Positions 1 through 64,000 of a stretch of DNA of 64,000 nt are shown in pieces. This DNA comes from Elusimicrobiaceae bacterium (GTDB taxonomy: Bacteria > Elusimicrobiota > Elusimicrobia > Elusimicrobiales > Elusimicrobiaceae). Positions within the stretch are counted from its first letter, which is position 1. Every line of letters starts with the position of its first letter. A model generated the notes under the pieces. The model was given only the letters and a program-made list of their open reading frames with translations, was not told the origin of the DNA and searched no databases. The translations under genes and the position numbers were made by a program. The DNA lies in the NCBI GenBank assembly GCA_017525025.1, contig JAFXUJ010000007.1, positions 310,001 to 374,000 on the forward strand, read 5' to 3'.

Positions 1-232
1 ATTTAAGGGTAAATTGTAAGTGACGAACAGGATTGAGAGAGCGCGGCAACCCCATGAAATCAATCTCCCGGTAATGGAGGTGATTTGCTTCCAAAATTTG
101 GGCGGCAGGATCATTTTTGCGAACGATAAACAATACGGCACATCCCTGCCTGCGCAAGTTTTTTCCAATTACAAACCCCGGATAAAAATGGCCTCCCGTT
201 CCGCCGGAAGCAATTAAAAATCTTCTATTCAT
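1..232 (-). CDS. murG: MurG, N-terminal part (cut by window edge)
   Basis: Undecaprenyl-diphospho-MurNAc-pentapeptide N-acetylglucosaminyltransferase, which makes lipid II from lipid I on the inner face of the cytoplasmic membrane. Only the first 77 residues lie in the window; the frame stays open to base 1. The N-terminal glycine-rich loop GGTGGHFYPG near residue 10 is the lipid-I binding signature of MurG. The start at 232 follows the ftsW stop by 2 nt, so it is translationally linked to ftsW as the last visible gene of the division/cell-wall run. The strand-opposite open frame at 20-217 is its shadow. Confidence 0.93.
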   Translation of the reverse strand, partial: MNRRFLIASGGTGGHFYPGFVIGKNLRRQGCAVLFIVRKNDPAAQILEANHLHYREIDFMGLPRSLNPVRHLQFTLK

Positions 233-234
233 AA

Positions 235-1461
235 TTATTTGTTCCTATTTTTATAATTTGTAATATCTTCCCGTACATTGTTTTGGGCGTTATCTACGGC
301 CGCCATATTAAGGATAATTCCCATCATGGCAAGCGTCATAATAACGGAAGATCCTCCATAGGAGAAAAACGGCAACGCAATCCCTTTGGTAGGCATAAGA
401 CCAATAGCCATGGCCATATTCAAAAATGCTTGCAGACAAATAGTCATGGTCAATCCAAAGATTACCAGACTATGAAAATACGTTTTAGCAACCCGGGCCA
501 AACTGATTCCGCGGATGAGTAACCAACAAAATCCGGCCAAGATAAGTGCAATGCGAATAAGCCCCAATTCTTCACACATGACCGAGAATATAAAATCGGT
601 ATGAGCCGCCGGCAGATATTCTAATTTTAGTTCGCTGTTTCCAAGCCCTTTGCCAAACCATCCCCCGGAGCCGACGGCTAAAAAGGATTGCACCAGTTGG
701 TACCCGGTGCTCCCGGCAGAAGCAAACGGATTGAGAAAGGAGAAAATGCGGTCCCGCCGATAACTTACGAAAAACAATTGCTGGACAATAAGCGGTGAAA
801 TAATAATTCCCGGTATGCAAATATGTAGCAAACGCATGCCGGCTATCCACATCATGCAGATAAACACAAGCCCCATTAAGAAAGGAGTACCAAAGTCACG
901 CTCGGCTAAAATGAGCCCCAGGGTAAAACCGGCTACCAACATGGGCTTGATTAACAGTTTCCAATTTTTGGCCAGTTTACCGGCGACATTGTTTAAATAA
1001 TCCGCCACATAAATAACCAGGGTTACTTTAGCAATTTCGGAGGGTTGTAATTTGAAAAAGCCAAAATCAATCCAGCGGTGCACATTGGCTTGCGTGCGAG
1101 TAAATAATACGATAATCAAAAATGCCCAAGTAAGGTACATTAAGTTAATCGGGCGAAAAATTTTCCAACGTTGGAGTTTCTCGTATGATTGGGATAGAAA
1201 AATGGCAAAAGCAATTCCCAACGCATCAAAAATTAACTGCCGCTGAAAATAAGAAGACGAATCAAAGGCACTGGAAGAATACGTAAACAGTAACCCCGTA
1301 ATAACAAAGGCCATTGTAATAAATACAATGCGTTTATCCAAGCGTAGCGGTTGCCACGACGTTTGATTCGTCCGGGCACGGGAGGTTCCCCGGATTGACC
1401 GGGAATCTTTGCGTAGAAAAGTGTTGCGCCGCGCGGGGGCTTTACGGAATAGTTTTACCAT
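235..1461 (-). CDS. ftsW: FtsW, SEDS septal peptidoglycan polymerase
   Basis: Polytopic SEDS-family glycosyltransferase that polymerises lipid II at the septum together with FtsI. The 408-residue protein has a basic N-terminal tail, about ten hydrophobic segments, the family region RWIDFGFFKLQPSEIAK, the loop ERDFGTP and the C-terminal stretch PFFSYGGSS. I chose the start at 1461, 2 nt after the mraY stop, because the frame upstream (to 1521) lies wholly inside mraY. It follows mraY directly; murD, which usually stands between them, is absent. It could in principle be the elongation paralogue RodA, but the location between mraY and murG favours FtsW. Confidence 0.93.
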   Translation of the reverse strand: MVKLFRKAPARRNTFLRKDSRSIRGTSRARTNQTSWQPLRLDKRIVFITMAFVITGLLFTYSSSAFDSSSYFQRQLIFDALGIAFAIFLSQSYEKLQRWKIFRPINLMYLTWAFLIIVLFTRTQANVHRWIDFGFFKLQPSEIAKVTLVIYVADYLNNVAGKLAKNWKLLIKPMLVAGFTLGLILAERDFGTPFLMGLVFICMMWIAGMRLLHICIPGIIISPLIVQQLFFVSYRRDRIFSFLNPFASAGSTGYQLVQSFLAVGSGGWFGKGLGNSELKLEYLPAAHTDFIFSVMCEELGLIRIALILAGFCWLLIRGISLARVAKTYFHSLVIFGLTMTICLQAFLNMAMAIGLMPTKGIALPFFSYGGSSVIMTLAMMGIILNMAAVDNAQNNVREDITNYKNRNK

Positions 1462-1463
1462 AT

Positions 1464-2549
1464 TTATCTGATCTTTAAGGACGCTAATGCCAGCAACATA
1501 AGCATAACACCTACGATCCAAAAGCGAACAATCACTTTGGGTTCGGCAATTCCCATTAACTCAAAATGGTGGTGAATAGGGGCCATTTTAAAAAGCCGTT
1601 TGCCGTGGGTTAATTTAAAATATCCCATTTGCAACATAACAGAGAGCGTTTCTAACACAAAAATTCCGCCGGCAATAGGTAAAAGCAGTTCTTGTTTAAC
1701 ACATAAAGCCGCCGTCCCGATTACGCCCCCTAAAAATAGCGAGCTGGTATCTCCCATGAATACCTGGGCCGGGTAAGCATTGAACCACAAAAAGCCCAAA
1801 CATGCCCCGACTAAGGCCCCCATAAATACCATTATTTCCCCGGCTCCGGGTACATAAATAATTTTTAAGTAATCGGCAAATTGTATGTTACCAGCTAAAT
1901 ACGCAAAAATACCATAGGTAGTGGCCGTAAATACCATACACCCGCTGGCTAAGCCGTCTAATCCGTCGGTTAAGTTGGTAGCATTGGAAGAACCGATAAT
2001 AATTAACATGGAAAATGCAAAATAAAACACGGATAAATTGATGAACATTTTGCTCATATAAGGGATGATAAGCGAGGTTGCGTATTCTGCATTAGGCGGA
2101 TTAATACCTAAATAACCCACTACCACGATAGCTGTAAATAATTGAATCGCTAATTTAACAGAAGATTTCATCCCTTCCGGGTTCTTTTTGACTAATTTAG
2201 TGTAGTCGTCCAGCACACCGGCAAACCCTAAGGTTACGGTTGTAAATACCAGCAACCAAATGTATTCGCTATCTAACCGGGCCCATAAGAGCACACTGGC
2301 AATTAAACTGATGAAAATCAAAATCCCCCCCATGGTGGGTGTACCGCTTTTAGAAAGGTGTGAGGCCGGGCCATATTCACGCTCTATTTGTTGAATTTTA
2401 TACGAGCGCAGTTTGGTTACCACACGCGGTCCAATCAACAAAGTTATAAAAAAGGCCGTAAAAATGGCTGCTCCCGTACGGAAGGTAATGTAGTTAAAGA
2501 TGTTGAGGAAAGAAACGTCGTCTTTTAATAGGGACAAATAGTACAACAT
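1464..2549 (-). CDS. mraY: MraY, phospho-MurNAc-pentapeptide translocase
   Basis: Integral membrane enzyme that transfers phospho-MurNAc-pentapeptide from UDP to undecaprenyl phosphate, giving lipid I. The 361-residue length is normal. Family motifs are visible: DDYTKL near residue 130, NLTDGLDGLA near 190, FMGDTSSL near 270 and the histidine-rich MAPIHHHFE near 325. It starts one base after the murF stop and ends 2 nt before ftsW, so the genes are almost certainly co-transcribed. Confidence 0.96.
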   Translation of the reverse strand: MLYYLSLLKDDVSFLNIFNYITFRTGAAIFTAFFITLLIGPRVVTKLRSYKIQQIEREYGPASHLSKSGTPTMGGILIFISLIASVLLWARLDSEYIWLLVFTTVTLGFAGVLDDYTKLVKKNPEGMKSSVKLAIQLFTAIVVVGYLGINPPNAEYATSLIIPYMSKMFINLSVFYFAFSMLIIIGSSNATNLTDGLDGLASGCMVFTATTYGIFAYLAGNIQFADYLKIIYVPGAGEIMVFMGALVGACLGFLWFNAYPAQVFMGDTSSLFLGGVIGTAALCVKQELLLPIAGGIFVLETLSVMLQMGYFKLTHGKRLFKMAPIHHHFELMGIAEPKVIVRFWIVGVMLMLLALASLKIR

Positions 2550-2550
2550 A

Positions 2551-3906
2551 TTAAATCTCCTTTACAATATTTTCAAAATTCATAGAGCGGGAAGCTTTTA
2601 CCAAGCAACAACCTCCGTTGGAAAGGGCTTTTTTTAATTCCGGTATCCATTGTTTGGCTTCGGGGGCATAAATTACTTTTATGTTAGTATTTTTTTGTAA
2701 AGCTTCGTAAGCATGGCGCATTTCCGGCCCGGCTAAAAAAGCGGTTTCCACGTGATTGGCAAGAAGTTGCTGAGCTACTTGCCGGTGGTATTCCGCCGAC
2801 GAAGATCCGAGCTCTTTCATATCTCCCAGTACGGCAATACGCGGGGAAGCATTTTCACGCCCCAATATTTCCAACGCATTTTTCATACTGGCCGGATTGG
2901 CGTTATAACAATCTAAAATAAAGTGTACGTTCTTTTTAACTACGCGTTCTAACCGCATCGGCATAGGTGTAAAATGCAAGAGACCTTTTTGAATATTTTC
3001 CATGTATAGGCCCAGCGCAATGGCCGCAGCCGTGGCGGCAGCGGCGTTTAACTTGTTATGCCGCTCCAACTGGATCGGTAGGGAGTAGGTTTCCCCCTTG
3101 TAAATAAATGAAAAATCCGGTGTTTCCAACACTTGTAAATCAGTTCCGGGCGTAAAACCAAAAGAAAGACTTTTGCCTTTAAATTCCGTTTTTAAACGAG
3201 ACAAATAAGCATCATCGGCATTATAAACTAATGTGCCGCCGAAATTGAGGTGCCGGGTAATTTCCGTTTTAGTCTGATAAACGGTTTGCAAATCGTGAAA
3301 AAACTCCAAATGTGCCGCCGAAACATTGGTTAATATGGCCACATCCGGTACAGCTAATTGGGCGGTTTCGGTAATATCTCCGGGATGAGAAGCCCCCAAC
3401 TCAAATACCCCGAATTTATGGTCCGGCTTAATTTGCAGTAACGAGAGAGGCACCCCAAACTGATTATTTAAATTCCCCAGGTTAGCTACCGTTTCTCCGG
3501 CGGTTTGGCAAATAGAGAGTAACATTTGCTTGGTGGTGCTTTTGCCGTTAGAACCGGTAATAGCCGCTACTTTAAGAGGACTATTTAAACGATGGTATTT
3601 GGCAAGTGCTTGCAGGGCCAGTAATGAATCTTGTACTAAAATAAAAGAAGATTTCGTATTAGCCGGAACGGTGAATCCTTCCTCTTGGGCAATTATGAGG
3701 CGAGCGCCTTGTTTAAGCACTTGGGGAATAAATTGGCGGGCATCATAGTTTTTCCCTTTTAGTGCCCAAAAGGCTTCTCCCGGCGTTACTTGGCGGCTGT
3801 CGGTTACAAAAGAAGTAATTTTATCTTCGGGTGTGGCGGAAATTAATTTTCCTTGTATAATTCCCGACATTTTACGAAGTGTCAAATTTAATTCCATACT
3901 ATACAT
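2551..3906 (-). CDS. murF: MurF, UDP-MurNAc-tripeptide:D-Ala-D-Ala ligase
   Basis: Cytoplasmic ATP-dependent Mur ligase adding D-Ala-D-Ala to UDP-MurNAc-tripeptide. The ATP loop ITGSNGKSTTK lies near residue 115, and the Mur central-domain elements GNLNNQFGVPLS and LDCYNANPASM follow; total 451 residues. Two starts are possible: 3906, only 3 nt from an AGGAG box, or the ATG at 3897, 12 nt from it, so the exact start is undecided. murE would normally lie between ftsI and murF but only 33 nt separate them here. Confidence 0.94.
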   Translation of the reverse strand: MYSMELNLTLRKMSGIIQGKLISATPEDKITSFVTDSRQVTPGEAFWALKGKNYDARQFIPQVLKQGARLIIAQEEGFTVPANTKSSFILVQDSLLALQALAKYHRLNSPLKVAAITGSNGKSTTKQMLLSICQTAGETVANLGNLNNQFGVPLSLLQIKPDHKFGVFELGASHPGDITETAQLAVPDVAILTNVSAAHLEFFHDLQTVYQTKTEITRHLNFGGTLVYNADDAYLSRLKTEFKGKSLSFGFTPGTDLQVLETPDFSFIYKGETYSLPIQLERHNKLNAAAATAAAIALGLYMENIQKGLLHFTPMPMRLERVVKKNVHFILDCYNANPASMKNALEILGRENASPRIAVLGDMKELGSSSAEYHRQVAQQLLANHVETAFLAGPEMRHAYEALQKNTNIKVIYAPEAKQWIPELKKALSNGGCCLVKASRSMNFENIVKEI

Positions 3907-3939
3907 AATCTCCTATACTATATAAAATTGTGCTTTGTT

Positions 3940-5628
3940 TTATTCAAAATCCAGTTGATCCGGAGGTACCCCTTTTAGACTTAGCAGCGGCTCGGCAATT
4001 TCTTTAAACACCGGTGCGGCGGCGGTACCGCCGAAGGAATATTTAGACGGGTTGTCTAAAATAATTAAAATGGTAAATTGCGGATCGGAAACTGGGACGA
4101 ATCCGCAAAAAGAAACTACGTGGCTGCGTTTGCCATATCCCCCTTCTTTGCTCAGTTTCTCGGCGGTTCCGGTTTTCCCGGCCACATTATACCCTTTGAT
4201 TTGGGCGTGCTTGCCGGAGCCGGCTTCTACGACGCTTTGCAACACTTTTTTCATGATTTGGGTGGTTTCTTCCCGCAGGACCCGGCGAATTTTAACCGGT
4301 TTAGCCCATCTTTCCGTCTTGCCGTTGGCGTACTCAATATGGCTGATGAGATGCGGCTGCATTAAGTATCCGCCATTGGCAATGGCCGAATAGGCCCCGA
4401 TGAGTTGGATAGGAGTAATGGCTACCCCGTAGCCGTATCCTTTGGTTACCGTATCTACTTTTGTCCATTTATTATACGGCGTAACACTCCCTTTAGATTC
4501 CCCGTTAAAATTGATATCTGTTTTGGAGCCAAATCCAAAAGCTTTCATGTAATAAAATAAATTCTTGGCTCCCAACTCTAAAGCAATTTTTCCCGCCCCA
4601 ATGTTAGAAGACAGTTGCATGATTTCCGGGATAGAAAGGTAGTCCTTTTTATGTTGTTTATCCCGTATGATAAATCCGCGGGCCACTTCCCATTGGCGTT
4701 CTTCCATGGGTACGCTATCGGTAATGTGAGCTGTGCCGGCATCCAGTGCGGAAGAAACGGCCACCGTCTTAAAAGTAGAGCCCGGCTCATAGGTAAATTG
4801 AAACGCCAAGGATTGTCCGTCTTTTACCGGATACGAAGCAGCCGCTAAAATTTTACCGGTCTTGGGTTCTTGTACCAGCGCCACGCCCCGTTCGGCTCCT
4901 ACTTCCTCCACGGCGCGGTAGAGGGCTTTTTCAGCATGATATTGGGCCAGTTCATCAATAGTAAGGTAGACGTTAGCGACAGACAGCTCTTCTTTGAGCT
5001 TGCGGTCATAAATAATTTCGCCGCGGCGGGCGTGTTTGGCGCGTTTTTTGCTGATGTCTTGGCTAAGCTCTTTATTGAACATTTGTTCAATGCCGGATAA
5101 CCCAAAATTTTTGGAATTAGAGGCCCCAATTACGTCTAATGCGCTTTCTCCATACGGGTGGATACGTTCGTATTCCGGTGTGAGTTCCAACCCTTGGCCT
5201 AACGGCGTGCGCAGAATTTGAGAAATCTTAATATAATTATCCGGTTTGATTTTTTTAGCTACAAAAAAGAAATTGGCGGATTTATTCCATTTATCCAAAA
5301 TTTGATTTTTAGGCATGTGGAGTGTCTCGGAAAGGAAGGAAATTGTTTTCTCTTTGTCTTTGACATAGCGTTTATTGATACCGCAAGAGTGGGTACGGAC
5401 GGATTCTGCCAAAATTTTTCCGTTTACGTCTAAAATTTTGCCGCGCAATCGGTCTTCGGCCAGGTAATTATAAATGGCCCGTTCCGCCTTGGATGAGAAA
5501 GATTCATGCAAGAACGTTTGCATGTAAAATAACCGTACGAAGATAATAATCGGTAGGAGCAACAGCAAAAGGCCCGCCACCGCCATACGGTTTTTAATAT
5601 TAAAAGGGGATACTGTTTTTTTAAACAT
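3940..5628 (-). CDS. ftsI: FtsI, septal penicillin-binding transpeptidase (class B PBP)
   Basis: Class B penicillin-binding protein that cross-links septal peptidoglycan in the periplasm. A short basic cytoplasmic tail is followed by one membrane segment (about residues 14-32), a dimerisation domain with the RGKILDVNGKILA start, and a transpeptidase domain. Catalytic motifs are all present: STFK near residue 284 (acyl-serine), SSN near 342 and KTGT near 490. 562 residues is typical. Its place right after ftsL supports FtsI over an elongation PBP2. Confidence 0.93.
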   Translation of the reverse strand: MFKKTVSPFNIKNRMAVAGLLLLLLPIIIFVRLFYMQTFLHESFSSKAERAIYNYLAEDRLRGKILDVNGKILAESVRTHSCGINKRYVKDKEKTISFLSETLHMPKNQILDKWNKSANFFFVAKKIKPDNYIKISQILRTPLGQGLELTPEYERIHPYGESALDVIGASNSKNFGLSGIEQMFNKELSQDISKKRAKHARRGEIIYDRKLKEELSVANVYLTIDELAQYHAEKALYRAVEEVGAERGVALVQEPKTGKILAAASYPVKDGQSLAFQFTYEPGSTFKTVAVSSALDAGTAHITDSVPMEERQWEVARGFIIRDKQHKKDYLSIPEIMQLSSNIGAGKIALELGAKNLFYYMKAFGFGSKTDINFNGESKGSVTPYNKWTKVDTVTKGYGYGVAITPIQLIGAYSAIANGGYLMQPHLISHIEYANGKTERWAKPVKIRRVLREETTQIMKKVLQSVVEAGSGKHAQIKGYNVAGKTGTAEKLSKEGGYGKRSHVVSFCGFVPVSDPQFTILIILDNPSKYSFGGTAAAPVFKEIAEPLLSLKGVPPDQLDFE

Positions 5629-5631
5629 ATT

Positions 5632-5886
5632 TTATTTATTTAACACAACAACCCGATGGGGTTTGATGGGTTCAAATCCAAATTTTTCATGTGCTTGCTG
5701 CGTAATAGTTTCCGGACTACTTAAACGTAGAATTTCCAAGTTTAGGTATTGGTTCCGGGCTTCTTTTACTTCTACTTCATTCTGCAGACGGCCGATTTCG
5801 CGGCCGGAGCGATTGACCTCAATACGGATCCACATAACGCAGAAAGCAAACAGGGCAATTAAAAACATAATTCTAAAAATAGGCAT
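5632..5886 (-). CDS. ftsL: FtsL-like cell division protein
   Basis: Small bitopic divisome protein of 84 residues. One membrane segment (about residues 4-20) is followed by a periplasmic coiled coil (about 27-55) and a conserved-type C-terminus containing PETITQQAHEKFGFEPIKPHRVV. Sequence identity between FtsL proteins is low, so the call rests on size, topology, the short downstream helix motif and position between rsmH and ftsI. Its ATG overlaps the rsmH stop by one base (TAATG), which indicates translational coupling. Confidence 0.82.
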   Translation of the reverse strand: MPIFRIMFLIALFAFCVMWIRIEVNRSGREIGRLQNEVEVKEARNQYLNLEILRLSSPETITQQAHEKFGFEPIKPHRVVVLNK

Positions 5887-6770
5887 TATTTTATCCTCTC
5901 TATGACGCGGAGTTTAGCGCTGCGGGCCCGACGGTTCTGGCGGATTTCTTGATAATCCGGGGCAAGGGGATGTTTGGTAATCAGTTGCCACGCTTCTTGT
6001 TCGGCTAATTGTTTAAAACAGTTTTTAACTAAACGGTCTTCCAACGAGTGAAAAGTAAGAATGGCCGCCCGTCCGCCGGGTAAAAGCAATTCGGGTAGCA
6101 GCTGTAAGGCTTTTTGTACGGTTTCTAACTCGGCATTACAGGCGATACGCAAGGCTTGGAACGTCTGGGTAGCCGGGTGATTTTTCCCATGTCTGGGGAG
6201 CACTTGTTCCACTACTTTTTTTAAATCTTCCGTTGTTTGCAAAGGTGCTTCTTTCCGCGCGCGCATAATGGCTAAAGCAATTTTATTTGCCTGGCGTTCT
6301 TCCCCGAAATCTTTTAAAATTCGCTCCAACTCTTGCAACGGCCACGTGTTGACAATGTCGGCTGCGCTTAACGGGGAAGATAAGTCAAAACGCATATCCA
6401 GGGGCCCGTTATGCATAATGCTAAACCCGCGGGCCGGATTGTCCAATTGATACGAGCTAAGGCCTAAATCTAATAAAATTCCGTTTACGCCGGGCAATCC
6501 TGCCTGGCGGATAATTTTGGGGGCTTGGGTATAACTGGCATGGAAAGCCACTAAACGATTATCTGCAATGCGTTCTTGAGCCAAGCGCAAGGCTTCTTCG
6601 TCTTTGTCAAACCCGAAGACACGCGCTTGAGGGGATAGGCGTGATAAAAAGTAATGGGTATGGCCACCTAATCCTAAAGTGCCGTCAATATATATTCCGT
6701 CGGGATCGCGTAGTAAAAAATCTGCGATTTTTTCAACCATAATGGGGATATGCGTCCAAGGTTGCGTCAT
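5886..6770 (-). CDS. rsmH: RsmH (MraW), 16S rRNA C1402 N4-methyltransferase
   Basis: SAM-dependent methyltransferase acting on cytidine 1402 of 16S rRNA in the small subunit. The SAM-binding loop DGTLGLGGHTHYFL is near residue 30 and the family motif LDLGLSSYQLDNPARGFS near 102, followed by LDMRFD. 294 residues is slightly short but within range. It is the usual first gene of the dcw cluster; here the normal upstream gene mraZ is missing and an exported protease-like gene sits there, joined by a one-base TAATG overlap. Confidence 0.96.
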   Translation of the reverse strand: MTQPWTHIPIMVEKIADFLLRDPDGIYIDGTLGLGGHTHYFLSRLSPQARVFGFDKDEEALRLAQERIADNRLVAFHASYTQAPKIIRQAGLPGVNGILLDLGLSSYQLDNPARGFSIMHNGPLDMRFDLSSPLSAADIVNTWPLQELERILKDFGEERQANKIALAIMRARKEAPLQTTEDLKKVVEQVLPRHGKNHPATQTFQALRIACNAELETVQKALQLLPELLLPGGRAAILTFHSLEDRLVKNCFKQLAEQEAWQLITKHPLAPDYQEIRQNRRARSAKLRVIERIK

Positions 6771-8119
6771 TAAAATCCCCCCTTATATCCGTTGGTAGGA
6801 ACCATTTGCAACTTGTTAATAATTGTTTTTTGAACCCCTTGTTTCTTCTGGGGCTGAGTTACCGGGGCTTGTCGGTTAACGGTTGTCTGGTTCGTTTTGT
6901 TGGTAGCAGCCGGTTGGGCGGCGGTCATCCCGTCGGCCGGCGGTAATTGTTGTACAAAGGCCGAGCGCACCTGTGCCTGAGGCGATAAGATGCGTCCTTC
7001 TTGGTAAGCTTTGCGTAAGTCGTGCAACCATACATTTTGCAAGACGCTGACTTTGTTAAAAGGCATTCCGTAGGCTCTGTACAAAGCTTGGTGGAGCGGT
7101 GTTTTATTTTTAAGTTCGTTGCAAAATTTATAAAATTCGTCGCGGGTGCGGTTATTGAGCAAATAATCTACCACACTATAAGCTTGGGTATACCATAATT
7201 CCGCGCGGGAAGTATCATACGAGTTTAAATCGTCGGTTACGGTCATTTCGTCTAAAGGAATAATGTCGCCCGATAAAATCCGCTTTAAACTGTGGTCCAC
7301 CCAGCTGGGTTTTTGCTTAGAAGCATAAATTTGCATGTACACTGCCATGCCCTCCGAGAGCCATAACGGAGAAATTGTCGGCAAGAAATATCCGTCAAAA
7401 TACAAATGCGTTAATTCGTGTACCGAAAGCGGATAGAAACTGTTTCCTTCAATTACGTACATGGTATCGGCTTGCAAGTCGGACGATGCCCCCGACCAGG
7501 AAGGCAAGTGGGTAAATTGTTGGTAACTGGCCTTTTGGTTAAACAGCATAACCAAAATTTTGTTGGGTTTTATCAAAATGGTAAAAGGGGTTAAATCCAA
7601 CATGAGATTCCCGTGGATGTTATCCAGAACGGTTTTAATGCTGGCTGTAACGGGGGCTTGTTCCCGGTAGATTAAATAATTGAAAGTTTCCCCTGTTAAA
7701 AAGCCGGGCGGCGGCGGTGCCCAACGCACCTTATTGGCTGCATTTTGTGGGCGGATAGCTTGTGTGGGAATTTCATTTAATCCGTTGTTATTAGCTACCG
7801 AAGCTATATTTTCCAGTCCGGAAATCATCTCCGTAAAATCTTTTTCATCCTGCGGCGGAGCCACGGGTGTGTCAGCCGGGGTTGTGGACGATGGCGGCGG
7901 AACATTGATGTCCGGTTTCAATTCCTGTGCGCGGCCCCGTTGGTCTTCCTGATTTTCGGCAGGTTTTGGGTAGGGTCTCACGTGTTGGGAAAAGCGCGGC
8001 TTGTCGGTAAACAGTACCCGCATAATATCGTCTAGTTCCCACGCGCCTCCCGCCACCATGCATACACAGGTGAGAATGGCTAGCAGTACGATTATTCTAC
8101 AAAATTGCCCAAAATTCAT
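6770..8119 (-). CDS. Exported gluzincin (peptidase MA-like) protein, function unknown
   Basis: Protein of 449 residues with an N-terminal hydrophobic segment (about 5-24), so it is probably anchored in or exported across the inner membrane, then a Pro-rich linker (about 55-95) and a C-terminal region with the zinc-protease motif HELTH near residue 234. A Glu-containing motif, WLSEGMA, follows about 20 residues later, as in gluzincins of the peptidase MA type. The tail is Gln/Thr rich and basic. I start it at 8119, preceded by AAGGAA 5 nt upstream; the longer frame would overlap rsmG. Sitting between rsmG and rsmH with overlaps, it is co-expressed with cell-division genes. Substrate unknown; a cell-wall or envelope role is inference from position only. 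Confidence 0.75.
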   Translation of the reverse strand: MNFGQFCRIIVLLAILTCVCMVAGGAWELDDIMRVLFTDKPRFSQHVRPYPKPAENQEDQRGRAQELKPDINVPPPSSTTPADTPVAPPQDEKDFTEMISGLENIASVANNNGLNEIPTQAIRPQNAANKVRWAPPPPGFLTGETFNYLIYREQAPVTASIKTVLDNIHGNLMLDLTPFTILIKPNKILVMLFNQKASYQQFTHLPSWSGASSDLQADTMYVIEGNSFYPLSVHELTHLYFDGYFLPTISPLWLSEGMAVYMQIYASKQKPSWVDHSLKRILSGDIIPLDEMTVTDDLNSYDTSRAELWYTQAYSVVDYLLNNRTRDEFYKFCNELKNKTPLHQALYRAYGMPFNKVSVLQNVWLHDLRKAYQEGRILSPQAQVRSAFVQQLPPADGMTAAQPAATNKTNQTTVNRQAPVTQPQKKQGVQKTIINKLQMVPTNGYKGGF

Positions 8120-8120
8120 T

Positions 8121-8759
8121 TTATTCCTTTTCAAATAGAACCAAATATCGGTTTTTACTGTCTGCCGGCAAATGATACAACGTTTCCCCGCTTAAACGAA
8201 TTCCCGGTGGTTGTAAAGATTGGGTTTGCGGTTGTTCGCCTTGATAGGCCAGAAAAACTCCGCCGGGCTTGACGGCGCTTAAACAAATATTCAAAATATC
8301 GGGCAGTTGGCCCATGGCCCGTTCCGTCACAAAGTCGGCTTGAATATCTTTTTGTTCTCCCAAGCGTATATTTTTTACCTGTACGTTTTTAAGCCCTAAC
8401 GACAAAATAGCCCAATTCATAAACGCACAACGTTTTTCAATACTTTCTACAAGCGTTACCTGCGCTTGCGGCAAAGCAATAGCCAACGTGATTCCAATAT
8501 AGCCGGCACCGGCGCCGGCATCTATGACGGAGAAAGTAGTTAGCCCTTTGTTTTGAGAAAGTTGTTTGACAAGGGCGGCTCCTTGTAATCCGTCGCAAAT
8601 GTGGCGCAGTAAAATTTCATCTATGCCGGCCGCACTGGTTAGATTTAACCGTTCTCTTTTTTGCCATACTAACGCGGCATAATCGGCCAATAATTGCGCT
8701 TGGCTTTCGCAAAGCGGTAAACCGATTGAGACTGCAAAATTAAGCAGTTTTTTTGGCAT
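8121..8759 (-). CDS. rsmG: RsmG (GidB), 16S rRNA G527 N7-methyltransferase
   Basis: SAM-dependent enzyme that methylates G527 of 16S rRNA. Motifs seen are the RLNLTSA segment near residue 37 and the SAM loop VIDAGAGAGYIGITLAI near 78, then a VTERAM segment. The start at 8759 is set by an AGGAGG box 7 nt upstream; this gives 212 residues and a 20-nt overlap with the end of mnmG. The mnmE-mnmG-rsmG order is the classical one near bacterial replication origins. Confidence 0.94.
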   Translation of the reverse strand: MPKKLLNFAVSIGLPLCESQAQLLADYAALVWQKRERLNLTSAAGIDEILLRHICDGLQGAALVKQLSQNKGLTTFSVIDAGAGAGYIGITLAIALPQAQVTLVESIEKRCAFMNWAILSLGLKNVQVKNIRLGEQKDIQADFVTERAMGQLPDILNICLSAVKPGGVFLAYQGEQPQTQSLQPPGIRLSGETLYHLPADSKNRYLVLFEKE

Positions 8760-10530
8760 TTTTAAGCCTCCTAAAACGCTCAATATGCACGGCAAGCAAT
8801 TGAATATCCGACGGGGTAACCCCGGGAATACGGCTGGCCTGGCCGAGGGTTTGCGGTTTTACTTCGCGCAACTTAACCGAGCTTTCAAATAAAATTCCGC
8901 GCACGGTAGAGGGATCAAATCCTTCGGGTATTTTGATGGCATCAATTTCGGCTAATTTTTCCGCATCCTTTTTGTTACGTTCATAATACCCCTCGTATTT
9001 GCGGTGAATGTCCGCATGGCGTTGGGCTTTTTCTACCGACCACGGAAATAAATCCGGTTCATCGGTTACCGGGGCCTTGGGGTTGGCTTTTAAAGTTTCG
9101 CACAAGGTCCGGTATTTTTCAAAAGCGGGCTTGTAGATATCTTCTAACATCCCAAGGTTAAACGCATGCGGCATAAGACGCAAATCGGCATTGTCGTTAC
9201 GCAGTAAAATGCGGTACTCGGCCCGAGAGGTAAACATGCGGTACGGTTCATTAACGCCTTTGGTAACTAAATCGTCAATGAGGACGCCGATATAGGCTTC
9301 ATCACGCCGCAATACAAACGGTTCTTTCGCTTGCACTTTTAAAGCCGCGTTAATACCCGCCATAATGCCTTGTCCGCCGGCTTCCTCATAACCGGTCGTG
9401 CCGTTGATTTGTCCGGCACAGAAAAGACCCGGAACGATTTTGCTTTCCAAATGGGGATATAAATCCATGGGGTTGGCGCAATCATATTCTACCGCGTATC
9501 CCATGCGGGTAATGGAAGCATTTTCCATACCGGGTACGGATGCTATCAACGCGCGCTGCACGTCTTCGGGCATACTGGTAGAAAAACCTTGGATATAATA
9601 TTCTTCCGTATGGGCCCCTTCCGGCTCTAAGAAAAGCGGGTGGGAAGTAACTTCCGGAAATTTTTTGATTTTATCTTCTACCGATGGGCAATAGCGCGGT
9701 CCCATGCTGTGAATATTGCCGCCGTACATAGCCGAACGTTGGAAATTTTCGCGCAGAATTTTATCGGTTTCCAACGTGGTATGGGTAATGTAGCAACTTA
9801 AAAACTTTCGTTTTTGTTGTTCGTGTTCATCTGTAAAATGAGAAATGGGTTGTAAGGGGTTGTCCGACGGTTGCAAACGGAACTTGGAATAATCCAGTCC
9901 GCGCGCATTGATACGCATGGGCGTGCCCGTTTTAAAGCGCATGAGGTGTAAGCCTAACTCTTTGCTTAAATTTTTGGAAAGTAAATTAGACGGCATATCA
10001 TTATACCGTCCGCCGGGAGTCATGACGGTGCCAATGTGAATGGTTCCCCCCAAAAAAGTGCCGGTTGTCAAGATGACCGATTTGGTCTTGTAGAAAGTAT
10101 CACGCAGGGTAAGCACGCCGTCTACCCCATGATCCGACGTGGAAATGCAGACGGCTTCATCTTGCATGATATCCAAATTAGGTTGGAGTTCTAAAAAATG
10201 TTTGAACGTAAACTGATACACTTTTTTATCGCATTGCACCCGTGGCGAGTGAACGGCCGGGCCTTTGCCGGTGTTTAACATGTGGTAGTGGAGGGCGGCG
10301 TGATCGGTTACGCGGCCCATAGCTCCGCCAAGGGCGTCAATCTCGCGTACGATTTGCCCTTTGGCTATTCCGCCGATAGATGGGTTGCAAGACATTTGAG
10401 CAATCGTATCTAAGTTTTGCGTAAGTAACAGTGTTTGAGCACCTAATTTGGCGGCGGCCAAGGCGGCTTCACACCCGGCATGTCCGCCTCCAATCACCAC
10501 TACATCGTATATTTTATTACATACAAACAT
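8740..10530 (-). CDS. mnmG: MnmG (GidA), tRNA wobble-uridine modification FAD enzyme
   Basis: FAD-dependent partner of MnmE in forming cmnm5U34 on tRNAs. The dinucleotide-binding motif VIGGGHAGCEAA is at the N-terminus, and the family segments SCNPSIGGIAKG, PGGRYNDM, GTPMRI and GTTGYEEAGGQG are all visible. The start at 10530 lies 2 nt after the mnmE stop and gives 596 residues, a little shorter than most homologues because the C-terminus is short. Confidence 0.97.
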   Translation of the reverse strand: MFVCNKIYDVVVIGGGHAGCEAALAAAKLGAQTLLLTQNLDTIAQMSCNPSIGGIAKGQIVREIDALGGAMGRVTDHAALHYHMLNTGKGPAVHSPRVQCDKKVYQFTFKHFLELQPNLDIMQDEAVCISTSDHGVDGVLTLRDTFYKTKSVILTTGTFLGGTIHIGTVMTPGGRYNDMPSNLLSKNLSKELGLHLMRFKTGTPMRINARGLDYSKFRLQPSDNPLQPISHFTDEHEQQKRKFLSCYITHTTLETDKILRENFQRSAMYGGNIHSMGPRYCPSVEDKIKKFPEVTSHPLFLEPEGAHTEEYYIQGFSTSMPEDVQRALIASVPGMENASITRMGYAVEYDCANPMDLYPHLESKIVPGLFCAGQINGTTGYEEAGGQGIMAGINAALKVQAKEPFVLRRDEAYIGVLIDDLVTKGVNEPYRMFTSRAEYRILLRNDNADLRLMPHAFNLGMLEDIYKPAFEKYRTLCETLKANPKAPVTDEPDLFPWSVEKAQRHADIHRKYEGYYERNKKDAEKLAEIDAIKIPEGFDPSTVRGILFESSVKLREVKPQTLGQASRIPGVTPSDIQLLAVHIERFRRLKNAKKTA

Positions 10531-10532
10531 AT

Positions 10533-11885
10533 TTATTTTCCCATGCAAAACTTAGAAAATATAATTCCCAAAATATCATCCGGCGTAATTTCGCCCAATA
10601 AATCTTTTAGATACTTCAGCGCCCCGCGCAAGTGCTCGGCCTGAATTTCTCCCCCCGCGTGGTTTTTTAAACGGATAAGCGTACTTTCCAGTTCCGTTTG
10701 GGCGCGCAGTAACGCTTCATAATGGCGCAAGTTGGAAAGCATCAGCCCATCTGTGGGCGCATTATTCATTGGGGCGGTTAAAATGGTTTTTATCTCGTCT
10801 AAACCTATGTTTTTTTTGCACGAAACGGACAGTTGTTTATAATCCGCTATGTGGGGTAAATCAACGGTGGAAACGGCGCCGGGTTTATCGCATTTATTTA
10901 AAATGACAAGCGTGCGTTTATGGGCTTTTTCAATATCATTCCACAGTTGTTTTTCTTCCGCAGATAATGGGCGGGCCGCATCCAGCACAAACAAAATTAC
11001 ATCGGCTTGTTCCATGGCGCGCAAACTGCGGCGCATACCTTCCTGTTCCGCTACGTCTAGAGCGTGGGCGCGGATGCCGGCCGTATCGGTTAAAATGATT
11101 TTCTGCCCGTTTACTTCCAGAGTTTCTTCAACGGTGTCACGCGTGGTGCCGCAGATATCGGTAACAATGGCGCGGTCAAAACCGACGAGTGCATTGAGTA
11201 AACTGGATTTACCGCTATTGGGTGCGCCGACGATGGCTACCTTTAAACCGTCTTTAATTAAACGGCCGACGGAAAATGTATCGGTTAGGGTTTGAATATG
11301 GGTAAGTACGGCGGAAATTTCTTGACGGATAAAATCGGGAGATAAGGGTTGCATTTCTTCATCTACATCATCTAAGCGGACTTCAATTTGAGCCAACAGT
11401 TCGGCCAGTTTTGTTTTCATTTCATTTAGGCGCGCGCTTAGCTTGCCGTCTAATGAGTGCATGGCCAATTGGTGCGCGGATTTGTTTCCGGCGGCTATCA
11501 AATCGCATAGTCCCTGTGCTTCTACGAGGTCCATCTTGCCGTTCAAAAAGGCGCGTTGGCTAAATTCGCCGCGTTGGGCCGGGGTGGCCCCCGCCTGACA
11601 TAAAAGTTCCAATAGGCGGCCCGTGATGTAGGAAGAACCGTGCACGGCAAATTCTACCACGTCTTCCCCGGTGAAAGAATGGGGAGCCTGAAAATAGGTA
11701 ACGAGTGCTTTGTCCAGGATGTTTCCCCCGTCGTAAATGGTGCAAAAAACCTGTTGGCGCGGTGCAAAGGCGCCGTCCTTATGGGTAAGCGATTTTAACA
11801 GGTCTAGCGCGCGTGGCCCGGATAGGCGTACAAGCGCCACCGCCCCCCCCTGTCCGCTAGCCAAAGCACAGATGGTAGATTGCAT
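10533..11885 (-). CDS. mnmE: MnmE (TrmE), tRNA modification GTPase
   Basis: GTPase that acts with MnmG on the wobble uridine of tRNA. It has the N-terminal folate-binding domain, a helical domain interrupted by a G domain with GAPNSGKSS (near residue 217), GTTRDT, DTAG and NKCD, and the diagnostic C-terminal CMGK (CxGK) at the last four residues. No Shine-Dalgarno is visible; a TAAAAT box (11892-11897) ends 6 nt before the ATG, so the mRNA may be leaderless. First gene of the run that continues to murG. Confidence 0.97.
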   Translation of the reverse strand: MQSTICALASGQGGAVALVRLSGPRALDLLKSLTHKDGAFAPRQQVFCTIYDGGNILDKALVTYFQAPHSFTGEDVVEFAVHGSSYITGRLLELLCQAGATPAQRGEFSQRAFLNGKMDLVEAQGLCDLIAAGNKSAHQLAMHSLDGKLSARLNEMKTKLAELLAQIEVRLDDVDEEMQPLSPDFIRQEISAVLTHIQTLTDTFSVGRLIKDGLKVAIVGAPNSGKSSLLNALVGFDRAIVTDICGTTRDTVEETLEVNGQKIILTDTAGIRAHALDVAEQEGMRRSLRAMEQADVILFVLDAARPLSAEEKQLWNDIEKAHKRTLVILNKCDKPGAVSTVDLPHIADYKQLSVSCKKNIGLDEIKTILTAPMNNAPTDGLMLSNLRHYEALLRAQTELESTLIRLKNHAGGEIQAEHLRGALKYLKDLLGEITPDDILGIIFSKFCMGK

Positions 11886-11891
11886 ATAAAT

Positions 11892-11897
11892 ATTTTA
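11892..11897 (-). promoter_or_regulatory. -10 box TAAAAT of mnmE, predicted leaderless start
   Basis: On the minus strand TGA precedes TAAAAT (extended -10), and exactly 6 nt separate the box from the mnmE ATG at 11885, which would put transcription start on the A of ATG. No convincing -35 is present. Inferred from sequence only. Confidence 0.45.
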
Positions 11898-11960
11898 TCA
11901 ATTTTAGGGTGTATACGCACCCTATTTTTGGGGTGTTTTAAGGGCTAGATTCGGGGATTA

Positions 11961-13223
11961 CTACTCTACGCGGATTTGTACGTCTGCCCCGAAGAGTTGG
12001 CGAAGATGTTTATCCCGAAAAGACAGGACACGCGCATCAGAGAACAGTTCTTCCGTCACATCGTCAAACCAAGTAATTTCATTCTGGGGGATGAACGAGA
12101 CTGTGAAGGTGTTTCGTCCACGTAACTGGGAAGTTAGAGAAAAAGGTTCCCATCCCCGGATATGAGCATCTCCGGCATATACTACGAAAAGAGCATCGGG
12201 ATGTTCTTGGCGAAGTTCTTGCATGATAGTAAGCCAGTAATTATCGCGTAGTCGTTTCCCCTCCAAAGAACGCCATATGTTTGTTTTTCCCTCAGTATAC
12301 ATAACGGGATCTTCATCACTATAGTAATGTATGGACGTTTCATGTTTTTCAAAGGTAGAAACAAAATTGGGTTCCAGGCCAATAATGGGGATATCGTTTT
12401 CATCTGCTGCATTCCGTACTTCGGGTGCATAATCTTTGATTAACCAATGGTCTCTCTGTTTATATTCCGGCAGAAATTCGGTGAATAAGATAATTTCACG
12501 CTCGGGTTGCTTCAGACGTAATTCGCGTAATAATTGGGCTACTTTATTTTTAATATTTGGTTCATCGTGATATTCTCCAATGAGTAAGTAATAGGTGTTG
12601 AGCGGAATTCTATCAGCCAGCCAGTGAATATCTTCCTTGGCACTCCAGGGCACCTGTATTTGCAATTGTTTGAATTTAGCCATATTGGACCGCCATATTT
12701 CTTGCAACGCATTCAGTTGCGGGGCCAAGCAAAACATGTGACGGTTCTCTTGTGCCAAAAAATAGGTAGTCAGATTTTTGGGGCTATGTTTCAGAAAAGG
12801 TGCGTTTGGATATAAACGCGCGGCTCTGTGGTATATCTGCGGAAAGGCGCTTTTGGTTGGACCCGTGTTGTACATGGGCCCATTGCCGGTAAATAAATCG
12901 GGGTATTGCACTTGTATTTCACGAGCGTGACGATACGAAGTTTGAAGGCGTTTTTCTAGGGTTTGGGATATGCTTGCCTGTGGGACGCTTGCCGGGGTAT
13001 TAAGGAGCTCTTGCGCAGACCGTAATGCGAGTGCGCCCGCTTGTGAAGTGCTTAACGCTATTCTCACGCCTGCTTTTGAAGTTTGCATGGCCGCATCAAG
13101 GCCTGCTTGTTGGGCACGTGCAGCGGTAGTCACACCGCGCGCAATACTTCTCTCTTGTGCAGACAAAGGACAAGCCAGGGCCGGTATCACAAATAAAGCG
13201 GTTAATTTGATAACAAACTTCAT
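11961..13223 (-). CDS. Exported ChaN/TIKI-like domain protein
   Basis: 420-residue protein with a signal peptide ending ...CPLSA before QERSIARG, an Ala/Gln-rich helical stretch (about 30-110) and a C-terminal domain that resembles the ChaN/TIKI (erythromycin esterase-like, TraB-related) fold: LLIGEYHDEP near residue 213, ILFTEFLPE near 245, GLEPN and YAGDAHIRG near 352. In that superfamily the GExH, E and GxxH positions bind metal or haem. Similarity is short-motif level, so function is unproven. It is a single gene with its own upstream region, which carries a CCTAGGTC element shared in part with three other exported-protein genes in this window. Confidence 0.5.
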   Translation of the reverse strand: MKFVIKLTALFVIPALACPLSAQERSIARGVTTAARAQQAGLDAAMQTSKAGVRIALSTSQAGALALRSAQELLNTPASVPQASISQTLEKRLQTSYRHAREIQVQYPDLFTGNGPMYNTGPTKSAFPQIYHRAARLYPNAPFLKHSPKNLTTYFLAQENRHMFCLAPQLNALQEIWRSNMAKFKQLQIQVPWSAKEDIHWLADRIPLNTYYLLIGEYHDEPNIKNKVAQLLRELRLKQPEREIILFTEFLPEYKQRDHWLIKDYAPEVRNAADENDIPIIGLEPNFVSTFEKHETSIHYYSDEDPVMYTEGKTNIWRSLEGKRLRDNYWLTIMQELRQEHPDALFVVYAGDAHIRGWEPFSLTSQLRGRNTFTVSFIPQNEITWFDDVTEELFSDARVLSFRDKHLRQLFGADVQIRVE

Positions 13224-13249
13224 AGATTCCTATCCATTTCTCTATTTAT

Positions 13250-13255
13250 AGTATA
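13250..13255 (-). promoter_or_regulatory. Candidate -10 box (TATACT) of the ChaN-like gene
   Basis: TATACT on the minus strand, 26 nt before the ATG at 13223. No recognisable -35 at 16-18 nt upstream, so an activator or alternative element may be needed. Confidence 0.35.
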
Positions 13256-13300
13256 GATGGAAAGGAAAAAAATACATGGGCCTTTTGGGTACACGAAAAA

Positions 13301-13320
13301 TGAAAAAGGACCTAGGACGC
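13301..13320 (-). promoter_or_regulatory. Upstream motif copy CCTAGGTCCTTTTT
   Basis: On the minus strand GTCCTAGGTCCTTTTTCA lies about 80 nt before the ATG at 13223. It resembles CCTAGGTCTTTTGTCCTAG at 24433, ATAGGTCTTTTGG at 17882 and CTAGGCCTTTTGAC at 36458, each before an exported-protein gene. A further GGGCCTTTTGGGTAC lies just downstream on the plus strand at 13278. Role unknown. Confidence 0.35.
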
Positions 13321-13337
13321 CGCATAGGTAAATAGGC

Positions 13338-13371
13338 AAAAAATACCCCGCATTTTTAATGCGGGGTATTT
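13338..13371 (-). terminator. Terminator of the rpmH-khpB operon
   Basis: A strong hairpin with stem ATACCCCGCAT pairing with ATGCGGGGTAT, followed on the minus strand by a run of T, lies just past the khpB stop. Confidence 0.8.
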
Positions 13372-13388
13372 GTGCATGTTATAGATTT

Positions 13389-14567
13389 TTATTTATTTAC
13401 TGTCGTATTTTCCGTTGTATTTTCAAACAACGGGCCACAATTTACCGGGTTGTTTTGCGTGTTATCCGTCGCAACGGTAACAGTAGTTTCCGTGGCAGTT
13501 TGTACCGTTTGGGTAACCGTTGTTTCGGTAATTACGGCAGCCGGGGTTTCTACCGTAGTAGTAGAAATTTCAGTCGTTACCGTAGGGGTGGAATTTTCGG
13601 CATTTGTATTGTTTTCAACAGCCGTTTCTTCCGGCTTATCTTCGCCGATGACACCCGGTACAAAATCGGCCGGGGCTTTATTGGCATTTAACAATTCGGC
13701 TGTTTTTTCAGTCGGTCGCAGGGTAACTTTGCGCCATTTTCCTTCACCTTCTGACGCGGTGCGGACGAGTTCATTTCCCTCTACGGCGCGGTGAATATAA
13801 CGGCGCAGTTGTGCAGGCATCGGGCGGAAGCGGAAAACGCTGTGGCCGTTCTTGATAAGTGAAATGCCTTTTTCAATTTCGGCATCAATTTTATCTTCGG
13901 CTTTGCGCCAGTAGTTTTGCGTATCCGTGATTACGGAAAAAGGTGTATCATAATGGCGGCTAATGGCTAACGTAGATAAATATTGGATAGCTTCCAATGT
14001 TTTGCCTTCTTTGCCAATGACGATAGCCGGGTGGTCGCAATCAAACGTAAGCAAGATGCGTTGTTGTTTTTCATCCCACCAAGCATTTAAATTTTCTACT
14101 TTTACACCCATGTGAGTCAGTACTTTTTCCACATATTCTTTAGCTTCTTGCATGGGGGCTTTCACATTATCTGGGATTACGGCATGTTGAATTGCCTCAC
14201 ACGGCAAGAGTTGCGGTTCGTTTGCTTTGGGTGTTCTTTCGTGGGATTCGTTGCGATCATTACGCATAGACTTGCGGCCGCGACGGTTTGTTTTTTCTAA
14301 GTTATTTTTGCGGCTATTGCGTCCTCCGCGTCCTCTGGATTTACGTTTGGGAACGTCCATATAGATTTGAGAATCCAGTTCGGCCGTGCTCCAACGTTTG
14401 GGGCGAATTTCTACTTCGGCCAGACGGGATCCAATTCCCAGGAAACCTTTTTTGGGGTGTTGCAAAACGGATACTTCCACTTGATCGCGGCGTAAGCCGA
14501 GTTGACGCAAACCCTTTGTAATAGCATCGGAAACTTCTTTAGCTTGAATTTTAATTTTAGTTGGCAT
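13389..14567 (-). CDS. khpB: KhpB (Jag/SpoIIIJ-associated) RNA-binding protein with Thr-rich tail
   Basis: RNA-binding protein of the KhpB/Jag family. It has an N-terminal Jag_N domain (about 1-58, with KKGFLGIGSRLAEVEI), a basic Arg/Lys-rich linker (about 70-110), a KH domain with VIGKEGKTLEAIQYL near 180 and an R3H domain with RRYIHRAV near 257. After about residue 310 it has an unusual low-complexity tail rich in Thr, Val, Glu and Asn that ordinary homologues lack. It lies 16 nt behind yidC, the classical arrangement. Confidence 0.92.
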   Translation of the reverse strand: MPTKIKIQAKEVSDAITKGLRQLGLRRDQVEVSVLQHPKKGFLGIGSRLAEVEIRPKRWSTAELDSQIYMDVPKRKSRGRGGRNSRKNNLEKTNRRGRKSMRNDRNESHERTPKANEPQLLPCEAIQHAVIPDNVKAPMQEAKEYVEKVLTHMGVKVENLNAWWDEKQQRILLTFDCDHPAIVIGKEGKTLEAIQYLSTLAISRHYDTPFSVITDTQNYWRKAEDKIDAEIEKGISLIKNGHSVFRFRPMPAQLRRYIHRAVEGNELVRTASEGEGKWRKVTLRPTEKTAELLNANKAPADFVPGVIGEDKPEETAVENNTNAENSTPTVTTEISTTTVETPAAVITETTVTQTVQTATETTVTVATDNTQNNPVNCGPLFENTTENTTVNK

Positions 14568-14583
14568 ATCTTTTTATGCTCCT

Positions 14584-16188
14584 TTACTTAACTTTTGCCA
14601 TACGGCGGTTGAGAAACGATTGAATCCCGAAGGTAATGAGACTGTTGGTTAACCAGTACAACACCAATCCCGACGGAAAATTCATGAATAACAACGTAAA
14701 AATAAGCGGCATGTATTTAAACATGGCGGCTTGGGCCGGATCGCTACCGGCCGGCATGGAGTTGCGCTGCTGCAAGAACATGACGCCCCCCATGAGCACG
14801 GGCAAAATGTAATACGGATCTTTCGATGACAAATCCGTAATCCATAAACCGAATTTGGCTCCGTGCAATGCCCAAGAAGTGCGCAAGGCATTAAACAACG
14901 CCAAGAAAATGGGGAACTGAATTAAAAGCGGCAAACAACCCGAAAGCGGATTGACATTGTATTTGCGGTACAAGGCAAGTGTTTCGCGGTTGAGGGCTTC
15001 GTTATTCCCTTTGTATTTTTCTTGAATGCGCTTCATTTCCGGTTGGATTTTTTTCATTTTGGCAGCAGATTTTAGTTGTGCTACCGTAAAGTGGAACAGT
15101 AACGCTTGAATAAGTACCGTTAGCATAATAATGGCTATGCCGTAATTCCCGGTCCACTTATAAAATAATTCCAACACGTTACGGGCTAGTTTACCCAAGG
15201 CACCAAAGAAACCAAACGCAATGCTGCGTTCTAAATGATACGGCAGTTGTGAGAATAACTGATAATCTTTGGGACCAAAGTAAAAATCGGATTGGTACGT
15301 TACGTTTGATTTGGCGGCTACCTTTTCCCCCGCTACGGCAATTTGTAAAGCCGGACCTGATAAATCGCCGGAGGACATCCCAAAAAAGCGTTTTTGAGTA
15401 CCGATTACCTCTTTTTGGGTGGTAAGTGCGCCCGGCTTCCAGCCTTGCGGAATCAGCACGGCTAAAAAGTAGCGGTTTTCTATACCGGCCCACAACCACG
15501 ATAACTCGGGTTGTTTGCTTTTGGGCGTAAAGACTTCCAGCGTCGGAAAGCGTTTATTCGCTTCTTGTACGAGATAAACGGCTTTGGACTCCCGTTCGTT
15601 ATCTTTCATTTCACTTTTGACGGTAGCTAAACCGGGGCCAAAGCTCCAATTCCAGGCGGATAAGTCAATATCTCTTGACGTATTGTTTCGGAAAGTCAAA
15701 GATAGGTGATTAAGTCCGTTTTCGGCAAAGGTATATTCCTTAATGACACTAAAACCGGGCAAAATGTCACCGGTAAAAGTAATGGAATTTTGCGTACGGG
15801 CATATTCGGTAAAGTCCAACTGGGGCAACGTGGCAAAATAGCCGTCACCTTTATATGGAGTTAAATCCACATCGCCGACTACGTCTTTAAACAAATAAGT
15901 TTTAATACCCGCCCCTTTAGACGAAAACGTTACATCCGCTTGCGGCAAATTAAGCGTAAAGAGTTCTTCGGGTTTGGGAGCGGCGGCATCTTCCTTCGTC
16001 AGCCGGGGCGTTTGGGCATCGGCGATGGTTGCGATGGAAGGTGTTTTTTGTTCTTGTTGGGCTTGTAATTTAAGTTGTGCTTCGGCGGCTTGTTTGGCTG
16101 CACGGGCACGGGGAATGACCACAAACTGGTTGTATCCCGTCCAAACGAGCAGGAACAACATAAGGGTGGCCAGGAACTGTCTGTTCAT
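14584..16188 (-). CDS. yidC: YidC membrane protein insertase
   Basis: Inserts and folds inner-membrane proteins, with or without SecYEG. The 534-residue form has one N-terminal membrane segment, a large periplasmic beta-domain (about 60-340) and the conserved C-terminal five-helix region (about 345-525, with LIQFPIFLALFNALR and FPSGLVLYWLTNS). The large periplasmic domain is the diderm type. It lies in the rpmH-rnpA-yidD-yidC-khpB order typical of the origin-proximal region. Confidence 0.97.
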   Translation of the reverse strand: MNRQFLATLMLFLLVWTGYNQFVVIPRARAAKQAAEAQLKLQAQQEQKTPSIATIADAQTPRLTKEDAAAPKPEELFTLNLPQADVTFSSKGAGIKTYLFKDVVGDVDLTPYKGDGYFATLPQLDFTEYARTQNSITFTGDILPGFSVIKEYTFAENGLNHLSLTFRNNTSRDIDLSAWNWSFGPGLATVKSEMKDNERESKAVYLVQEANKRFPTLEVFTPKSKQPELSWLWAGIENRYFLAVLIPQGWKPGALTTQKEVIGTQKRFFGMSSGDLSGPALQIAVAGEKVAAKSNVTYQSDFYFGPKDYQLFSQLPYHLERSIAFGFFGALGKLARNVLELFYKWTGNYGIAIIMLTVLIQALLFHFTVAQLKSAAKMKKIQPEMKRIQEKYKGNNEALNRETLALYRKYNVNPLSGCLPLLIQFPIFLALFNALRTSWALHGAKFGLWITDLSSKDPYYILPVLMGGVMFLQQRNSMPAGSDPAQAAMFKYMPLIFTLLFMNFPSGLVLYWLTNSLITFGIQSFLNRRMAKVK

Positions 16189-16256
16189 AAAAACTCCTCT
16201 GGTTATCCTGAAAACAAATCAGGACGGCGGAAAGAACAGACCGTTAAGAAAAATAT

Positions 16257-16493
16257 TTACGGCACCGGGTCATATCCACCCGCATGCAACGGGTGGCATT
16301 TTGATAATCGTCTAACGGCTAGGAAAGAACCTTTCCATATGCCATATTTAGAAATCGCTAGTTTTGCATATTGGCTGCAAGTAGGCGTAAAACGACACAC
16401 CCCACGCGGCCCCAACAAGGGCCGTACGAGTAAATACGTAACGTCTAGCAACCGGAGCATAACTTTTCTGGAAGAAAGCGAAATCGTTTTCAT
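16257..16493 (-). CDS. yidD: YidD membrane protein insertion efficiency factor
   Basis: Small membrane-associated protein of 78 residues with the family signature [11 protein letters not shown] near residue 33 and [13 protein letters not shown] at the C-terminus. It starts within the rnpA stop (4-nt overlap) and precedes yidC by 68 nt. Confidence 0.95.
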
Positions 16494-16876
16494 AGTTTTC
16501 CGTCACCCATATCGGTGGAAAGGTGGCTAAGCAATTTGGCCTGAACCAATAATGTCTTGAGCGCATGCTGCGCTGCGTGCATACTGCCTAGCTGGGTACA
16601 GTCCTTTGGACTGACGATAATATCAACACCGGATACTATATTTTCCCTATTAAGTCTGAATGCTTCCCGCAGTAACCTCTTAGCACGGTTGCGAACAACC
16701 GCCGGTCCTAACTTTCTGGACACTACTACCGCAAAACGAGCCGGAAAGGAACCTTTCTGCTTTCCGTACCACAACACAACGCCGTTGTATTTAAGCTTTG
16801 CACCGCCTAAAATAATACGTTCAAAATCACGTTTTAAATGTAGACGGCAACTTTGCGGTAGGCCATGAGGCTGCAT
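16490..16876 (-). CDS. rnpA: RnpA, protein component of RNase P
   Basis: Protein subunit of ribonuclease P, which trims tRNA 5' leaders. 128 residues with [11 protein letters not shown] near the N-terminus and the RNR-type signature segment [15 protein letters not shown] near residue 57. It begins 5 nt after the rpmH stop and overlaps yidD by 4 nt. Confidence 0.95.
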
Positions 16877-16881
16877 AAAAC

Positions 16882-17022
16882 TTAGGCGGCTTTGATTAAC
16901 TCGTGGCGGCCTTTTGCACGACGTGCGCTGAGCACTTTTCTGCCGCCGGCAGTAGCCATGCGGGCTCTAAAACCAATGTGTTTGGCACGTCTTCTTTTGT
17001 TAGGTCTATATGTCGGTAACAT
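16882..17022 (-). CDS. rpmH: Ribosomal protein bL34
   Basis: 46-residue basic protein beginning [19 protein letters not shown] and continuing [20 protein letters not shown], an unmistakable bL34. First gene of the rpmH-rnpA-yidD-yidC-khpB operon, about 98 nt downstream of a well-formed promoter. Confidence 0.97.
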
Positions 17023-17119
17023 TTTTTTCTTATACGCTGATTCTGGCCCGGATAAACCGAACTGGAAAAAACGTATCTCCTGTAATCAATTTAAAGGGGT
17101 TTAAAAAAACCACATCATT

Positions 17120-17148
17120 ATTATATCTTTTCTTGGAAGACTTTGCAA
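17120..17148 (-). promoter_or_regulatory. Promoter of the rpmH operon
   Basis: On the minus strand TTGCAA, 17 nt spacer, TATAAT. This is the best-formed sigma-70-like promoter in the left half of the window. Transcription would start about 90 nt before rpmH and diverge from recO. Confidence 0.75.
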
Positions 17149-17190
17149 AACCGTATCAACGTTTCTTTTAAATTTGCTATGCTTACTATA

Positions 17191-17862
17191 ATGATATTCA
17201 CAGATAAAGGCATTGTTTTGTTGCGGCAGCCATTTCGGGAAACGGACCGAGTGATTTCTTTGTACACGCGTGAACACGGGCGTGTCAATGTGCGCGTGCC
17301 GGGAGTAATGCGTCAAAGTGGAAAATTAAAAGCCCTCAGCGAACCTTTTGTATGTGCCGAGGTGCGTATTTATGTGCGCCGCGGAGGCGCCATGGGAACG
17401 CTTACCGGTGGGAAAATAGAAAGCGTTTTCCCGACGATTCGTGCCGATTTGAAACGTACGCGTTTAGCTTTACACTTTTGTGAACTTTTGTTTCGTATGA
17501 CGCCGCTACACCAACCCAGTACGGGAAAGTTTGATTTACTCCGCCAAGCACTTATTGAACTGGACTGCGCAAAACCTGTTCCGGCGTTTCAAGCCGCGTT
17601 TACGTTGCGTCTCATGGCTTTGGCCGGGTTTGGGTTGGACCACCCCGTCTTAAAAATTTCACCGGAGTTTTGGCGACGCATGCACGAAGACCGTTTTTCT
17701 TCTTTGGAATTTTCAGAGCCGGAAGATTTGCTGGCCCTAGCCAAATGCAACAATGTCTGCCGTCGTTTTTTAAATCAGTATTTAACTTATCCGCTTCATA
17801 CGCTCCAACCGCTTGGATTAGAGGAAGTCGCTTCTCCAGAGCCGATCCCGGTCACTCAATAA
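17191..17862 (+). CDS. recO: RecO DNA repair protein
   Basis: RecO loads RecA onto gapped single-stranded DNA with RecR. The N-terminal OB-fold begins TDKGIVLLRQPFRETDRVISLYT, the normal family opening, so I start at 17191; upstream starts at 17179 (ATG) or 17143 (TTG) add residues unlike the family. The rest (about 223 residues) is helical and includes EPF-type and FELLFRM-type segments; the zinc cysteines of some RecO proteins are absent. No Shine-Dalgarno is seen before 17191. Divergent from rpmH. Confidence 0.88.
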   Translation: MIFTDKGIVLLRQPFRETDRVISLYTREHGRVNVRVPGVMRQSGKLKALSEPFVCAEVRIYVRRGGAMGTLTGGKIESVFPTIRADLKRTRLALHFCELLFRMTPLHQPSTGKFDLLRQALIELDCAKPVPAFQAAFTLRLMALAGFGLDHPVLKISPEFWRRMHEDRFSSLEFSEPEDLLALAKCNNVCRRFLNQYLTYPLHTLQPLGLEEVASPEPIPVTQ

Positions 17863-17881
17863 ATCTTTTTTACCTGGGCAG

Positions 17882-17917
17882 ATAGGTCTTTTGGGTATAA
17901 TCCCAATGGGCCTTTTG
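17882..17917 (+). promoter_or_regulatory. Upstream motif copies before the C11 protease gene
   Basis: ATAGGTCTTTTGGG runs into TATAAT (17896-17901), and a second related element, TGGGCCTTTTGCCC, follows at 17907. Both are small inverted repeats or half-repeats of the GGYCTTTTG type found before three other exported-protein genes. The TATAAT could be a -10 box giving an ~80-nt leader. Confidence 0.4.
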
Positions 17918-17989
17918 CCCCTGGTTTTTGTTGGTTTTCCCCCTAGCCTATTAGTAAGAAAATGTATGCAAGATAGGGAGAACCTACAT

Positions 17990-19402
17990 ATGAAACATAT
18001 TTGGACAGTATTTATTTTGTTGTGTTGTGCTTTGCCCGGGTTTGCCCAAGAAACCCGTCAACTGACAGCAGCTAATTTTAGGCAAGAAATGAGTCGCGTT
18101 TTTGCTCAGTCTCGCCAAGCGCGTCAGGCGCAAATTATTACTCAACAAGCGACCGAAAGAGGAGATCTTAAAAATTTAACGGAAGGGACGGATTTTCATA
18201 ATTTATATTTGCAAAAAAATTTTTCTGCCCGGCCGGAATTGTTTACCAAAACCTATGTAGCCGTAGCATCCGCATCTTCCCCGCAGACGCAGGAGGTGCA
18301 CAAGCCGTGGCAATTAATGATCCTCATGGCGATTGACCGGCCCAAGGTGTTAAAACGGGTAAATAAATATTTACGTATACAAGTACAAAAAGGAAATGCA
18401 CAACACGCTGTTTTTGTGGATATGACGAAGAAAAATCAACCCCAATTGTATTTTTTATTTCGCAAAAGCAACATGCAACTGGGTGAAATTGTATGGGATA
18501 TAGATGAGGATATCAATCCACAAGAGTTGTTGACAACGATGTTTCGGCATTTAAAACAAAATGCCTCTTCTTTTTATACCGGGTTATTAATTCATGGACA
18601 TGGAAGCGGTTGGGGCATAAATTATAATCAGCAAACAATCACCATGAGAGATTTGGCCAACACTTTAAAAAGTGAAAATTTGCACATAGACGTAGCGGAA
18701 TTGTCCTCCTGCCATATGGGTTCTTTTTATACTGCTTATCATCTGTCAAAGAGCGGATTGGTAGACTATTTGTCTGCTTCGGCAAATTTGGGTTACGATA
18801 ATGAAGGCCAAAGCCAGTTTCAATTATTGCGATTTTTGAATCATGCTCCCAAGGAGGCTGTTACTAAGAGTGTAAAATACTTGCCAAGCCAATTCGATTT
18901 TGAATACATGGCCTATGATTATATGACGGAAGTCGCTATGGAACTTAAATCTTTGGCGGGGCCCTTGCATCAATGGATTACGGAATATGCGATATTGGTA
19001 TCCCAATCAAAAGAGTTGGAAAAGGTATTTACTCGTTTTTTAACAAATTCCGCTTATGCTTATTCTGAAATGGAAAAAGAAATTTCCGCCAAGGATCGTA
19101 CGTGGCGTTCGTTAAAACGGTTGGTTAAACAGGAGAAAAAATACGTGCAGGATCATTTTGACGAATTAACAGCCGAAGATGTGCATTTTACAGAAAAGAA
19201 ACAACGGTTTATTCGGGCAAGTGAGCGGCTATTAGATGAATTGGATAAATCTGTTTTATTTCAATGGTGCTATGAGGCGGACGAAGAAAAAATCTACCGT
19301 ACTAATATGCCGGGGAAATGTTTGGACGGTATTTCGGTTGATAAGGAACAATTGGATCAGCTTATACAGGATTTGAAGTCAACCTGGAGGCCGATTTTAT
19401 AA
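17990..19402 (+). CDS. Exported clostripain-like (C11) cysteine protease
   Basis: 470-residue protein with a signal peptide (cleavage expected at GFA / QETR, near residue 19). The central domain has the C11/caspase-like fold signals: LLIHGHGSGWG (catalytic His near residue 204) and AELSSCHMGSFYTAYHL (catalytic Cys near 241). The C-terminal third is helical. Clostripain-family enzymes cleave after basic residues, but the specificity here cannot be read. I start at the ATG 17990 because AGGGAG lies 9 nt upstream and a signal peptide follows at once; the longer frame begins in the regulatory region. Single-gene unit, converging with the HAD gene with no spacer. Confidence 0.78.
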   Translation: MKHIWTVFILLCCALPGFAQETRQLTAANFRQEMSRVFAQSRQARQAQIITQQATERGDLKNLTEGTDFHNLYLQKNFSARPELFTKTYVAVASASSPQTQEVHKPWQLMILMAIDRPKVLKRVNKYLRIQVQKGNAQHAVFVDMTKKNQPQLYFLFRKSNMQLGEIVWDIDEDINPQELLTTMFRHLKQNASSFYTGLLIHGHGSGWGINYNQQTITMRDLANTLKSENLHIDVAELSSCHMGSFYTAYHLSKSGLVDYLSASANLGYDNEGQSQFQLLRFLNHAPKEAVTKSVKYLPSQFDFEYMAYDYMTEVAMELKSLAGPLHQWITEYAILVSQSKELEKVFTRFLTNSAYAYSEMEKEISAKDRTWRSLKRLVKQEKKYVQDHFDELTAEDVHFTEKKQRFIRASERLLDELDKSVLFQWCYEADEEKIYRTNMPGKCLDGISVDKEQLDQLIQDLKSTWRPIL

Positions 19403-19404
19403 CG

Positions 19405-20064
19405 TTACCCCAATAATTCGTCCATATCGGGGTAAATATCTTCCAAGGATTTATATACTTTGAAAGCATGTTCGCGCACAAAAGTATCGGGTTGTTTAAT
19501 CTGTGGGACTACACAAGTGCGCAAACCGGCGGAAATTGCGGCGGTAGCTCCGGCAATGGAATCTTCAAAGGCCAAGCAGTTGACGGTATCTTGTCCCAAT
19601 CGGCGAGTGGCTGTTAGGTAAATTTCCGGGGCGGGTTTAGGCGCAGAGACATCTTGCGAAGTGACGATAACGGAAAAATAATCTAAGATTCCTTTTTTAT
19701 ATAAAAGACCTTCCACCCAACGCCGTATATTAGAAGACGCTACGGCCAATTTAAATCCGCGTTCATAAAAAAACGTAACCGCTTTTTTAGCTCCCGGCCG
19801 AAACGGAATTTCTCCCCCCTGCCGCACATATTCTTCAAAGTTTTTATATGTTTGTTGGTACAAATGGGTTACGTTTATAGTGCCTTTAAAATGGTGGTTA
19901 ATGAGCCTGGCGGCATCTTCCGTACTGATGCCGACGCACGATTCATATAGTTCAAACGGAAAATCGGCCCCGTAACTTTTGGCGGCTTGGCGGTAACATT
20001 CAAAATAAATCGGTTCGGTGCTGAGCAGCAGGCCGTCCATATCAAAAATAACACTCTTGATCAT
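19405..20064 (-). CDS. HAD-superfamily phosphatase, beta-phosphoglucomutase-like
   Basis: Cytoplasmic HAD hydrolase of 219 residues. Motif I is FDMDGLLLSTE at residues 7-17, motif II AVASSN near 110, and motif III/IV KPAPEIYL...FEDSIAG near 150-175, with a helical cap after motif I. This pattern matches the beta-phosphoglucomutase/phosphoglycolate phosphatase-like group; the substrate cannot be told. A TACAAT box ends 6 nt before the ATG and no Shine-Dalgarno is seen. Confidence 0.85.
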   Translation of the reverse strand: MIKSVIFDMDGLLLSTEPIYFECYRQAAKSYGADFPFELYESCVGISTEDAARLINHHFKGTINVTHLYQQTYKNFEEYVRQGGEIPFRPGAKKAVTFFYERGFKLAVASSNIRRWVEGLLYKKGILDYFSVIVTSQDVSAPKPAPEIYLTATRRLGQDTVNCLAFEDSIAGATAAISAGLRTCVVPQIKQPDTFVREHAFKVYKSLEDIYPDMDELLG

Positions 20065-20070
20065 ATTTAC

Positions 20071-20076
20071 ATTGTA
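20071..20076 (-). promoter_or_regulatory. -10 box TACAAT of the HAD gene, predicted leaderless start
   Basis: TACAAT on the minus strand is separated by 6 nt from the ATG at 20064. No Shine-Dalgarno lies between, and no clear -35 is seen. Confidence 0.4.
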
Positions 20077-20139
20077 TAAATTTCCGTGCGGGTGTGGGGT
20101 AGGCGGTTCTCCGTGTTATTTTATATAATATAACTACCT

Positions 20140-21018
20140 ATGAAATACGGTATGAATTTTCAGGATATGATATCCGCTTTAAACACGTACTGGACGAAAC
20201 AAGGGTGTATTCTTGTTCAACCGTACGATGTGGAAAAAGGAGCCGGAACGTATAACCCGGAAACTTTTTTCGGTTCGCTCACTAAAAAACCCGTGAGCCG
20301 TGCTTATGTAGAACCTTGCCGCCGACCGGCAGATGGCCGCTACGGTGAAAACCCGAACCGTTTGGGTAAGTATTACCAATACCAGGTAATTATGAAACCG
20401 GCTCCGGCCAATATACAAGACATTTATTTGAATTCTTTAAAAGCCATTGGATTAGACCCTAAACAGCACGATGTGCGCTGGATTGAGGATGATTGGCAAT
20501 CGCCTACGCTGGGGGCCTCCGGAGTAGGGTGGGAGATTTGGCTGGATGGTATGGAAATTACGCAGTTTACGTATTTCCAAAATATGGCCGGGTATGCGCT
20601 AAACCCCATTACGGCTGAAATTACATACGGATTAGAGCGTATCGCCATGTACTGCCAAAAGGTAGATAACGTATTTGATTTGCGTTGGAACGATACGGTT
20701 ACGTACCGCGACGTCCACCACGAAAACGAACGGCAATTTTCACATTATTATTTTGAGGAATCAAATGTGGAACATTTGCGCCGCTACATTCAAGAATGTG
20801 AAGAAGAATGTTTGGCTTTGTGCAAAAAAGGTTTGTATCTTCCGGCGTATGACAATACGATGAAACTCTCGCATTATTTTAATATGTTGGAAGCGCGCGG
20901 GGCCATTAGTGTATCCGATCGCACCAATAATATTACTAAAATCCGCAATTTAGCCAAGGCCTGTGCCAAAGCCTATGTGGAAAGTGTGGAAGGTAAAAAA
21001 GAGGAGGCCGCAAAATGA
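20140..21018 (+). CDS. glyQ: Glycyl-tRNA synthetase alpha subunit
   Basis: Catalytic subunit of the bacterial alpha2beta2 GlyRS. The opening [31 protein letters not shown] and the later [19 protein letters not shown] and [18 protein letters not shown] are diagnostic. 292 residues. A TATAAT at 20124 is only 10 nt from the first ATG, so the leader is very short if that start is used; a second ATG at 20152 is also possible. Overlaps glyS by 4 nt. Confidence 0.97.
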
Positions 21019-23090
21019 ACGCACTGTTGGAAATTGGCGTAGAACATTTGCCGGCCCGGTTTATGAAACCGGCTTTGGCGCAGTTAGAAAAACTGGCGGC
21101 GGAGTTACTGGCGGAAAAACGGGTTTCGTACGAAGGAATTCAAGCGTTTGGTACGTACCGCCGTTTGGTAGTAGAGATAAAAGGCCTTGCGGATAAATCG
21201 GCTGACGTGCAAAAAGAAGTTAAAGGGCCGCCTGCCAAACTCTTAAAAGATGCAAACGGCAACTTTACCCCCCAAAGTGCCGGATTTGCCCAAAAGAACG
21301 GAATCGCACCGGAAAAATTAACGGTGGTGCAAACCGATAAAGGACCTTTTATTTATGCCAATGTAAAAATCAAAGGTGAAAAAACCGTCAAGTTGCTCCC
21401 TGAAATTTTTACCCGTTTGGTAACCGGTTTGGAATTTGCCAAAAATATGGTGTGGGAAGAATCGGGCCTGCGCTACGGCCGCCCGATACGTTCGCTAATC
21501 GGCCTATACGGTAATAAAATTATTAAGTTTACCGTGGCGGGTGTAACGTCCAACCGCAACACTTATCCGCTTTCCTCTTTCGGGCGTAAACCGATTAAAG
21601 TATCCACGGCCGACGCTGTGGCCTATGCCGAACTTTTGCGTAACCAACCGCAACCGGTTTTGGTGGTGCCGCAAGAGCGCAAAGAGGCTCTTATTAAAAC
21701 GGTTTCTAACGAAGCCAAGGCGCGTGGATATCAAGCGGACTTGGATGAGAATTTGGTAGAAGAAACTGTTTGGTTTACCGAGCACCCGGTAGCTGTCAGC
21801 GGGGATTTTGAAATTAAGTTTTTAACGCTGCCCAAAGAGTTAATTACTACCGTACTTAAAAAACAAATTAAGATGTTCCCGGTGCTTAATAAAAAAGGCG
21901 AACTGGAGCCGTATTTTATTGCCGTGCGGGATGGTATATCCGTCAACCAAAACGAAGTACGCGACGGATTTAAAAAAGTCATGTCGGCCCGGCTTTCCGA
22001 CGCGGTGTTCTTTTTTGAAAACGATAAAAAAGAGGGACTTGAAAACTTCAAAAATAAACTAAAAAACATTTTATTTTTAGAAGGGCTCGGTTCAATGTAC
22101 GAAAAATCTCGCCGCACATGTGAGTTGGCCTTGTGGTTATGCGATAAAACGGGAAATACCGCCTTAAAAGATAACGTGGAATATGCTGCCTCACACGCGT
22201 ATGCGGATTTAGCCAGCCACGTGGTATACGAGTTTCCGGAATTGCAAGGTTACATGGGCGGGCAATACGCTGCCTTGGAAGGCCACAAAGAGGCGGCCAA
22301 GGCCATGGAGGAATTTTACTTCCCGCTTACGTCTGCTTCGGCTTTGCCGTCTGACATTGCCGGGCAACTGGTGTCTTTAGCCGGGAAAATGGATACATTA
22401 GTAGGTAATTTTTTAATCGGACAAATCCCTACGGGAAGTGAAGATCCGTTTGCTTTACGCCGTCAAGCGTTTGGCGCGGTGCGGATTTTATTGGAAAAGA
22501 ATTTACCCGTTTCTCTAAAAGAATTGGTAGACAAAGCGGCTTCTTTGTATCCCGCGGGTACGCCCGATAAAGGACTCAAAGAACTGCCCGGATTTTTAGG
22601 GGCGCGTGTATCGCTCGTACTGGAACAACGCGGACACCAAACGCAAGTGCTGGCGGGGGTGCCGGATTGGTACGCATTGCCACTTATGCAAGTTGAGGCC
22701 CTTGTCAGCGCACTTAATACGGTTAAGACCGATACGGCTTTTGCCGCCGTGTTGGAAGCCGCTAAACGCGTCAATAACATTCTGAAAAAAGCCGAACAGG
22801 TAACTGCGGCGGTAGATGAGAAATTATTTGAACTACCGGCGGAACAGGCGCTTGTTGATACCGTTAAAAAAGTGGAAAACCAATTAGCCGCGTTGCCCGC
22901 CACCACAGACAAAAATGGATATTTGGCCCGCTTGAAAACGTGCACGGCTTTTCAAACGCCGCTTGAAAACTTCTTTAAAGAAGTAATGGTCAATGCGGAA
23001 GATAAGGCCGTACGTCAAAACCGCTTGGCGTTACTCGCGCGCGTGCGTGCGTGTTTAGCGCAAACAGGCGCAGATATTACACGGTTGTAA
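21015..23090 (+). CDS. glyS: Glycyl-tRNA synthetase beta subunit
   Basis: tRNA-binding subunit of the tetrameric GlyRS. The N-terminus [18 protein letters not shown], the segment [28 protein letters not shown] and the [28 protein letters not shown] stretch are typical, as is the size (691 residues). It has the usual C-terminal helical anticodon-binding region. Overlaps glyQ by ATGA and is followed by a terminator. Confidence 0.97.
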
Positions 23091-23102
23091 GAATGTTTTT
23101 AA

Positions 23103-23141
23103 TAAAAAAACGGCCCTCGCAGTTCGCGGGGGCGTTTTTTG
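23103..23141 (+). terminator. Terminator after glyQS
   Basis: Stem CCCTCGC/GCGGGGG with a 4-5 nt loop, followed by GCGTTTTTT, 13 nt past the glyS stop. Confidence 0.75.
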
Positions 23142-23215
23142 TTGGCGCCAATTTATTTCGCGCGTTTTAATCTTCTTAATCGTTGCAGAACGCTAATACA
23201 ATAAGATTCATAGAA

Positions 23216-23902
23216 TTATTTATTTGTTAACTCGTTTATACGCTTTTTGGCAAGCGTATAATACTCTTCAAACTCTTCTCTGTCATCAGGGTTGGGGCAA
23301 GGAACGGCCAATGATTTGGTATACATTTCAATCGCGCGCGGCAAATCCGCATTTCCGTCTATGCCTTCTTCGTAAAAGCGGCCGGTGGCATAATACGCGC
23401 CGGGCGATACAGGTGCTTCCTGTGGGTGCGATTCCAACCAAGCAAGTACGCGTTGCGCGCTTTGTATTATTATCTTTCCTTCGGCCGGATGTTGTTTAAG
23501 TGAAGAAATGGATTCTTCGTCGGAAAATTCAGCACATAATTCCATTAAAATATCAATGTCGTTTTCTTTTAAAAAGCGGTTGTAGAAAGTATGTATTTGG
23601 GCCAGTTTCCCTTTTGAAGTTTTGGTAACTACCCCAAACCAAGAGCCAATCCAAAGAAACAGTAACATACCAACGGCTTTGCCGGGCTTGTCAAAGATAT
23701 TTGACAAAGATTCCCCGCCCAAAATACACGCATAACCTATGCCTACTACAATGGCCGTCATCACCAAAAAACACACCAAGCCCAGCGGCCTAATGGTATG
23801 AGTGTTTTTGCTTACCTTGCGTACCACAAACGGAACAAACCAAATGATGAGTATACTTGTTGCTAAAATAATACCAAGTAATAATATAAGCATAAGAATC
23901 AC
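23216..23902 (-). CDS. Membrane protein with a Sel1/TPR-like tail, function unknown
   Basis: 228 residues. Three hydrophobic segments (about 1-27, 42-66 and 79-95) are followed by a soluble part. Near residues 165-225 a stretch reading YYATGRFYEEG...RAIEMYTKSLA resembles a Sel1-like or TPR hairpin pair. I do not recognise the family. It stands alone on the minus strand, diverging from the ncRNA gene. A start ATG at 23902 is preceded by AGGAGT. Confidence 0.6.
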   Translation of the reverse strand: MILMLILLLGIILATSILIIWFVPFVVRKVSKNTHTIRPLGLVCFLVMTAIVVGIGYACILGGESLSNIFDKPGKAVGMLLFLWIGSWFGVVTKTSKGKLAQIHTFYNRFLKENDIDILMELCAEFSDEESISSLKQHPAEGKIIIQSAQRVLAWLESHPQEAPVSPGAYYATGRFYEEGIDGNADLPRAIEMYTKSLAVPCPNPDDREEFEEYYTLAKKRINELTNK

Positions 23903-23947
23903 TCCTAACGAGGAAGATGCAAAAATATTATACTACAAAATTACCCC

Positions 23948-23975
23948 TTGATTTTTTATTTTTTATGCCTATACT
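23948..23975 (+). promoter_or_regulatory. Promoter of the unidentified RNA gene
   Basis: TTGATT, 16 nt spacer, TATACT, placing transcription start near 23982. It is followed by no open frame with a ribosome binding site on this strand. Confidence 0.6.
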
Positions 23976-23981
23976 ATCCGT

Positions 23982-24420
23982 ATGGTGATATGCCCGCAGG
24001 CAGGTTTGGGTGTCGCCGGTTGCAGTCGGGTGGCCCGTGAGATGGCCATCTGTGCATAGTGGGTGTCTGTTGTCGGCTGGTTTTGCTTGGTGTGCTTGTT
24101 CCGGGCAGGTTTTTCGGGGTATTCTCGGGGAGCCGGGTTTCGGGTTAGACATTTGAGCATACTTTAGTCGGCGGCGCAATAGGGCGCAAGCGTTGTGCGT
24201 GCCTATTGTGGGGTAGGGCGCCTGATAGGAAAGCGGTCGTGCAGCATGTCTGCTGCAGTGAATGCGTGTTCTGTGCCCGGTTGATAATTTGCTTCGGCTG
24301 GGAGAATGAACGAAGGCGGCGTAAGTCCTGACACTGGCCTGCAAGGTAGTACAACGTAAGGAGTAATGATGAAGCACCATAGTTAAACCCCTCGGTTTAT
24401 TGAACCGGGGGGCCTTTTTT
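23982..24420 (+). ncRNA. Unidentified structured RNA, about 440 nt
   Basis: The interval between the genes at 23902 and 24522 is over 600 nt and contains no credible CDS. It has a promoter (TTGATT-N16-TATACT), a strikingly G/T-rich 5' half, and a strong Rho-independent terminator at its end. Hairpins can be read by eye: 24177-24208 has a CAATAGG/CCTATTG outer stem and a GCGCAA/TTGTGC inner stem with a 3-nt loop, and 24240-24257 has TGCAGCA/TGCTGCA with a 4-nt loop. A possible long-range helix joins GCAGGC (23996) to GCCTGC (24337). I looked for and did not find the conserved cores of RNase P RNA, tmRNA, SRP RNA or 6S RNA. Open frames on either strand here look like shadows. Family unknown. 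Confidence 0.6.
24388..24420 (+). terminator. Terminator of the unidentified RNA
   Basis: CCCCTCGGTT pairs with AACCGGGGGG around a 5-nt loop (one G-U pair), followed by CC and six T. Confidence 0.8.
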
Positions 24421-24432
24421 ATGGCCAAGCGG

Positions 24433-24475
24433 CCTAGGTCTTTTGTCCTAGACGCGAGTGGGTACAACGACCCTT
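24433..24475 (+). promoter_or_regulatory. Upstream motif copy CCTAGGTCTTTTGTCCTAG
   Basis: An imperfect inverted repeat (CTAGG...CCTAG around TCTTTTGT) followed by GGGT...ACCC lies 75-90 nt before the ATG at 24522. Its core matches the elements before the exported genes at 13223, 17990 and 36407. A GATAAT at 24487 might be a -10. Confidence 0.4.
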
Positions 24476-24521
24476 GTAGAGTGAGTGATAATCTCATACA
24501 CTATATACATAGGAGAAAACT

Positions 24522-25109
24522 ATGTATAAACAAACATTCTTTGCAGCTGTGAGTATTTTGTTATCCTTGCCGATGGCAGGCACTGCGGGAACTAGTTCCC
24601 CCGTTAATACCCAGGATTTAAATAATAATGTGACGCGGTTGATCTTTCAACAACGGCATACGGATTATGTGGAGTGGGTGAAAGCTCTTAAAAGAGAGGA
24701 ATACAAAGTTAATAAACCGGGGTACATGGGCTATACTTCCTACGGAATGTTTACAACGAATTATACACAGCGTCCTGTGAAAAAGGATAAAGATTTGTAT
24801 AGACAACGCGTGAACATGATACAAAATCAAATGGATAATCACCCGGTGCTGAACGGGTATACCTTCCAAGTACCTGTACCGGAAATGCTGTCTAGTTTAA
24901 CGATTGAAGAAATGAATTTTCTGTATGGTTTCCTTGAGCAGTCCGTTGAGACAAAAGATTTTGATTGGGTTTTTGAACCGACGGTTTCCAAACCGGAAAA
25001 AGCAGTAGTGGAACTGACCATTAGCGCGGTATATAACACCAAACTTATTTTACGTATGGATGCCGCAAAAAAATACGTCTACTTCTTTAAAGATGCAGTA
25101 ACAAAATAA
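24522..25109 (+). CDS. Exported protein of unknown function
   Basis: 195 residues with a signal peptide (hydrophobic about 5-20, ending AGTAG/TSSP). The mature part is rich in Tyr, Asn and Lys, has no Cys in the mature region, and looks like a mixed alpha/beta globular protein; the C-terminal 40 residues (VVELTISAVYNTKLILRMDAAKKYVYFF) suggest beta strands. I recognise no family. AGGAG lies 6 nt before the ATG. It stands alone between the RNA gene and a bidirectional terminator. Confidence 0.7.
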   Translation: MYKQTFFAAVSILLSLPMAGTAGTSSPVNTQDLNNNVTRLIFQQRHTDYVEWVKALKREEYKVNKPGYMGYTSYGMFTTNYTQRPVKKDKDLYRQRVNMIQNQMDNHPVLNGYTFQVPVPEMLSSLTIEEMNFLYGFLEQSVETKDFDWVFEPTVSKPEKAVVELTISAVYNTKLILRMDAAKKYVYFFKDAVTK

Positions 25110-25128
25110 AATGGACTTGTTCTGCATT

Positions 25129-25158
25129 AAAAAATGCCCCCAAACGGGGGCATTTTTT
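25129..25158. terminator. Bidirectional terminator
   Basis: AAAAAATGCCCCC, AAA loop, GGGGGCATTTTTTT between two convergent genes; it works on both strands. Confidence 0.85.
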
Positions 25159-25164
25159 TAGCGA

Positions 25165-25485
25165 TTAGTTTAAAATACTCGGGGGTGGTAATAGCTCTTC
25201 CAACTCCGGTATGCTTTGAGCGGAAGCTTCTCCGGAATCGTTTTCCCCTTCTTCATCTTGCAACGGGGTTAGGGCCATTTCTTCATAATCTTCATTTGGC
25301 AAATCCAAGGTTTGCTCCGTTGGTGTTTGAGATGAATTGGCAGGACGCGTTAGCACAGTAGGGGTAGCGGAAGTGCTTTCACCTTGAGACGAATAAATAT
25401 TCCCGGGGTTCCACCATGCGGGCGGATTGCCGGCGCAAGCCGCTAATCCCATACAGAGTAACCAAATTCCTAATATGTTTTTCAT
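25165..25485 (-). CDS. Small lipoprotein, function unknown
   Basis: 106 residues with a type II signal peptide: hydrophobic core about 4-15 and lipobox LAAC with the lipidated Cys near residue 18. The mature part is acidic and low in complexity (Glu/Pro/Ser/Thr rich). No family recognised. It has no Shine-Dalgarno; a TATAAT (25492-25497) ends 6 nt before the ATG. It follows lipA on the same strand by 18 nt but seems to have this promoter of its own. Confidence 0.7.
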   Translation of the reverse strand: MKNILGIWLLCMGLAACAGNPPAWWNPGNIYSSQGESTSATPTVLTRPANSSQTPTEQTLDLPNEDYEEMALTPLQDEEGENDSGEASAQSIPELEELLPPPSILN

Positions 25486-25491
25486 AAAGAT

Positions 25492-25497
25492 ATTATA
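25492..25497 (-). promoter_or_regulatory. -10 box TATAAT of the lipoprotein gene, predicted leaderless start
   Basis: Perfect TATAAT on the minus strand, 6 nt from the ATG at 25485, in the 18-nt space after lipA. Confidence 0.45.
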
Positions 25498-25503
25498 CTT
25501 AAT

Positions 25504-26403
25504 CTATATAGATTTGGGGATGTTTTCCAATTGACGTGCGAGTTGATATAGGGCTCCTGCCCGGTAACTGCTGCGTACAAGCGGGCCGCTGGCAACGGCT
25601 TTAAAACCGATGGAAAGGGCATATTCTTCCCAATTTTTATATTGGGACGGTTCCGGATATCCGGCTACCGGATAATGCTTGGCGGACGGAGCTAAATATT
25701 GTCCAATGGTTACCAAATCTACCCCCGCTTGCCGTAAATCCAACAGCAATCGGCGGATTTGTTCTTCTGTTTCGCCAAGTCCCACCATAAAGCCCGATTT
25801 GGTTAAAATTTGCGGGGCATATTTTTTACTGTTTTCCAGCAATTGTAACGAGCGTTTATATAGGGCACCTACGCGGACTTGCGGATATAAGCTTTCCACG
25901 GTTTCTATATTGTGTGCCAGTACGTCCGGTTTAGCATCCAAGATGGTATGCAATGCTGTTGTATCCCCTTGAAAATCTGAAATAAGAGGTTCAATACGTA
26001 CCGTAGGAGTGGTGGCATGAATGGTTTGTATTACTTGAGCAAAATGATGAGCTCCCCCATCCCGTAAATCATCCCGGGTGGGCATGGTCAGTACGGCATA
26101 ACGGATCTTCCATTCTTGAATTGCGGCAGCTACACGTTGTGGCTCAAGTGTGTCCGGTGGGAGTGGTTTTTCGTGCGAAACCGCACAAAATCGGCATCCG
26201 CGAGTACAACGATCTCCCAGCACCATAAAAGTAGCATCCCCACAATTGAAGCATTCCCCCCTATTGGGACACTTGGCGGCGTGGCAAACCGTATGCAGTG
26301 CATGCTTATCAAGCGATTCTTGTGCTTTTAAGGCTTCGGCAGAGCGCAAGGCAGCTTTATTTCGGCCAACGATTTCTTTTAACCACGTAGGGATTGAACT
26401 CAT
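25504..26403 (-). CDS. lipA: Lipoyl synthase LipA
   Basis: Radical SAM enzyme that inserts two sulfurs into octanoyl groups on lipoyl domains. It has both [4Fe-4S] sites: the auxiliary CHAAKCPNRGEC near residue 40 and the SAM-cluster motif CTRGCRFC near 66, plus the C-terminal RSSY motif whose Ser binds the auxiliary cluster. 299 residues. No lipB lies next to it. Starts 6 nt behind a TATAAT and without a Shine-Dalgarno; divergent from the SpoIID-like gene. Confidence 0.95.
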   Translation of the reverse strand: MSSIPTWLKEIVGRNKAALRSAEALKAQESLDKHALHTVCHAAKCPNRGECFNCGDATFMVLGDRCTRGCRFCAVSHEKPLPPDTLEPQRVAAAIQEWKIRYAVLTMPTRDDLRDGGAHHFAQVIQTIHATTPTVRIEPLISDFQGDTTALHTILDAKPDVLAHNIETVESLYPQVRVGALYKRSLQLLENSKKYAPQILTKSGFMVGLGETEEQIRRLLLDLRQAGVDLVTIGQYLAPSAKHYPVAGYPEPSQYKNWEEYALSIGFKAVASGPLVRSSYRAGALYQLARQLENIPKSI

Positions 26404-26409
26404 ATAGCC

Positions 26410-26415
26410 ATTATA
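26410..26415 (-). promoter_or_regulatory. -10 box TATAAT of lipA, predicted leaderless start
   Basis: Perfect TATAAT on the minus strand, 6 nt before the ATG at 26403. Confidence 0.45.
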
Positions 26416-26439
26416 CTAAAACGAGGCCCGGCGTGAATA

Positions 26440-26448
26440 TGATAAAAT
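26440..26448 (+). promoter_or_regulatory. Extended -10 box before the TPR-SpoIID gene
   Basis: TGA-TAAAAT, giving a leader of about 18 nt that contains GAGGAAG and then the GTG start. Divergent from the lipA promoter about 25 bp away. Confidence 0.4.
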
Positions 26449-26471
26449 AATAAAAAGATGAGGAAGCCTGC

Positions 26472-28550
26472 GTGAAAAAATATCGTATTTTTTTATGTTT
26501 GATCGGTTTTATGTCGGGTGTGTTTTCAGCCGGCCGGACGGAGCAACTTCCCATCGATGTGCCTGCTCGTTTACAAGCCGCGGCTGATTTGTACTTTTCC
26601 TACCAACCTGAAAAAGCCCTGGACGCTTATTTGCAGCTTTCCAAAGATACTCGGGATAGAGATTCCTTTTTAAACGCGGCGTTTATTGCCATGGAGCAAA
26701 ATAATCCCAAATTGGCGGTGGATATTACCCAAGCGGCTTATAAAATTTATCCGCAAGATACGGAAATTATTGAAGCTGCCGCCGAAGCTTATTTAGCCGA
26801 TGGGCAATATGCAAGCGCGGAAATGCTTTTATCCCAATTGCCTGAAGAATCGGGCCGGACGGAACTATTGCATATCAACCTGGCACGTGCCCAATTGGGG
26901 CTCAACGAAAACAAACTGGCTAAGGCCAACTTACTTTTGGCTATTAAAGGGCAAGTGCATACGGCCCTTTCCAATTATTTGTTGGGACTCATTTACGAAG
27001 GCGAAAAGAATTATAAAAAAGCGGTTAAATATTTCCAAGTAGCTTCCGAGTATGATTCCCAATTTATAGAGGCCAAAAAACACTATGCGGCCGCCCTGGA
27101 AAAAACCAAAAACTATAACGAAGCTTACCGCCAGTATCGTATGATTTATTCTTCGGATAAGACCAGTGCGGAAATCCCCCAAGCATTAGCCCGCCTACGT
27201 CCTAAACTGACCCGTTCGGAAAAAGAAATTACAGGCGGAAAAGAAAAAAAACGCCATACCCTGGTGCGCCCCATGTTGGAATTACCGGAGGTGAAACCAC
27301 AAGAAATTAAAGTAGGGATTGGCATGCGTCAAAACGGTCGCCCGGCGCCGCGCGATACGGTGCAATTTATTCCGTCGCACCCTTTTGTGATAACCGGGGC
27401 AGAGGGGCGTGTTTTAGCACGCGGAAATAGCAAAGAAATGTGGAAAGTTCACCTGGGAAAAAGCGGACCTTATCTGCTTTCCCCTGCGGGCAAGAAAATA
27501 CCGTTTCGCAAATCGGTGGTTGTTTCCCCCACTTCTTCCAGCGAAAGAGAAGGACACACTATTATTGTTAAAGAGCTTGTTAGCGGCGACGGTATGACGT
27601 GGGCTAGCGTAGATGATAAAGAATACCGCGGCAAATTGCAAATTTTACATAATACCGCGTTACACACCTTGGTTCCTATAAATTTAGTAACTATAGAAGA
27701 ATACTTGCAAGGGGTAATATCGTCTGAAATGCCCACTTATTTCCCGATGGATGCCCTGCGCGCGCAAGCCGTCCTGGCGCGTACCTACACCATGAATCAT
27801 TTAGGGAAACATAAAGCTTACGGCTATGATGTGTGCGACACGCAGAATTGCCAGGTATACGGAGGTGTCAGCTCGGAAAGTGAACGGGCCAATGCTGCCG
27901 TGGAAGCTACTTTCGGCCAGACGCTTGTCTATAAGGATAAACCGATTGAAAGCGTATTTTCCGCCAACTGCGGCGGTATCACGCAAAGTGCCAAAGAAGC
28001 GGGTTGGAGCGAAACCCCCTATTTACACCCTGTATCCGATTACAAAGATTTTGACTTTACGAAGTTACAACCCTACCACTTTAAAGGATTGTTGCAGTAC
28101 CACCATGATGCTTACAGCCGTTATGATAAGCATGTGAGCATGGCCGCTTTTCGTTGGGTGCGGGTAGTGGAAGAAAAAGAACTGCGTGAGGTAATTAAGC
28201 GCCAAAAGAAAGACATTGGTGAAATCAGGGCTTTGATTCCGCTTCGGCGCGGGCGATCCGGTTATGTGAGCCGGTTACTGGTAAAAGGAAGCAAAGGTTC
28301 CGTAACCCTCAATAAAGAAAATGTCATCCGCAATAATTTAAGTTTGGGTATGCTTAGAAGCAGTTATTTTATTGTGCAACCCAACTACGAGCACCGTAAG
28401 TTAAAATATTTTATTTTTTACGGCGGCGGTTGGGGACATGGCGTGGGTTTTGACCAAACCGGCGCTGCCGGCCGTGCTGAAGAAGGACAAGATTATAAAA
28501 CGATTTTAAAGCATTATTTCCCGCTGGCAGAGTTGAAAGATCCTTCTTAA
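26472..28550 (+). CDS. Exported TPR-SpoIID/LytB fusion protein
   Basis: 692 residues, GTG start set by GAGGAAG seven nt upstream and an immediate signal peptide (about 1-22). The N-terminal third (about 30-240) is a run of TPR-like helix pairs (e.g. ALDAYLQLSKDT, AIKGQVHTALSNYLLGLIYEGEKNYKKAVKYF). The C-terminal part (about 370-690) is a SpoIID domain with LVTIEEYLQGVISSEMPTYFP, ALRAQAVLARTYT, YDVCDTQNCQVYGG and GWGHGVGFDQTGA. SpoIID enzymes are lytic transglycosylases that cut glycan strands lacking stem peptides. So it is probably a periplasmic cell-wall enzyme with a TPR partner-binding module. Confidence 0.88.
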   Translation: MKKYRIFLCLIGFMSGVFSAGRTEQLPIDVPARLQAAADLYFSYQPEKALDAYLQLSKDTRDRDSFLNAAFIAMEQNNPKLAVDITQAAYKIYPQDTEIIEAAAEAYLADGQYASAEMLLSQLPEESGRTELLHINLARAQLGLNENKLAKANLLLAIKGQVHTALSNYLLGLIYEGEKNYKKAVKYFQVASEYDSQFIEAKKHYAAALEKTKNYNEAYRQYRMIYSSDKTSAEIPQALARLRPKLTRSEKEITGGKEKKRHTLVRPMLELPEVKPQEIKVGIGMRQNGRPAPRDTVQFIPSHPFVITGAEGRVLARGNSKEMWKVHLGKSGPYLLSPAGKKIPFRKSVVVSPTSSSEREGHTIIVKELVSGDGMTWASVDDKEYRGKLQILHNTALHTLVPINLVTIEEYLQGVISSEMPTYFPMDALRAQAVLARTYTMNHLGKHKAYGYDVCDTQNCQVYGGVSSESERANAAVEATFGQTLVYKDKPIESVFSANCGGITQSAKEAGWSETPYLHPVSDYKDFDFTKLQPYHFKGLLQYHHDAYSRYDKHVSMAAFRWVRVVEEKELREVIKRQKKDIGEIRALIPLRRGRSGYVSRLLVKGSKGSVTLNKENVIRNNLSLGMLRSSYFIVQPNYEHRKLKYFIFYGGGWGHGVGFDQTGAAGRAEEGQDYKTILKHYFPLAELKDPS

Positions 28551-28565
28551 TACGCTTTTATTCAT

Positions 28566-28602
28566 AAAAAAACGCCCATCCTTATTCAGGTTGGGCGTTT
28601 TT
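28566..28602. terminator. Bidirectional terminator
   Basis: AAAAAAACGCCCA ... TGGGCGTTTTTT between convergent genes. Confidence 0.8.
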
Positions 28603-28615
28603 TAATTTATTTTAT

Positions 28616-30397
28616 TTACTGCCCGGCCAGTTGGCGTTGGGCTTGTTGTTGAATGGCTTGGATTTGTTGCTTTTTTTGATCATCGGTTAGATTTGGGTTA
28701 GCGGTTACCTCATTGATGCGGGCAAACATATCATGCAAAATAGGACGGGCCGTTTTTTCAAATTGTTCTTTTTGCTCTTCGGTAGCTTGGGTAAAGGCAG
28801 CGTCTTTAAGCAGCTGTTGCATGGTTTCATTCACTTGTTTATCTTCCCGGAGTCTCTTCATTTCCGGAGAATTTTGGATACGTTCAATTTCTTCATTCGC
28901 TTTTTTGCGGGCATCCATGAGCTGCTGTTGCTTTTCCAATAACGAAGTTTCTTCATCTTCCATAATCCGGGTAGCTTCGTCGTAGTAACGGTTGTACACC
29001 TGGTTTACTAATTCCGCCCCGGCGGAGCCATACATGTCTTGGGCTACGTGAACTTTATCGTTGCGTTCTTGGTTTAAGCTATTGCCAAAAGCGGTTTTTT
29101 CTTCTTCACTGGCATGGTATATTTTAGGAAGTATTTTCCCTTCTTGTTCGTCTTGTAACTGTTGTTCAATGTTTGTTTGTTCTTGCTTGTTTTCCGCATC
29201 CAATAAGCCTTTTAGCGAACGGCCCTGTTGCGTTAGTAAATTCTCCATATCTTTGTGGCGTTGGCGTTGCATGGTTAATAACTGTTCGTAGTATTCATCC
29301 GCAGGTAAACCTTTTTGGGCTAATTCCAATTCCTGCTGGCGGTATTTGGTTAATATATTTCCTAATTGATCGGCCATCTCCGTCCCGTATGACTTAGTTA
29401 AGTTATCTTGGAACACGTTGTCTAATTCCGTACGTTCTTTTTCCATACGTTCTAAACCGCTTTTTTCACTCAGCTTTTGTAATTGTTTATTGTATTTTTG
29501 GCTGATTTTATGCGTTTTTTGTTGGATCTGTTCCGGCGTAAGGCCCGGCTGATTTAAGGTATTCATAATTTCTTTTTGATATGAATCCATAATTCGCCCG
29601 GCTTGTCCGGCGGCTTTGTCTCCAAACGCCTGCTTCATACTGTCTACAAGTTCGGTTTTTTGGCGGTTAAACTGTTGAGCGACGCCGGCAAATGGATTTG
29701 CATTAGGGGTGGAAGTTGAGGCGGATGAATTGGTTGAGTTGCCCCGGTGTGCGAGGTATTTTTCAATATTCATGTCTTTCTTGCTTTTGGGTAAGAAGGC
29801 CCGCAAAATAGCCGCTTCTACCCGGTCCGATAACCCGTTTAGTTGTTTTTCTAATTTTTCGGCTTGTTCTTTGGGTAGGGACGCCATATAAGGGGCAAAC
29901 GGTTCGTTAAATGATTTTTGTTGCGAATAAGATCCGAGCGGAGCAAAAGAACCGGCTGTCTGCGTGGGAAGGGGAACCGTAGTATTTTTTGTTCCCAACG
30001 TTCTTGTTGAATCTGTTGTTTGTTGCGCTTGTGCGTATAAACTGGGCTGTTGCTCAGCGGTACGCGTATTTAAGCCGGTTAATCTGCGGGGTTTTTCCCT
30101 TTTGGAAACAAACGTATCTGGAGTTGAAGAAACCGGATTGTTAGCATAAGCAAGCGGTTGTCTTTCCGACAGAGAAATTTTTTCTGGTTCCGTAGATAAA
30201 TCCAAAAATTCTTGTGATTTAAGCTGTTCCAAATCGGGTAAATTTACCGTTTTTCCGGTTTGGGAACGGGAAGAAACGGTGCGGCGCGTAGCCGTATAGT
30301 TTTTGTCTCTGGTAGACAAATAGAGCCCAAGGGCTATTATGGCAAGTATAATTCCGATAGCGGAAGTTAAAATATAAAAATGTTTATTCTGGTTCAT
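28616..30397 (-). CDS. Membrane-anchored coiled-coil protein with four internal repeats
   Basis: 593 residues. One N-terminal membrane segment (about 8-27) with a short cytoplasmic tail places the rest in the periplasm. Residues 30-230 are low-complexity Ser/Thr/Gln/Pro. From about 245 to 592 the protein is Gln/Glu/Lys-rich helix, and I see four related units of about 70-100 residues starting near 245, 322, 435 and 540: the first three share a core of the form YG...A.Q...I...Y followed by a Leu-Thr/Pro break and a second helix, and the last is partial. No Cys. I recognise no family. A spacer or scaffold role is possible but unproved. Single gene. Confidence 0.65.
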   Translation of the reverse strand: MNQNKHFYILTSAIGIILAIIALGLYLSTRDKNYTATRRTVSSRSQTGKTVNLPDLEQLKSQEFLDLSTEPEKISLSERQPLAYANNPVSSTPDTFVSKREKPRRLTGLNTRTAEQQPSLYAQAQQTTDSTRTLGTKNTTVPLPTQTAGSFAPLGSYSQQKSFNEPFAPYMASLPKEQAEKLEKQLNGLSDRVEAAILRAFLPKSKKDMNIEKYLAHRGNSTNSSASTSTPNANPFAGVAQQFNRQKTELVDSMKQAFGDKAAGQAGRIMDSYQKEIMNTLNQPGLTPEQIQQKTHKISQKYNKQLQKLSEKSGLERMEKERTELDNVFQDNLTKSYGTEMADQLGNILTKYRQQELELAQKGLPADEYYEQLLTMQRQRHKDMENLLTQQGRSLKGLLDAENKQEQTNIEQQLQDEQEGKILPKIYHASEEEKTAFGNSLNQERNDKVHVAQDMYGSAGAELVNQVYNRYYDEATRIMEDEETSLLEKQQQLMDARKKANEEIERIQNSPEMKRLREDKQVNETMQQLLKDAAFTQATEEQKEQFEKTARPILHDMFARINEVTANPNLTDDQKKQQIQAIQQQAQRQLAGQ

Positions 30398-30412
30398 AGT
30401 TAAGGGTAAATG

Positions 30413-30440
30413 GAAAAAGCCCCCAAAAGGGGCTTTTTCG
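30413..30440 (-). terminator. Terminator of hisS-aspS
   Basis: On the minus strand AAAAAGCCCC, TTTT loop, GGGGGCTTTTT right after the aspS stop. Confidence 0.8.
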
Positions 30441-30441
30441 T

Positions 30442-32190
30442 TTATTCTTTTGTAATTTCAATACCTAATTCTTGTAATTGGATATCATCTACCTTGTTAG
30501 GTGATTCCGTTAACGGACAAACAGCTTGTGCCGTTTTGGGAAATGCAATTACCTCCCGAATGGATTCTTCCCCGGCCAACAGCGCCGTAATGCGGTCTAA
30601 ACCCAGGCCAATTCCCCCGTGAGGAGGGGCCCCGGCTTCCAAAGCGTTTAAAAGCATGCCAAAGCGGATCGCCGCATCTTCTTTGGAATGTTTCATAAGT
30701 GCTAAGATACGTTCCTGTACATCACGGCGGCAATTACGTACCGAGCCGGAGGCAAGTTCGTTTCCGTTGAGTACAAGGTCAAACTGATACGAGCGGACCG
30801 ATCCGGGGTCTTTTTCTAAGTTCGGTAAATCTTCTTCTACCGCGGCTGTAAACGGGTTATGCGCGGCATCCCAACGGTTTTCTTCCGGGATATATTCCAG
30901 TAGCGGGAAATTGGTAATCCACGCAAAGGCCCAATCACTTTGTTTCGGCAGATCTTTGACGAATTCTTTACGCAAGGCTCCCATAAAAGTTTGGCAAGTG
31001 CGTTTGGACACGTCGCAGCCGATTAAAATTAAATCCCCGTCTTTTGCCTCTACCGCTTTTTGCAAAGAAGATAGTTCCTCTGTTGTAAAGAACTTAGCGG
31101 TAGGTCCTTCCGTCTTACCTCCTTTTAATTTAAGCCACACAAGCCCCTTGGCTCCGTTTTTCTTGGCGAGTTCGGTCAGCTTATCTAAGTGTCCGCGGGA
31201 AAGCGAAGCCCCTTTCTCCCCCCGCAAGGCGTATATCGCCCCACCGGCAGACAGGGCCTCGGTAAATACTTTAAACCCGGTAGATTTAAAGATTTCGGAT
31301 ACGTTTTTGATTTCCAAGGAATAGCGCAAATCCGGTTTATCGGAACCGAAACGATCCATGGCTTCATCAAACGGCAATTTTAAGAAAGGCGTTTTTAATT
31401 CTTTGCCGGCTGTTTTAAAAATTTCCTTCATCAGTCCTTCCACAATTTCATGGATGTCGTCAATCGTTACAAAGGACATTTCCATATCAATTTGCGTATG
31501 CTCGGGTTGGCGGTCGGCGCGCAAATCTTCATCGCGGAAACAGCGGGCCAATTGGAAATAACGGTCAATGCCGCTGGCCATTAAAGTTTGTTTAAACATT
31601 TGAGGGCTTTGCGGTAAGGCGTAAAATTCTCCATGGTGGACGCGGGACGGAACCAAATAATCCCGCGCGCCTTCCGGCGTAGAGCGCGTTAAGATAGGCG
31701 TTTCAATTTCCAAGAATCCTTGGCCGTCCAAGTAGCGCCGGGCCGCTTGTGCAATGCGGTGGCGCAATTGCAAATTGGCGTACATTTTGGGGTTGCGCAA
31801 ATCTAAATAGCGGTATTTAAGGCGGATTTCTTCCGCCACATTGCGCGATTTATCCACATCAAAAGGAAGCGGCACACAGGTGTTTAATACTTTTAAGTCT
31901 TCTACTAAAATTTCAATTTCCCCCGTTTTCATATTCGGGTTGACGGCCCCTTCAATACGGCGTTTAACGGTACCGGTTACTTCAATTACGTATTCGTTAC
32001 GTAAACCGTAGGCTGTGTCAAAAAACGGACTGGTGGGTTCTACGACTATCTGGCACACACCGCTGCGGTCACGCACGTCAATAAATAACACTCCGCCGTG
32101 GTTGCGGTAACTGTTTACCCAGCCGCATAAAGTTTGTTTTGTTCCCAGCAGGGCGGCAGTTACGTCCCCGCAGTAGTTGGTTCTTTTCAT
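30442..32190 (-). CDS. aspS: Aspartyl-tRNA synthetase
   Basis: Class II synthetase with an N-terminal OB anticodon domain (LCGWVNSYRNHGGVLFIDVRDRSG), the bacterial GAD insertion and the class II catalytic motifs (FRDEDLRADRQPEHTQIDMEMSF and GLGLDRITALL). 582 residues, the bacterial size. With a separate AsnRS gene 1.5 kb away, this enzyme may be discriminating, but that cannot be decided by eye. Overlaps hisS by 4 nt (ATGA). Confidence 0.97.
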   Translation of the reverse strand: MKRTNYCGDVTAALLGTKQTLCGWVNSYRNHGGVLFIDVRDRSGVCQIVVEPTSPFFDTAYGLRNEYVIEVTGTVKRRIEGAVNPNMKTGEIEILVEDLKVLNTCVPLPFDVDKSRNVAEEIRLKYRYLDLRNPKMYANLQLRHRIAQAARRYLDGQGFLEIETPILTRSTPEGARDYLVPSRVHHGEFYALPQSPQMFKQTLMASGIDRYFQLARCFRDEDLRADRQPEHTQIDMEMSFVTIDDIHEIVEGLMKEIFKTAGKELKTPFLKLPFDEAMDRFGSDKPDLRYSLEIKNVSEIFKSTGFKVFTEALSAGGAIYALRGEKGASLSRGHLDKLTELAKKNGAKGLVWLKLKGGKTEGPTAKFFTTEELSSLQKAVEAKDGDLILIGCDVSKRTCQTFMGALRKEFVKDLPKQSDWAFAWITNFPLLEYIPEENRWDAAHNPFTAAVEEDLPNLEKDPGSVRSYQFDLVLNGNELASGSVRNCRRDVQERILALMKHSKEDAAIRFGMLLNALEAGAPPHGGIGLGLDRITALLAGEESIREVIAFPKTAQAVCPLTESPNKVDDIQLQELGIEITKE

Positions 32191-33416
32191 ACTAATTTTT
32201 TAACCTCGTCTATTAAAGCGTTAAAGGAAATCCGTTTTTGATCCCCTGTTTTTAAATCTTTTAGTGTTACTTCTTGGGCGGCTAATTCATCCGAGCCGAT
32301 AATGAGCGCATAAGAAGCATGGCAACGGTCGGCCTGTTTCATTTGGCCTTTGATGTTTTTATCAAAGAGGCCGCCTTCGGCGCGAATACCGGCTTCCCGC
32401 AATTTTTGCATTAAGTTAAAAGCGGTTTCATTACAAGTGGCATCCATAGAAACAAAATATACGCTTTTGGATGTAGGAAGTTCCACTTCTCCGCGCGATA
32501 AAATAACGCGTTCCGCCCCCATGGCCCAACCGATGGCAGGCGTGGCCGGGCCGCCCATGTTTTTAACGAGCGTATCATACCTTCCCCCAGCGGCAATTGC
32601 ATTTTGGGAGGCATCCCCCGCTTGAAATTCAAACACAGTGCGGGAATAATAATCCAATCCGCGCACAAGCATGGGGTCCACCTCAAAATTAATTTTGCCT
32701 TTTAACAACCGTTGCACTTCTTCAAAATGCGTCTGGCACTCGGGGCAGAGTTGCAGGGTGGGTACGCGGCCTTTAAAGCGAGCTCCGTCAATTTTGCAGT
32801 CCAACACACGCAATGGGTTTTTCTCCAAGCGCGTTTGGCAATTTTCACACAAGGTATCTTTTTCTTTGGATAAAAAATCAATAAGTGCCTGACGGTATAG
32901 CGGCCGGCATTTATCGCAGCCCAAACTATTGATTTTAACGGTGTAATTTTTTGCGCCGAATTTGGCCACGATATCTTTTAACATTAAAATTACTTCCGCA
33001 TCAGCTGCCGGGGCGGAATTGCCGATGTATTCAGCACCGATTTGTTCAAATTCGCGGTAGCGGCCTGCTTGTGGGCGTTCGGCGCGGAACATATTGCCGA
33101 TATAAAAAAACTTTTGAACAGGGGCTTGTTGGACGAAATTGTTTTCCAAGTAGGCACGTACTACACCGGGAGTGCCTTCCGGGCGGATTGCGAGTTGACG
33201 ATGTCCGGCATCTTCAAACGCGTACATTTCTTTTTGTACGATATCCGTTGTTTCCCCGGTAGATTTGACAAATAATTCCTTTAATTCTACCGTGGGAAGG
33301 CGCAACTCACTAAACCCGTAGAGCGAGAATACCCCGCGGGCGCAATTTTCCAATTCCGTAAAATTTTTAGATTGGGGCTCAAAGATGTCACGGAAACCCC
33401 TGACTAATTTTGCCAT
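32187..33416 (-). CDS. hisS: Histidyl-tRNA synthetase
   Basis: Class II synthetase with KLVRGFRDIFEPQSK at the N-terminus, motif 2 MFRAERPQAGRYREFEQIGAEYIG, the HisA-type segment LVRGLDYYSRTVFEF and GGRYDTLV. 409 residues. The insert between motifs 2 and 3 holds four Cys (CDKC...CENC) plus CPEC, a likely zinc-binding element. TAAAAT (33423-33428, with TGC before it) ends 6 nt before the ATG and there is no Shine-Dalgarno. Confidence 0.96.
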   Translation of the reverse strand: MAKLVRGFRDIFEPQSKNFTELENCARGVFSLYGFSELRLPTVELKELFVKSTGETTDIVQKEMYAFEDAGHRQLAIRPEGTPGVVRAYLENNFVQQAPVQKFFYIGNMFRAERPQAGRYREFEQIGAEYIGNSAPAADAEVILMLKDIVAKFGAKNYTVKINSLGCDKCRPLYRQALIDFLSKEKDTLCENCQTRLEKNPLRVLDCKIDGARFKGRVPTLQLCPECQTHFEEVQRLLKGKINFEVDPMLVRGLDYYSRTVFEFQAGDASQNAIAAGGRYDTLVKNMGGPATPAIGWAMGAERVILSRGEVELPTSKSVYFVSMDATCNETAFNLMQKLREAGIRAEGGLFDKNIKGQMKQADRCHASYALIIGSDELAAQEVTLKDLKTGDQKRISFNALIDEVKKLV

Positions 33417-33422
33417 ATATTT

Positions 33423-33428
33423 ATTTTA
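33423..33428 (-). promoter_or_regulatory. -10 box TAAAAT of hisS-aspS, predicted leaderless start
   Basis: Minus-strand TGC-TAAAAT (extended -10) six nt before the hisS ATG. Confidence 0.45.
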
Positions 33429-33457
33429 GCATTTTCTACATGTAGTAACCCACGTAT

Positions 33458-33486
33458 AAAAAAGCCCCGCGTAATGCGAGGCTCTT
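33458..33486 (-). terminator. Terminator of tRNA-Ala
   Basis: On the minus strand AGCCTCGC, ATTA loop, GCGGGGCT then TTTTTT, seven nt past the tRNA. Confidence 0.75.
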
Positions 33487-33492
33487 AAATTT

Positions 33493-33565
33493 TGGACGTG
33501 ATCGGGATCGAACCGACGACCTCCTCGTTGCGAACGAGGCGCTCTCCCAGCTGAGCTACACGCCC
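33493..33565 (-). tRNA. tRNA-Ala (anticodon CGC)
   Basis: The minus strand reads GGGCGTGTAGCTCAGC... with a complete cloverleaf: acceptor GGGCGTG/CACGTCC containing the alanine identity pair G3-U70, D arm, anticodon stem CCTCG/CGAGG around TTCGCAA (anticodon CGC, reads GCG), and T arm with GGTTCGATCC. Discriminator base A; the 3' CCA is not encoded (AAA follows), so a CCA-adding enzyme is needed. A single-tRNA transcript with its own -10 (33592-33597) and terminator. Confidence 0.96.
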
Positions 33566-33591
33566 GAAAAACGGTTTTCTCTACTGTTAAT

Positions 33592-33600
33592 ATTATAGCA
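33592..33600 (-). promoter_or_regulatory. Extended -10 promoter of tRNA-Ala
   Basis: Minus strand TGC-TATAAT, 26 nt before the mature tRNA 5' end. Confidence 0.5.
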
Positions 33601-33689
33601 TATTTATTTGCTACGCGCGAAAGCGGGGCTTTTTTATTTTCTTCTAAAAAGATAAAATAAGAGTATATTTGTTTAATTAGAGGTCTTGT

Positions 33690-34988
33690 ATGCTTAACAA
33701 AATTCGCGTCAAAGATGTGGGCCAATATCTGGGCCAAGAAATTACCTTGCATGGTTGGTTGTACAACAAACGTTCCAGCGGTAAACTCCATTTTCTGCAA
33801 TTACGTGACGGTAGCGGCATTATCCAATGCGTGATGTTCAAAGGCGAAGTAAGCCCCGAACTGTTTGATCTAGGGGATAAAGTAACGCAAGAATCTTCTA
33901 TTATTGTTACCGGCACCGTGCGCGAAGATAAACGCTCTCCCCTCGGTTTTGAACTCGGCGTAAAAAATTTGGAAGTTGTACAAATGGCCAAAGATTACCC
34001 CATTACTCCCAAAGAACACGGCCCGGATTTTCTCATGCAAAACCGCCACTTGTGGTTGCGCTCGGCGAAACAAACCGCTATTTTGCGTGTGCGGGATGAA
34101 ATTATTTTTGCTATCCGCGAATACCTGCATAACAACGGATTTATCTTGTCGGACTCCCCCATCCTAACCCCCGCCGCGTGTGAAGGCACCAGCACCTTAT
34201 TTGAAACCGACTATTTTGGCGAAAAAGCATTTCTTTCCCAAAGCGGACAGTTGTACGGCGAGGCATCGGCTATGGCGCTTGGCAAAACGTATTGTTTCGG
34301 GCCGACGTTCCGTGCGGAAAAATCAAAAACGCGCCGCCACCTTACGGAATTTTGGATGGTAGAGCCGGAAGTAGCGTATAACAATTTAGACGATAACATG
34401 GACCTTGCCGAAGATTTTATTAAATATATTGTGGCGCAGGTGCTCAAAAACCGCGCAGACGATTTAAAAACGCTCGGGCGGGATACGTCCAAATTGCAAG
34501 CCACGGTGGAAAAGAAATTCCCGCGTATTGATTACACGGACGCCATTGAAATCTTGCATAAAAAAGGCAACGATACCCCATGGGGCGGAGACATCGGCGG
34601 CGACGAGGAAACTTTGCTCGGCGAAGATTACGACACGCCTATTATGATTCACCGCTACCCTACCGCTATTAAAGCATTCTACATGAAGCGCGACCCGAAA
34701 AATCCCAAAGTCGTGCTGGCAGTAGACGTTATCGGACCGGAAGGTGCGGGCGAAATTATCGGCGGGAGCGAAAGAGAGGCCGACTATGAGGCCCTTTTAG
34801 CCCGCATTAAAGAACAAGGGTTAGACCCCGAAGGGTACAGTTGGTATTTGGATTTACGCAAATACGGCAGTGTGCCGCATGCCGGGTTTGGCATGGGGAT
34901 TGAACGTATGGTGCGTTGGGTGTGCGGGTTGCAACACGTGCGCGAAACCATCCCCTTTGCCCGCATGATGGACAAAATACACCCCTAG
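33690..34988 (+). CDS. asnS: Asparaginyl-tRNA synthetase
   Basis: Class II synthetase of the Asp/Asn group: OB fold [26 protein letters not shown] at the N-terminus, motif 2 [22 protein letters not shown] and the C-terminal [12 protein letters not shown]. The [14 protein letters not shown] form of motif 2 is the AsnRS type, in contrast with the QPEHTQIDMEM form of the AspRS nearby. 432 residues. AGAGG lies 9 nt upstream. Its presence means Asn-tRNA can be made directly. Confidence 0.96.
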
Positions 34989-35055
34989 GAGTGCCGTCCA
35001 CGCACAGCGGTCTAAAAACCGCTATTGGCTCTTACCGTCATGTTCTACAATATGA

Positions 35056-35080
35056 AACCCCGTACCAAAGGTACGGGGTT
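35056..35080. terminator. Hairpin between asnS and the small exported gene
   Basis: Perfect 11-bp stem AACCCCGTACC/GGTACGGGGTT with a 3-nt AAA loop between convergent genes. It has no strong T run on either strand, so it could be a weak terminator or an RNA-stabilising stem. Confidence 0.5.
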
Positions 35081-35103
35081 AATTGTGCGGGTAGAAATGC
35101 TTT

Positions 35104-35265
35104 TTAGTCTTTGGGAGGCGCGGAGTAAGTGGAATAGAATATTTTTTCTGCTTTTTTACGATCGGCTTTGGTGCCTTTGGGCAGATTTTTTAAGGCAGCC
35201 GGGCTCTGCGCCCACAAGGTAGATGCGGCAAGATAGCAAACGAACAGTACAAAAATTCTTTTCAT
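35104..35265 (-). CDS. Small exported peptide (53 aa)
   Basis: Reads MKRIFVLFVCYLAASTLWA then QSPAALKNLPKGTKADR... and ends SAPPKD. A complete signal peptide with AXA-type cleavage leaves a basic mature peptide of about 34 residues. It starts 8 nt after the stop of the receiver-domain gene, so the two are probably co-transcribed. No family recognised. It is too short to be certain, but the signal peptide, its Ala-Gln junction (also seen in four neighbours) and tight spacing make it credible. Confidence 0.6.
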   Translation of the reverse strand: MKRIFVLFVCYLAASTLWAQSPAALKNLPKGTKADRKKAEKIFYSTYSAPPKD

Positions 35266-35273
35266 ATTCAAAT

Positions 35274-36407
35274 TCAGCGTATCAGATTACTGACGTAATT
35301 CAACACCTGGTGGGCCTCTTCTACCGTTGGTGCAATAGAAATACTGCCTATGATATTAAATTTAAATAGTATCTCCGGCATAGATCGGGCCGCGGAATAA
35401 AATACTACCGGTACGGATAAATAAGTATTTTTATGAATCCACTTAGATAAGTCAGCCGCGCTACCTTGTAAGCCGTGATAATCTAACAGTACTATATCAT
35501 ACGGGTCATGCCTTTCAAACGCCTCTTCCAATGCCTCCCGGGCTGCTTCCACCGTCGGTGCGATGTTGACCGTTACGTGTTTGTTTTCTTGGGCGGCCTT
35601 TTGGAGCGGAGCGATATATTCCGGCATATCGTTTACGGCTAAAATGCGCATATAAGTTACTTGCGGATTGAAAGGGTCTTGGTAGGGAGCATTTATATAA
35701 TTGGCTTGAACGGCTTGAAATTTAGGTTGCAAGCGAATCCGAGCGATTTCCTCGCCTTCTACTTCGGTAGCTACTAAGTTGCCTTCCGCTATAACATCTT
35801 TGTAACGCTGCGGTCCCTGCTCCCCGTGGGTGGTTGAATTATAGACGGATAACCATTCTGTAAGTTTTGCCAGTCGCTCTGTAGGCGGAATTAAGTCTAT
35901 AAGTTGCGGTAGCATACCTTTTGATAAACATTCCTCTTCTATTTCTTCTAAGGAGTGGCCGGAGGACGCTTTGCGATTAGCTACCGTGGTGGCCCAGTCG
36001 TAAGGTGTCTCGGAACGGCTCCAGGCGGAAGAGGGTAGTTCCGGTTCGTCACTCAAAAACATAGCCAACGGGCTAATGTAACGCGGTTGGGTAGACGGCG
36101 GAGGTGTTTGTGGTTTCCTTTTGGCAACTTTTTTGGTTACTCTTTTGGTTTGCTGCAAAACGTCTTTTAAATTTTGCGGTAAACCTTGCGGCTGCGCGGA
36201 AATTCCCTTTTCTCCCCCGGGGGCTTTGATTTGAGATACAACGGTTTTTGTAACTGCTCTTTCCAGCGTTCGGACTGTGTGCGCGCCCTCTTGTGCTATT
36301 TTTGTTTCCGTGTGAAGCGACTTCGCTGTCCCTTTGATTATTTGACGTTGGGCAAAAGAAGGCACTATGCAACATAACAAACTCAAAATGATAAAAGATT
36401 TTTTCAT
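35274..36407 (-). CDS. Exported protein with a C-terminal receiver-like (REC) domain
   Basis: 377 residues. A signal peptide (1-19, cleavage SFA/QRQI) precedes a basic, Pro/Thr/Gln-rich region (about 20-110), a middle part of unknown type, and a C-terminal domain (about 252-377) laid out like a response-regulator receiver: RILAVND (acid Asp at 260), YDIVLLDYHG (phospho-acceptor-type Asp at 309), VVFYSA (Ser at 338). The lysine normally found before the Pro is Ala (SIAP, 359-360), so phosphorylation chemistry is probably altered. I start at 36407, where the signal peptide begins; the frame extends to 36443 without one. A receiver outside the cytoplasm is unusual. Co-transcribed with the 53-aa peptide. 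Confidence 0.7.
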   Translation of the reverse strand: MKKSFIILSLLCCIVPSFAQRQIIKGTAKSLHTETKIAQEGAHTVRTLERAVTKTVVSQIKAPGGEKGISAQPQGLPQNLKDVLQQTKRVTKKVAKRKPQTPPPSTQPRYISPLAMFLSDEPELPSSAWSRSETPYDWATTVANRKASSGHSLEEIEEECLSKGMLPQLIDLIPPTERLAKLTEWLSVYNSTTHGEQGPQRYKDVIAEGNLVATEVEGEEIARIRLQPKFQAVQANYINAPYQDPFNPQVTYMRILAVNDMPEYIAPLQKAAQENKHVTVNIAPTVEAAREALEEAFERHDPYDIVLLDYHGLQGSAADLSKWIHKNTYLSVPVVFYSAARSMPEILFKFNIIGSISIAPTVEEAHQVLNYVSNLIR

Positions 36408-36442
36408 ACCACCATTATGATAATTTTTTGTTTCTTGTCGCA

Positions 36443-36458
36443 AGAGTCAAAAGGCCTA
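36443..36458 (-). promoter_or_regulatory. Upstream motif copy CTAGGCCTTTTGACTC
   Basis: Minus-strand element 36-51 nt before the ATG at 36407, overlapping the hairpin at 36451-36474. It is the fourth copy of the GGYCTTTTG type before an exported-protein gene in this window. Confidence 0.35.
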
Positions 36459-36478
36459 GATAAAATCTAGGCCTTTTT
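36448..36478. terminator. Terminator-like hairpin after the ankyrin gene
   Basis: AAAAGGCCTAGAT ... ATCTAGGCCTTTTT: a stem of 9-13 bp flanked by A and T runs. Likely ends the ankyrin transcript on the minus strand; it also serves as part of the shared upstream motif. Confidence 0.6.
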
Positions 36479-36503
36479 GAGTGCGAAAAAAGTGCTAAAT
36501 AAT

Positions 36504-38291
36504 CTATCTGCTACGGGAAACGGCGCGACGGGTGGCCGGTTTACGGGTAATCGCACGGCGGGTGTTATTGGTCAGCTTTTTGGCCTGGATAGGTTTGGCT
36601 TTGCATTTAGCCATTAAATCTACAGGGGAGATAGTCCCTAAAATATTAGCAGAGGTGGCGTGTACGCCGGGTTTAGCCCCAATAGAAACTAAATAATCAT
36701 ACATTTCCTTGTTACAGTTAAGTGCGGCAAGTCCCAGCGGAGTAAGTTGTTTTTGCCCTTTTAAATTGGCCTTATATTCCAACATCATAGCCAAACGGCC
36801 TTCTTGGCGTGCCATTTGTACTAAGTGCTTCAACATTTTCATGTTCTGCGTTTCTACAGAAATATGAAATATATTCCCTTTGGCCGAGGCTTCAAATAAC
36901 CGGGCCGCATTGCGGAGTAATACATCTACCACTTCCGTATGGCCATTGGCAACGGCTATCAAAAGCGGAGAATCCCCTTCTCTGTTTTTATCAAAAACAA
37001 CGGCCTTATTTTGCTCTATAACACGGCGCGCCAAGTCTGCGTCTCCGTTTCGGGCAGCTTTAAAAATATCTTCATCGCGTATGGCGGCGGCTTCTTCTTG
37101 GGCGGATGGCAAATCGCGCCCTTGGGCTTTTGCTTCCGCGGTCAAGGCGGCGTTATCTTCTTCTATTACGCTATTTTTTACTTCAATTAAATTTTTCTCA
37201 AACCAAGGCAAAACCGCCGTTCGACGATTACGTTTGGCCGCCATATAAGGAATCAGGTGGTCTTTGGCGGCTAAGGTGGTATCGGCATCGGCGGCCAGCA
37301 ATCGTGTTACAATGTCCACATAGCCTTTGGCGGCAGCCCAGTACAAAGCCGTTTGTCCTAGTTTGTTTTGAGCATTCACATCTACGGATACTTGCATGGT
37401 TTGCGGTTTTAATAGTTCACGAACTACTTGCGGATGATTATACCGCGCTGCATAAATTAAAGCCGTATTGCCGTCTTTATTAGCCGCATTGATATCCGCC
37501 CGATACGCCAATAAATCGCGCACGCTTGCCAGATCTCCCAGGGAAGCTGAAATGATCAGCGGGGTGTTTCCCTTATCGTTAGCGACGTTAGGATCAATCC
37601 CCCCTTTTAACATGGCGAGTACACCCATGTGGTTTTTGGCGGCACAGGCCCGGAACAGATACTCGGCGCTTAACCCCTCTTTCACCCCATGGGATAAAAA
37701 TAAATCAATTAAGTCCCCCCGTCGTTTTTCTAAGGCAACAAACAGCGGGGATTGTTTATAGTTATTTACGGCATTGATGTCCGCTCCGTAGGATACGAGC
37801 ATTTGGGCAATTTCCGTATTATCGGTGTAATAGAGAGAGCGGATAAGGGCAGTATCCCTTGTAAATGCATTTCTTTTATTTACGTCTACGCCGGACAAAA
37901 TGAGTCTTTTAACTGCTTCGGTATTTCCCAAAGTGGCAGCCGCCACAATAAGCGGATCGCCTTTCCCATTGACTATATTGACGTTTGATTTGATTTGCTT
38001 ATCCAGAAGTTCCAAAAAACTTTGTGTATCACGTTTTTGCAAAAAGGCGGTTGCTTGGTCAGCTAATTCCGTGGGTGTTTTAGCGACGATGATTTTATTG
38101 GCTTTGCTGGATTTTCCGACAGGCAAATCGTATCCGCCCTTTAAGGTAAAAACAACTAATAATACAAAAGGCAGTGCGGCAATAATCAGGAGGGATAAAA
38201 AAGGTCTTTTTGCGACGAAAGAAAAAATCCCCGATGTTTTAGCTTGAACAGAACGTTTTAGACGGTCTGTCATTTTTTTAGATGGAACCAT
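36504..38291 (-). CDS. Membrane-anchored ankyrin-repeat protein
   Basis: 595 residues. A basic N-terminus and a single membrane segment (about 31-50) suggest the rest faces the periplasm. From about residue 70 onward there are at least ten ankyrin repeats in two blocks (e.g. GNTPLIISASLGDLASVRDLLAYRADINA, GNTALIYAARYNHPQVVRELL, GDSPLLIAVANGHTEVVDVLL), separated by a Glu/Ala-rich segment (about 360-400). The last 30 residues are Arg/Thr rich. Ankyrins bind proteins; the partner is unknown. AGGAG lies ahead of the ATG. Next to two other exported genes and behind rnc on the same strand. Confidence 0.82.
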   Translation of the reverse strand: MVPSKKMTDRLKRSVQAKTSGIFSFVAKRPFLSLLIIAALPFVLLVVFTLKGGYDLPVGKSSKANKIIVAKTPTELADQATAFLQKRDTQSFLELLDKQIKSNVNIVNGKGDPLIVAAATLGNTEAVKRLILSGVDVNKRNAFTRDTALIRSLYYTDNTEIAQMLVSYGADINAVNNYKQSPLFVALEKRRGDLIDLFLSHGVKEGLSAEYLFRACAAKNHMGVLAMLKGGIDPNVANDKGNTPLIISASLGDLASVRDLLAYRADINAANKDGNTALIYAARYNHPQVVRELLKPQTMQVSVDVNAQNKLGQTALYWAAAKGYVDIVTRLLAADADTTLAAKDHLIPYMAAKRNRRTAVLPWFEKNLIEVKNSVIEEDNAALTAEAKAQGRDLPSAQEEAAAIRDEDIFKAARNGDADLARRVIEQNKAVVFDKNREGDSPLLIAVANGHTEVVDVLLRNAARLFEASAKGNIFHISVETQNMKMLKHLVQMARQEGRLAMMLEYKANLKGQKQLTPLGLAALNCNKEMYDYLVSIGAKPGVHATSANILGTISPVDLMAKCKAKPIQAKKLTNNTRRAITRKPATRRAVSRSR

Positions 38292-38306
38292 GAAAACTGC
38301 TCCTAA

Positions 38307-38972
38307 CTATTTATGAAACTTAGATAACGCATTTTGGGCGGCTGCTTGTTCGGCCAATTTTTTGTTATGGCCTTTGCCAATACCCAATTCTTTTCCCGCC
38401 AGACTTACCCGGACCGTAAAAATTTTGTCGTGTTCTGGGCCGACCGTTTGAATAACCTCATAGACGGGTGTTTCAGGACCTGTTTTTTGTAATCGTTCCT
38501 GCAAGAGACTCTTGAAATCTTGAGAATCTTGGGTAAGCTCTTGGGTGCGTACCCAGGGCAAGATAACCGCTTGTGCTGCCGGATATCCTCCGTCTAAATA
38601 CACGGCACCGATAACGGCTTCTACCGCGTTAGAGATAATACTGTCACGTTCGCGGCCACCGGTGGCAATTTCTCCATGCCCCAAAAGCATAAAACGTCCC
38701 AGATCCATTTGTTTGCCCCACAAATGGAGATTGCGCCTAGAAACAAGGTTCGCTTTAATTTTAGAAAGCACTCCCTCTTCTTCCTGAGGGCATTGGTTGT
38801 AGATGTAATCCGCAACAATGGCACCTAATACACTATCTCCCAAGAACTCCAAGCGTTCATTTTGTTTTGCGCTACGGTGTTCTCCGGCGAAAGATTTATG
38901 AGTGAGTGCTTCCTTTAAAATTTCCTTGTTTTTAAAGCGGTACCCGATGATATTTTCAATATCCGTGTACAC
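38307..38972 (-). CDS. rnc: Ribonuclease III
   Basis: Double-strand RNA endonuclease, processing rRNA precursors. The catalytic signature NERLEFLGDSVLG is near residue 38, with a second acid set around AVEAVIGAVYLDGG near 115, and a C-terminal dsRBD (about 150-220, ending GIGKGHNKKLAEQAAAQNAL). 221 residues. Last gene of yceD-rpmF-plsX-fabG-acpP-rnc, 2 nt after acpP. Confidence 0.96.
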   Translation of the reverse strand: MYTDIENIIGYRFKNKEILKEALTHKSFAGEHRSAKQNERLEFLGDSVLGAIVADYIYNQCPQEEEGVLSKIKANLVSRRNLHLWGKQMDLGRFMLLGHGEIATGGRERDSIISNAVEAVIGAVYLDGGYPAAQAVILPWVRTQELTQDSQDFKSLLQERLQKTGPETPVYEVIQTVGPEHDKIFTVRVSLAGKELGIGKGHNKKLAEQAAAQNALSKFHK

Positions 38973-38974
38973 TT

Positions 38975-39220
38975 TTATTTTTTGGCGTTTTCTTCGATGT
39001 AAGAAACAGCTTCGCCGACGGTTTTGATTTTTTCGGCTTTTTCATCCGGAATTTCAATGTCAAACTCTTCTTCCAACGCCATAATGAGTTCTACCGTGTC
39101 TAAGGAGTCAGCACCCAAGTCATTTACGAATTGGGCTTCGGGTTTTACTTGATCCGCTTCTACCCCTAATTGTTCCACGATGATATTTTTTACTCTTTCT
39201 TGTACGTTTTCTACTGACAT
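38975..39220 (-). CDS. acpP: Acyl carrier protein
   Basis: 81-residue acidic four-helix protein carrying 4'-phosphopantetheine on the Ser of [10 protein letters not shown] (near residue 40). It shuttles acyl chains in fatty acid synthesis and lies between fabG and rnc, the standard order. A good AGGAGGACAAC-type ribosome site precedes it. Confidence 0.97.
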
Positions 39221-39260
39221 GTTGTCCTCCGTATTCTTAAAAAGGAATTTCCCTTACAAC

Positions 39261-40004
39261 TTATATATACAACCCGCCGTTGACGGCAAGCACGTGCCCC
39301 GTGATATAGGAAGCATCGTCCCCGGCCAAGAACAAAACCGCCTTGGCAATATCCTGCGCCGAGGCAAAGCGCCTAAGCGGGATAGATTCCAAGGCTTTGG
39401 TTTTAACTTCTTCGGGCAAGGCATCCGTCATAGCGGTTTGCACAAAGCCCGGAGCAACGGCATTCACACGCACGTTGCGGCTACCAAATTCCTTGGCTAA
39501 CGTTTTGGTCAGTCCGATAATCCCGGCCTTGCTGGCCACATAATTGGCCTGCCCGGGGTTGCCCATCTCTCCTACAACGGAAGAAATGTTCACGATACTG
39601 CCGCTACGTTTTTTAAACATCACTTTTAAAGCTGCTTTTGACATTACAAACGTTCCTTTTAGGTTTACGTTAATAACGTCATCCCAATCTTGTTCACTCA
39701 TGCGGACGGTCAAGTTATCCTTAGTAATCCCCGCATTATTGATTAAGATATCCAATGAACCAAATTCTTTTACGGTGTCTGCTACAAAGGCTTCACACGC
39801 TTCCGCTTGGGAAATATCAACTGCTTTGGTAAAAACTTTCCCGCCGTGTACAGCTAACTTATCGGCGGTTTCTTGCAACGTGTTTGCGCGCGTGGCGCAA
39901 ACGGCTACGTTGGCCCCGGCGGTTGCAAAGGCCTCTGCCAAGGCAAACCCGATTCCGCGCGTGCCACCTGTTACAATCACATTTTTACCTTTGAAATCCG
40001 CCAT
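39261..40004 (-). CDS. fabG: FabG, 3-oxoacyl-ACP reductase
   Basis: NADPH-dependent short-chain dehydrogenase of the fatty acid elongation cycle. It has the TGGTRGIGFA cofactor loop near residue 12, NNAGIT near 88, the catalytic Ser in VNISSVVGEMGNPGQANYVASKAG (Tyr and Lys four apart, near 152) and a 247-residue length. Position between plsX and acpP makes FabG the specific call within the SDR family. Confidence 0.96.
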   Translation of the reverse strand: MADFKGKNVIVTGGTRGIGFALAEAFATAGANVAVCATRANTLQETADKLAVHGGKVFTKAVDISQAEACEAFVADTVKEFGSLDILINNAGITKDNLTVRMSEQDWDDVINVNLKGTFVMSKAALKVMFKKRSGSIVNISSVVGEMGNPGQANYVASKAGIIGLTKTLAKEFGSRNVRVNAVAPGFVQTAMTDALPEEVKTKALESIPLRRFASAQDIAKAVLFLAGDDASYITGHVLAVNGGLYI

Positions 40005-40006
40005 GA

Positions 40007-41050
40007 TTATCTTTCCTCATGTATTTCTTTTTCAATGGCTTCAAACGTGGGTTGCAAGGCCGCAATTTTGGCTTCCACGTCGCCGATAAAATTTTTCTCA
40101 ACGAGTCGCGCCGCTGTTTTAATAGCATTGAAAATAGCGGTTTCGTTGGACTTCCCGTGGGCAATAATAGCCACTCCGTTTACCCCCACCAGCGGAGCTC
40201 CGCCGTAACAATCGGGGTTGGTATGCTCCTTGACGGCTTTAAAAGCTCCTTTGGATAAGAGCGCTCCCAATATAGCCAACGGCCGCTTTTTGACTTCGCG
40301 TTTAATCATGCGAATCATCGTTTTGGCTAACCCTTCGGCTGTTTTAAGTACGATATTTCCTACAAATCCGTCGCAGACGATTACATCCGTTTCTCCGGTA
40401 TTTACATCGCGGCCTTCTACCGTACCGCGGAAGTTTATTCCGATTTGGCGCATGTGCGGTACCGTATGTTTTACCAGCATATTGCCCTTAGTTTCTTCTT
40501 CCCCGATAGACAATACCCCAACCGACGGTGCCGGTATATCAAATACTTTTTGCATGTAGGTGGAACCCATGACCGCAAATTGTAATAGGTGTATGGGTTT
40601 GCAATCGGCATTGGCTCCGGCGTCTAATAATAAACTAACACCTTGGTAAGTAGGCATCGGGCTGGCAATAGCCGGACGCTGCACGCCTTTAATGCGGCCC
40701 ATACCAAACAGAGCCGCCACCATGGCCGCGCCGGAATGACCGGCAGAAACGAAAGCATCCGCTTCGTGTTTGTGTACTAAATTAGCACACACCACAATAC
40801 TTGCATCTTTTTTTTGCCGGCATTCTTTGGCAGGTTCCGCTTCCATATTTATAGTTTCCGGAGCGTGAACGATACTCAGCCGCTGCGGAAGCTTTTCATA
40901 TCCTAACGTTGCCAACTCCTGGCGCAAAACGGCCTCATTACCCACCAGCATAATTTCTAAATTAGAATTATGCTTGATGGATTTTAAAGCCCCTAATACG
41001 TTGGGTTTTGCACCGAAGTCCCCGCCTAATGCATCTAAGGCTATTTTCAT
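40007..41050 (-). CDS. plsX: PlsX, phosphate acyltransferase
   Basis: Makes acyl phosphate from acyl-ACP for phospholipid synthesis. Opening MKIALDALGGDFGAKPNV, and AFVSAGHSGAAM, LDAGANADCKP and VCDGFVGNIVLKTAEG are family hallmarks. 347 residues. Follows rpmF by about 10 nt and precedes fabG by 2 nt. Confidence 0.97.
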   Translation of the reverse strand: MKIALDALGGDFGAKPNVLGALKSIKHNSNLEIMLVGNEAVLRQELATLGYEKLPQRLSIVHAPETINMEAEPAKECRQKKDASIVVCANLVHKHEADAFVSAGHSGAAMVAALFGMGRIKGVQRPAIASPMPTYQGVSLLLDAGANADCKPIHLLQFAVMGSTYMQKVFDIPAPSVGVLSIGEEETKGNMLVKHTVPHMRQIGINFRGTVEGRDVNTGETDVIVCDGFVGNIVLKTAEGLAKTMIRMIKREVKKRPLAILGALLSKGAFKAVKEHTNPDCYGGAPLVGVNGVAIIAHGKSNETAIFNAIKTAARLVEKNFIGDVEAKIAALQPTFEAIEKEIHEER

Positions 41051-41059
41051 AAGAGGATA

Positions 41060-41269
41060 TTATTTGGTTTCGGGTTGTTCCGTCTTTTTTGCCTTGGGGG
41101 CAGCTACTACTCTGTCCTTGTAAAAACCACAGGTCGGGCAGACATTGTGCGGCAAACGGGGAGACTTGCAATTCGGGCAAGCCACGAGCTGCGGAAGTTC
41201 CACTCCCGAGTTGTGAGATCTTCTCATATCCCGGCGGGAACGAGTGTGTTTTTTCTTTGGATTCGGCAT
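41060..41269 (-). CDS. rpmF: Ribosomal protein bL32
   Basis: 69 residues, starting MPNPKKKHTRSRRDMRRSHN with a zinc-ribbon CPNC...CPTC near 33-48 and an extended Lys/Ala/Glu tail. The four-Cys form is the zinc-dependent type. AGGAG precedes the ATG by 8 nt. yceD-rpmF-plsX is the classical linkage. Confidence 0.96.
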   Translation of the reverse strand: MPNPKKKHTRSRRDMRRSHNSGVELPQLVACPNCKSPRLPHNVCPTCGFYKDRVVAAPKAKKTEQPETK

Positions 41270-41311
41270 TTCATTTACTCCTATTTACTCAGTAAAATTC
41301 AAAAAGAATTA

Positions 41312-41806
41312 TTACTTAAATTTTCCTTTCAATACTGCAAAAGGCGACAAATTCACCGGCTGGCAGTTGCACGAAGCAACATTCAAATCCTGACCGCACA
41401 TCGGACAAATACCCCGGCAGTCAGGTTTACACAGAAAACGAATATCTTCCGTTAAGGCCAATGTTTGCCGTACAAGAAACATTATATCAATTATTTCCAA
41501 TTTATTGCTATATGTTTCAAAAAATTCTTCGCCAAAGGGTTGCTTGACCAACTTCAAACAGCGGGCACATTGTATCTCGCGCTGGCCGGTTACTTTACCT
41601 TGCACCAAAATTTCTTGGTTGGCGATGGAAAAAGATAATTCCACCGAGGCTTGCGTAATCCGGTTGGGCTCACTTAAAATATCGCTAATATATTTTTTGT
41701 TCAGTTGGCAAGAACATTGCAATCCCCCCATATGAATAATATCGGTGGTTTTAAATCGCAAATCTTGCGGAACATCGTAGTCCCGGTAAAAAGAATTTTC
41801 TTGCAT
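41312..41806 (-). CDS. yceD: YceD/DUF177 family protein
   Basis: 164 residues. The family signature is a CARCLK motif near the middle and a Cys-rich C-terminus (CKPDCRGICPMCGQDLN, then CNCQ), probably a zinc site. In plants and bacteria DUF177 proteins are linked to 23S rRNA accumulation. It lies 42 nt upstream of rpmF, its normal partner. Start 41806 is 6 nt after a TAAAAT with TGC before it, no Shine-Dalgarno. Confidence 0.9.
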   Translation of the reverse strand: MQENSFYRDYDVPQDLRFKTTDIIHMGGLQCSCQLNKKYISDILSEPNRITQASVELSFSIANQEILVQGKVTGQREIQCARCLKLVKQPFGEEFFETYSNKLEIIDIMFLVRQTLALTEDIRFLCKPDCRGICPMCGQDLNVASCNCQPVNLSPFAVLKGKFK

Positions 41807-41812
41807 ACTTAT

Positions 41813-41818
41813 ATTTTA
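41813..41818 (-). promoter_or_regulatory. -10 box TAAAAT of yceD operon, predicted leaderless start
   Basis: Minus-strand TGC-TAAAAT ending 6 nt before the ATG at 41806. If active it drives yceD-rpmF-plsX-fabG-acpP-rnc. Confidence 0.45.
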
Positions 41819-41836
41819 GCAAATCTGCAAAGGTTG

Positions 41837-43036
41837 CTAGTACAAGAATTCTTTTTCCAAGCGTTCTACATCAATAAAGCCATATCCTTGTTTTTCGCGC
41901 GGAACATTTGGCAGTTCCACAGAAGCTTTAATCAAGTAACCCTTAATTTCATCCACGGTAGGATAGCGGCCGTATTTCTTTTGGAATCCTTCTACTACAA
42001 GCGCGGCAGAAGCACTGACAAACGCTGTGGAAGCAGATGTCCCGTTAATAATAGAATAGTGGCCATTTCTATCGGTGGTATAAATATTCTCACCGGGGGC
42101 AATAAAGTCTACCTCTTTGCCGTAAGAAGAATTGCCGGATACACTGGCCCCGTCATCCGCCATAGATCCTACAGCGATCGTGGTAGATAAATTAGCCGGA
42201 TAATAAACACCCGGGAAGCCGGTGTTTCCCGCTGGGCATACAATAAGTATGCCGGCCTCGTATGCACGGTTGATGGCTTGCGTCAGGGCGGTATCTCCAC
42301 CGCCGGAAATCCCATAACTTAAATTTAATATAAGTATTTTGTCATTGGGATGTGTCTCATTATAATCAATTACATTATTGATGGCAGCGGTAACCGCTTG
42401 CGAACTGATCAGGCGGCTGCCGTTATCAACTTTGTAAACGATCAGCTCGGCATCCGGCGCTACTCCGGTAAAGGCCGCTCCGCGTGCGCCGATAATACCG
42501 GCAATGGCCGTGCCGTGATTTTTAGAATCCTGTATATTGGCAGAATGGGTAAAGTCAGCTCCTTGGATATCTTTGCCGTTAAATTCCGTGTGGGACGAAA
42601 TACCGCTATCGGCAATAGCAATTTTGACGCCTTTACCGGTTAATCTTTTTTGTTGCGGATAAAGGTCATAAGCCCACAAATTAGCCGTGTTGGTTCCCCC
42701 CGTTGAAATATAAACGGTTGTTCCCCACGAGATAACATGCACCGGCGGCGGCAAATGCGGTCTGGGTGGCCGGGGCGGATGTTGCGGATGGTGTGGATGA
42801 TGCGGGTGCGGTGGCACCGGCGGTGTTGGAGGATGTGGCGGATTAGGCGGTGTCGGCGGTTGTGGTGGCGTAGGTGGCGTAGGCGGTGTAGGCGGGTGCG
42901 GAGGTTGTGGGGTTGGGTGTACGCTTACCGCACTCGTTTTGATTGATTTAATAGACGCAGCGTTGCGCGCGTAGCTCGGCGTAACCAAACAAAAGCCGAG
43001 GAGTACAAGAGAGAATAGTTTTATTTTGTTGTTCAT
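41837..43036 (-). CDS. Exported subtilisin-like (S8) protease with His/Pro-rich linker
   Basis: 399 residues starting at 43036 behind AGGTGG, with a signal peptide ending PSYA/RNAA. Residues about 41-101 are almost wholly Pro, His and Thr (many PPTPP and HPHHPHHP units). The catalytic domain (about 130-399) has the triad Asp 143 (IADSG), His 174 (NHGTAIAG) and Ser 334 (NGTSAS), with the oxyanion Asn 271 (PAGNTG). No clear inhibitor-type propeptide precedes the domain, so the linker may replace it. Substrate unknown. Single gene with its own promoter, divergent from the gene at 43190. Confidence 0.88.
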   Translation of the reverse strand: MNNKIKLFSLVLLGFCLVTPSYARNAASIKSIKTSAVSVHPTPQPPHPPTPPTPPTPPQPPTPPNPPHPPTPPVPPHPHHPHHPQHPPRPPRPHLPPPVHVISWGTTVYISTGGTNTANLWAYDLYPQQKRLTGKGVKIAIADSGISSHTEFNGKDIQGADFTHSANIQDSKNHGTAIAGIIGARGAAFTGVAPDAELIVYKVDNGSRLISSQAVTAAINNVIDYNETHPNDKILILNLSYGISGGGDTALTQAINRAYEAGILIVCPAGNTGFPGVYYPANLSTTIAVGSMADDGASVSGNSSYGKEVDFIAPGENIYTTDRNGHYSIINGTSASTAFVSASAALVVEGFQKKYGRYPTVDEIKGYLIKASVELPNVPREKQGYGFIDVERLEKEFLY

Positions 43037-43055
43037 ATAATTCCACCTTTTATAT

Positions 43056-43083
43056 ATTGTATAACACCTATATAACACCGCAA
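43056..43083 (-). promoter_or_regulatory. Promoter of the subtilase gene
   Basis: Minus strand TTGCGG, 16 nt, TACAAT; leader of about 12-15 nt with AGGTGG. Confidence 0.5.
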
Positions 43084-43095
43084 ACAAAAATTTTA

Positions 43096-43125
43096 TTGTA
43101 AATTTATTTTTTTAATTGGTACAAT
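43096..43125 (+). promoter_or_regulatory. Promoter of the surface-repeat protein gene
   Basis: TTGTAA, 18 nt, TACAAT with TGG before the -10. Leader about 58 nt to the ATG at 43190. Confidence 0.5.
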
Positions 43126-43189
43126 ACTAGCATACCGCGCGGAAAGATGTTTTTTCGTTCCGGTAAAATTATTAAGGAGAACAAACGAA

Positions 43190-43756
43190 ATGAAAAAAGT
43201 AGTCGTATTGTTAGCCGCTGTATTATGCGCCTTCCCTGCTTTCGCGGGTGATAAAGGCATTTTGAAATTGTCCTTGTGGGACGATATTGCCGTTGCTTTG
43301 CCCAACAACACCCAAACCGTAAGAGGTGTCAACTTGGGTATTGGTGCTAAAACCGATTCTATTTATGGTTGGCATGCCAACTTAATTCTGGGTGAAGTTG
43401 ATGAACTTCGCGGTATTAACACCGCGTTAGGTGTTGCTAAAGTAAGCGAAGGGTATGGTATCAACGAGGCTTGGATTTATGCTCGCTCCAACGAATTCTA
43501 CGGGATTCAAGGTGCTATCGTTGATATCAATGATAGCCACTTCGGCGGCGCGCAATTTGGTGTCGTGAACTTTGCAAACGGTAAATTGATTGGTGCCCAA
43601 TTAGGTATCTACAACCAAGTGGAAGACTTGCACGGTGCGCAAATCGGTATCGTAAACAATGCCCGCCACATCAGCAAAGGTTTACAAATCGGTATCGTCA
43701 ACATTGCCAAGAACGGTTGGTTCCCGGTGATGGTACTTGTCAACGGCCGCTTCTAA
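43190..43756 (+). CDS. Exported Gly/Asn-repeat surface protein (LA_2272-type)
   Basis: 188 residues with a signal peptide (cleavage AFA/GDKG). The mature part contains repeated units of the form G.Q.GIVN.A (GAQFGVVNFANGKLIGAQLGIYNQVEDLHGAQIGIVNNA...GLQIGIVNIA), expected to form a beta-solenoid. This pattern is that of LA_2272-like surface repeat proteins; function is not established. AGGAG is 12 nt before the ATG. Followed by a terminator. Confidence 0.7.
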   Translation: MKKVVVLLAAVLCAFPAFAGDKGILKLSLWDDIAVALPNNTQTVRGVNLGIGAKTDSIYGWHANLILGEVDELRGINTALGVAKVSEGYGINEAWIYARSNEFYGIQGAIVDINDSHFGGAQFGVVNFANGKLIGAQLGIYNQVEDLHGAQIGIVNNARHISKGLQIGIVNIAKNGWFPVMVLVNGRF

Positions 43757-43773
43757 TCTAAGATATTCTTAGT

Positions 43774-43805
43774 AAAACCGCGCATTTTAAAAGTGCGCGG
43801 TTTTT
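43774..43805 (+). terminator. Terminator after the surface-repeat gene
   Basis: AAACCGCGCA, 9-nt loop, TGCGCGGTTTTTG. Confidence 0.75.
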
Positions 43806-43812
43806 GTTTTTA

Positions 43813-43821
43813 TGATATAAT
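43813..43821 (+). promoter_or_regulatory. Extended -10 box of rpsB-tsf
   Basis: TGA-TATAAT about 130 nt before the rpsB ATG. No good -35. Confidence 0.45.
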
Positions 43822-43827
43822 AATATA

Positions 43828-43951
43828 AGGTGAAATTGAGCGGAAGGCCGCCAACAGTTGTAAATCAAAGGCCGTTCCGACGTCACCCAAGGTGAACGCC
43901 ACCGAGGTATCCTCTACCTTAATTTAGGCGCGCACCACAGGAGAATAAATA
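43828..43951 (+). promoter_or_regulatory. rpsB 5' leader, possible autoregulatory element
   Basis: A leader of about 124 nt between the -10 and the rpsB start with several short hairpins (GCGG/CCGC near 43850; CACCC/GGGTG-like near 43887; AGGTA/TACCT near 43905-43918) and no open frame. S2 leaders in other bacteria bind S2, but I cannot show that this is one. Confidence 0.3.
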
Positions 43952-44983
43952 ATGAGTAACGTATCAATGAAAGCCATGTTGGAAGCTGGCGTGCATTTTG
44001 GTCACCAAACTTCCCGCTGGAACCCGAAAATGGGCCGGTTTATCTTTGGAGAAAGAAACGGCGTCCATATCTTAGACTTACAAAAAACCGCTAAAGAACT
44101 TAAAAAAGCCTGCGCTTTCGTAAAAGAAGAAAGCAAAAAAGGTGCTAAATTTTTGTTCGTCGGTACTAAAAAACAAGCTCAAGAAGCTATCCAAACCGAA
44201 GCCGCCCGCTGCGGTGCTTATTGCATCCACGAAAAATGGCTCGGTGGAACGTTAACCAACTTTCAAACCGTTAAGAAATCGGTAGAACGCTTGAACGAAT
44301 TGGAAAGATGGGAATCTTCCGGTGTATTCAAAGCCATTTCTAAAAAAGAAGCCAGCCGCTTAACCAAAGAAATGTTGCGCTTGCAAAAACTACTCGGCGG
44401 AATCCGCGATATGAAGGTACTGCCCGATGTGGTTTTTGTGATTGACCCGGTTGATACCGCCGGTGCCGTACGTGAATCTTACACGTTGGGTATCCCGGTA
44501 GTAGCCGTGTGCGATACCAATGCGGATCCGGATTTAATCAGCGTACCCGTTCCCGGGAATGATGATGCCGCGCGTTCTATTAAATTGTTCTGCGCTGCCA
44601 TGGCCGATTCTATCTTGGAAGGTCGCGCCGAAGCAGAAGCCGCCAAAAACCCGGCTGAAACCCCGGCGACCGAAAACCCGGTAATGGCCCAAGCTTTTGA
44701 AAGCGCGATGTTAGCCGCTGAAAAAGAAGAAGCTACCGCCGAAGAAACCAAAGAAGAAGCCCCGGTACAAGTTGCCGAAGAAGAAGTAAAAGTGGAAGCA
44801 GCTAAAGAAGAAAAGGCCACGGAAGAAGATAAATCGAAAGCCAAAAAAACAACTGCTAAAAAGACCACAACTGCTAAAAAAACAACGGCCGCCAAAAAAA
44901 CGACCGCTGCCAAAAAAACGACGGCCACTAAAAAGACCGCTACCAAAAAAGCAGAAAAAGAAACTGTGGCAGAAGCCAAATAA
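43952..44983 (+). CDS. rpsB: Ribosomal protein uS2 with a long Lys/Ala/Thr tail
   Basis: 343 residues, against about 240-260 usual. Residues 1-240 are a normal uS2: [42 protein letters not shown] and [11 protein letters not shown]. The last ~100 are Glu/Ala-rich then a repeated KKTTAAKK-type stretch (about 298-335) resembling histone H1-like tails. The same kind of sequence opens IF2 in this window. AGGAG precedes the ATG. Followed by tsf. Confidence 0.95.
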
Positions 44984-45050
44984 TTTCGCTTCTACGGAAA
45001 GTTCCCCCTGTGGGAACTTTCCGACAGATTCTATAATTTAGGAGAAACAC

Positions 45051-45872
45051 ATGTCTTTAATGGACGATATTAAAAATTTAAGAGAAAAAACCGGCGCCGG
45101 CATGATGGACTGCAAAAAAGCCCTTATGGAGTGCAATAACGATATGGAACAAGCCGTCGTTTACTTGCGCAAGAAAGGTTTAGCCGCTATGGCTAAACGG
45201 GCCGACCGCGATACCAAAGAAGGCCGCGTCAGCGTGAAAACCGACGGTAAAAATATTGCAATGGCATACCTCGGTTGTGAAACGGACTTCGTAGCTAAGA
45301 CCGATGATTTTATTAAACTGGCCGATGAACTGGCCGATTATGTACTCAAACACCCGGGTGTGGACTACATGACCGACGAATATATCAAAGGCCAAATCAC
45401 CGAACGTGCGCCGAAATTCGGCGAAAATACCGCTTTGAAAGGCGCCTATAACTGGGCTCCGGCCGAAGGTTCCGTAATGGCTTATTATGTCCACTCGGAT
45501 AATAAAAAAGCTTCCATTTTGGAACTCGCTATCAAAGGTAACTGCGATAAAAACGCCGCGACCGAAATTGCCCGCGGCTTAGCTATGCACACCGTCGGTA
45601 TGCAAAGCGGTTGGGTAGATGCCAAAGATATTCCGCAAGAAGTCATTGATCGCGAACTGGACATTTACCGCACCCAAGCACAAAACGAAGGCAAACCTGC
45701 CGCCGCCATTGAAAAAATGCTCCCCGGCAAGGTTAAAAAGTTCGCCAAGGATAACTGCCTTTTGGAACAACCCACGATTAAAGATAACAAAAAGACCGTG
45801 GCAGATTACTTAAAAGAAGAATCCAAAAAATTAGGTTGCGAACTGAGCGTTGTGCGTTTTGTACGCTTCTAA
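45051..45872 (+). CDS. tsf: Elongation factor Ts
   Basis: Nucleotide exchange factor for EF-Tu. Opening LREKTGAGMMDCKKALMECNND (TDVxDF-type core contact ETDFVAKTDDF near residue 78) and a C-terminal dimerisation part ending VVRFVRF. 273 residues. 67 nt behind rpsB, with AGGAG 9 nt from ATG. Confidence 0.97.
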   Translation: MSLMDDIKNLREKTGAGMMDCKKALMECNNDMEQAVVYLRKKGLAAMAKRADRDTKEGRVSVKTDGKNIAMAYLGCETDFVAKTDDFIKLADELADYVLKHPGVDYMTDEYIKGQITERAPKFGENTALKGAYNWAPAEGSVMAYYVHSDNKKASILELAIKGNCDKNAATEIARGLAMHTVGMQSGWVDAKDIPQEVIDRELDIYRTQAQNEGKPAAAIEKMLPGKVKKFAKDNCLLEQPTIKDNKKTVADYLKEESKKLGCELSVVRFVRF

Positions 45873-45875
45873 TTT

Positions 45876-45904
45876 AAAGCCCCTCAAACGAGGGGCTTTT
45901 TTTT
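45876..45904 (+). terminator. Terminator after tsf
   Basis: AAAGCCCCTC, AAAC loop, GAGGGGCTTTTTTTT. Confidence 0.85.
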
Positions 45905-45950
45905 AAGTCTGTTTTTTGAAAGCGGATTTAAGAAAAAGTCACTCATTTTG

Positions 45951-45959
45951 TGCTAGAAT
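45951..45959 (+). promoter_or_regulatory. Extended -10 box of pyrH
   Basis: TGC-TAGAAT, giving a leader of about 21 nt that holds AGGAG before the ATG at 45987. Confidence 0.45.
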
Positions 45960-45986
45960 AATAAAAACCGATAACAGGAGACTATT

Positions 45987-46715
45987 ATGAAACTCGTCAG
46001 CCAAGAACCCCAGAAAAAACGCGTTTTACTTAAACTTTCCGGCGAAGCATTAAGCACCGAAGGCCACCGCGGCATTGATCCGCAAGCCTTAAAAGCAATT
46101 GCCGTGGAAATTGCCGAGGCTTACCAAAAAAGCAATTGCGAACTATCCATTGTTATCGGCGGCGGAAACATTTGGCGCGGTGTGCGCGACGGCGGAGGCG
46201 TAATTGACCGCGTTAATTCGGACAATATGGGTATGCTAGCTACCGTCATTAACGCAATTGCCTTGCAATCGGCCATTGAAGATGCCGGTGTGCCAACCCG
46301 CGTTTTAACCTCTATTAACATTTACCAACTTACCGAACCCTTTGTGCGCCGCAAAGCTGTGCGCCATTTACAAAAAGGCCGCGTGGTCATTTTTGCGGGC
46401 GGCACAGGTAACCCGTTCTTTACAACGGATAGCGCGGCTGCCTTGCGCGCGTCCGAGATTAACGCCGACGTACTTTTAAAAGCCACGCAAGTGGACGGCG
46501 TGTACGATTGCGACCCAAAAAAGAATCCCAACGCCAAACTGATCTCCCGCATTACGTATGCCGAAGCCATTGAAAAACGCTTGCAGTTTATGGATACGGC
46601 CGCACTTGCCTTGTGCATGGAAAAACAACTGCCCATCCAAGTATTTAACTTGCACAAAAAAGGCAATATACAAAAAGCACTCTGCGGTGAAGAAATCGGC
46701 ACCGTGATTTATTAA
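45987..46715 (+). CDS. pyrH: UMP kinase
   Basis: Bacterial hexameric UMP kinase of the amino-acid kinase fold: LLKLSGEAL near residue 15, IVIGGGNIWRG near 52, VRRKAVRHLQKGRVVIFAGGTGNPFFTTDSAA near 122, and ATQVDGVYDCDP. 242 residues with a short N-terminal extension. Start 45987 behind AGGAG. Confidence 0.97.
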   Translation: MKLVSQEPQKKRVLLKLSGEALSTEGHRGIDPQALKAIAVEIAEAYQKSNCELSIVIGGGNIWRGVRDGGGVIDRVNSDNMGMLATVINAIALQSAIEDAGVPTRVLTSINIYQLTEPFVRRKAVRHLQKGRVVIFAGGTGNPFFTTDSAAALRASEINADVLLKATQVDGVYDCDPKKNPNAKLISRITYAEAIEKRLQFMDTAALALCMEKQLPIQVFNLHKKGNIQKALCGEEIGTVIY

Positions 46716-46724
46716 GGGCTTTTT

Positions 46725-47273
46725 ATGAATACCGAACCTCTTGCTTTTTATACCAGTAAAAAGAAACTTATCAAATTCTTTTTTCTCAGCTTGCTATTTG
46801 TATTAGGAGGTTGGGTACTTGTGAGTTTTGTACCGGAAAAGAAATTATGGGGCTGGGCAAGTATCATCTTTTTTGGATTTTGCGGTATGGTGATTTTATA
46901 TCTATTGTGCCAAAAATCTAAAAAAATGCTTGAAATCGTCGCCGACGGGATACGTGTATTTAATTATTCGTTATTGCATTACGAGCCAAACAGTTGTATC
47001 TATATTCCTTGGTACGAAATTATTGAAACGAGTATTTGGGTACAAGAGGTCCAGCGTGCAAAATTGCCCTGGGCTATGCTGCGTATTCGTTCCGAAGAAA
47101 ACCTGCTCAACCAACAAATGGATGAAGGGGCCAGAAGGCAACTTCGTCGGGGCCTGATTCGTCCCAATGAATTTATGTTAAGCGTTACCAGTTTATCGGA
47201 TATTTCTCCCGAAGAACTTAAAGAGATAATTGATGACAGATTACAGCAATACCGTGAGCAACACCCGCAATAA
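46725..47273 (+). CDS. STM3941-like membrane protein
   Basis: 182 residues. Two N-terminal membrane segments (about 16-34 and 43-62) and a soluble part (about 67-182) that reads like a PH-like beta domain (LEIVADGIRVFN...IPWYEIIETSIW...LRIRSEENLL) with a C-terminal helix. The N-terminal SKKKLIKFFF, FVLGG and FFGFCG pattern matches STM3941-family proteins, of unknown function. Starts 9 nt after pyrH; AAGGG precedes. Confidence 0.65.
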   Translation: MNTEPLAFYTSKKKLIKFFFLSLLFVLGGWVLVSFVPEKKLWGWASIIFFGFCGMVILYLLCQKSKKMLEIVADGIRVFNYSLLHYEPNSCIYIPWYEIIETSIWVQEVQRAKLPWAMLRIRSEENLLNQQMDEGARRQLRRGLIRPNEFMLSVTSLSDISPEELKEIIDDRLQQYREQHPQ

Positions 47274-47274
47274 T

Positions 47275-47283
47275 TGCTATAAT
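47275..47283 (+). promoter_or_regulatory. Extended -10 box before frr
   Basis: TGC-TATAAT overlapping the stop region of the upstream gene; leader of about 22 nt includes GAGGAA before the ATG at 47311. Confidence 0.45.
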
Positions 47284-47310
47284 AAATTAACCTTATTTTG
47301 TGAGGAACGT

Positions 47311-47874
47311 ATGGAAGAAATTACCGCTTTACTAAGCAAAACCAAAACCGACATGGCCGAACACGTCGCCCGTTTGGAGCGCGACTTGGCCACCATCCGC
47401 ACCGGCCGCGCCAGCGCAGGATTATTGGAAAATATCCGTGTAGATTATTACGGCACGCCTACGCCGATTAAACAAATGGCCGTCATCAACATTTTAGATG
47501 CCAAAACCTTGGAAATCCAACCGTGGGATATCAGTTCTTTAAACGATATTGATAAAGCCCTCCAACAGGCCGACCTCGGTGCCAGCCCCGTTAATAACGG
47601 TAAAGTCATCCGCATTACATTACCTTCTATGACGGAAGAACGCCGCAAACAACTGGCTAAAAATATTTCCAAAATGAGTGAAGATTTTAAAGTGGCTGTT
47701 CGCAACGTGCGCCGCGACGTAATGGAAAAACTCAAAAAAGCGCAAAAAGCCTCCGAAATTACCGAGGATGATTTGAAACGCTATGAAAGCGACGTGCAAA
47801 AAGCAACGGATGCCAGTATTGCCCAAATTGAAGCCGTGATTTCCAAAAAAGAAGCCGAAATCATGACCATCTAA
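47311..47874 (+). CDS. frr: Ribosome recycling factor
   Basis: 187-residue L-shaped factor that splits post-termination ribosomes with EF-G. LATIRTGRASAGLLENIRVDYYGTPTPIKQMA and ISKMSEDFKVAVRNVRRD are typical. I use the ATG at 47311 (GAGGAA 5 nt upstream); the frame runs upstream without homology. Follows pyrH as usual, with one membrane-protein gene between. Confidence 0.97.
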   Translation: MEEITALLSKTKTDMAEHVARLERDLATIRTGRASAGLLENIRVDYYGTPTPIKQMAVINILDAKTLEIQPWDISSLNDIDKALQQADLGASPVNNGKVIRITLPSMTEERRKQLAKNISKMSEDFKVAVRNVRRDVMEKLKKAQKASEITEDDLKRYESDVQKATDASIAQIEAVISKKEAEIMTI

Positions 47875-47897
47875 TCGGGTTTGCAAGTATTTGAAAA

Positions 47898-47929
47898 ATA
47901 GAGTCCCCCAAACGGGGACTCTATTTTTA
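47898..47929 (+). terminator. Terminator after frr
   Basis: ATAGAGTCCCC, CAAA loop, GGGGACTCTATTTTT. Confidence 0.8.
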
Positions 47930-47944
47930 CCCCTTCTAATAAAG

Positions 47945-47950
47945 TAAAAT
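47945..47950 (+). promoter_or_regulatory. -10 box TAAAAT of uppS, predicted leaderless start
   Basis: TAAAAT seven nt before the uppS ATG (47958), right behind a terminator; no Shine-Dalgarno. Confidence 0.45.
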
Positions 47951-47957
47951 AATATAT

Positions 47958-48638
47958 ATGTCTATTCCTAAGCACGTAGCAATTATCATGGATGGGAACG
48001 GCCGTTGGGCTAAAGCCCGTCGTTTGCCGCGTTTAGCCGGGCACCAAGCCGGAGCCAAAGCGGTGGAACGTACCCTCAAAGCTGCCCAAGAGGCAGGCAT
48101 TTCGTTTTTAACTTTATACGCATTCTCTACCGAGAATTGGACGCGCCCGCAAGAAGAAATCAATGGGCTGATGCAACTGTTAGAACAAACGTTGGACCGT
48201 TACGGTGAAGATGCTGCCAAAAATAATTTCCGTTTGTGGATTAGCGGGGCACGTGAACCGTTGCCACAGGCCATTTTGGGTAAAATAGACAAGGTAGTAG
48301 CGGCTACTGCCCATCATACCGGGCTGACGCTTAATTTGGCTCTAAATTACGGGGCCCGGCAGGAAATTATCCATGCCGCCAACGCGGCTCTTAATGCCGG
48401 TGAGAAATTCCTTACGGCGGATATTCTACGCCGTTACTTGTACCATCCCGATTTGCCGGATCCGGAACTCATAATCCGCACGTCCGGGGAAGAACGGCTT
48501 TCTAATTTCTTGCTTTGGCAGGCCGCATATAGCGAATTTTATTTTACTCCCGTTTTATGGCCCGATTTTACCGAAAAAGAATTTCAAGCCGCTCTTACGG
48601 CTTATGCGGCCCGTACGCGCCGCTTTGGGGGTGTGTAA
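47958..48638 (+). CDS. uppS: Undecaprenyl diphosphate synthase
   Basis: Cis-prenyltransferase making the C55 lipid carrier for the cell wall. Motifs MDGNGRWAKARRLPRLAGHQAGAKA near residue 10, LTLYAFSTENW near 57, NLALNYGARQEI and RTSGEERLSNFLLWQAAYSEF near 195. 226 residues. Start at 47958 with no ribosome binding site. Followed at one nt by alkD-like gene. Confidence 0.97.
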   Translation: MSIPKHVAIIMDGNGRWAKARRLPRLAGHQAGAKAVERTLKAAQEAGISFLTLYAFSTENWTRPQEEINGLMQLLEQTLDRYGEDAAKNNFRLWISGAREPLPQAILGKIDKVVAATAHHTGLTLNLALNYGARQEIIHAANAALNAGEKFLTADILRRYLYHPDLPDPELIIRTSGEERLSNFLLWQAAYSEFYFTPVLWPDFTEKEFQAALTAYAARTRRFGGV

Positions 48639-48639
48639 T

Positions 48640-49344
48640 ATGTCCACTGTCCGTCCGGAAGAAGTTGTGGCGCAGATTAAACGTTATTCTTCGGCCCGTT
48701 TTAAAAAACAAATGCAAGAACGTTTTGGTATTAATACGGACTTAGCTTTGGGAACTCCTGTTACCCAATTGCGTAAACTCGTAAAAAATTTGCCCCGCCC
48801 CGACCAAGAATTAGCCGAATCTCTTTGGCAAACCGGTATCCATGAAGCACGTATTTTGGCTTCTATGGTGGCCGATCCGGCGCAGATGACGCGCGAAAAA
48901 TTAGATACGTGGGTAAAAGATTTAAATTCATGGGATATTTGCGATTTATGCAGTGCCAATCTCTTTGCCAAAGTAAAAAAACCATTAAAATTAGCCGAGC
49001 GTTGGATAAAAAAAGAAGACGAATTTATCCGCCGGGCCGGGTTTGCCACCTTATGTGCGCTATCTTTGCCACGTGCCAAAACCAAAGATGAAGATCTTTG
49101 CCTCTTTTTACCTTTAATCAAAATTCACGCGTCCGATCCGCGCCCCATGGTACATAAGGCCGTCAATTGGGCATTACGTAATATAGGCAAAAAAAATCCG
49201 CGCCTTACCCCCCACGCCATTGCCTGTGCTAAAGATATTTTGGACCTTTACTCGGATAATAGAGTCGCCCGTTGGGTAGCTAATAATGCCCTGTGGGAAC
49301 TAAACAGCCCCAAAATCAAAGCCCTGATTGCTACGCGCAAATAA
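48640..49344 (+). CDS. AlkD-like DNA alkylation repair glycosylase
   Basis: 234-residue HEAT-like helical protein of the DNA alkylation repair (AlkD/AlkC) family. SWDICDLCSANLF near residue 92 and PMVHKAVNWALRNIGKKNP near 168 match the signature Trp/Asp and Trp positions of AlkD, which excises alkylated bases. Start at the ATG 48640, one nt after the uppS stop. Odd company in a lipid/isoprenoid operon. Confidence 0.85.
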   Translation: MSTVRPEEVVAQIKRYSSARFKKQMQERFGINTDLALGTPVTQLRKLVKNLPRPDQELAESLWQTGIHEARILASMVADPAQMTREKLDTWVKDLNSWDICDLCSANLFAKVKKPLKLAERWIKKEDEFIRRAGFATLCALSLPRAKTKDEDLCLFLPLIKIHASDPRPMVHKAVNWALRNIGKKNPRLTPHAIACAKDILDLYSDNRVARWVANNALWELNSPKIKALIATRK

Positions 49345-49374
49345 CCCTTCTTGCGCGCGCGTACGGAAAATTTA

Positions 49375-49380
49375 TAGAAT
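49375..49380 (+). promoter_or_regulatory. -10 box TAGAAT of cdsA, predicted leaderless start
   Basis: TAGAAT six nt before the ATG at 49387; no Shine-Dalgarno. Confidence 0.45.
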
Positions 49381-49386
49381 AGAAAT

Positions 49387-50202
49387 ATGCTATTACCTAG
49401 AATTTTAACGGCCGTTATCGGCTTACCTGTTGTATTGGCTGCCATCCACTTTGGTGGCATCGTTTACATGGTTTTTGTAGGCTGTGTAATCTTGCTTTGT
49501 TTATATGAATATAGCTTAGTGCTAACGTCGGGCCGGAGACCCGTTCATACCCCCAGTCTGTTATTTTTTGGCTTAATTATGGCGGTGGTGGCGGTTTTAG
49601 GGCGGACCTCACTTATTACGGATCTACCGGATAATTTATATCCTTTTTCCATCAGTGTGGTGATTTGTGGAGTGCTTTTTGTGGAAGTATTAACCCCCAA
49701 ACGCTCCTGGGAGCGGGTGTGTAATACTTTTACCGGGATTTTTATGATTCCGTGGGCACTTGTACACCTGATTAACTTGCGCGATATTCCCCAATATGGC
49801 GAATACTTAACCCTTTTTATGATGGTTACGATTTGGGTATCTGATTCCGGCGCGTATTTTTCAGGGCGGTTCTTTGGGCGTCACAAATTAAATCCCGAAG
49901 TCAGCCCTAAAAAAACATGGGAAGGAGCTATCGGCGGTACCCTTTTGGCAGTTGGCGCGGCCGCTTTAATGCACCATTTATTTTTATCAACGGCTTTTTC
50001 CGTTCAAAAAGCGCTTTGGTTGGGGCTTTTGGTAGCTATTGTGGGGCAGGTGTCAGATTTGGCTGAATCCGTCTTAAAACGCTCTGCGGGCGTAAAAGAT
50101 TCTTCCAATTTACTACCCGGCCATGGTGGATTTTTAGATCGGTTTGATTCGTACCTGTTGCTAGCACCCTTATTTTACTACGTGGTATTGTACACCTTAT
50201 GA
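49387..50202 (+). CDS. cdsA: Phosphatidate cytidylyltransferase
   Basis: Polytopic enzyme making CDP-diacylglycerol. About eight membrane segments and the C-terminal signature SDLAESVLKRSAGVKDSSNLLPGHGGFLDRFDS. 271 residues. Overlaps dxr by ATGA. Starts without a ribosome site behind TAGAAT. Confidence 0.96.
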   Translation: MLLPRILTAVIGLPVVLAAIHFGGIVYMVFVGCVILLCLYEYSLVLTSGRRPVHTPSLLFFGLIMAVVAVLGRTSLITDLPDNLYPFSISVVICGVLFVEVLTPKRSWERVCNTFTGIFMIPWALVHLINLRDIPQYGEYLTLFMMVTIWVSDSGAYFSGRFFGRHKLNPEVSPKKTWEGAIGGTLLAVGAAALMHHLFLSTAFSVQKALWLGLLVAIVGQVSDLAESVLKRSAGVKDSSNLLPGHGGFLDRFDSYLLLAPLFYYVVLYTL

Positions 50203-51398
50203 AACAAATTGTTATTTTAGGTTCTACAGGTTCTATCGGTACTTCTGCCCTAGATGTTATTGCCCGTTTGGGAGAAGACTATAAAGTATTGGGCATTTCC
50301 GCCAACAATAATACAGATTTATTTTTAAAACAAATTCACGCGTTTCATCCGCGTTTTGCTGCGGTACTCAATCCGGATAGTTACGAAAAAATAAAAGACC
50401 AAATTCCGGAAGGTACTCGTCTTTTGCCGCCGGAAATTGACAGTTTGTGTTTTATGGCTTCTTTGCCTACGGCACAATTGATTGTCAACGGTGTAGTAGG
50501 GGCCGTTGGATTTCAACCCTTGGTGGCAGCTATCAAAGCGGGTAAAACCATTGCCTTAGCTAATAAAGAGCCGATGGTTATGGCGGGTAAAACTTTGATG
50601 AACGAATGTGAACGTTGGCAAGCTTCCATTTTACCGGTGGATAGTGAGCCTTCGGCCATTTTCCAATGTTTAGCCGGTATGGCAACCGCTACCAATTATG
50701 CAAAAATTTCTACTAATATTTCCCGTATCTTTCTGACCGCTTCCGGAGGGCCTTTTGCCAAACGCAAAGGTTCACTATCCACCGTTACACCGGCGGAAGC
50801 GTTAAATCATCCGCGTTGGAAAATGGGTAAAAAAATTACCGTAGATTCGGCCACGCTTATGAACAAAGGTTTTGAATCTATTGAGATTATGAATTTGTTT
50901 AACGTGCCGGAAGAAAAAGTGCAAATTGTCATTCATCCGCAATCTATCATACATTCCGCGGTAGAATTTAACGACGGAGCTATTCTGGCCCAAATGGGAG
51001 AGCCGGATATGCGCGTGCCGATACAATATGCTATTACGTATCCACAACGTTTACCCGGTCCGGTGCAAAAATTAAATTTATTTGATCTGGCAAAATTGGA
51101 ATTTTTTGAGCCGGATTTTGACCGCTTCCCTTGTCTGGAACTGGCTTTAGCGGCCAGCCGGCAAGGCGGCATTTATCCGGCTGTTTTAAGCGCGGCGGAT
51201 GAGATTGCCGTAGAAGCTTTTTTGAAAGAAGAAATTAAATTTACGGATATTTCTAAATTAGTTTACACCGTACTCAAAGCGGCTCCGCAAACCCCGGGGA
51301 ATGCCACTATTAATCAGGCACTGGAAGCCGACCGTTGGGCACGCGAAGTAGCCGCCGAGTGCTTACAAAATAAAACGTATCGCAAAGCGAGCCTTTAG
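50199..51398 (+). CDS. dxr: DXP reductoisomerase
   Basis: NADPH-dependent step of the non-mevalonate (MEP) isoprenoid pathway. VILGSTGSIGTSALDVI at the N-terminus, ANKEPMVMAGK near 124, the metal site region PVDSEPSAIFQCL near 147 and WKMGKKITVDSATLMNKGFESIE near 206. 399 residues. Overlaps cdsA by 4 nt and is followed by rseP. Confidence 0.97.
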   Translation: MKQIVILGSTGSIGTSALDVIARLGEDYKVLGISANNNTDLFLKQIHAFHPRFAAVLNPDSYEKIKDQIPEGTRLLPPEIDSLCFMASLPTAQLIVNGVVGAVGFQPLVAAIKAGKTIALANKEPMVMAGKTLMNECERWQASILPVDSEPSAIFQCLAGMATATNYAKISTNISRIFLTASGGPFAKRKGSLSTVTPAEALNHPRWKMGKKITVDSATLMNKGFESIEIMNLFNVPEEKVQIVIHPQSIIHSAVEFNDGAILAQMGEPDMRVPIQYAITYPQRLPGPVQKLNLFDLAKLEFFEPDFDRFPCLELALAASRQGGIYPAVLSAADEIAVEAFLKEEIKFTDISKLVYTVLKAAPQTPGNATINQALEADRWAREVAAECLQNKTYRKASL

Positions 51399-51406
51399 GA
51401 GAAAAT

Positions 51407-52528
51407 ATGTTACTTTCTATCATAGCCGTACTGGTTGTACTAAGTCCTATCGTAATTGTGCACGAATTTGGCCATTATTTAGCCTGCCGTCTGACGGGGA
51501 TCCGTGTAAACGAATTCTCTTTTGGTTTTGGCAAAATTTTATGGCACAAAAAAGTAGGGGATACCGATTATCAAGTCCGCGCCATTCCTTTTGGCGGTTT
51601 TGTGGAACCGGCCGGGCCGATGTTTCATCCGCAAGATGCACCCGAGCCCCCCAAACCCTATGAGTTTGCGGCCAAAAAATGGTATGCCAAATTTTTTATG
51701 GTAGTCAACGGTGCCCTTTTTAATTATCTGTTCGCCGCCGTTATTTTTAGTGCGCTTATCTATATTAAAGGCGCGCCGGAAACGGACCCGTTGCTTATCA
51801 AGGCCGAAATTGGCAGTGTAGTAAAAGGTTACCCGGCCGAACAATTATCTTTACAGGCCGGGGATATTATTACCCGGGTAAACGGACAAGCTGTTTCCAA
51901 CTGGAAGGAATTAACCGAGGCATTACAAAACCGCCAAGGGGATTTGTCCCTTACCTACCGGCGCGAAAACGAAACAAAAGAAGTATTCTTAAAAGCAAAC
52001 GATTTTAAAGCCGGTGAACCTACCACCTTAGGGATTACCGCACCATTAGAATACAAACCGGTTTCTTTATGGGAAGCCATTAAATTCGGGCCCTATCAAT
52101 GTTACTACTGGACCAAGCTCTCTTTAACTTCTTTAGGAAGCAGTTTTAAGCAAAAAAAGGCGCCCGAGTTAGCCGGCCCGATTGGTATTGTAAACATCAT
52201 CCACCAGGCCGCGCACCGTAATTGGACGGATTTTGTATTCTTAATTGCGCTTTTGTCAGTAGCGGTAGGGATGTTTAACTTGTTCCCAATTCCGATATTG
52301 GACGGCGGTTATGCCTTGGTGTATTTATGGGAAGGATTAACCAATAAATTACCTACCGAAAAAACCTTAAACGTGGCTGTAAATTGCGGGTTGTATTTGC
52401 TGATTCTTTTGGTAGTATATGCGTCGTATTCGGATATTAAGCGTATTTTCTTCCCGGTTAAAGCGCAAACCGCTATTACGGAAACAACGGAGCAACCCAC
52501 CGAGGAGGCAAACCATGTACAAGACTAG
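51407..52528 (+). CDS. rseP: RseP-type site-2 intramembrane protease
   Basis: Zinc metalloprotease in the inner membrane that cuts membrane-bound regulators after a first cleavage. HEFGH (zinc ligands) near residue 20, one PDZ domain (about 125-200) and the LDG motif NLFPIPILDGG near 300. 373 residues, one PDZ where E. coli RseP has two. No anti-sigma factor gene is nearby. AGGAG precedes the ATG. Confidence 0.94.
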   Translation: MLLSIIAVLVVLSPIVIVHEFGHYLACRLTGIRVNEFSFGFGKILWHKKVGDTDYQVRAIPFGGFVEPAGPMFHPQDAPEPPKPYEFAAKKWYAKFFMVVNGALFNYLFAAVIFSALIYIKGAPETDPLLIKAEIGSVVKGYPAEQLSLQAGDIITRVNGQAVSNWKELTEALQNRQGDLSLTYRRENETKEVFLKANDFKAGEPTTLGITAPLEYKPVSLWEAIKFGPYQCYYWTKLSLTSLGSSFKQKKAPELAGPIGIVNIIHQAAHRNWTDFVFLIALLSVAVGMFNLFPIPILDGGYALVYLWEGLTNKLPTEKTLNVAVNCGLYLLILLVVYASYSDIKRIFFPVKAQTAITETTEQPTEEANHVQD

Positions 52529-53597
52529 GCTTGTTAAGGTGGGCCCTTACACTTTAGGCACCGGGCACCCGGTGCGTGTACAAAGTATGTGCAATACGGA
52601 TACGCATGACGTATCCGCCACGTCTAATCAAATCAATTTATTGGAAAATGCCGGTTGTGAAATCAACCGCGTAGCCGTACCGGATATGGACGCGGCTAAA
52701 ACCTTGGGCGAAATAAAAAAACGGATTCACTCCCCCCTCGTGGCGGATATCCATTTTGATTATAAACTTGCCTTGGAAGCCATTAAACAGGGCGTTGATA
52801 AAGTACGCATTAACCCCGGCAATATCGGGGCCATAGAAAATACGAAGGAAGTTGTACGTGCCGCCGCTGACAAAGGAATTGCTATTCGTATCGGAGTTAA
52901 TGCGGGAAGTGTCAAATACTTAAAACAAGTGCAAGGCCGCATGGAACTTTCCGACGAAAAATGGGCCGAAGTCATGGTGAACGAAGCCCTGGAACAAGCG
53001 AACATTTTAGAACAACTTAATTTTAAAAATGTGGTTGTTTCCTTAAAATCGGATAATTTTAAGCGTACGGTTTTGGCTAATGAACTCTTTGCCAAACAAA
53101 GTGATATCCCCTTGCATATCGGGCTTACCGAAGCAGGCAGTTTTTTAAGCGGAACGGTAAAAAGTTCCGTGGCACTTGGTACATTATTACAAAAAGGGAT
53201 CGGGGCTACCATTCGCGTTTCTTTAACCGAGGATCCGCGCTTACAGGTACGCACCGCCTATGAAATCTTAAAGGCGCTTGGACTACGAGAATACGGCCCA
53301 AACTTGATTTCTTGCCCGACGTGCGGACGCACCCAAGTAGATGTAACGGGAACGGTACACGCCCTGGAAGAAAAAATTTATAACGATAAATCCTTGCGTG
53401 AAAAAGCCACCGGCCTTAAAATTGCCGTGATGGGGTGCATTGTCAATGGCCCCGGGGAAGCGCGCGACGCCGATTTCGGTATTGCAGGCGGTAAAGGCGA
53501 GGGCTTATACTTTGAACACGGACAAACCATGTTCAAACTCCCCCAAGAAAAATGGGTAGATTTTTTGATTGATAAAATTAACACCTGGAAGAAATAA
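52515..53597 (+). CDS. ispG: IspG, HMBPP synthase
   Basis: [4Fe-4S] enzyme making HMBPP in the MEP pathway. VRVQSMCNTDTHD near residue 19, ADIHFDYKLA, and the cluster ligands CPTCGRTQVD and GCIVNGPGEARDADFGIAGG near 270-315. The start at 52515 is set by GAGGAGG and gives 360 residues, overlapping rseP by 14 nt. With dxr and uppS it makes this a lipid-carrier gene block. Confidence 0.96.
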   Translation: MYKTRLVKVGPYTLGTGHPVRVQSMCNTDTHDVSATSNQINLLENAGCEINRVAVPDMDAAKTLGEIKKRIHSPLVADIHFDYKLALEAIKQGVDKVRINPGNIGAIENTKEVVRAAADKGIAIRIGVNAGSVKYLKQVQGRMELSDEKWAEVMVNEALEQANILEQLNFKNVVVSLKSDNFKRTVLANELFAKQSDIPLHIGLTEAGSFLSGTVKSSVALGTLLQKGIGATIRVSLTEDPRLQVRTAYEILKALGLREYGPNLISCPTCGRTQVDVTGTVHALEEKIYNDKSLREKATGLKIAVMGCIVNGPGEARDADFGIAGGKGEGLYFEHGQTMFKLPQEKWVDFLIDKINTWKK

Positions 53598-53599
53598 CT

Positions 53600-54073
53600 A
53601 TGAAAAAGATAATTACCTTACTACTTTGTTTAGGAATGTTGGGCGCGTGTGCTACTACAAATGAGCAAACGGATAAAAAACAGCAGGCAAAACGGACGTA
53701 TCAGGCAGATAATATTCCACGTTCCATAGATAAAATTATTATGAGTATAGAAGGATGTACAAAAGAATTTGCTTTTGAAGCCATGGGATTACCATCTGGG
53801 GAAAAAACAATTGACGGTAATAAATATTTTGAGTGGAGCATAGTTACGACTTACTACCCTGAAAAAGTAGAAAAAACTACTTGTACCATACACGCACATG
53901 TTGACAAGAAAGGAATCATAGATCATGTTTATTACACAAACATTGCTGATGGATGCAAAAGTTATTATGTCCAAATCGTTCGTTACTATCGCACTCATTC
54001 GGCACAATCGGCACAAACTTGCCCCAATCGTACGGAATTTTACGGGAAATCTGTTATTACTAAGGAATACTAA
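53600..54073 (+). CDS. Lipoprotein of unknown function
   Basis: 157 residues with a lipobox (LGAC, Cys near residue 17) after a typical signal. Mature part has Cys residues in the middle and near the end (EGCTKEF, ADGCKSYY, QTCPNR), possibly disulfide-bonded. The segment AFEAMGLPSGEKTIDGNKYFEW resembles the OmlA/SmpA-like small-lipoprotein layout, but I would not claim it. It starts 2 nt after ispG and 3 nt before proS, so it is co-expressed with both. Confidence 0.7.
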   Translation: MKKIITLLLCLGMLGACATTNEQTDKKQQAKRTYQADNIPRSIDKIIMSIEGCTKEFAFEAMGLPSGEKTIDGNKYFEWSIVTTYYPEKVEKTTCTIHAHVDKKGIIDHVYYTNIADGCKSYYVQIVRYYRTHSAQSAQTCPNRTEFYGKSVITKEY

Positions 54074-54076
54074 ACT

Positions 54077-55801
54077 ATGAAATTATCACAATATTATATC
54101 CCTACACTTAAAGAAGCACCGAAAGACGCCGATACCTTATCGGCTAAACTCATGATTCGCGCGGGACTCATCCGTAAACTGGCCAGCGGACTATATGAAT
54201 GGTTGCCGCTTGGTTTACGTGTACTAAAAAAGGTAGAAAACATTGTTCGCGAAGAAATGGATAAAGCCGGCGCGTGCGAAGTATGGCTGCCCGTTGTGCA
54301 ACCTAAGGAACTGTGGGAAGAGAGCGGCCGTTGGACGTTTTACGGTAAGGAACTCTTGCGCTTTGAGGACCGTAAAAAAGCCGAATTCTGCATTGCTCCT
54401 ACCGCCGAAGAAGTCATTACGGACCTGGTGCGCAAAGATATTTCCTCTTATAAACAACTACCCGTTTGCTTATATCAATTCGGCACCAAATTCCGCGATG
54501 AAATCCGCCCGCGTTTTGGTGTCATGCGTGCACGCGAATTTTACATGAAAGATGCCTATTCCTTTGCCGCTAATGACGAAGATGCCTCTACCTGGTATAA
54601 GAAAATGTATGACGCCTATCAACGTATTTTTACGCGTTGTGGGTTTAAATTTGCAGCCGTAGAAGCCGATACCGGCTCTATCGGCGGAAACTTTTCGCAT
54701 GAATTTATGGTGTTGGCCGATACCGGCGAAGATACCATTGCTTCCTGCCCGGCGTGCGGATATGCCGCCAATACGGAAAAAGCGGAAATTCAGCCCCCGG
54801 CCGAAGTGAAAATACGGGAAGAAGAGTTAAAACCCATTGAAAAACGCAATACGCCTAATGCCCATACGGTAGAAGATGTCGCCCAACTATTAGGCGTCGG
54901 TACGGATAAACTGATTAAACTGTTGGTGTTTACCGCAGACGGTCAACCGGTTATTGCGCTTGTTCGTGGCGATCATGAATTAAATGAATTTAAATTTAAA
55001 GCCCTCTTAAAATGTAACGAGCTTGAGAAAGCCAGTGAAGAGGTATACACACAGGTAACATCTTCCCCCGTTGGCTTTGCGGGAGCTCAAGGGCTTAAAG
55101 AAAAGAATCCAAATATAAAAATCTATGCCGATAACTATGTTAAAAATATCGTAAACGGGGTAGCGGGTGGTAACGAAAAGGATGTACACGTTGTCCATGT
55201 AACCCCTCAGCGCGATATTAAAGTAGATGTCTATGCGGATTTGAAAATGGCTTCCGCCGGCGATAAATGCGCCAAATGCGGGGCTGCGTTTACCTTTAAA
55301 CGCGGGATTGAAACAGGCCACGTGTTCAAACTGGGCACCAAATATTCCGCCGCTATGCACACCACTTTCTTGGATGAAAGCCAAAAAGCCCAACCCATGA
55401 TTATGGGGTGTTACGGAATCGGTATCAGCCGTGTGGTAGCTGCCGCTATTGAACAAAGCCACGACGAGAACGGTATTATTTGGCCGGCTCCTTTGGCGCC
55501 GTTTGATGTGGCACTAGTAGCCATTGATTATGACTCTAACCCTGAGGTAAAAAAATATACGGATGAAATTTGCGCCGCCTTGGAAGAAAAAGGTCTGTCT
55601 GTATTAGTGGACGACCGAGACGAGCGTCCCGGTGTGAAATTTAAAGACATGGACTTAATCGGTTTGCCGTATCGGTTAGTGATTAGCAGCCGCACGGTAA
55701 AGGACGGCCAATGCGAATACAAAAAACGCAACGAAAAAGAAGCTGTACGTTGGACGTTGGCAGAGGCGGTTTCTAATTTGTTAAAAGAAGTTCGTTCGTA
55801 A
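54077..55801 (+). CDS. proS: Prolyl-tRNA synthetase
   Basis: Class II bacterial-type ProRS, 574 residues with an editing insertion (about 225-385). Motif 2 is TKFRDEIRPRFGVMRAREFYMKDAYSF, and the C-terminus has the anticodon domain (PFDVALVAIDYDS...DRDERPGVKFKDMDLIGLPYRL). Terminator follows at 55814. Confidence 0.97.
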   Translation: MKLSQYYIPTLKEAPKDADTLSAKLMIRAGLIRKLASGLYEWLPLGLRVLKKVENIVREEMDKAGACEVWLPVVQPKELWEESGRWTFYGKELLRFEDRKKAEFCIAPTAEEVITDLVRKDISSYKQLPVCLYQFGTKFRDEIRPRFGVMRAREFYMKDAYSFAANDEDASTWYKKMYDAYQRIFTRCGFKFAAVEADTGSIGGNFSHEFMVLADTGEDTIASCPACGYAANTEKAEIQPPAEVKIREEELKPIEKRNTPNAHTVEDVAQLLGVGTDKLIKLLVFTADGQPVIALVRGDHELNEFKFKALLKCNELEKASEEVYTQVTSSPVGFAGAQGLKEKNPNIKIYADNYVKNIVNGVAGGNEKDVHVVHVTPQRDIKVDVYADLKMASAGDKCAKCGAAFTFKRGIETGHVFKLGTKYSAAMHTTFLDESQKAQPMIMGCYGIGISRVVAAAIEQSHDENGIIWPAPLAPFDVALVAIDYDSNPEVKKYTDEICAALEEKGLSVLVDDRDERPGVKFKDMDLIGLPYRLVISSRTVKDGQCEYKKRNEKEAVRWTLAEAVSNLLKEVRS

Positions 55802-55813
55802 TTTAATTCACTC

Positions 55814-55849
55814 AAAAAAAAGGCAGACCGTTTGGTCTGCCTTTTTTTA
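55814..55849. terminator. Bidirectional terminator
   Basis: AAAAAAAAGGCAGACC, GTTT loop, GGTCTGCCTTTTTTT between convergent genes. Confidence 0.85.
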
Positions 55850-55861
55850 TATAGGATACTA

Positions 55862-56792
55862 CTAGAAGCTTACCCCGGCGCGCAAACCGTATTCACGGGT
55901 GGTATTGAACGGCTCAATTCCACCATAAAAGTATCCCATACCGCCGCCGATATCTTCCACATAATAGTAGTTCCATTTAGAATTTTGGATTTTCCAGTAG
56001 CGCACAAAAGGCTCTACAAAAATACCAATCTGGCCTATGTTTTGCTCGGCCTTTATGCTGGCACGGGCTCCAAAACCTTTCCGTTGGCTGTTCATCATAT
56101 CTCTAAAAGCAGGGTCAAAACGGCTCATGCCGCTTTTTTGTTTTCCCCCTAACAACCAATCAAATTCCCCTTTAAGCGTTAGTTTGAACGAGGAAGTGGC
56201 TTGCCAGGTAAAATCAGCTCCAAGGGGTACGTAAAGATAATTAGATTCACGCAAATAGCCGGAATCCGATTTCTTATGTTGTTCATCCCGCAGGAAACGA
56301 TACGCAATACCGAGGAAAGGATCTAATATCAATTTGTTTTCCGTTAGATAAACACGTCTGCCAAATAACAAGCGGGCATCAATATACCAGTCGTGAATTC
56401 CCGTGGTGGAAGATGGCCCTACCACGTTTCCGGCGCCATCTTGCAACCAGCCGTCATAATCTACTTTTCCGGTCATATAGAGTAGTTCAACAGACATGAA
56501 ATTATCGTTTTCTCCCCAAGCTTCGCTCATCAAGGAATGAATTGTATATTTCAAATCAATTCCTTGCATTTTACCGGACAACTTAATAGGGTAATCCATA
56601 TGCGGCTCCCGGTATACATAGTCCGAATACTCTAAACCAATTTCTAATTTATTTTTCTTGGGAGAAACCTCTTCATCCAACTCATATAAATAAGACGTTT
56701 TCTTACTCGGTTGATAATCGGAAGATCCGTACATGATTTCATATTCGCGGTCAAAATTGAGCGCGAACAGGGGACAAGCAAAGTCGTTGCAT
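55862..56792 (-). pseudogene. Outer-membrane beta-barrel protein gene with a broken 5' end
   Basis: A long open frame (ATG at 56734, 290 residues to 55862) encodes a beta-barrel protein: alternating aromatic strands, ending GLRAGVSF with the terminal Phe expected of outer-membrane proteins. It lacks a signal peptide and a ribosome site. Upstream in the same frame is CPLFALNFDREYEI, the look of a signal-peptide end, but no start codon. The proper start site is instead out of frame: promoter, AGGAG (56804-56808) and ATG at 56792 reading only 13 codons before a TGA at 56751. A small deletion or frameshift in the signal peptide, or an assembly error, would explain this. If real, the protein cannot be exported. 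Confidence 0.6.
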
Positions 56793-56828
56793 ATTATTCT
56801 ATTCTCCTAAGATTAAAAAGCTCTTTCT

Positions 56829-56856
56829 ATTATAACACAAATAAGAAGAAAAACAA
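56829..56856 (-). promoter_or_regulatory. Promoter of the broken barrel gene
   Basis: Minus strand TTGTTT, 16 nt, TATAAT with TGT before it. Leads into AGGAG and the out-of-frame ATG 56792. Confidence 0.6.
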
Positions 56857-56863
56857 TATGGCA

Positions 56864-56895
56864 TAAAAAATCCCTCCGGCTGGCCCGGAGGGATT
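56864..56895 (-). terminator. Terminator after the gene at 56915
   Basis: Minus strand ATCCCTCCGG, GCCAG loop, CCGGAGGGATTTTTT. Confidence 0.8.
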
Positions 56896-56914
56896 CGTCA
56901 CCAAATTTCTTGCT

Positions 56915-57910
56915 TTAAAACCGCATGCCTACACGCATCATAGCTGTGTGGAATTGTAAGTTTCTATCCTTGTGGAAAGGCGTTAAATCTTTATCACTGA
57001 TAAAGGCATAATTGTAGCGATATTCCAGCCCGGCAAACATCCAGCAAGTAATATCGTACTGTACACCCAACCCGGCATAGAAAGAGGCCCCCCATTTATT
57101 TTCACTGGTGTTTAGCGTATCCGTAACACTCTTGATACGGGCATTTGCCATACCTACCCCCATCGGCATATACACTTGGAACATATCAAACGGATTGACG
57201 GTTAATTTTCCCGCTAGGGATATATTGTGCGTATATAAGCCGTGGTAATGACGATCATCATGTGTTTTCCCGCGCGGGTGAAGCATGGCATAATCTAACC
57301 CCAAAGCCAAATGCGATCCCATACTTTTAAGGATACTTATATCTGCCGCCAAGCCGTTGGTAGCATAGCGGTCATTTCTATCGTCTTTATTGTAGGAGAT
57401 TGTCTCTCCAGCGGCCAAAGAAATTTCCATTCCTTTCGCATTAGCCTGAGCGGTTTTGCTGGGCTGATAGGTGGCATAGACTATTCCTTCCGTATTCTTT
57501 TTCCCTTTCGGGTTGGTTACGGTTTGTTCGGCTACCCCATAATTTGTAATTCCTTTATTATTTTTTACCCGAACATCATATACATCTGTGGTGGTAGTGG
57601 TGGTATTTACTTTTAAAGTAGGCTCCCCCTGCTTAAGTACGGCCTCATTCGCCGCATGGGTGGCTTGCTGGCTGGCGGAATGTTGAACCGCTGTGGCATG
57701 ATGGGCCGCCGCTTTATGCGCAGATGTTGCTGAGCGGTGAGTTTGTGTAGTAGGCAGTGTATAGGTTATATCCTCCCCCTCTACCACTACCCCCGCCGGC
57801 GTTTGAGCGGCCGCAACCGCCCCGTAAGTAACGCTATTTTGTTGTGCAAAGGCCAAACTGGCTATCAATAACACAACAATAGCAATAACGATGACATGTG
57901 TTTTTTTCAT
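56915..57910 (-). CDS. Outer-membrane beta-barrel protein with Ala/His/Thr-rich N-terminal region
   Basis: 331 residues. Signal peptide (cleavage AFA/QQNS), a region (about 23-105) rich in Ala, Thr and His, then a C-terminal eight-strand-like barrel (about 165-331) ending MMRVGMRF with the terminal Phe of porin-like proteins. The barrel resembles OmpA/OmpW-like small barrels; the exact family is unknown. Single gene with terminator; start has AGGGGGAAAATAC upstream. Confidence 0.75.
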   Translation of the reverse strand: MKKTHVIVIAIVVLLIASLAFAQQNSVTYGAVAAAQTPAGVVVEGEDITYTLPTTQTHRSATSAHKAAAHHATAVQHSASQQATHAANEAVLKQGEPTLKVNTTTTTTDVYDVRVKNNKGITNYGVAEQTVTNPKGKKNTEGIVYATYQPSKTAQANAKGMEISLAAGETISYNKDDRNDRYATNGLAADISILKSMGSHLALGLDYAMLHPRGKTHDDRHYHGLYTHNISLAGKLTVNPFDMFQVYMPMGVGMANARIKSVTDTLNTSENKWGASFYAGLGVQYDITCWMFAGLEYRYNYAFISDKDLTPFHKDRNLQFHTAMMRVGMRF

Positions 57911-58004
57911 GTATTTTCCCCCTCATTTAAATAACTACCTTCTTATTTTAATCAGGACCGTTTATACAGGCAACTTTAAAAATTAATTAGAACCGGAACC
58001 TGAT

Positions 58005-58033
58005 TTGACAAGCTTCTGGCTAAATGTTAAGAT
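58005..58033 (+). promoter_or_regulatory. Promoter of rimP-nusA-infB
   Basis: Perfect TTGACA, 17 nt, TAAGAT. The transcript begins just before the hairpin at 58043. Confidence 0.7.
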
Positions 58034-58042
58034 ATTTATAGT

Positions 58043-58070
58043 AAGAGCGACTTGACAACAAGTCGCTCTT
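58043..58070 (+). promoter_or_regulatory. Leader hairpin of rimP-nusA-infB (attenuator-like)
   Basis: Perfect 12-bp stem AAGAGCGACTTG/CAAGTCGCTCTT with an ACAA loop and a short TT(T) run (CTCTTTGCTT), right at the start of the transcript. It looks like a weak intrinsic terminator or a regulatory stem. Confidence 0.5.
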
Positions 58071-58100
58071 TGCTTAATACCGCTCATAAAGGAGCTTATA

Positions 58101-58559
58101 ATGAGAGACGCCAAAACCATTGAACAAACCGTTGCCAACGCATTGGCAAATGATAAGGTAGAGCTGGTAGACTTGGTCATCCAAAACCAAGGCAAGAAGA
58201 AATTACTTCAATTTTTTGTAGATAAGGTAGGCGGCGTAACGCTGGACGATTGCGGCGCCCTAACGGACAAAATAGATGCCATCTTGGAAATGGAAAACTT
58301 GGTAGAAGGTGCTTATATTTTAGAGGTATCTTCTCCGGGAGTGAACCGTGTTTTAAAGAAACCGGCCCACTTTAAACAATTTATTTCGCAGCGTGTGAAA
58401 ATCGTACTTAAAGTACCTTTGGAAGGCCGCGGATTTTTTACCGGGGTGATCGCTTCGGCCGATGACCACGAATTTGTATTAGACGACGGGACCAACCAGT
58501 ACCACTTCGCCTACGACAATATCAAAAAAGCTAACTTGGACCCTGTCCTTGAATTTTAA
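58101..58559 (+). CDS. rimP: RimP ribosome maturation factor
   Basis: 152 residues, assists 30S assembly. ELVDLVIQNQGKKKLLQFFVDKVGGVTLDDC and YILEVSSPGVNRVLKKPAHF are family signatures. First gene of the operon; followed by nusA 20 nt on. AAAGGAG precedes the ATG. Confidence 0.95.
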   Translation: MRDAKTIEQTVANALANDKVELVDLVIQNQGKKKLLQFFVDKVGGVTLDDCGALTDKIDAILEMENLVEGAYILEVSSPGVNRVLKKPAHFKQFISQRVKIVLKVPLEGRGFFTGVIASADDHEFVLDDGTNQYHFAYDNIKKANLDPVLEF

Positions 58560-58579
58560 CTAAAAAAGGAGACTCAACT

Positions 58580-59959
58580 ATGGAAGGAACAGCAAAAGAT
58601 TTAATTTTAGCCTTAGAAGGCTTGGAAAGAGAAAAAAACATTAAACGAGAAGATATTTTAAAAACCATTGAGGACGCTTTGGTATCAGCTCTTCGCAAAA
58701 ATTTGGGTAAAACGGCCCAAATCAGCGCCAAAATTGACGTGGAACAAGGCTCTGTAAAAGCGTTTCAAATTCTTAATGTGGTAGAGGTAGTTACTAATCC
58801 GGAAATGGAAATTGATGTGGCCGGCGCTAAAAAGTACCTCAAAAATCCTAAAGTGGGCGATACCGTCACCATCACGTTGGAAGTAGAAGACTTTTCCCGT
58901 ATCGCTGCCCAAATTGCCAAACAAGTTCTTATTCAAAAAGTACGCGGCATTGAACGCGATAACTTTTACAAAGAATTTAAACCGCGCGAAGGCGAAGTAA
59001 TTACCGGCTCTGTCCGCCGCTTCTCCGATCGCGATATCATTGTGGATTTAGGTAAAGTAGAAGCCATTTTACCTTACTGTGAACAAATCAAAAAAGAACG
59101 TTATTCTAACGGTTCTCGCATTAAAGCTATTATCGCTAAAGTATTAAATCAAAATGATTTGGCCAATGTAGGAGACGATCCGGTCCTTTCCCGCTACAAA
59201 TCGGCCGCCTTTAAGATGGATAAAGGGCAGCGTGGGCCGTACGTAATTTTGTCCCGTGCAAATGGCAAATTCCTGGAAGAATTATTCAAAGTAGAAGTGC
59301 CCGAAATCAATGAAGGAATCGTGGAAATTAAAAATATCCAACGCGATCCGGGTTTCCGTGCTAAAGTCATGGTTTCCAGCATTGATAATAAAATTGATCC
59401 CATCGGCACTTGTGTAGGGATGCGCGGAATTCGTATTCGTGCCGTTATGAATGAACTTTCCGGCGAACGGATTGACCTTATCAATTATTCCGACGATATT
59501 TCTACGGTTTTGATGAATGCCATTGCCCCGGCTAAAGCAGATTTCGTAAAAATTGATAGCGTAGCTGAAAAACGAGCTACTATCATTGTACCGGATGACC
59601 AATTAGCTATTGCCATTGGAAAAGATTGGCAAAACATTAAATTAGCTTCCCGCTTAACGGGTTGGGATTTGGAAGTGAAGAGCGAATCCCAAAAAGCCCA
59701 AGAAGGTAAAGAAGCCACCGATGCCATCCAAGCTGTTTTTGCTAATGTGGAAGGTATTGGTCCCAAAATGGCGGAAGTGTTGCAAAAATCCGGTTTTACC
59801 AGTGTAGAACAACTGGCTTCCGCTACGCCGGAACATTTATCCACCGTACAAGGCATCGGAGAGAAAACAGCTGCCAAAATAATTGAAGGGGCCCAAAAAT
59901 ATATTGCTGCACAAACGGCCCAACCGCAGGAGGTAGCCAATGACCAAGAAAGCAAGTAA
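58580..59959 (+). CDS. nusA: NusA transcription factor
   Basis: 459 residues. N-terminal domain (about 1-125), S1 domain (GEVITGSVRRFSDRDIIVDLGKVEAILPY near 135), two KH domains (GMRGIRIRAVMNELSGERIDLINYS near 275; VPDDQLAIAIGKDWQNIKLASRLTG near 337) and a C-terminal helix-hairpin-helix repeat (EGIGPKMAEVL, QGIGEKTAAKII) that is an acidic/AR-type extra. Binds RNA polymerase and modulates pausing, termination and antitermination. Overlaps infB by 20 nt. Confidence 0.96.
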   Translation: MEGTAKDLILALEGLEREKNIKREDILKTIEDALVSALRKNLGKTAQISAKIDVEQGSVKAFQILNVVEVVTNPEMEIDVAGAKKYLKNPKVGDTVTITLEVEDFSRIAAQIAKQVLIQKVRGIERDNFYKEFKPREGEVITGSVRRFSDRDIIVDLGKVEAILPYCEQIKKERYSNGSRIKAIIAKVLNQNDLANVGDDPVLSRYKSAAFKMDKGQRGPYVILSRANGKFLEELFKVEVPEINEGIVEIKNIQRDPGFRAKVMVSSIDNKIDPIGTCVGMRGIRIRAVMNELSGERIDLINYSDDISTVLMNAIAPAKADFVKIDSVAEKRATIIVPDDQLAIAIGKDWQNIKLASRLTGWDLEVKSESQKAQEGKEATDAIQAVFANVEGIGPKMAEVLQKSGFTSVEQLASATPEHLSTVQGIGEKTAAKIIEGAQKYIAAQTAQPQEVANDQESK

Positions 59960-62231
59960 TAAAGAGGAAGAAGCTACCCCCAAGAAAAAAGCGACTACCG
60001 CTTCAAAATCAGCCGCCAAAAAACCCGCGGCCAAAAAGGCTGTCGCCACTAAAACAGCAGCCAAAAAAACAACCACGGCTAAAACAGCCGCTAAAAAGCC
60101 TGCTGCAAAAAAAACAGTAAAGGCAAAAGCTGCTAAGGAGCCCGCTAAAAAAACGGCGGTTACTGCTTCTGCCGATAAATTATCTAAACCACACGTAAAA
60201 GAACCGGCCCCGGTGCAGCCGGTGGTGACTCATACGCCAACACCGGAAGCAAAACCGGCCGCTAACCCGACTCCTAAGCCGCAACCGGTGGTCCACAAAT
60301 CGGCCCCTGTTGCACAACCGGTGAAACAACAACCGCTGCCACAACCAACTCAATCGGCCGCTCCTAAACCGGCTACGGCCCCTCGGCCATCCGTTTCTCA
60401 ACCGGGTGTAGATCGCCACGGGCATGCCAAATCCGTACCGGTACAAGAAAAACCGAAAGATGATAAGGTCGTTCGCATTGTAGGACAACCCACCGTGAAA
60501 GAATTAGCAGAAAAAATGAACTTTCAGACGAATGATTTTATCAAAAAGCTCATGACCATGGGCATTTTCGCTACGATTAACCAACGGCTTGAAAAAGACA
60601 TGATTGAACTAATTGTGGATGAATGTGGCTTTAAAGCGGAATTGGCCGAAGAAGATTTAACGCAAGAAACATTGGCCCTTATGGAAACGGAAGATGATCC
60701 CGCTTCTTTTCAGCCGCGCAGCCCGGTTATTACGATCATGGGACACGTAGACCATGGAAAGACCAGCTTGCTGGATGCTATCCGCAAATCTAACGTAGTC
60801 GCCGGTGAAGCGGGAGCGATTACCCAACATATCGGTGCCTACCGGGTAAAAACACCCCGTGGTGTGTTGACATTTTTAGATACTCCCGGTCACGAAGCTT
60901 TTACAGCCATGCGTGCCCGCGGGGCGCAAGCAACGGATATTGTGGTACTGGTTGTTTCCGCCACGGACGGAATCATGCCCCAAACCATAGAAGCTATGGA
61001 ACACGCCAAAGCCGCCAAAGCCCCGATTATTGTAGCCGTTAACAAAATTGATTTGCCCGGTGCCAATCCGGACCGTGTTAAACAAGACCTGGCGGCCCGC
61101 GGCCTCGTGCCGGAAGAATGGCAAGGAAGTACTATTTTTGTGGAAATTTCCGCTAAGAAACATATCAATATTGATAAGCTTTTGGAAATGATTGCCTTGC
61201 AAGCGGAAATTATGGAATTAAAAGCCAATCCCAACCGTCCGGGTGTAGGGGTTATCTTGGAAAGCAAGCGCGATAATAAACGTGGCGTAGTAGCCACCGT
61301 ACTTGTACAAAAAGGAACCATGAAAATAGGCGATCCTTTCATTGTGGGTACCAACTACGGCCGTATCCGCGCGCTGATTGATGAGAATTCCCAACGGTAT
61401 CAAAAGATCGGCCCCAGTGTGCCGGCTGAAATTTTAGGGATTAACGGAGAACCTCCGCAAGTGGGTGATACGCTTTACATTATGTCTAGCGAAAAAGAAG
61501 CCCGCTACGCAGCCGAAAAACGTAAACTAGCCCAAAAAGCCGATTCGTTTGCCCACCGCAAACAAGCTTCTCTCATGAACTTGGCTAAGACGGAAGAAAA
61601 CGGCGGAAACGCTGTCAAGAAGTTAAGCTTAATTTTAAAGGCAGACGTGCAAGGATCTATTGAGGCCATTAAAGACGCATTGTTGCGTATTCCATCGGAT
61701 GAAGTGGAAGTGGATATTATTCTTTCCGCTCCGGGTAACGTAAACGAATCGGACATTTTGCTGGCCAAGGCCAGTAATGCCGTTGTAATTGGTTTCCACG
61801 TAGACGTGGAAAATAAAGCCCAATTGGAAGCCGAACGTGAAGGCATTGAAATCCGCCGCTATACGATTATCTTTGAACTCTTGGAAGATATCAAAGCCGC
61901 TATGGAAGGATTGCTGGAGCCCGACGTAGTGGAAACCGTTGTCGGCACCGCTACCATTAAAAAAGTAATGAAACTAAGCTCCGGGCTTATTTCCGGTTCC
62001 TTAGTAGATAGCGGAACGGTCTTCCGCGGTTATGAAGTCCGTATCAAACGCAACGGCGAAGAAGTCGGCCATGGAAAGATTGGCGGTTTAAAACGCTTCA
62101 AAGATGATGTAAAAGAAGTGGAGAAAGGATACGAATGCGGTATCTTGATTGAAGGATTTAAAGGCGTTGCCGAAGGGGACGTCATTGAATGTATCAAGAA
62201 AGAAAACGTAACCCGCCGTATCAAGATGTAA
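59940..62231 (+). CDS. infB: Translation initiation factor IF-2
   Basis: 763 residues. Residues about 1-80 are a Lys/Ala/Thr-rich tail with repeated AAKK(P/T) units, and 80-165 Pro/Gln-rich; a normal IF2N-type segment follows (near 185). The GTPase domain has GHVDHGKTSLL near 271, DTPGHEAF and NKID, then domains II-IV. Promotes fMet-tRNA binding. Start 59940 is set by CAGGAGG nine nt upstream, inside nusA. Confidence 0.97.
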   Translation: MTKKASNKEEEATPKKKATTASKSAAKKPAAKKAVATKTAAKKTTTAKTAAKKPAAKKTVKAKAAKEPAKKTAVTASADKLSKPHVKEPAPVQPVVTHTPTPEAKPAANPTPKPQPVVHKSAPVAQPVKQQPLPQPTQSAAPKPATAPRPSVSQPGVDRHGHAKSVPVQEKPKDDKVVRIVGQPTVKELAEKMNFQTNDFIKKLMTMGIFATINQRLEKDMIELIVDECGFKAELAEEDLTQETLALMETEDDPASFQPRSPVITIMGHVDHGKTSLLDAIRKSNVVAGEAGAITQHIGAYRVKTPRGVLTFLDTPGHEAFTAMRARGAQATDIVVLVVSATDGIMPQTIEAMEHAKAAKAPIIVAVNKIDLPGANPDRVKQDLAARGLVPEEWQGSTIFVEISAKKHINIDKLLEMIALQAEIMELKANPNRPGVGVILESKRDNKRGVVATVLVQKGTMKIGDPFIVGTNYGRIRALIDENSQRYQKIGPSVPAEILGINGEPPQVGDTLYIMSSEKEARYAAEKRKLAQKADSFAHRKQASLMNLAKTEENGGNAVKKLSLILKADVQGSIEAIKDALLRIPSDEVEVDIILSAPGNVNESDILLAKASNAVVIGFHVDVENKAQLEAEREGIEIRRYTIIFELLEDIKAAMEGLLEPDVVETVVGTATIKKVMKLSSGLISGSLVDSGTVFRGYEVRIKRNGEEVGHGKIGGLKRFKDDVKEVEKGYECGILIEGFKGVAEGDVIECIKKENVTRRIKM

Positions 62232-62248
62232 ACGAATTAGTTTGACAC

Positions 62249-62284
62249 AAAAAAACACCTCCCATAATTGGGAGGTGTTTTTTG
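62249..62284. terminator. Bidirectional terminator after infB
   Basis: AAAAAACACCTCCC, ATAATT loop, GGGAGGTGTTTTTTG between infB and the convergent pilin gene. Confidence 0.85.
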
Positions 62285-62292
62285 CAATAAAC

Positions 62293-62799
62293 TTATTTAA
62301 TAATACCCTGTCCGTTGCTGGCAATGGATTTGCACATAGACGTAGCATTGGTTCCATCTCCCACAAACGCATTGCCCACTGTTTTCGTGCAAAGGCGGGT
62401 CAAAGTACCATCCGATCTAAGTTGGATTTGAATGGCATATTGTTGATCGCCGGTATTCACAACAGTCCCGTTATTCGCACGTTGAGCCGTGGCCCAAAAG
62501 GTATCCGCACCATCTGCGTTTTTAATTTGAATGTTGAAGTTTTGGGTTCGGGCCTGACTGGGATCGTTTGTTAAAATCCCGGGCATTTCCACATCCAGCA
62601 AGTTCATATTGTTGGTGTAAGTACCGGTAGCCATTTGATAAATTCTCTGGGCTCTGGAAATATCACCTAACAATTGAATGGCCTCCGTTGCACGCGCTTT
62701 TTCTACCGCTTTTACGTACTGCGGCAAGGCAATGGAAGCTAAAATACCGATGATTAATACAACCACCAGCAATTCAATCAAAGTAAAACCTTTCTTCAT
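62293..62799 (-). CDS. Type IV pilin-like protein
   Basis: 168 residues. The class III signal MKKG/FTLIELLVVVLIIGILASIALPQY, with prepilin cleavage before Phe and Glu at mature position 5, is a hallmark of type IV pilins and pseudopilins. The C-terminal domain has two Cys (CTKTV, SMCKS) that may form the D-region disulfide. It sits on the opposite strand between infB and rbfA. No other pilus gene is in the window. AGGAG is 9 nt before the ATG. Confidence 0.93.
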   Translation of the reverse strand: MKKGFTLIELLVVVLIIGILASIALPQYVKAVEKARATEAIQLLGDISRAQRIYQMATGTYTNNMNLLDVEMPGILTNDPSQARTQNFNIQIKNADGADTFWATAQRANNGTVVNTGDQQYAIQIQLRSDGTLTRLCTKTVGNAFVGDGTNATSMCKSIASNGQGIIK

Positions 62800-62892
62800 A
62801 AGTAATCTCCTATATTCTAGAATAAAAGGGCATACTACCCCCCTTTAGAATAGTTTAGTGCATTTTTAAAAAAAATGCAAGGGGTTTTAAAA

Positions 62893-62901
62893 TGATATAA
62901 T
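62893..62901 (+). promoter_or_regulatory. Extended -10 box of rbfA, predicted leaderless start
   Basis: TGA-TATAAT ending 7 nt before the ATG at 62909; no Shine-Dalgarno. Confidence 0.5.
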
Positions 62902-62908
62902 AAACTAT

Positions 62909-63268
62909 ATGATTGATAGAATAAAACGTTTAGAAGCCCTTTTACTGGAAGAAATCAACACCCTTGTTTCCAAAAAAGCCGCCAATGGAGATTTTGGCGG
63001 ATTTGTGACGATTACGGCGGTACACATTTCAAAAGATTTATCAATGGCAAAAGTGTTTTTTTCCGTATTCGGTAGTCCGGAAGACCGCAAAAAAACGCAA
63101 GAATCACTTAACATGCTACGCAAAGAAATTGGCGCCCAACTACGCGGCCGATTACATTTGAAACGGATTCCGTCTTTTTCTTTTGAATATGATGACACCC
63201 CGGAAAGAGCTTCCCGGGTGGAAGCCATTTTCCAAGTTATTGAAAAGGAACACTCCCATGAACAATAG
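62909..63268 (+). CDS. rbfA: RbfA ribosome-binding factor
   Basis: 119 residues; assists 30S maturation by binding 16S rRNA. The KH-type domain begins RIKRLEALLLEEINTLVSKKA and includes VTITAVHISKDLSMAKVFFSVFG and RLHLKRIPSFSFEYDDTPERASRVEAIF. Overlaps the next gene by 11 nt. Confidence 0.94.
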   Translation: MIDRIKRLEALLLEEINTLVSKKAANGDFGGFVTITAVHISKDLSMAKVFFSVFGSPEDRKKTQESLNMLRKEIGAQLRGRLHLKRIPSFSFEYDDTPERASRVEAIFQVIEKEHSHEQ

Positions 63269-64000
63269 AGCAGAAAGTTTGCAGCAAATTTGGCAAGCCT
63301 TGCACCGGGGTAACAAATTTTTTATTGCCGGGCATTTAAACCCGGATGGAGATTCCCTGGGTTGTACTTTAACCATGACGTCCCTGTTGGAACGTTTGGG
63401 AAAGACCGTCTATGCCTATGCTGCGCCGGCCATTGGAGATGATCTGACATTTTTACCTGGGCTGGATAAAGTACATGTAGGAGTACTCCCCCAAAGGCCT
63501 GATTTTGATACCGTCATCTTGTTGGAATGTTCCGATAGACAACGCGGGGGCGATTTGGAAACGATCCTCCAAGCTGCCAAGACCCTCATTAACATTGACC
63601 ATCACCTGGTAAGTGATGCTTACGGACATATCAACCATATAGATTCTACCGCTTCTTCCACGGCGGAAATTGTTTTTCAATTATTTGAAGAATCCGGAGA
63701 AGAATCCCTTCTCCCCACCCCGCAGGAAGCTACCTGTCTTTATACCGGGTTAGTTACCGATACCGGGCGTTTTGTTCACTCCAATACCACCGCAGAAGCT
63801 TTGCGGGTGGCCTCCGCTTTGGTTGCGTTGGGGGCTGACGTACAACAAATCAACCAAATTATTTATTTTACCAAGTCCTATATTGCACTTAAACTATTAG
63901 GCCGTGCCTTGGAAAAAATGGAAATGCGTTTTGATAACAAATACAGCCAAATTATTTTGACGAAACGTGATTTTGAAACTTTCGGGGCTACACCGGCCCA
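63258..64000 (+). CDS. nrnA: DHH-family phosphoesterase (NrnA-like), N-terminal part
   Basis: Cut by the window end, 247 residues visible. DHH-family motifs: HLNPDGDSLG near residue 27 (motif I), VILLECSDRQRGG near 86 (motif II), the DHH itself in INIDHHLVSDAYGHINHIDSTASSTAEIV near 115, and LYTGLVTDTGRFVHS near 160. NrnA-like enzymes degrade nanoRNA and pAp. It follows rbfA, as in many genomes. The C-terminal DHHA1 domain would lie beyond the window. Confidence 0.9.
   Translation, partial: MNNRAESLQQIWQALHRGNKFFIAGHLNPDGDSLGCTLTMTSLLERLGKTVYAYAAPAIGDDLTFLPGLDKVHVGVLPQRPDFDTVILLECSDRQRGGDLETILQAAKTLINIDHHLVSDAYGHINHIDSTASSTAEIVFQLFEESGEESLLPTPQEATCLYTGLVTDTGRFVHSNTTAEALRVASALVALGADVQQINQIIYFTKSYIALKLLGRALEKMEMRFDNKYSQIILTKRDFETFGATPA

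Follow-up and report, generated by a model that had tools for sequence, protein, structure and literature searches.

The window (the whole 64-kb stretch of DNA that was analysed) contains a gap between the genes at 23902 and 24522, for which a preliminary description had reported a promoter, a strong terminator, a G/T-rich 5' half and no credible coding sequence. The gap was real: its open reading frames were mechanical only and had no Pfam match. A protein-coding reading of the locus was rejected, as both sense and antisense frames shift in place and length among the homologues. The promoter and the terminator were both found, and we recognised three further elements that had been overlooked, namely a hairpin (24268-24311), long-range helices between 23996-24018 and 24315-24342, and a five-codon open reading frame (24369-24386). 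The features of the locus are as follows:

23948-23975, plus strand: sigma-70-type promoter TTGATT-N16-TATACT, with TTGA(CA)..TATAMT common to the family
23976-24420, plus strand: structured RNA gene, with a putative start a few nucleotides past the -10 element and the end after the T-tract
23996-24001, plus strand: 5' strand of P1, GCAGGC, predicted to pair with GCCUGC at 24337-24342
24007-24018, plus strand: 5' strand of P2/P3, GGG-GUGUCGCC, predicted to pair with 24315-24330
24019-24264, plus strand: variable domain, different between lineages
24268-24311, plus strand: hairpin H, with covarying outer arms (GUUC/GAAC here) around a near-invariant GGUUGAU...UUCGGC stem-loop (24279-24298)
24315-24342, plus strand: 3' strands of P3, P2 and P1, with a conserved UAAGU bulge (24322-24326)
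24358-24363, plus strand: Shine-Dalgarno (SD) sequence AAGGAG
24369-24386, plus strand: minigene ATG AAG CAC CAT AGT TAA, encoding MKHHS (MMKHHS with a start at the ATG of 24366), conserved in length and not in sequence
24388-24412, plus strand: 3' hairpin and intrinsic terminator CCCCTCGGTT-TATTG-AACCGGGGGG, beginning 1 nt past the stop codon and followed by a T-tract, the two together occupying 24388-24420

Promoter hexamers of the TTGA(CA) and TATAMT type, usually directly preceded by CCC, were found at the same place in 55 of the 55 orthologues for which the 5' end could be read; this count is a description and not an independent test, since the RNAs had been delimited with the help of promoter-type patterns. 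The -10 hexamer of one orthologue, L090, was TAAACT. The G+T content reached 69.7% over 23976-24170, in comparison to 50.8% in the window, a value attained by 137 of 63,805 segments of the same size. The predicted folding energy of the RNA was -178.8 kcal/mol, as compared to -161.5 +/- 5.3 kcal/mol for dinucleotide shuffles (z -3.3), of which 1 in 100 was as good. When the Rfam search suggested in the preliminary description was carried out with the covariance models of Rfam 15 over the window, only an unrelated tRNA scored above its curated threshold, and none of the models exceeded threshold on 12 homologous loci. The best match at the RNA locus, NsiR1 (20.7 bits against a cut-off of 39, E 0.14), was rejected as a terminator look-alike below the cut-off.

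Homologues were searched for with a covariance model of the 3' module (R1), after which the loci were read. The model gave one strong copy per genome; in total, 57 of the 66 genomes in the genus have an orthologue (55 by a strong match to the model, one verified by eye in G012 and one cut by a contig end in G035). The nine genomes of the genus with no match are all drafts of 40 to 410 contigs. Within the genus, blastn returned colinear 5' and 3' pieces, and the terminator sequence, which was partly used for finding the family members, matched as a pattern roughly once in each of 30 genomes, whereas a reversed control pattern had no matches. We detected no convincing copy in five other genera of Elusimicrobiaceae, and the region downstream of glyS in other genera held no SD-minigene-hairpin arrangement. 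The weak R1 matches that we read in other genera (L117, L118, L126) proved to be terminators, and those in the same genus (L116, L119-L122, L124, L127, L128) looked like ordinary terminators or chance matches. The pattern of hairpin H, run against the genomes of 84,980 species, retrieved 18 records, and those named to a taxon were all Elusimicrobiales, Elusimicrobiaceae or Elusimicrobium. The Elusimicrobiaceae that host the RNA are animal-gut bacteria. As far as could be found, the family is genus-restricted and has no earlier description; nothing on such an RNA in Elusimicrobia was found in the literature covered, which left out preprints and most subscription papers.

The usual gene order, with names that we read from the sequences, was glyS on the strand of the RNA, a variable gene position, the RNA, a small lipoprotein gene and lipA on the opposite strand, and a SpoIID-like gene again on the strand of the RNA. 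Of the 29 contexts that were read, most have the next gene (lipoprotein or lipA) in convergent orientation, so that the RNA appears to be a gene of its own and not a leader. In the window, 24522-25109 encodes an exported protein with no Pfam match, and in a minority of genomes proteins of similar appearance are encoded next to the RNA, on one side or the other. The regulatory link to this neighbour, considered in the preliminary description, found no support, as most genomes carry the RNA without it. Taken together, the homologues, synteny, single copy, covariation (see below), lack of an Rfam match and presence of RNase P RNA and tmRNA at other sites agree with the earlier proposal of a free-standing RNA of an undescribed or clade-limited family, and on this comparative evidence the locus is an independently promoted gene of a clade-limited structured RNA family; the word noncoding holds only in part, given the conserved five-codon frame with its strong SD.

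The 5' end of the RNA is predicted to pair about 340 nt downstream, just before the SD, and thereby to close the body. In the window copy, five of the six P1 pairs had a pair probability of about 0.99, while for P2/P3 it was 0.31-0.37. According to duplex prediction, GGG-GUGUCGCC pairs with GGCGGC-UAAG-UCC, leaving the UAAG(U) bulge. The compact stems described earlier at 24177-24208 and 24240-24257 were placed in the lineage-specific variable domain, outside the conserved core; this domain, which lies between P3 and H, is for the most part absent from L091 and L095, the shortest members, with RNAs of about 230 nt.

Compensatory base-pair changes were found across the homologues. We used an arm-swap test, fitted to no alignment, in which partner arms were exchanged by permutation among 22 sequence clusters. 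The outer arms of H differ by lineage and still pair (GUUUCC/GGAAAC, GUUC/GAAC, UUUGCC/GGCAAA, GCGUUUCGC/GCGGGGCGU), at -10.0 kcal/mol with their own partners versus -6.7 kcal/mol with foreign ones (p 5e-5). The 5' 75 nt likewise paired better with their own than with a foreign strand, both for P3 (p 3e-4) and for P2/P1 (p 5e-5). In a covariance-model alignment of the 3' module, which is itself fitted to the model, 94.1% of positions in pairs were paired and 14 of 19 pairs had two-sided changes, in comparison to 6.0 in shuffles. The covariation thus supports the proposed fold.

The minigene lies between the closing helix and the 3' hairpin. SD and ATG were present in every member, and the frame was of five codons in 54 of the 56 orthologues (55 tabulated plus L096, read separately, with L111 counted in the family-consistent frame MIDTK); the two exceptions, L080 with four codons and L089 with eight, depart from this length by whole codons. 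The stop codon, which alternates among TGA, TAA and TAG between members, ends 0-2 nt short of the C-run of the hairpin. The chance of a random frame stopping exactly at codon 6 is 0.039. The encoded peptides varied widely: besides MKHHS in the window we read MKVHS, MKVQN, MTEQQ, MKEEK, MKGRP, MKTQS, MNAGN, METSR/N/K, MDTAR, MKEST, MTQTK, MTPSN, MNERK, MHSCN, MRSHT, MVSTK and others. Among 21 cluster representatives, codons 2-5 were just 38% identical, with frame and stop kept. Within the METSR group there were 6 nonsynonymous and 3 synonymous variants, as compared to 23:9 possible changes, and conservation of the peptide therefore appears not to exceed the neutral expectation, being near the neutral ratio. 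The stretch from SD to the end of the frame was predicted to be more open than the rest (0.59 versus 0.34 unpaired). An SD followed by ATG, three to eight codons, a stop and a hairpin had no other instance on either strand of the window. We infer translation of the minigene solely from this conservation, and consider it very probable that the locus represents an RNA family with a translated minigene. To our knowledge, no RNA family has been known in which the exact length of a five-codon frame is selected while the peptide drifts.

In the METSR group, the T-tract is interrupted, and pairing in the stem of the 3' hairpin can continue into the stop codon (GAACCCC/GGGGUUC). Because of these two features, and because many members have the hairpin loop UUGGAUAAA/GGAUA in common, the 3' hairpin may do more than terminate transcription. 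In two genomes we noticed a second RNA of about 430 nt with its own promoter and an unrelated body (L123 in G002:C10 and L125 in G052:C2), just downstream of a gene for an HTH-like regulator. Its tail resembles that of the main RNA, with an SD, a six-codon frame (MEQSTN) and a hairpin. Since the same tail occurs on another body, this suggests that the minigene tail is a reusable module.

RNAs of the OLE, GOLLD and ROOL type are long and independently transcribed, with a conserved core, variable domains and a function not evident from sequence. The RNA described here is like them in length, in its own transcription and in its combination of core and variable domains, but it has no Rfam match and ends in an obligatory five-codon frame, for which we know of no example among RNAs of that type. 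With tmRNA it has in common a structured body, a short reading frame and use of the ribosome; it differs in having an SD and an AUG and in lacking both a tRNA-like end and a conserved tag, and a normal tmRNA is found elsewhere in the same genomes. Dual-function sRNAs (RNAIII, SgrS, Spot 42 type) also are regulatory RNAs with an internal reading frame, but the frames known from them are longer and each specify a conserved small protein, whereas here the length is kept and the sequence is not. It is quite improbable, in our view, that the short formyl peptide (fMKHHS, fMETSR, fMKEST and so on) is the active product of a dual-function RNA, for example a signal. The peptides are polar throughout, with T, K, S, E, N, Q and H predominating and T at codon position 2 rare (12/177), and groups such as METSR or MKEST have a peptide in common; however, its identity changes wholly between lineages and drifts almost neutrally within one, and an active peptide would leave both the constant distance to the hairpin and the large folded body unexplained.

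A reading frame beside a terminator is also the classic layout of an attenuator, and in the window copy a gene on the same strand starts at 24522. If the RNA were a 5' leader in which a leader peptide controlled termination before a downstream gene, such a gene should be conserved past the terminator; no same-strand downstream gene was conserved, and the convergent neighbour seen in most contexts leaves this reading very improbable and, judging from synteny, largely refuted. Known leader minigenes, such as axe-txe mg2 and the hexapeptide minigene that precedes a stabilised transcript, are likewise very short SD-led frames whose peptide is irrelevant, and they either bind a ribosome and so stabilise the transcript or control a gene in cis; however, they lie upstream of a protein gene on which they act, whereas the present RNA ends with no conserved downstream gene (PMC8708949). 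The hexapeptide case brings up another explanation, which we regard as rather unlikely though worth keeping in mind: the RNA could be a trans-acting or enzymatic structured RNA, with the minigene only protective, so that an SD-bound ribosome would keep nucleases away from the 3' end or from a cleavage site close by, peptide and translation being irrelevant. An SD-bound ribosome before that minigene has been reported to stabilise the transcript against RNase E irrespective of translation (discussed in PMC8708949), and the peptide of our RNA is not conserved. Against this, SD binding alone would need neither an in-frame stop nor a fixed frame length, both of which are kept in 54 of 56 orthologues.

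It is extremely improbable that the RNA is a highly diverged housekeeping RNA (RNase P, tmRNA, 6S or SRP RNA), none of whose cores had been recognised in the preliminary description and none of which our search placed at the locus. RNase P RNA (RF00010; G000:C2:143169-143502, 206 bits) and tmRNA (RF00023; G000:C2:29952-30296, 129.5 bits) were found elsewhere with strong scores, whereas 6S RNA (RF00013) had no match anywhere in six genomes of the genus and SRP RNA (RF00169, RF01854) none in the genomes tested, which could leave either role to the new RNA. 6S RNA is a rod of about 180 nt with a central bubble, and the length, the fold and the minigene of our RNA do not fit it. For SRP RNA, there is no evident partner protein. 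The domain IV pattern gave only scattered matches with two mismatches, the Ffh M domain had no match in 5 genomes, and across 90 genomes of the family, G000 included, the SRP54 GTPase domain gave only weak fragment matches, two of which were at the cut-off (controls 14/14). Elusimicrobiaceae thus appear to lack the signal recognition particle, including the GTPase domain of Ffh and FtsY. That few Elusimicrobia have SRP homologues, and that many have lost SRP, has been remarked before (PMC7987157); our survey extends this remark, for Elusimicrobiaceae, to whole genomes and to SRP RNA. As the absence is family-wide and the RNA is present in one genus only, a direct replacement of SRP by the RNA is unproven.

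The reading that we favour, and whose prospects of being right or wrong we consider evenly balanced, is that of a structured RNA on which a ribosome docks. Measured from the first base of the P-site codon, the leading edge of the ribosome reaches about 15-17 nt downstream (PMC7897499), its boundary for RNase R is at +17 (PMC6238534), and the 3' hairpin starts at +19 to +21 relative to the ATG. This spacing fits the mRNA footprint of a ribosome on the ATG. A ribosome would initiate on the minigene and, while the ATG occupied its P site, would reach to 1-3 nt short of the hairpin, so that the hairpin could remain folded during a wait at the start codon. Once this ribosome had advanced to codon 5 in the P site, it would have opened the entire 5' arm. 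The minigene would in this way act as a ruler of fixed length, holding the ribosome clamped between the body of the RNA and its 3' hairpin, with translation opening the latter. Stable docking would need a pause, since a terminating ribosome should recycle fast. Length and not sequence would be conserved because the ribosome just fits between body and hairpin at the start, and the combination of a kept length with a drifting peptide points to the physical footprint of the ribosome, not to the peptide, as the selected feature. Alternatively, the five-codon constancy might be explained by a spacing between SD and hairpin that is constrained for another reason.

Such docking would likely serve either to let the state of translation set the stability or activity of an RNA bound to the ribosome, or to let the RNA occupy or modulate ribosomes; the sequences are compatible with both directions, the RNA acting on the ribosome or the ribosome and its translation controlling the RNA. 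We found no precedent for a length-conserved five-codon frame in a structured RNA family. More tentatively, and as a proposal that we hold to be unlikely in its full extent, the family could represent a new class of ribosome-clamping RNA, in which body and 3' hairpin bracket the ribosome and length is the only conserved property of the minigene. It would be gated by translation, in a family apparently devoid of the SRP pathway, and may contribute to an alternative means by which ribosomes are sensed or placed. If true, this would be a new mode of engagement between a structured RNA and the ribosome, in a lineage with unusual protein-targeting machinery.
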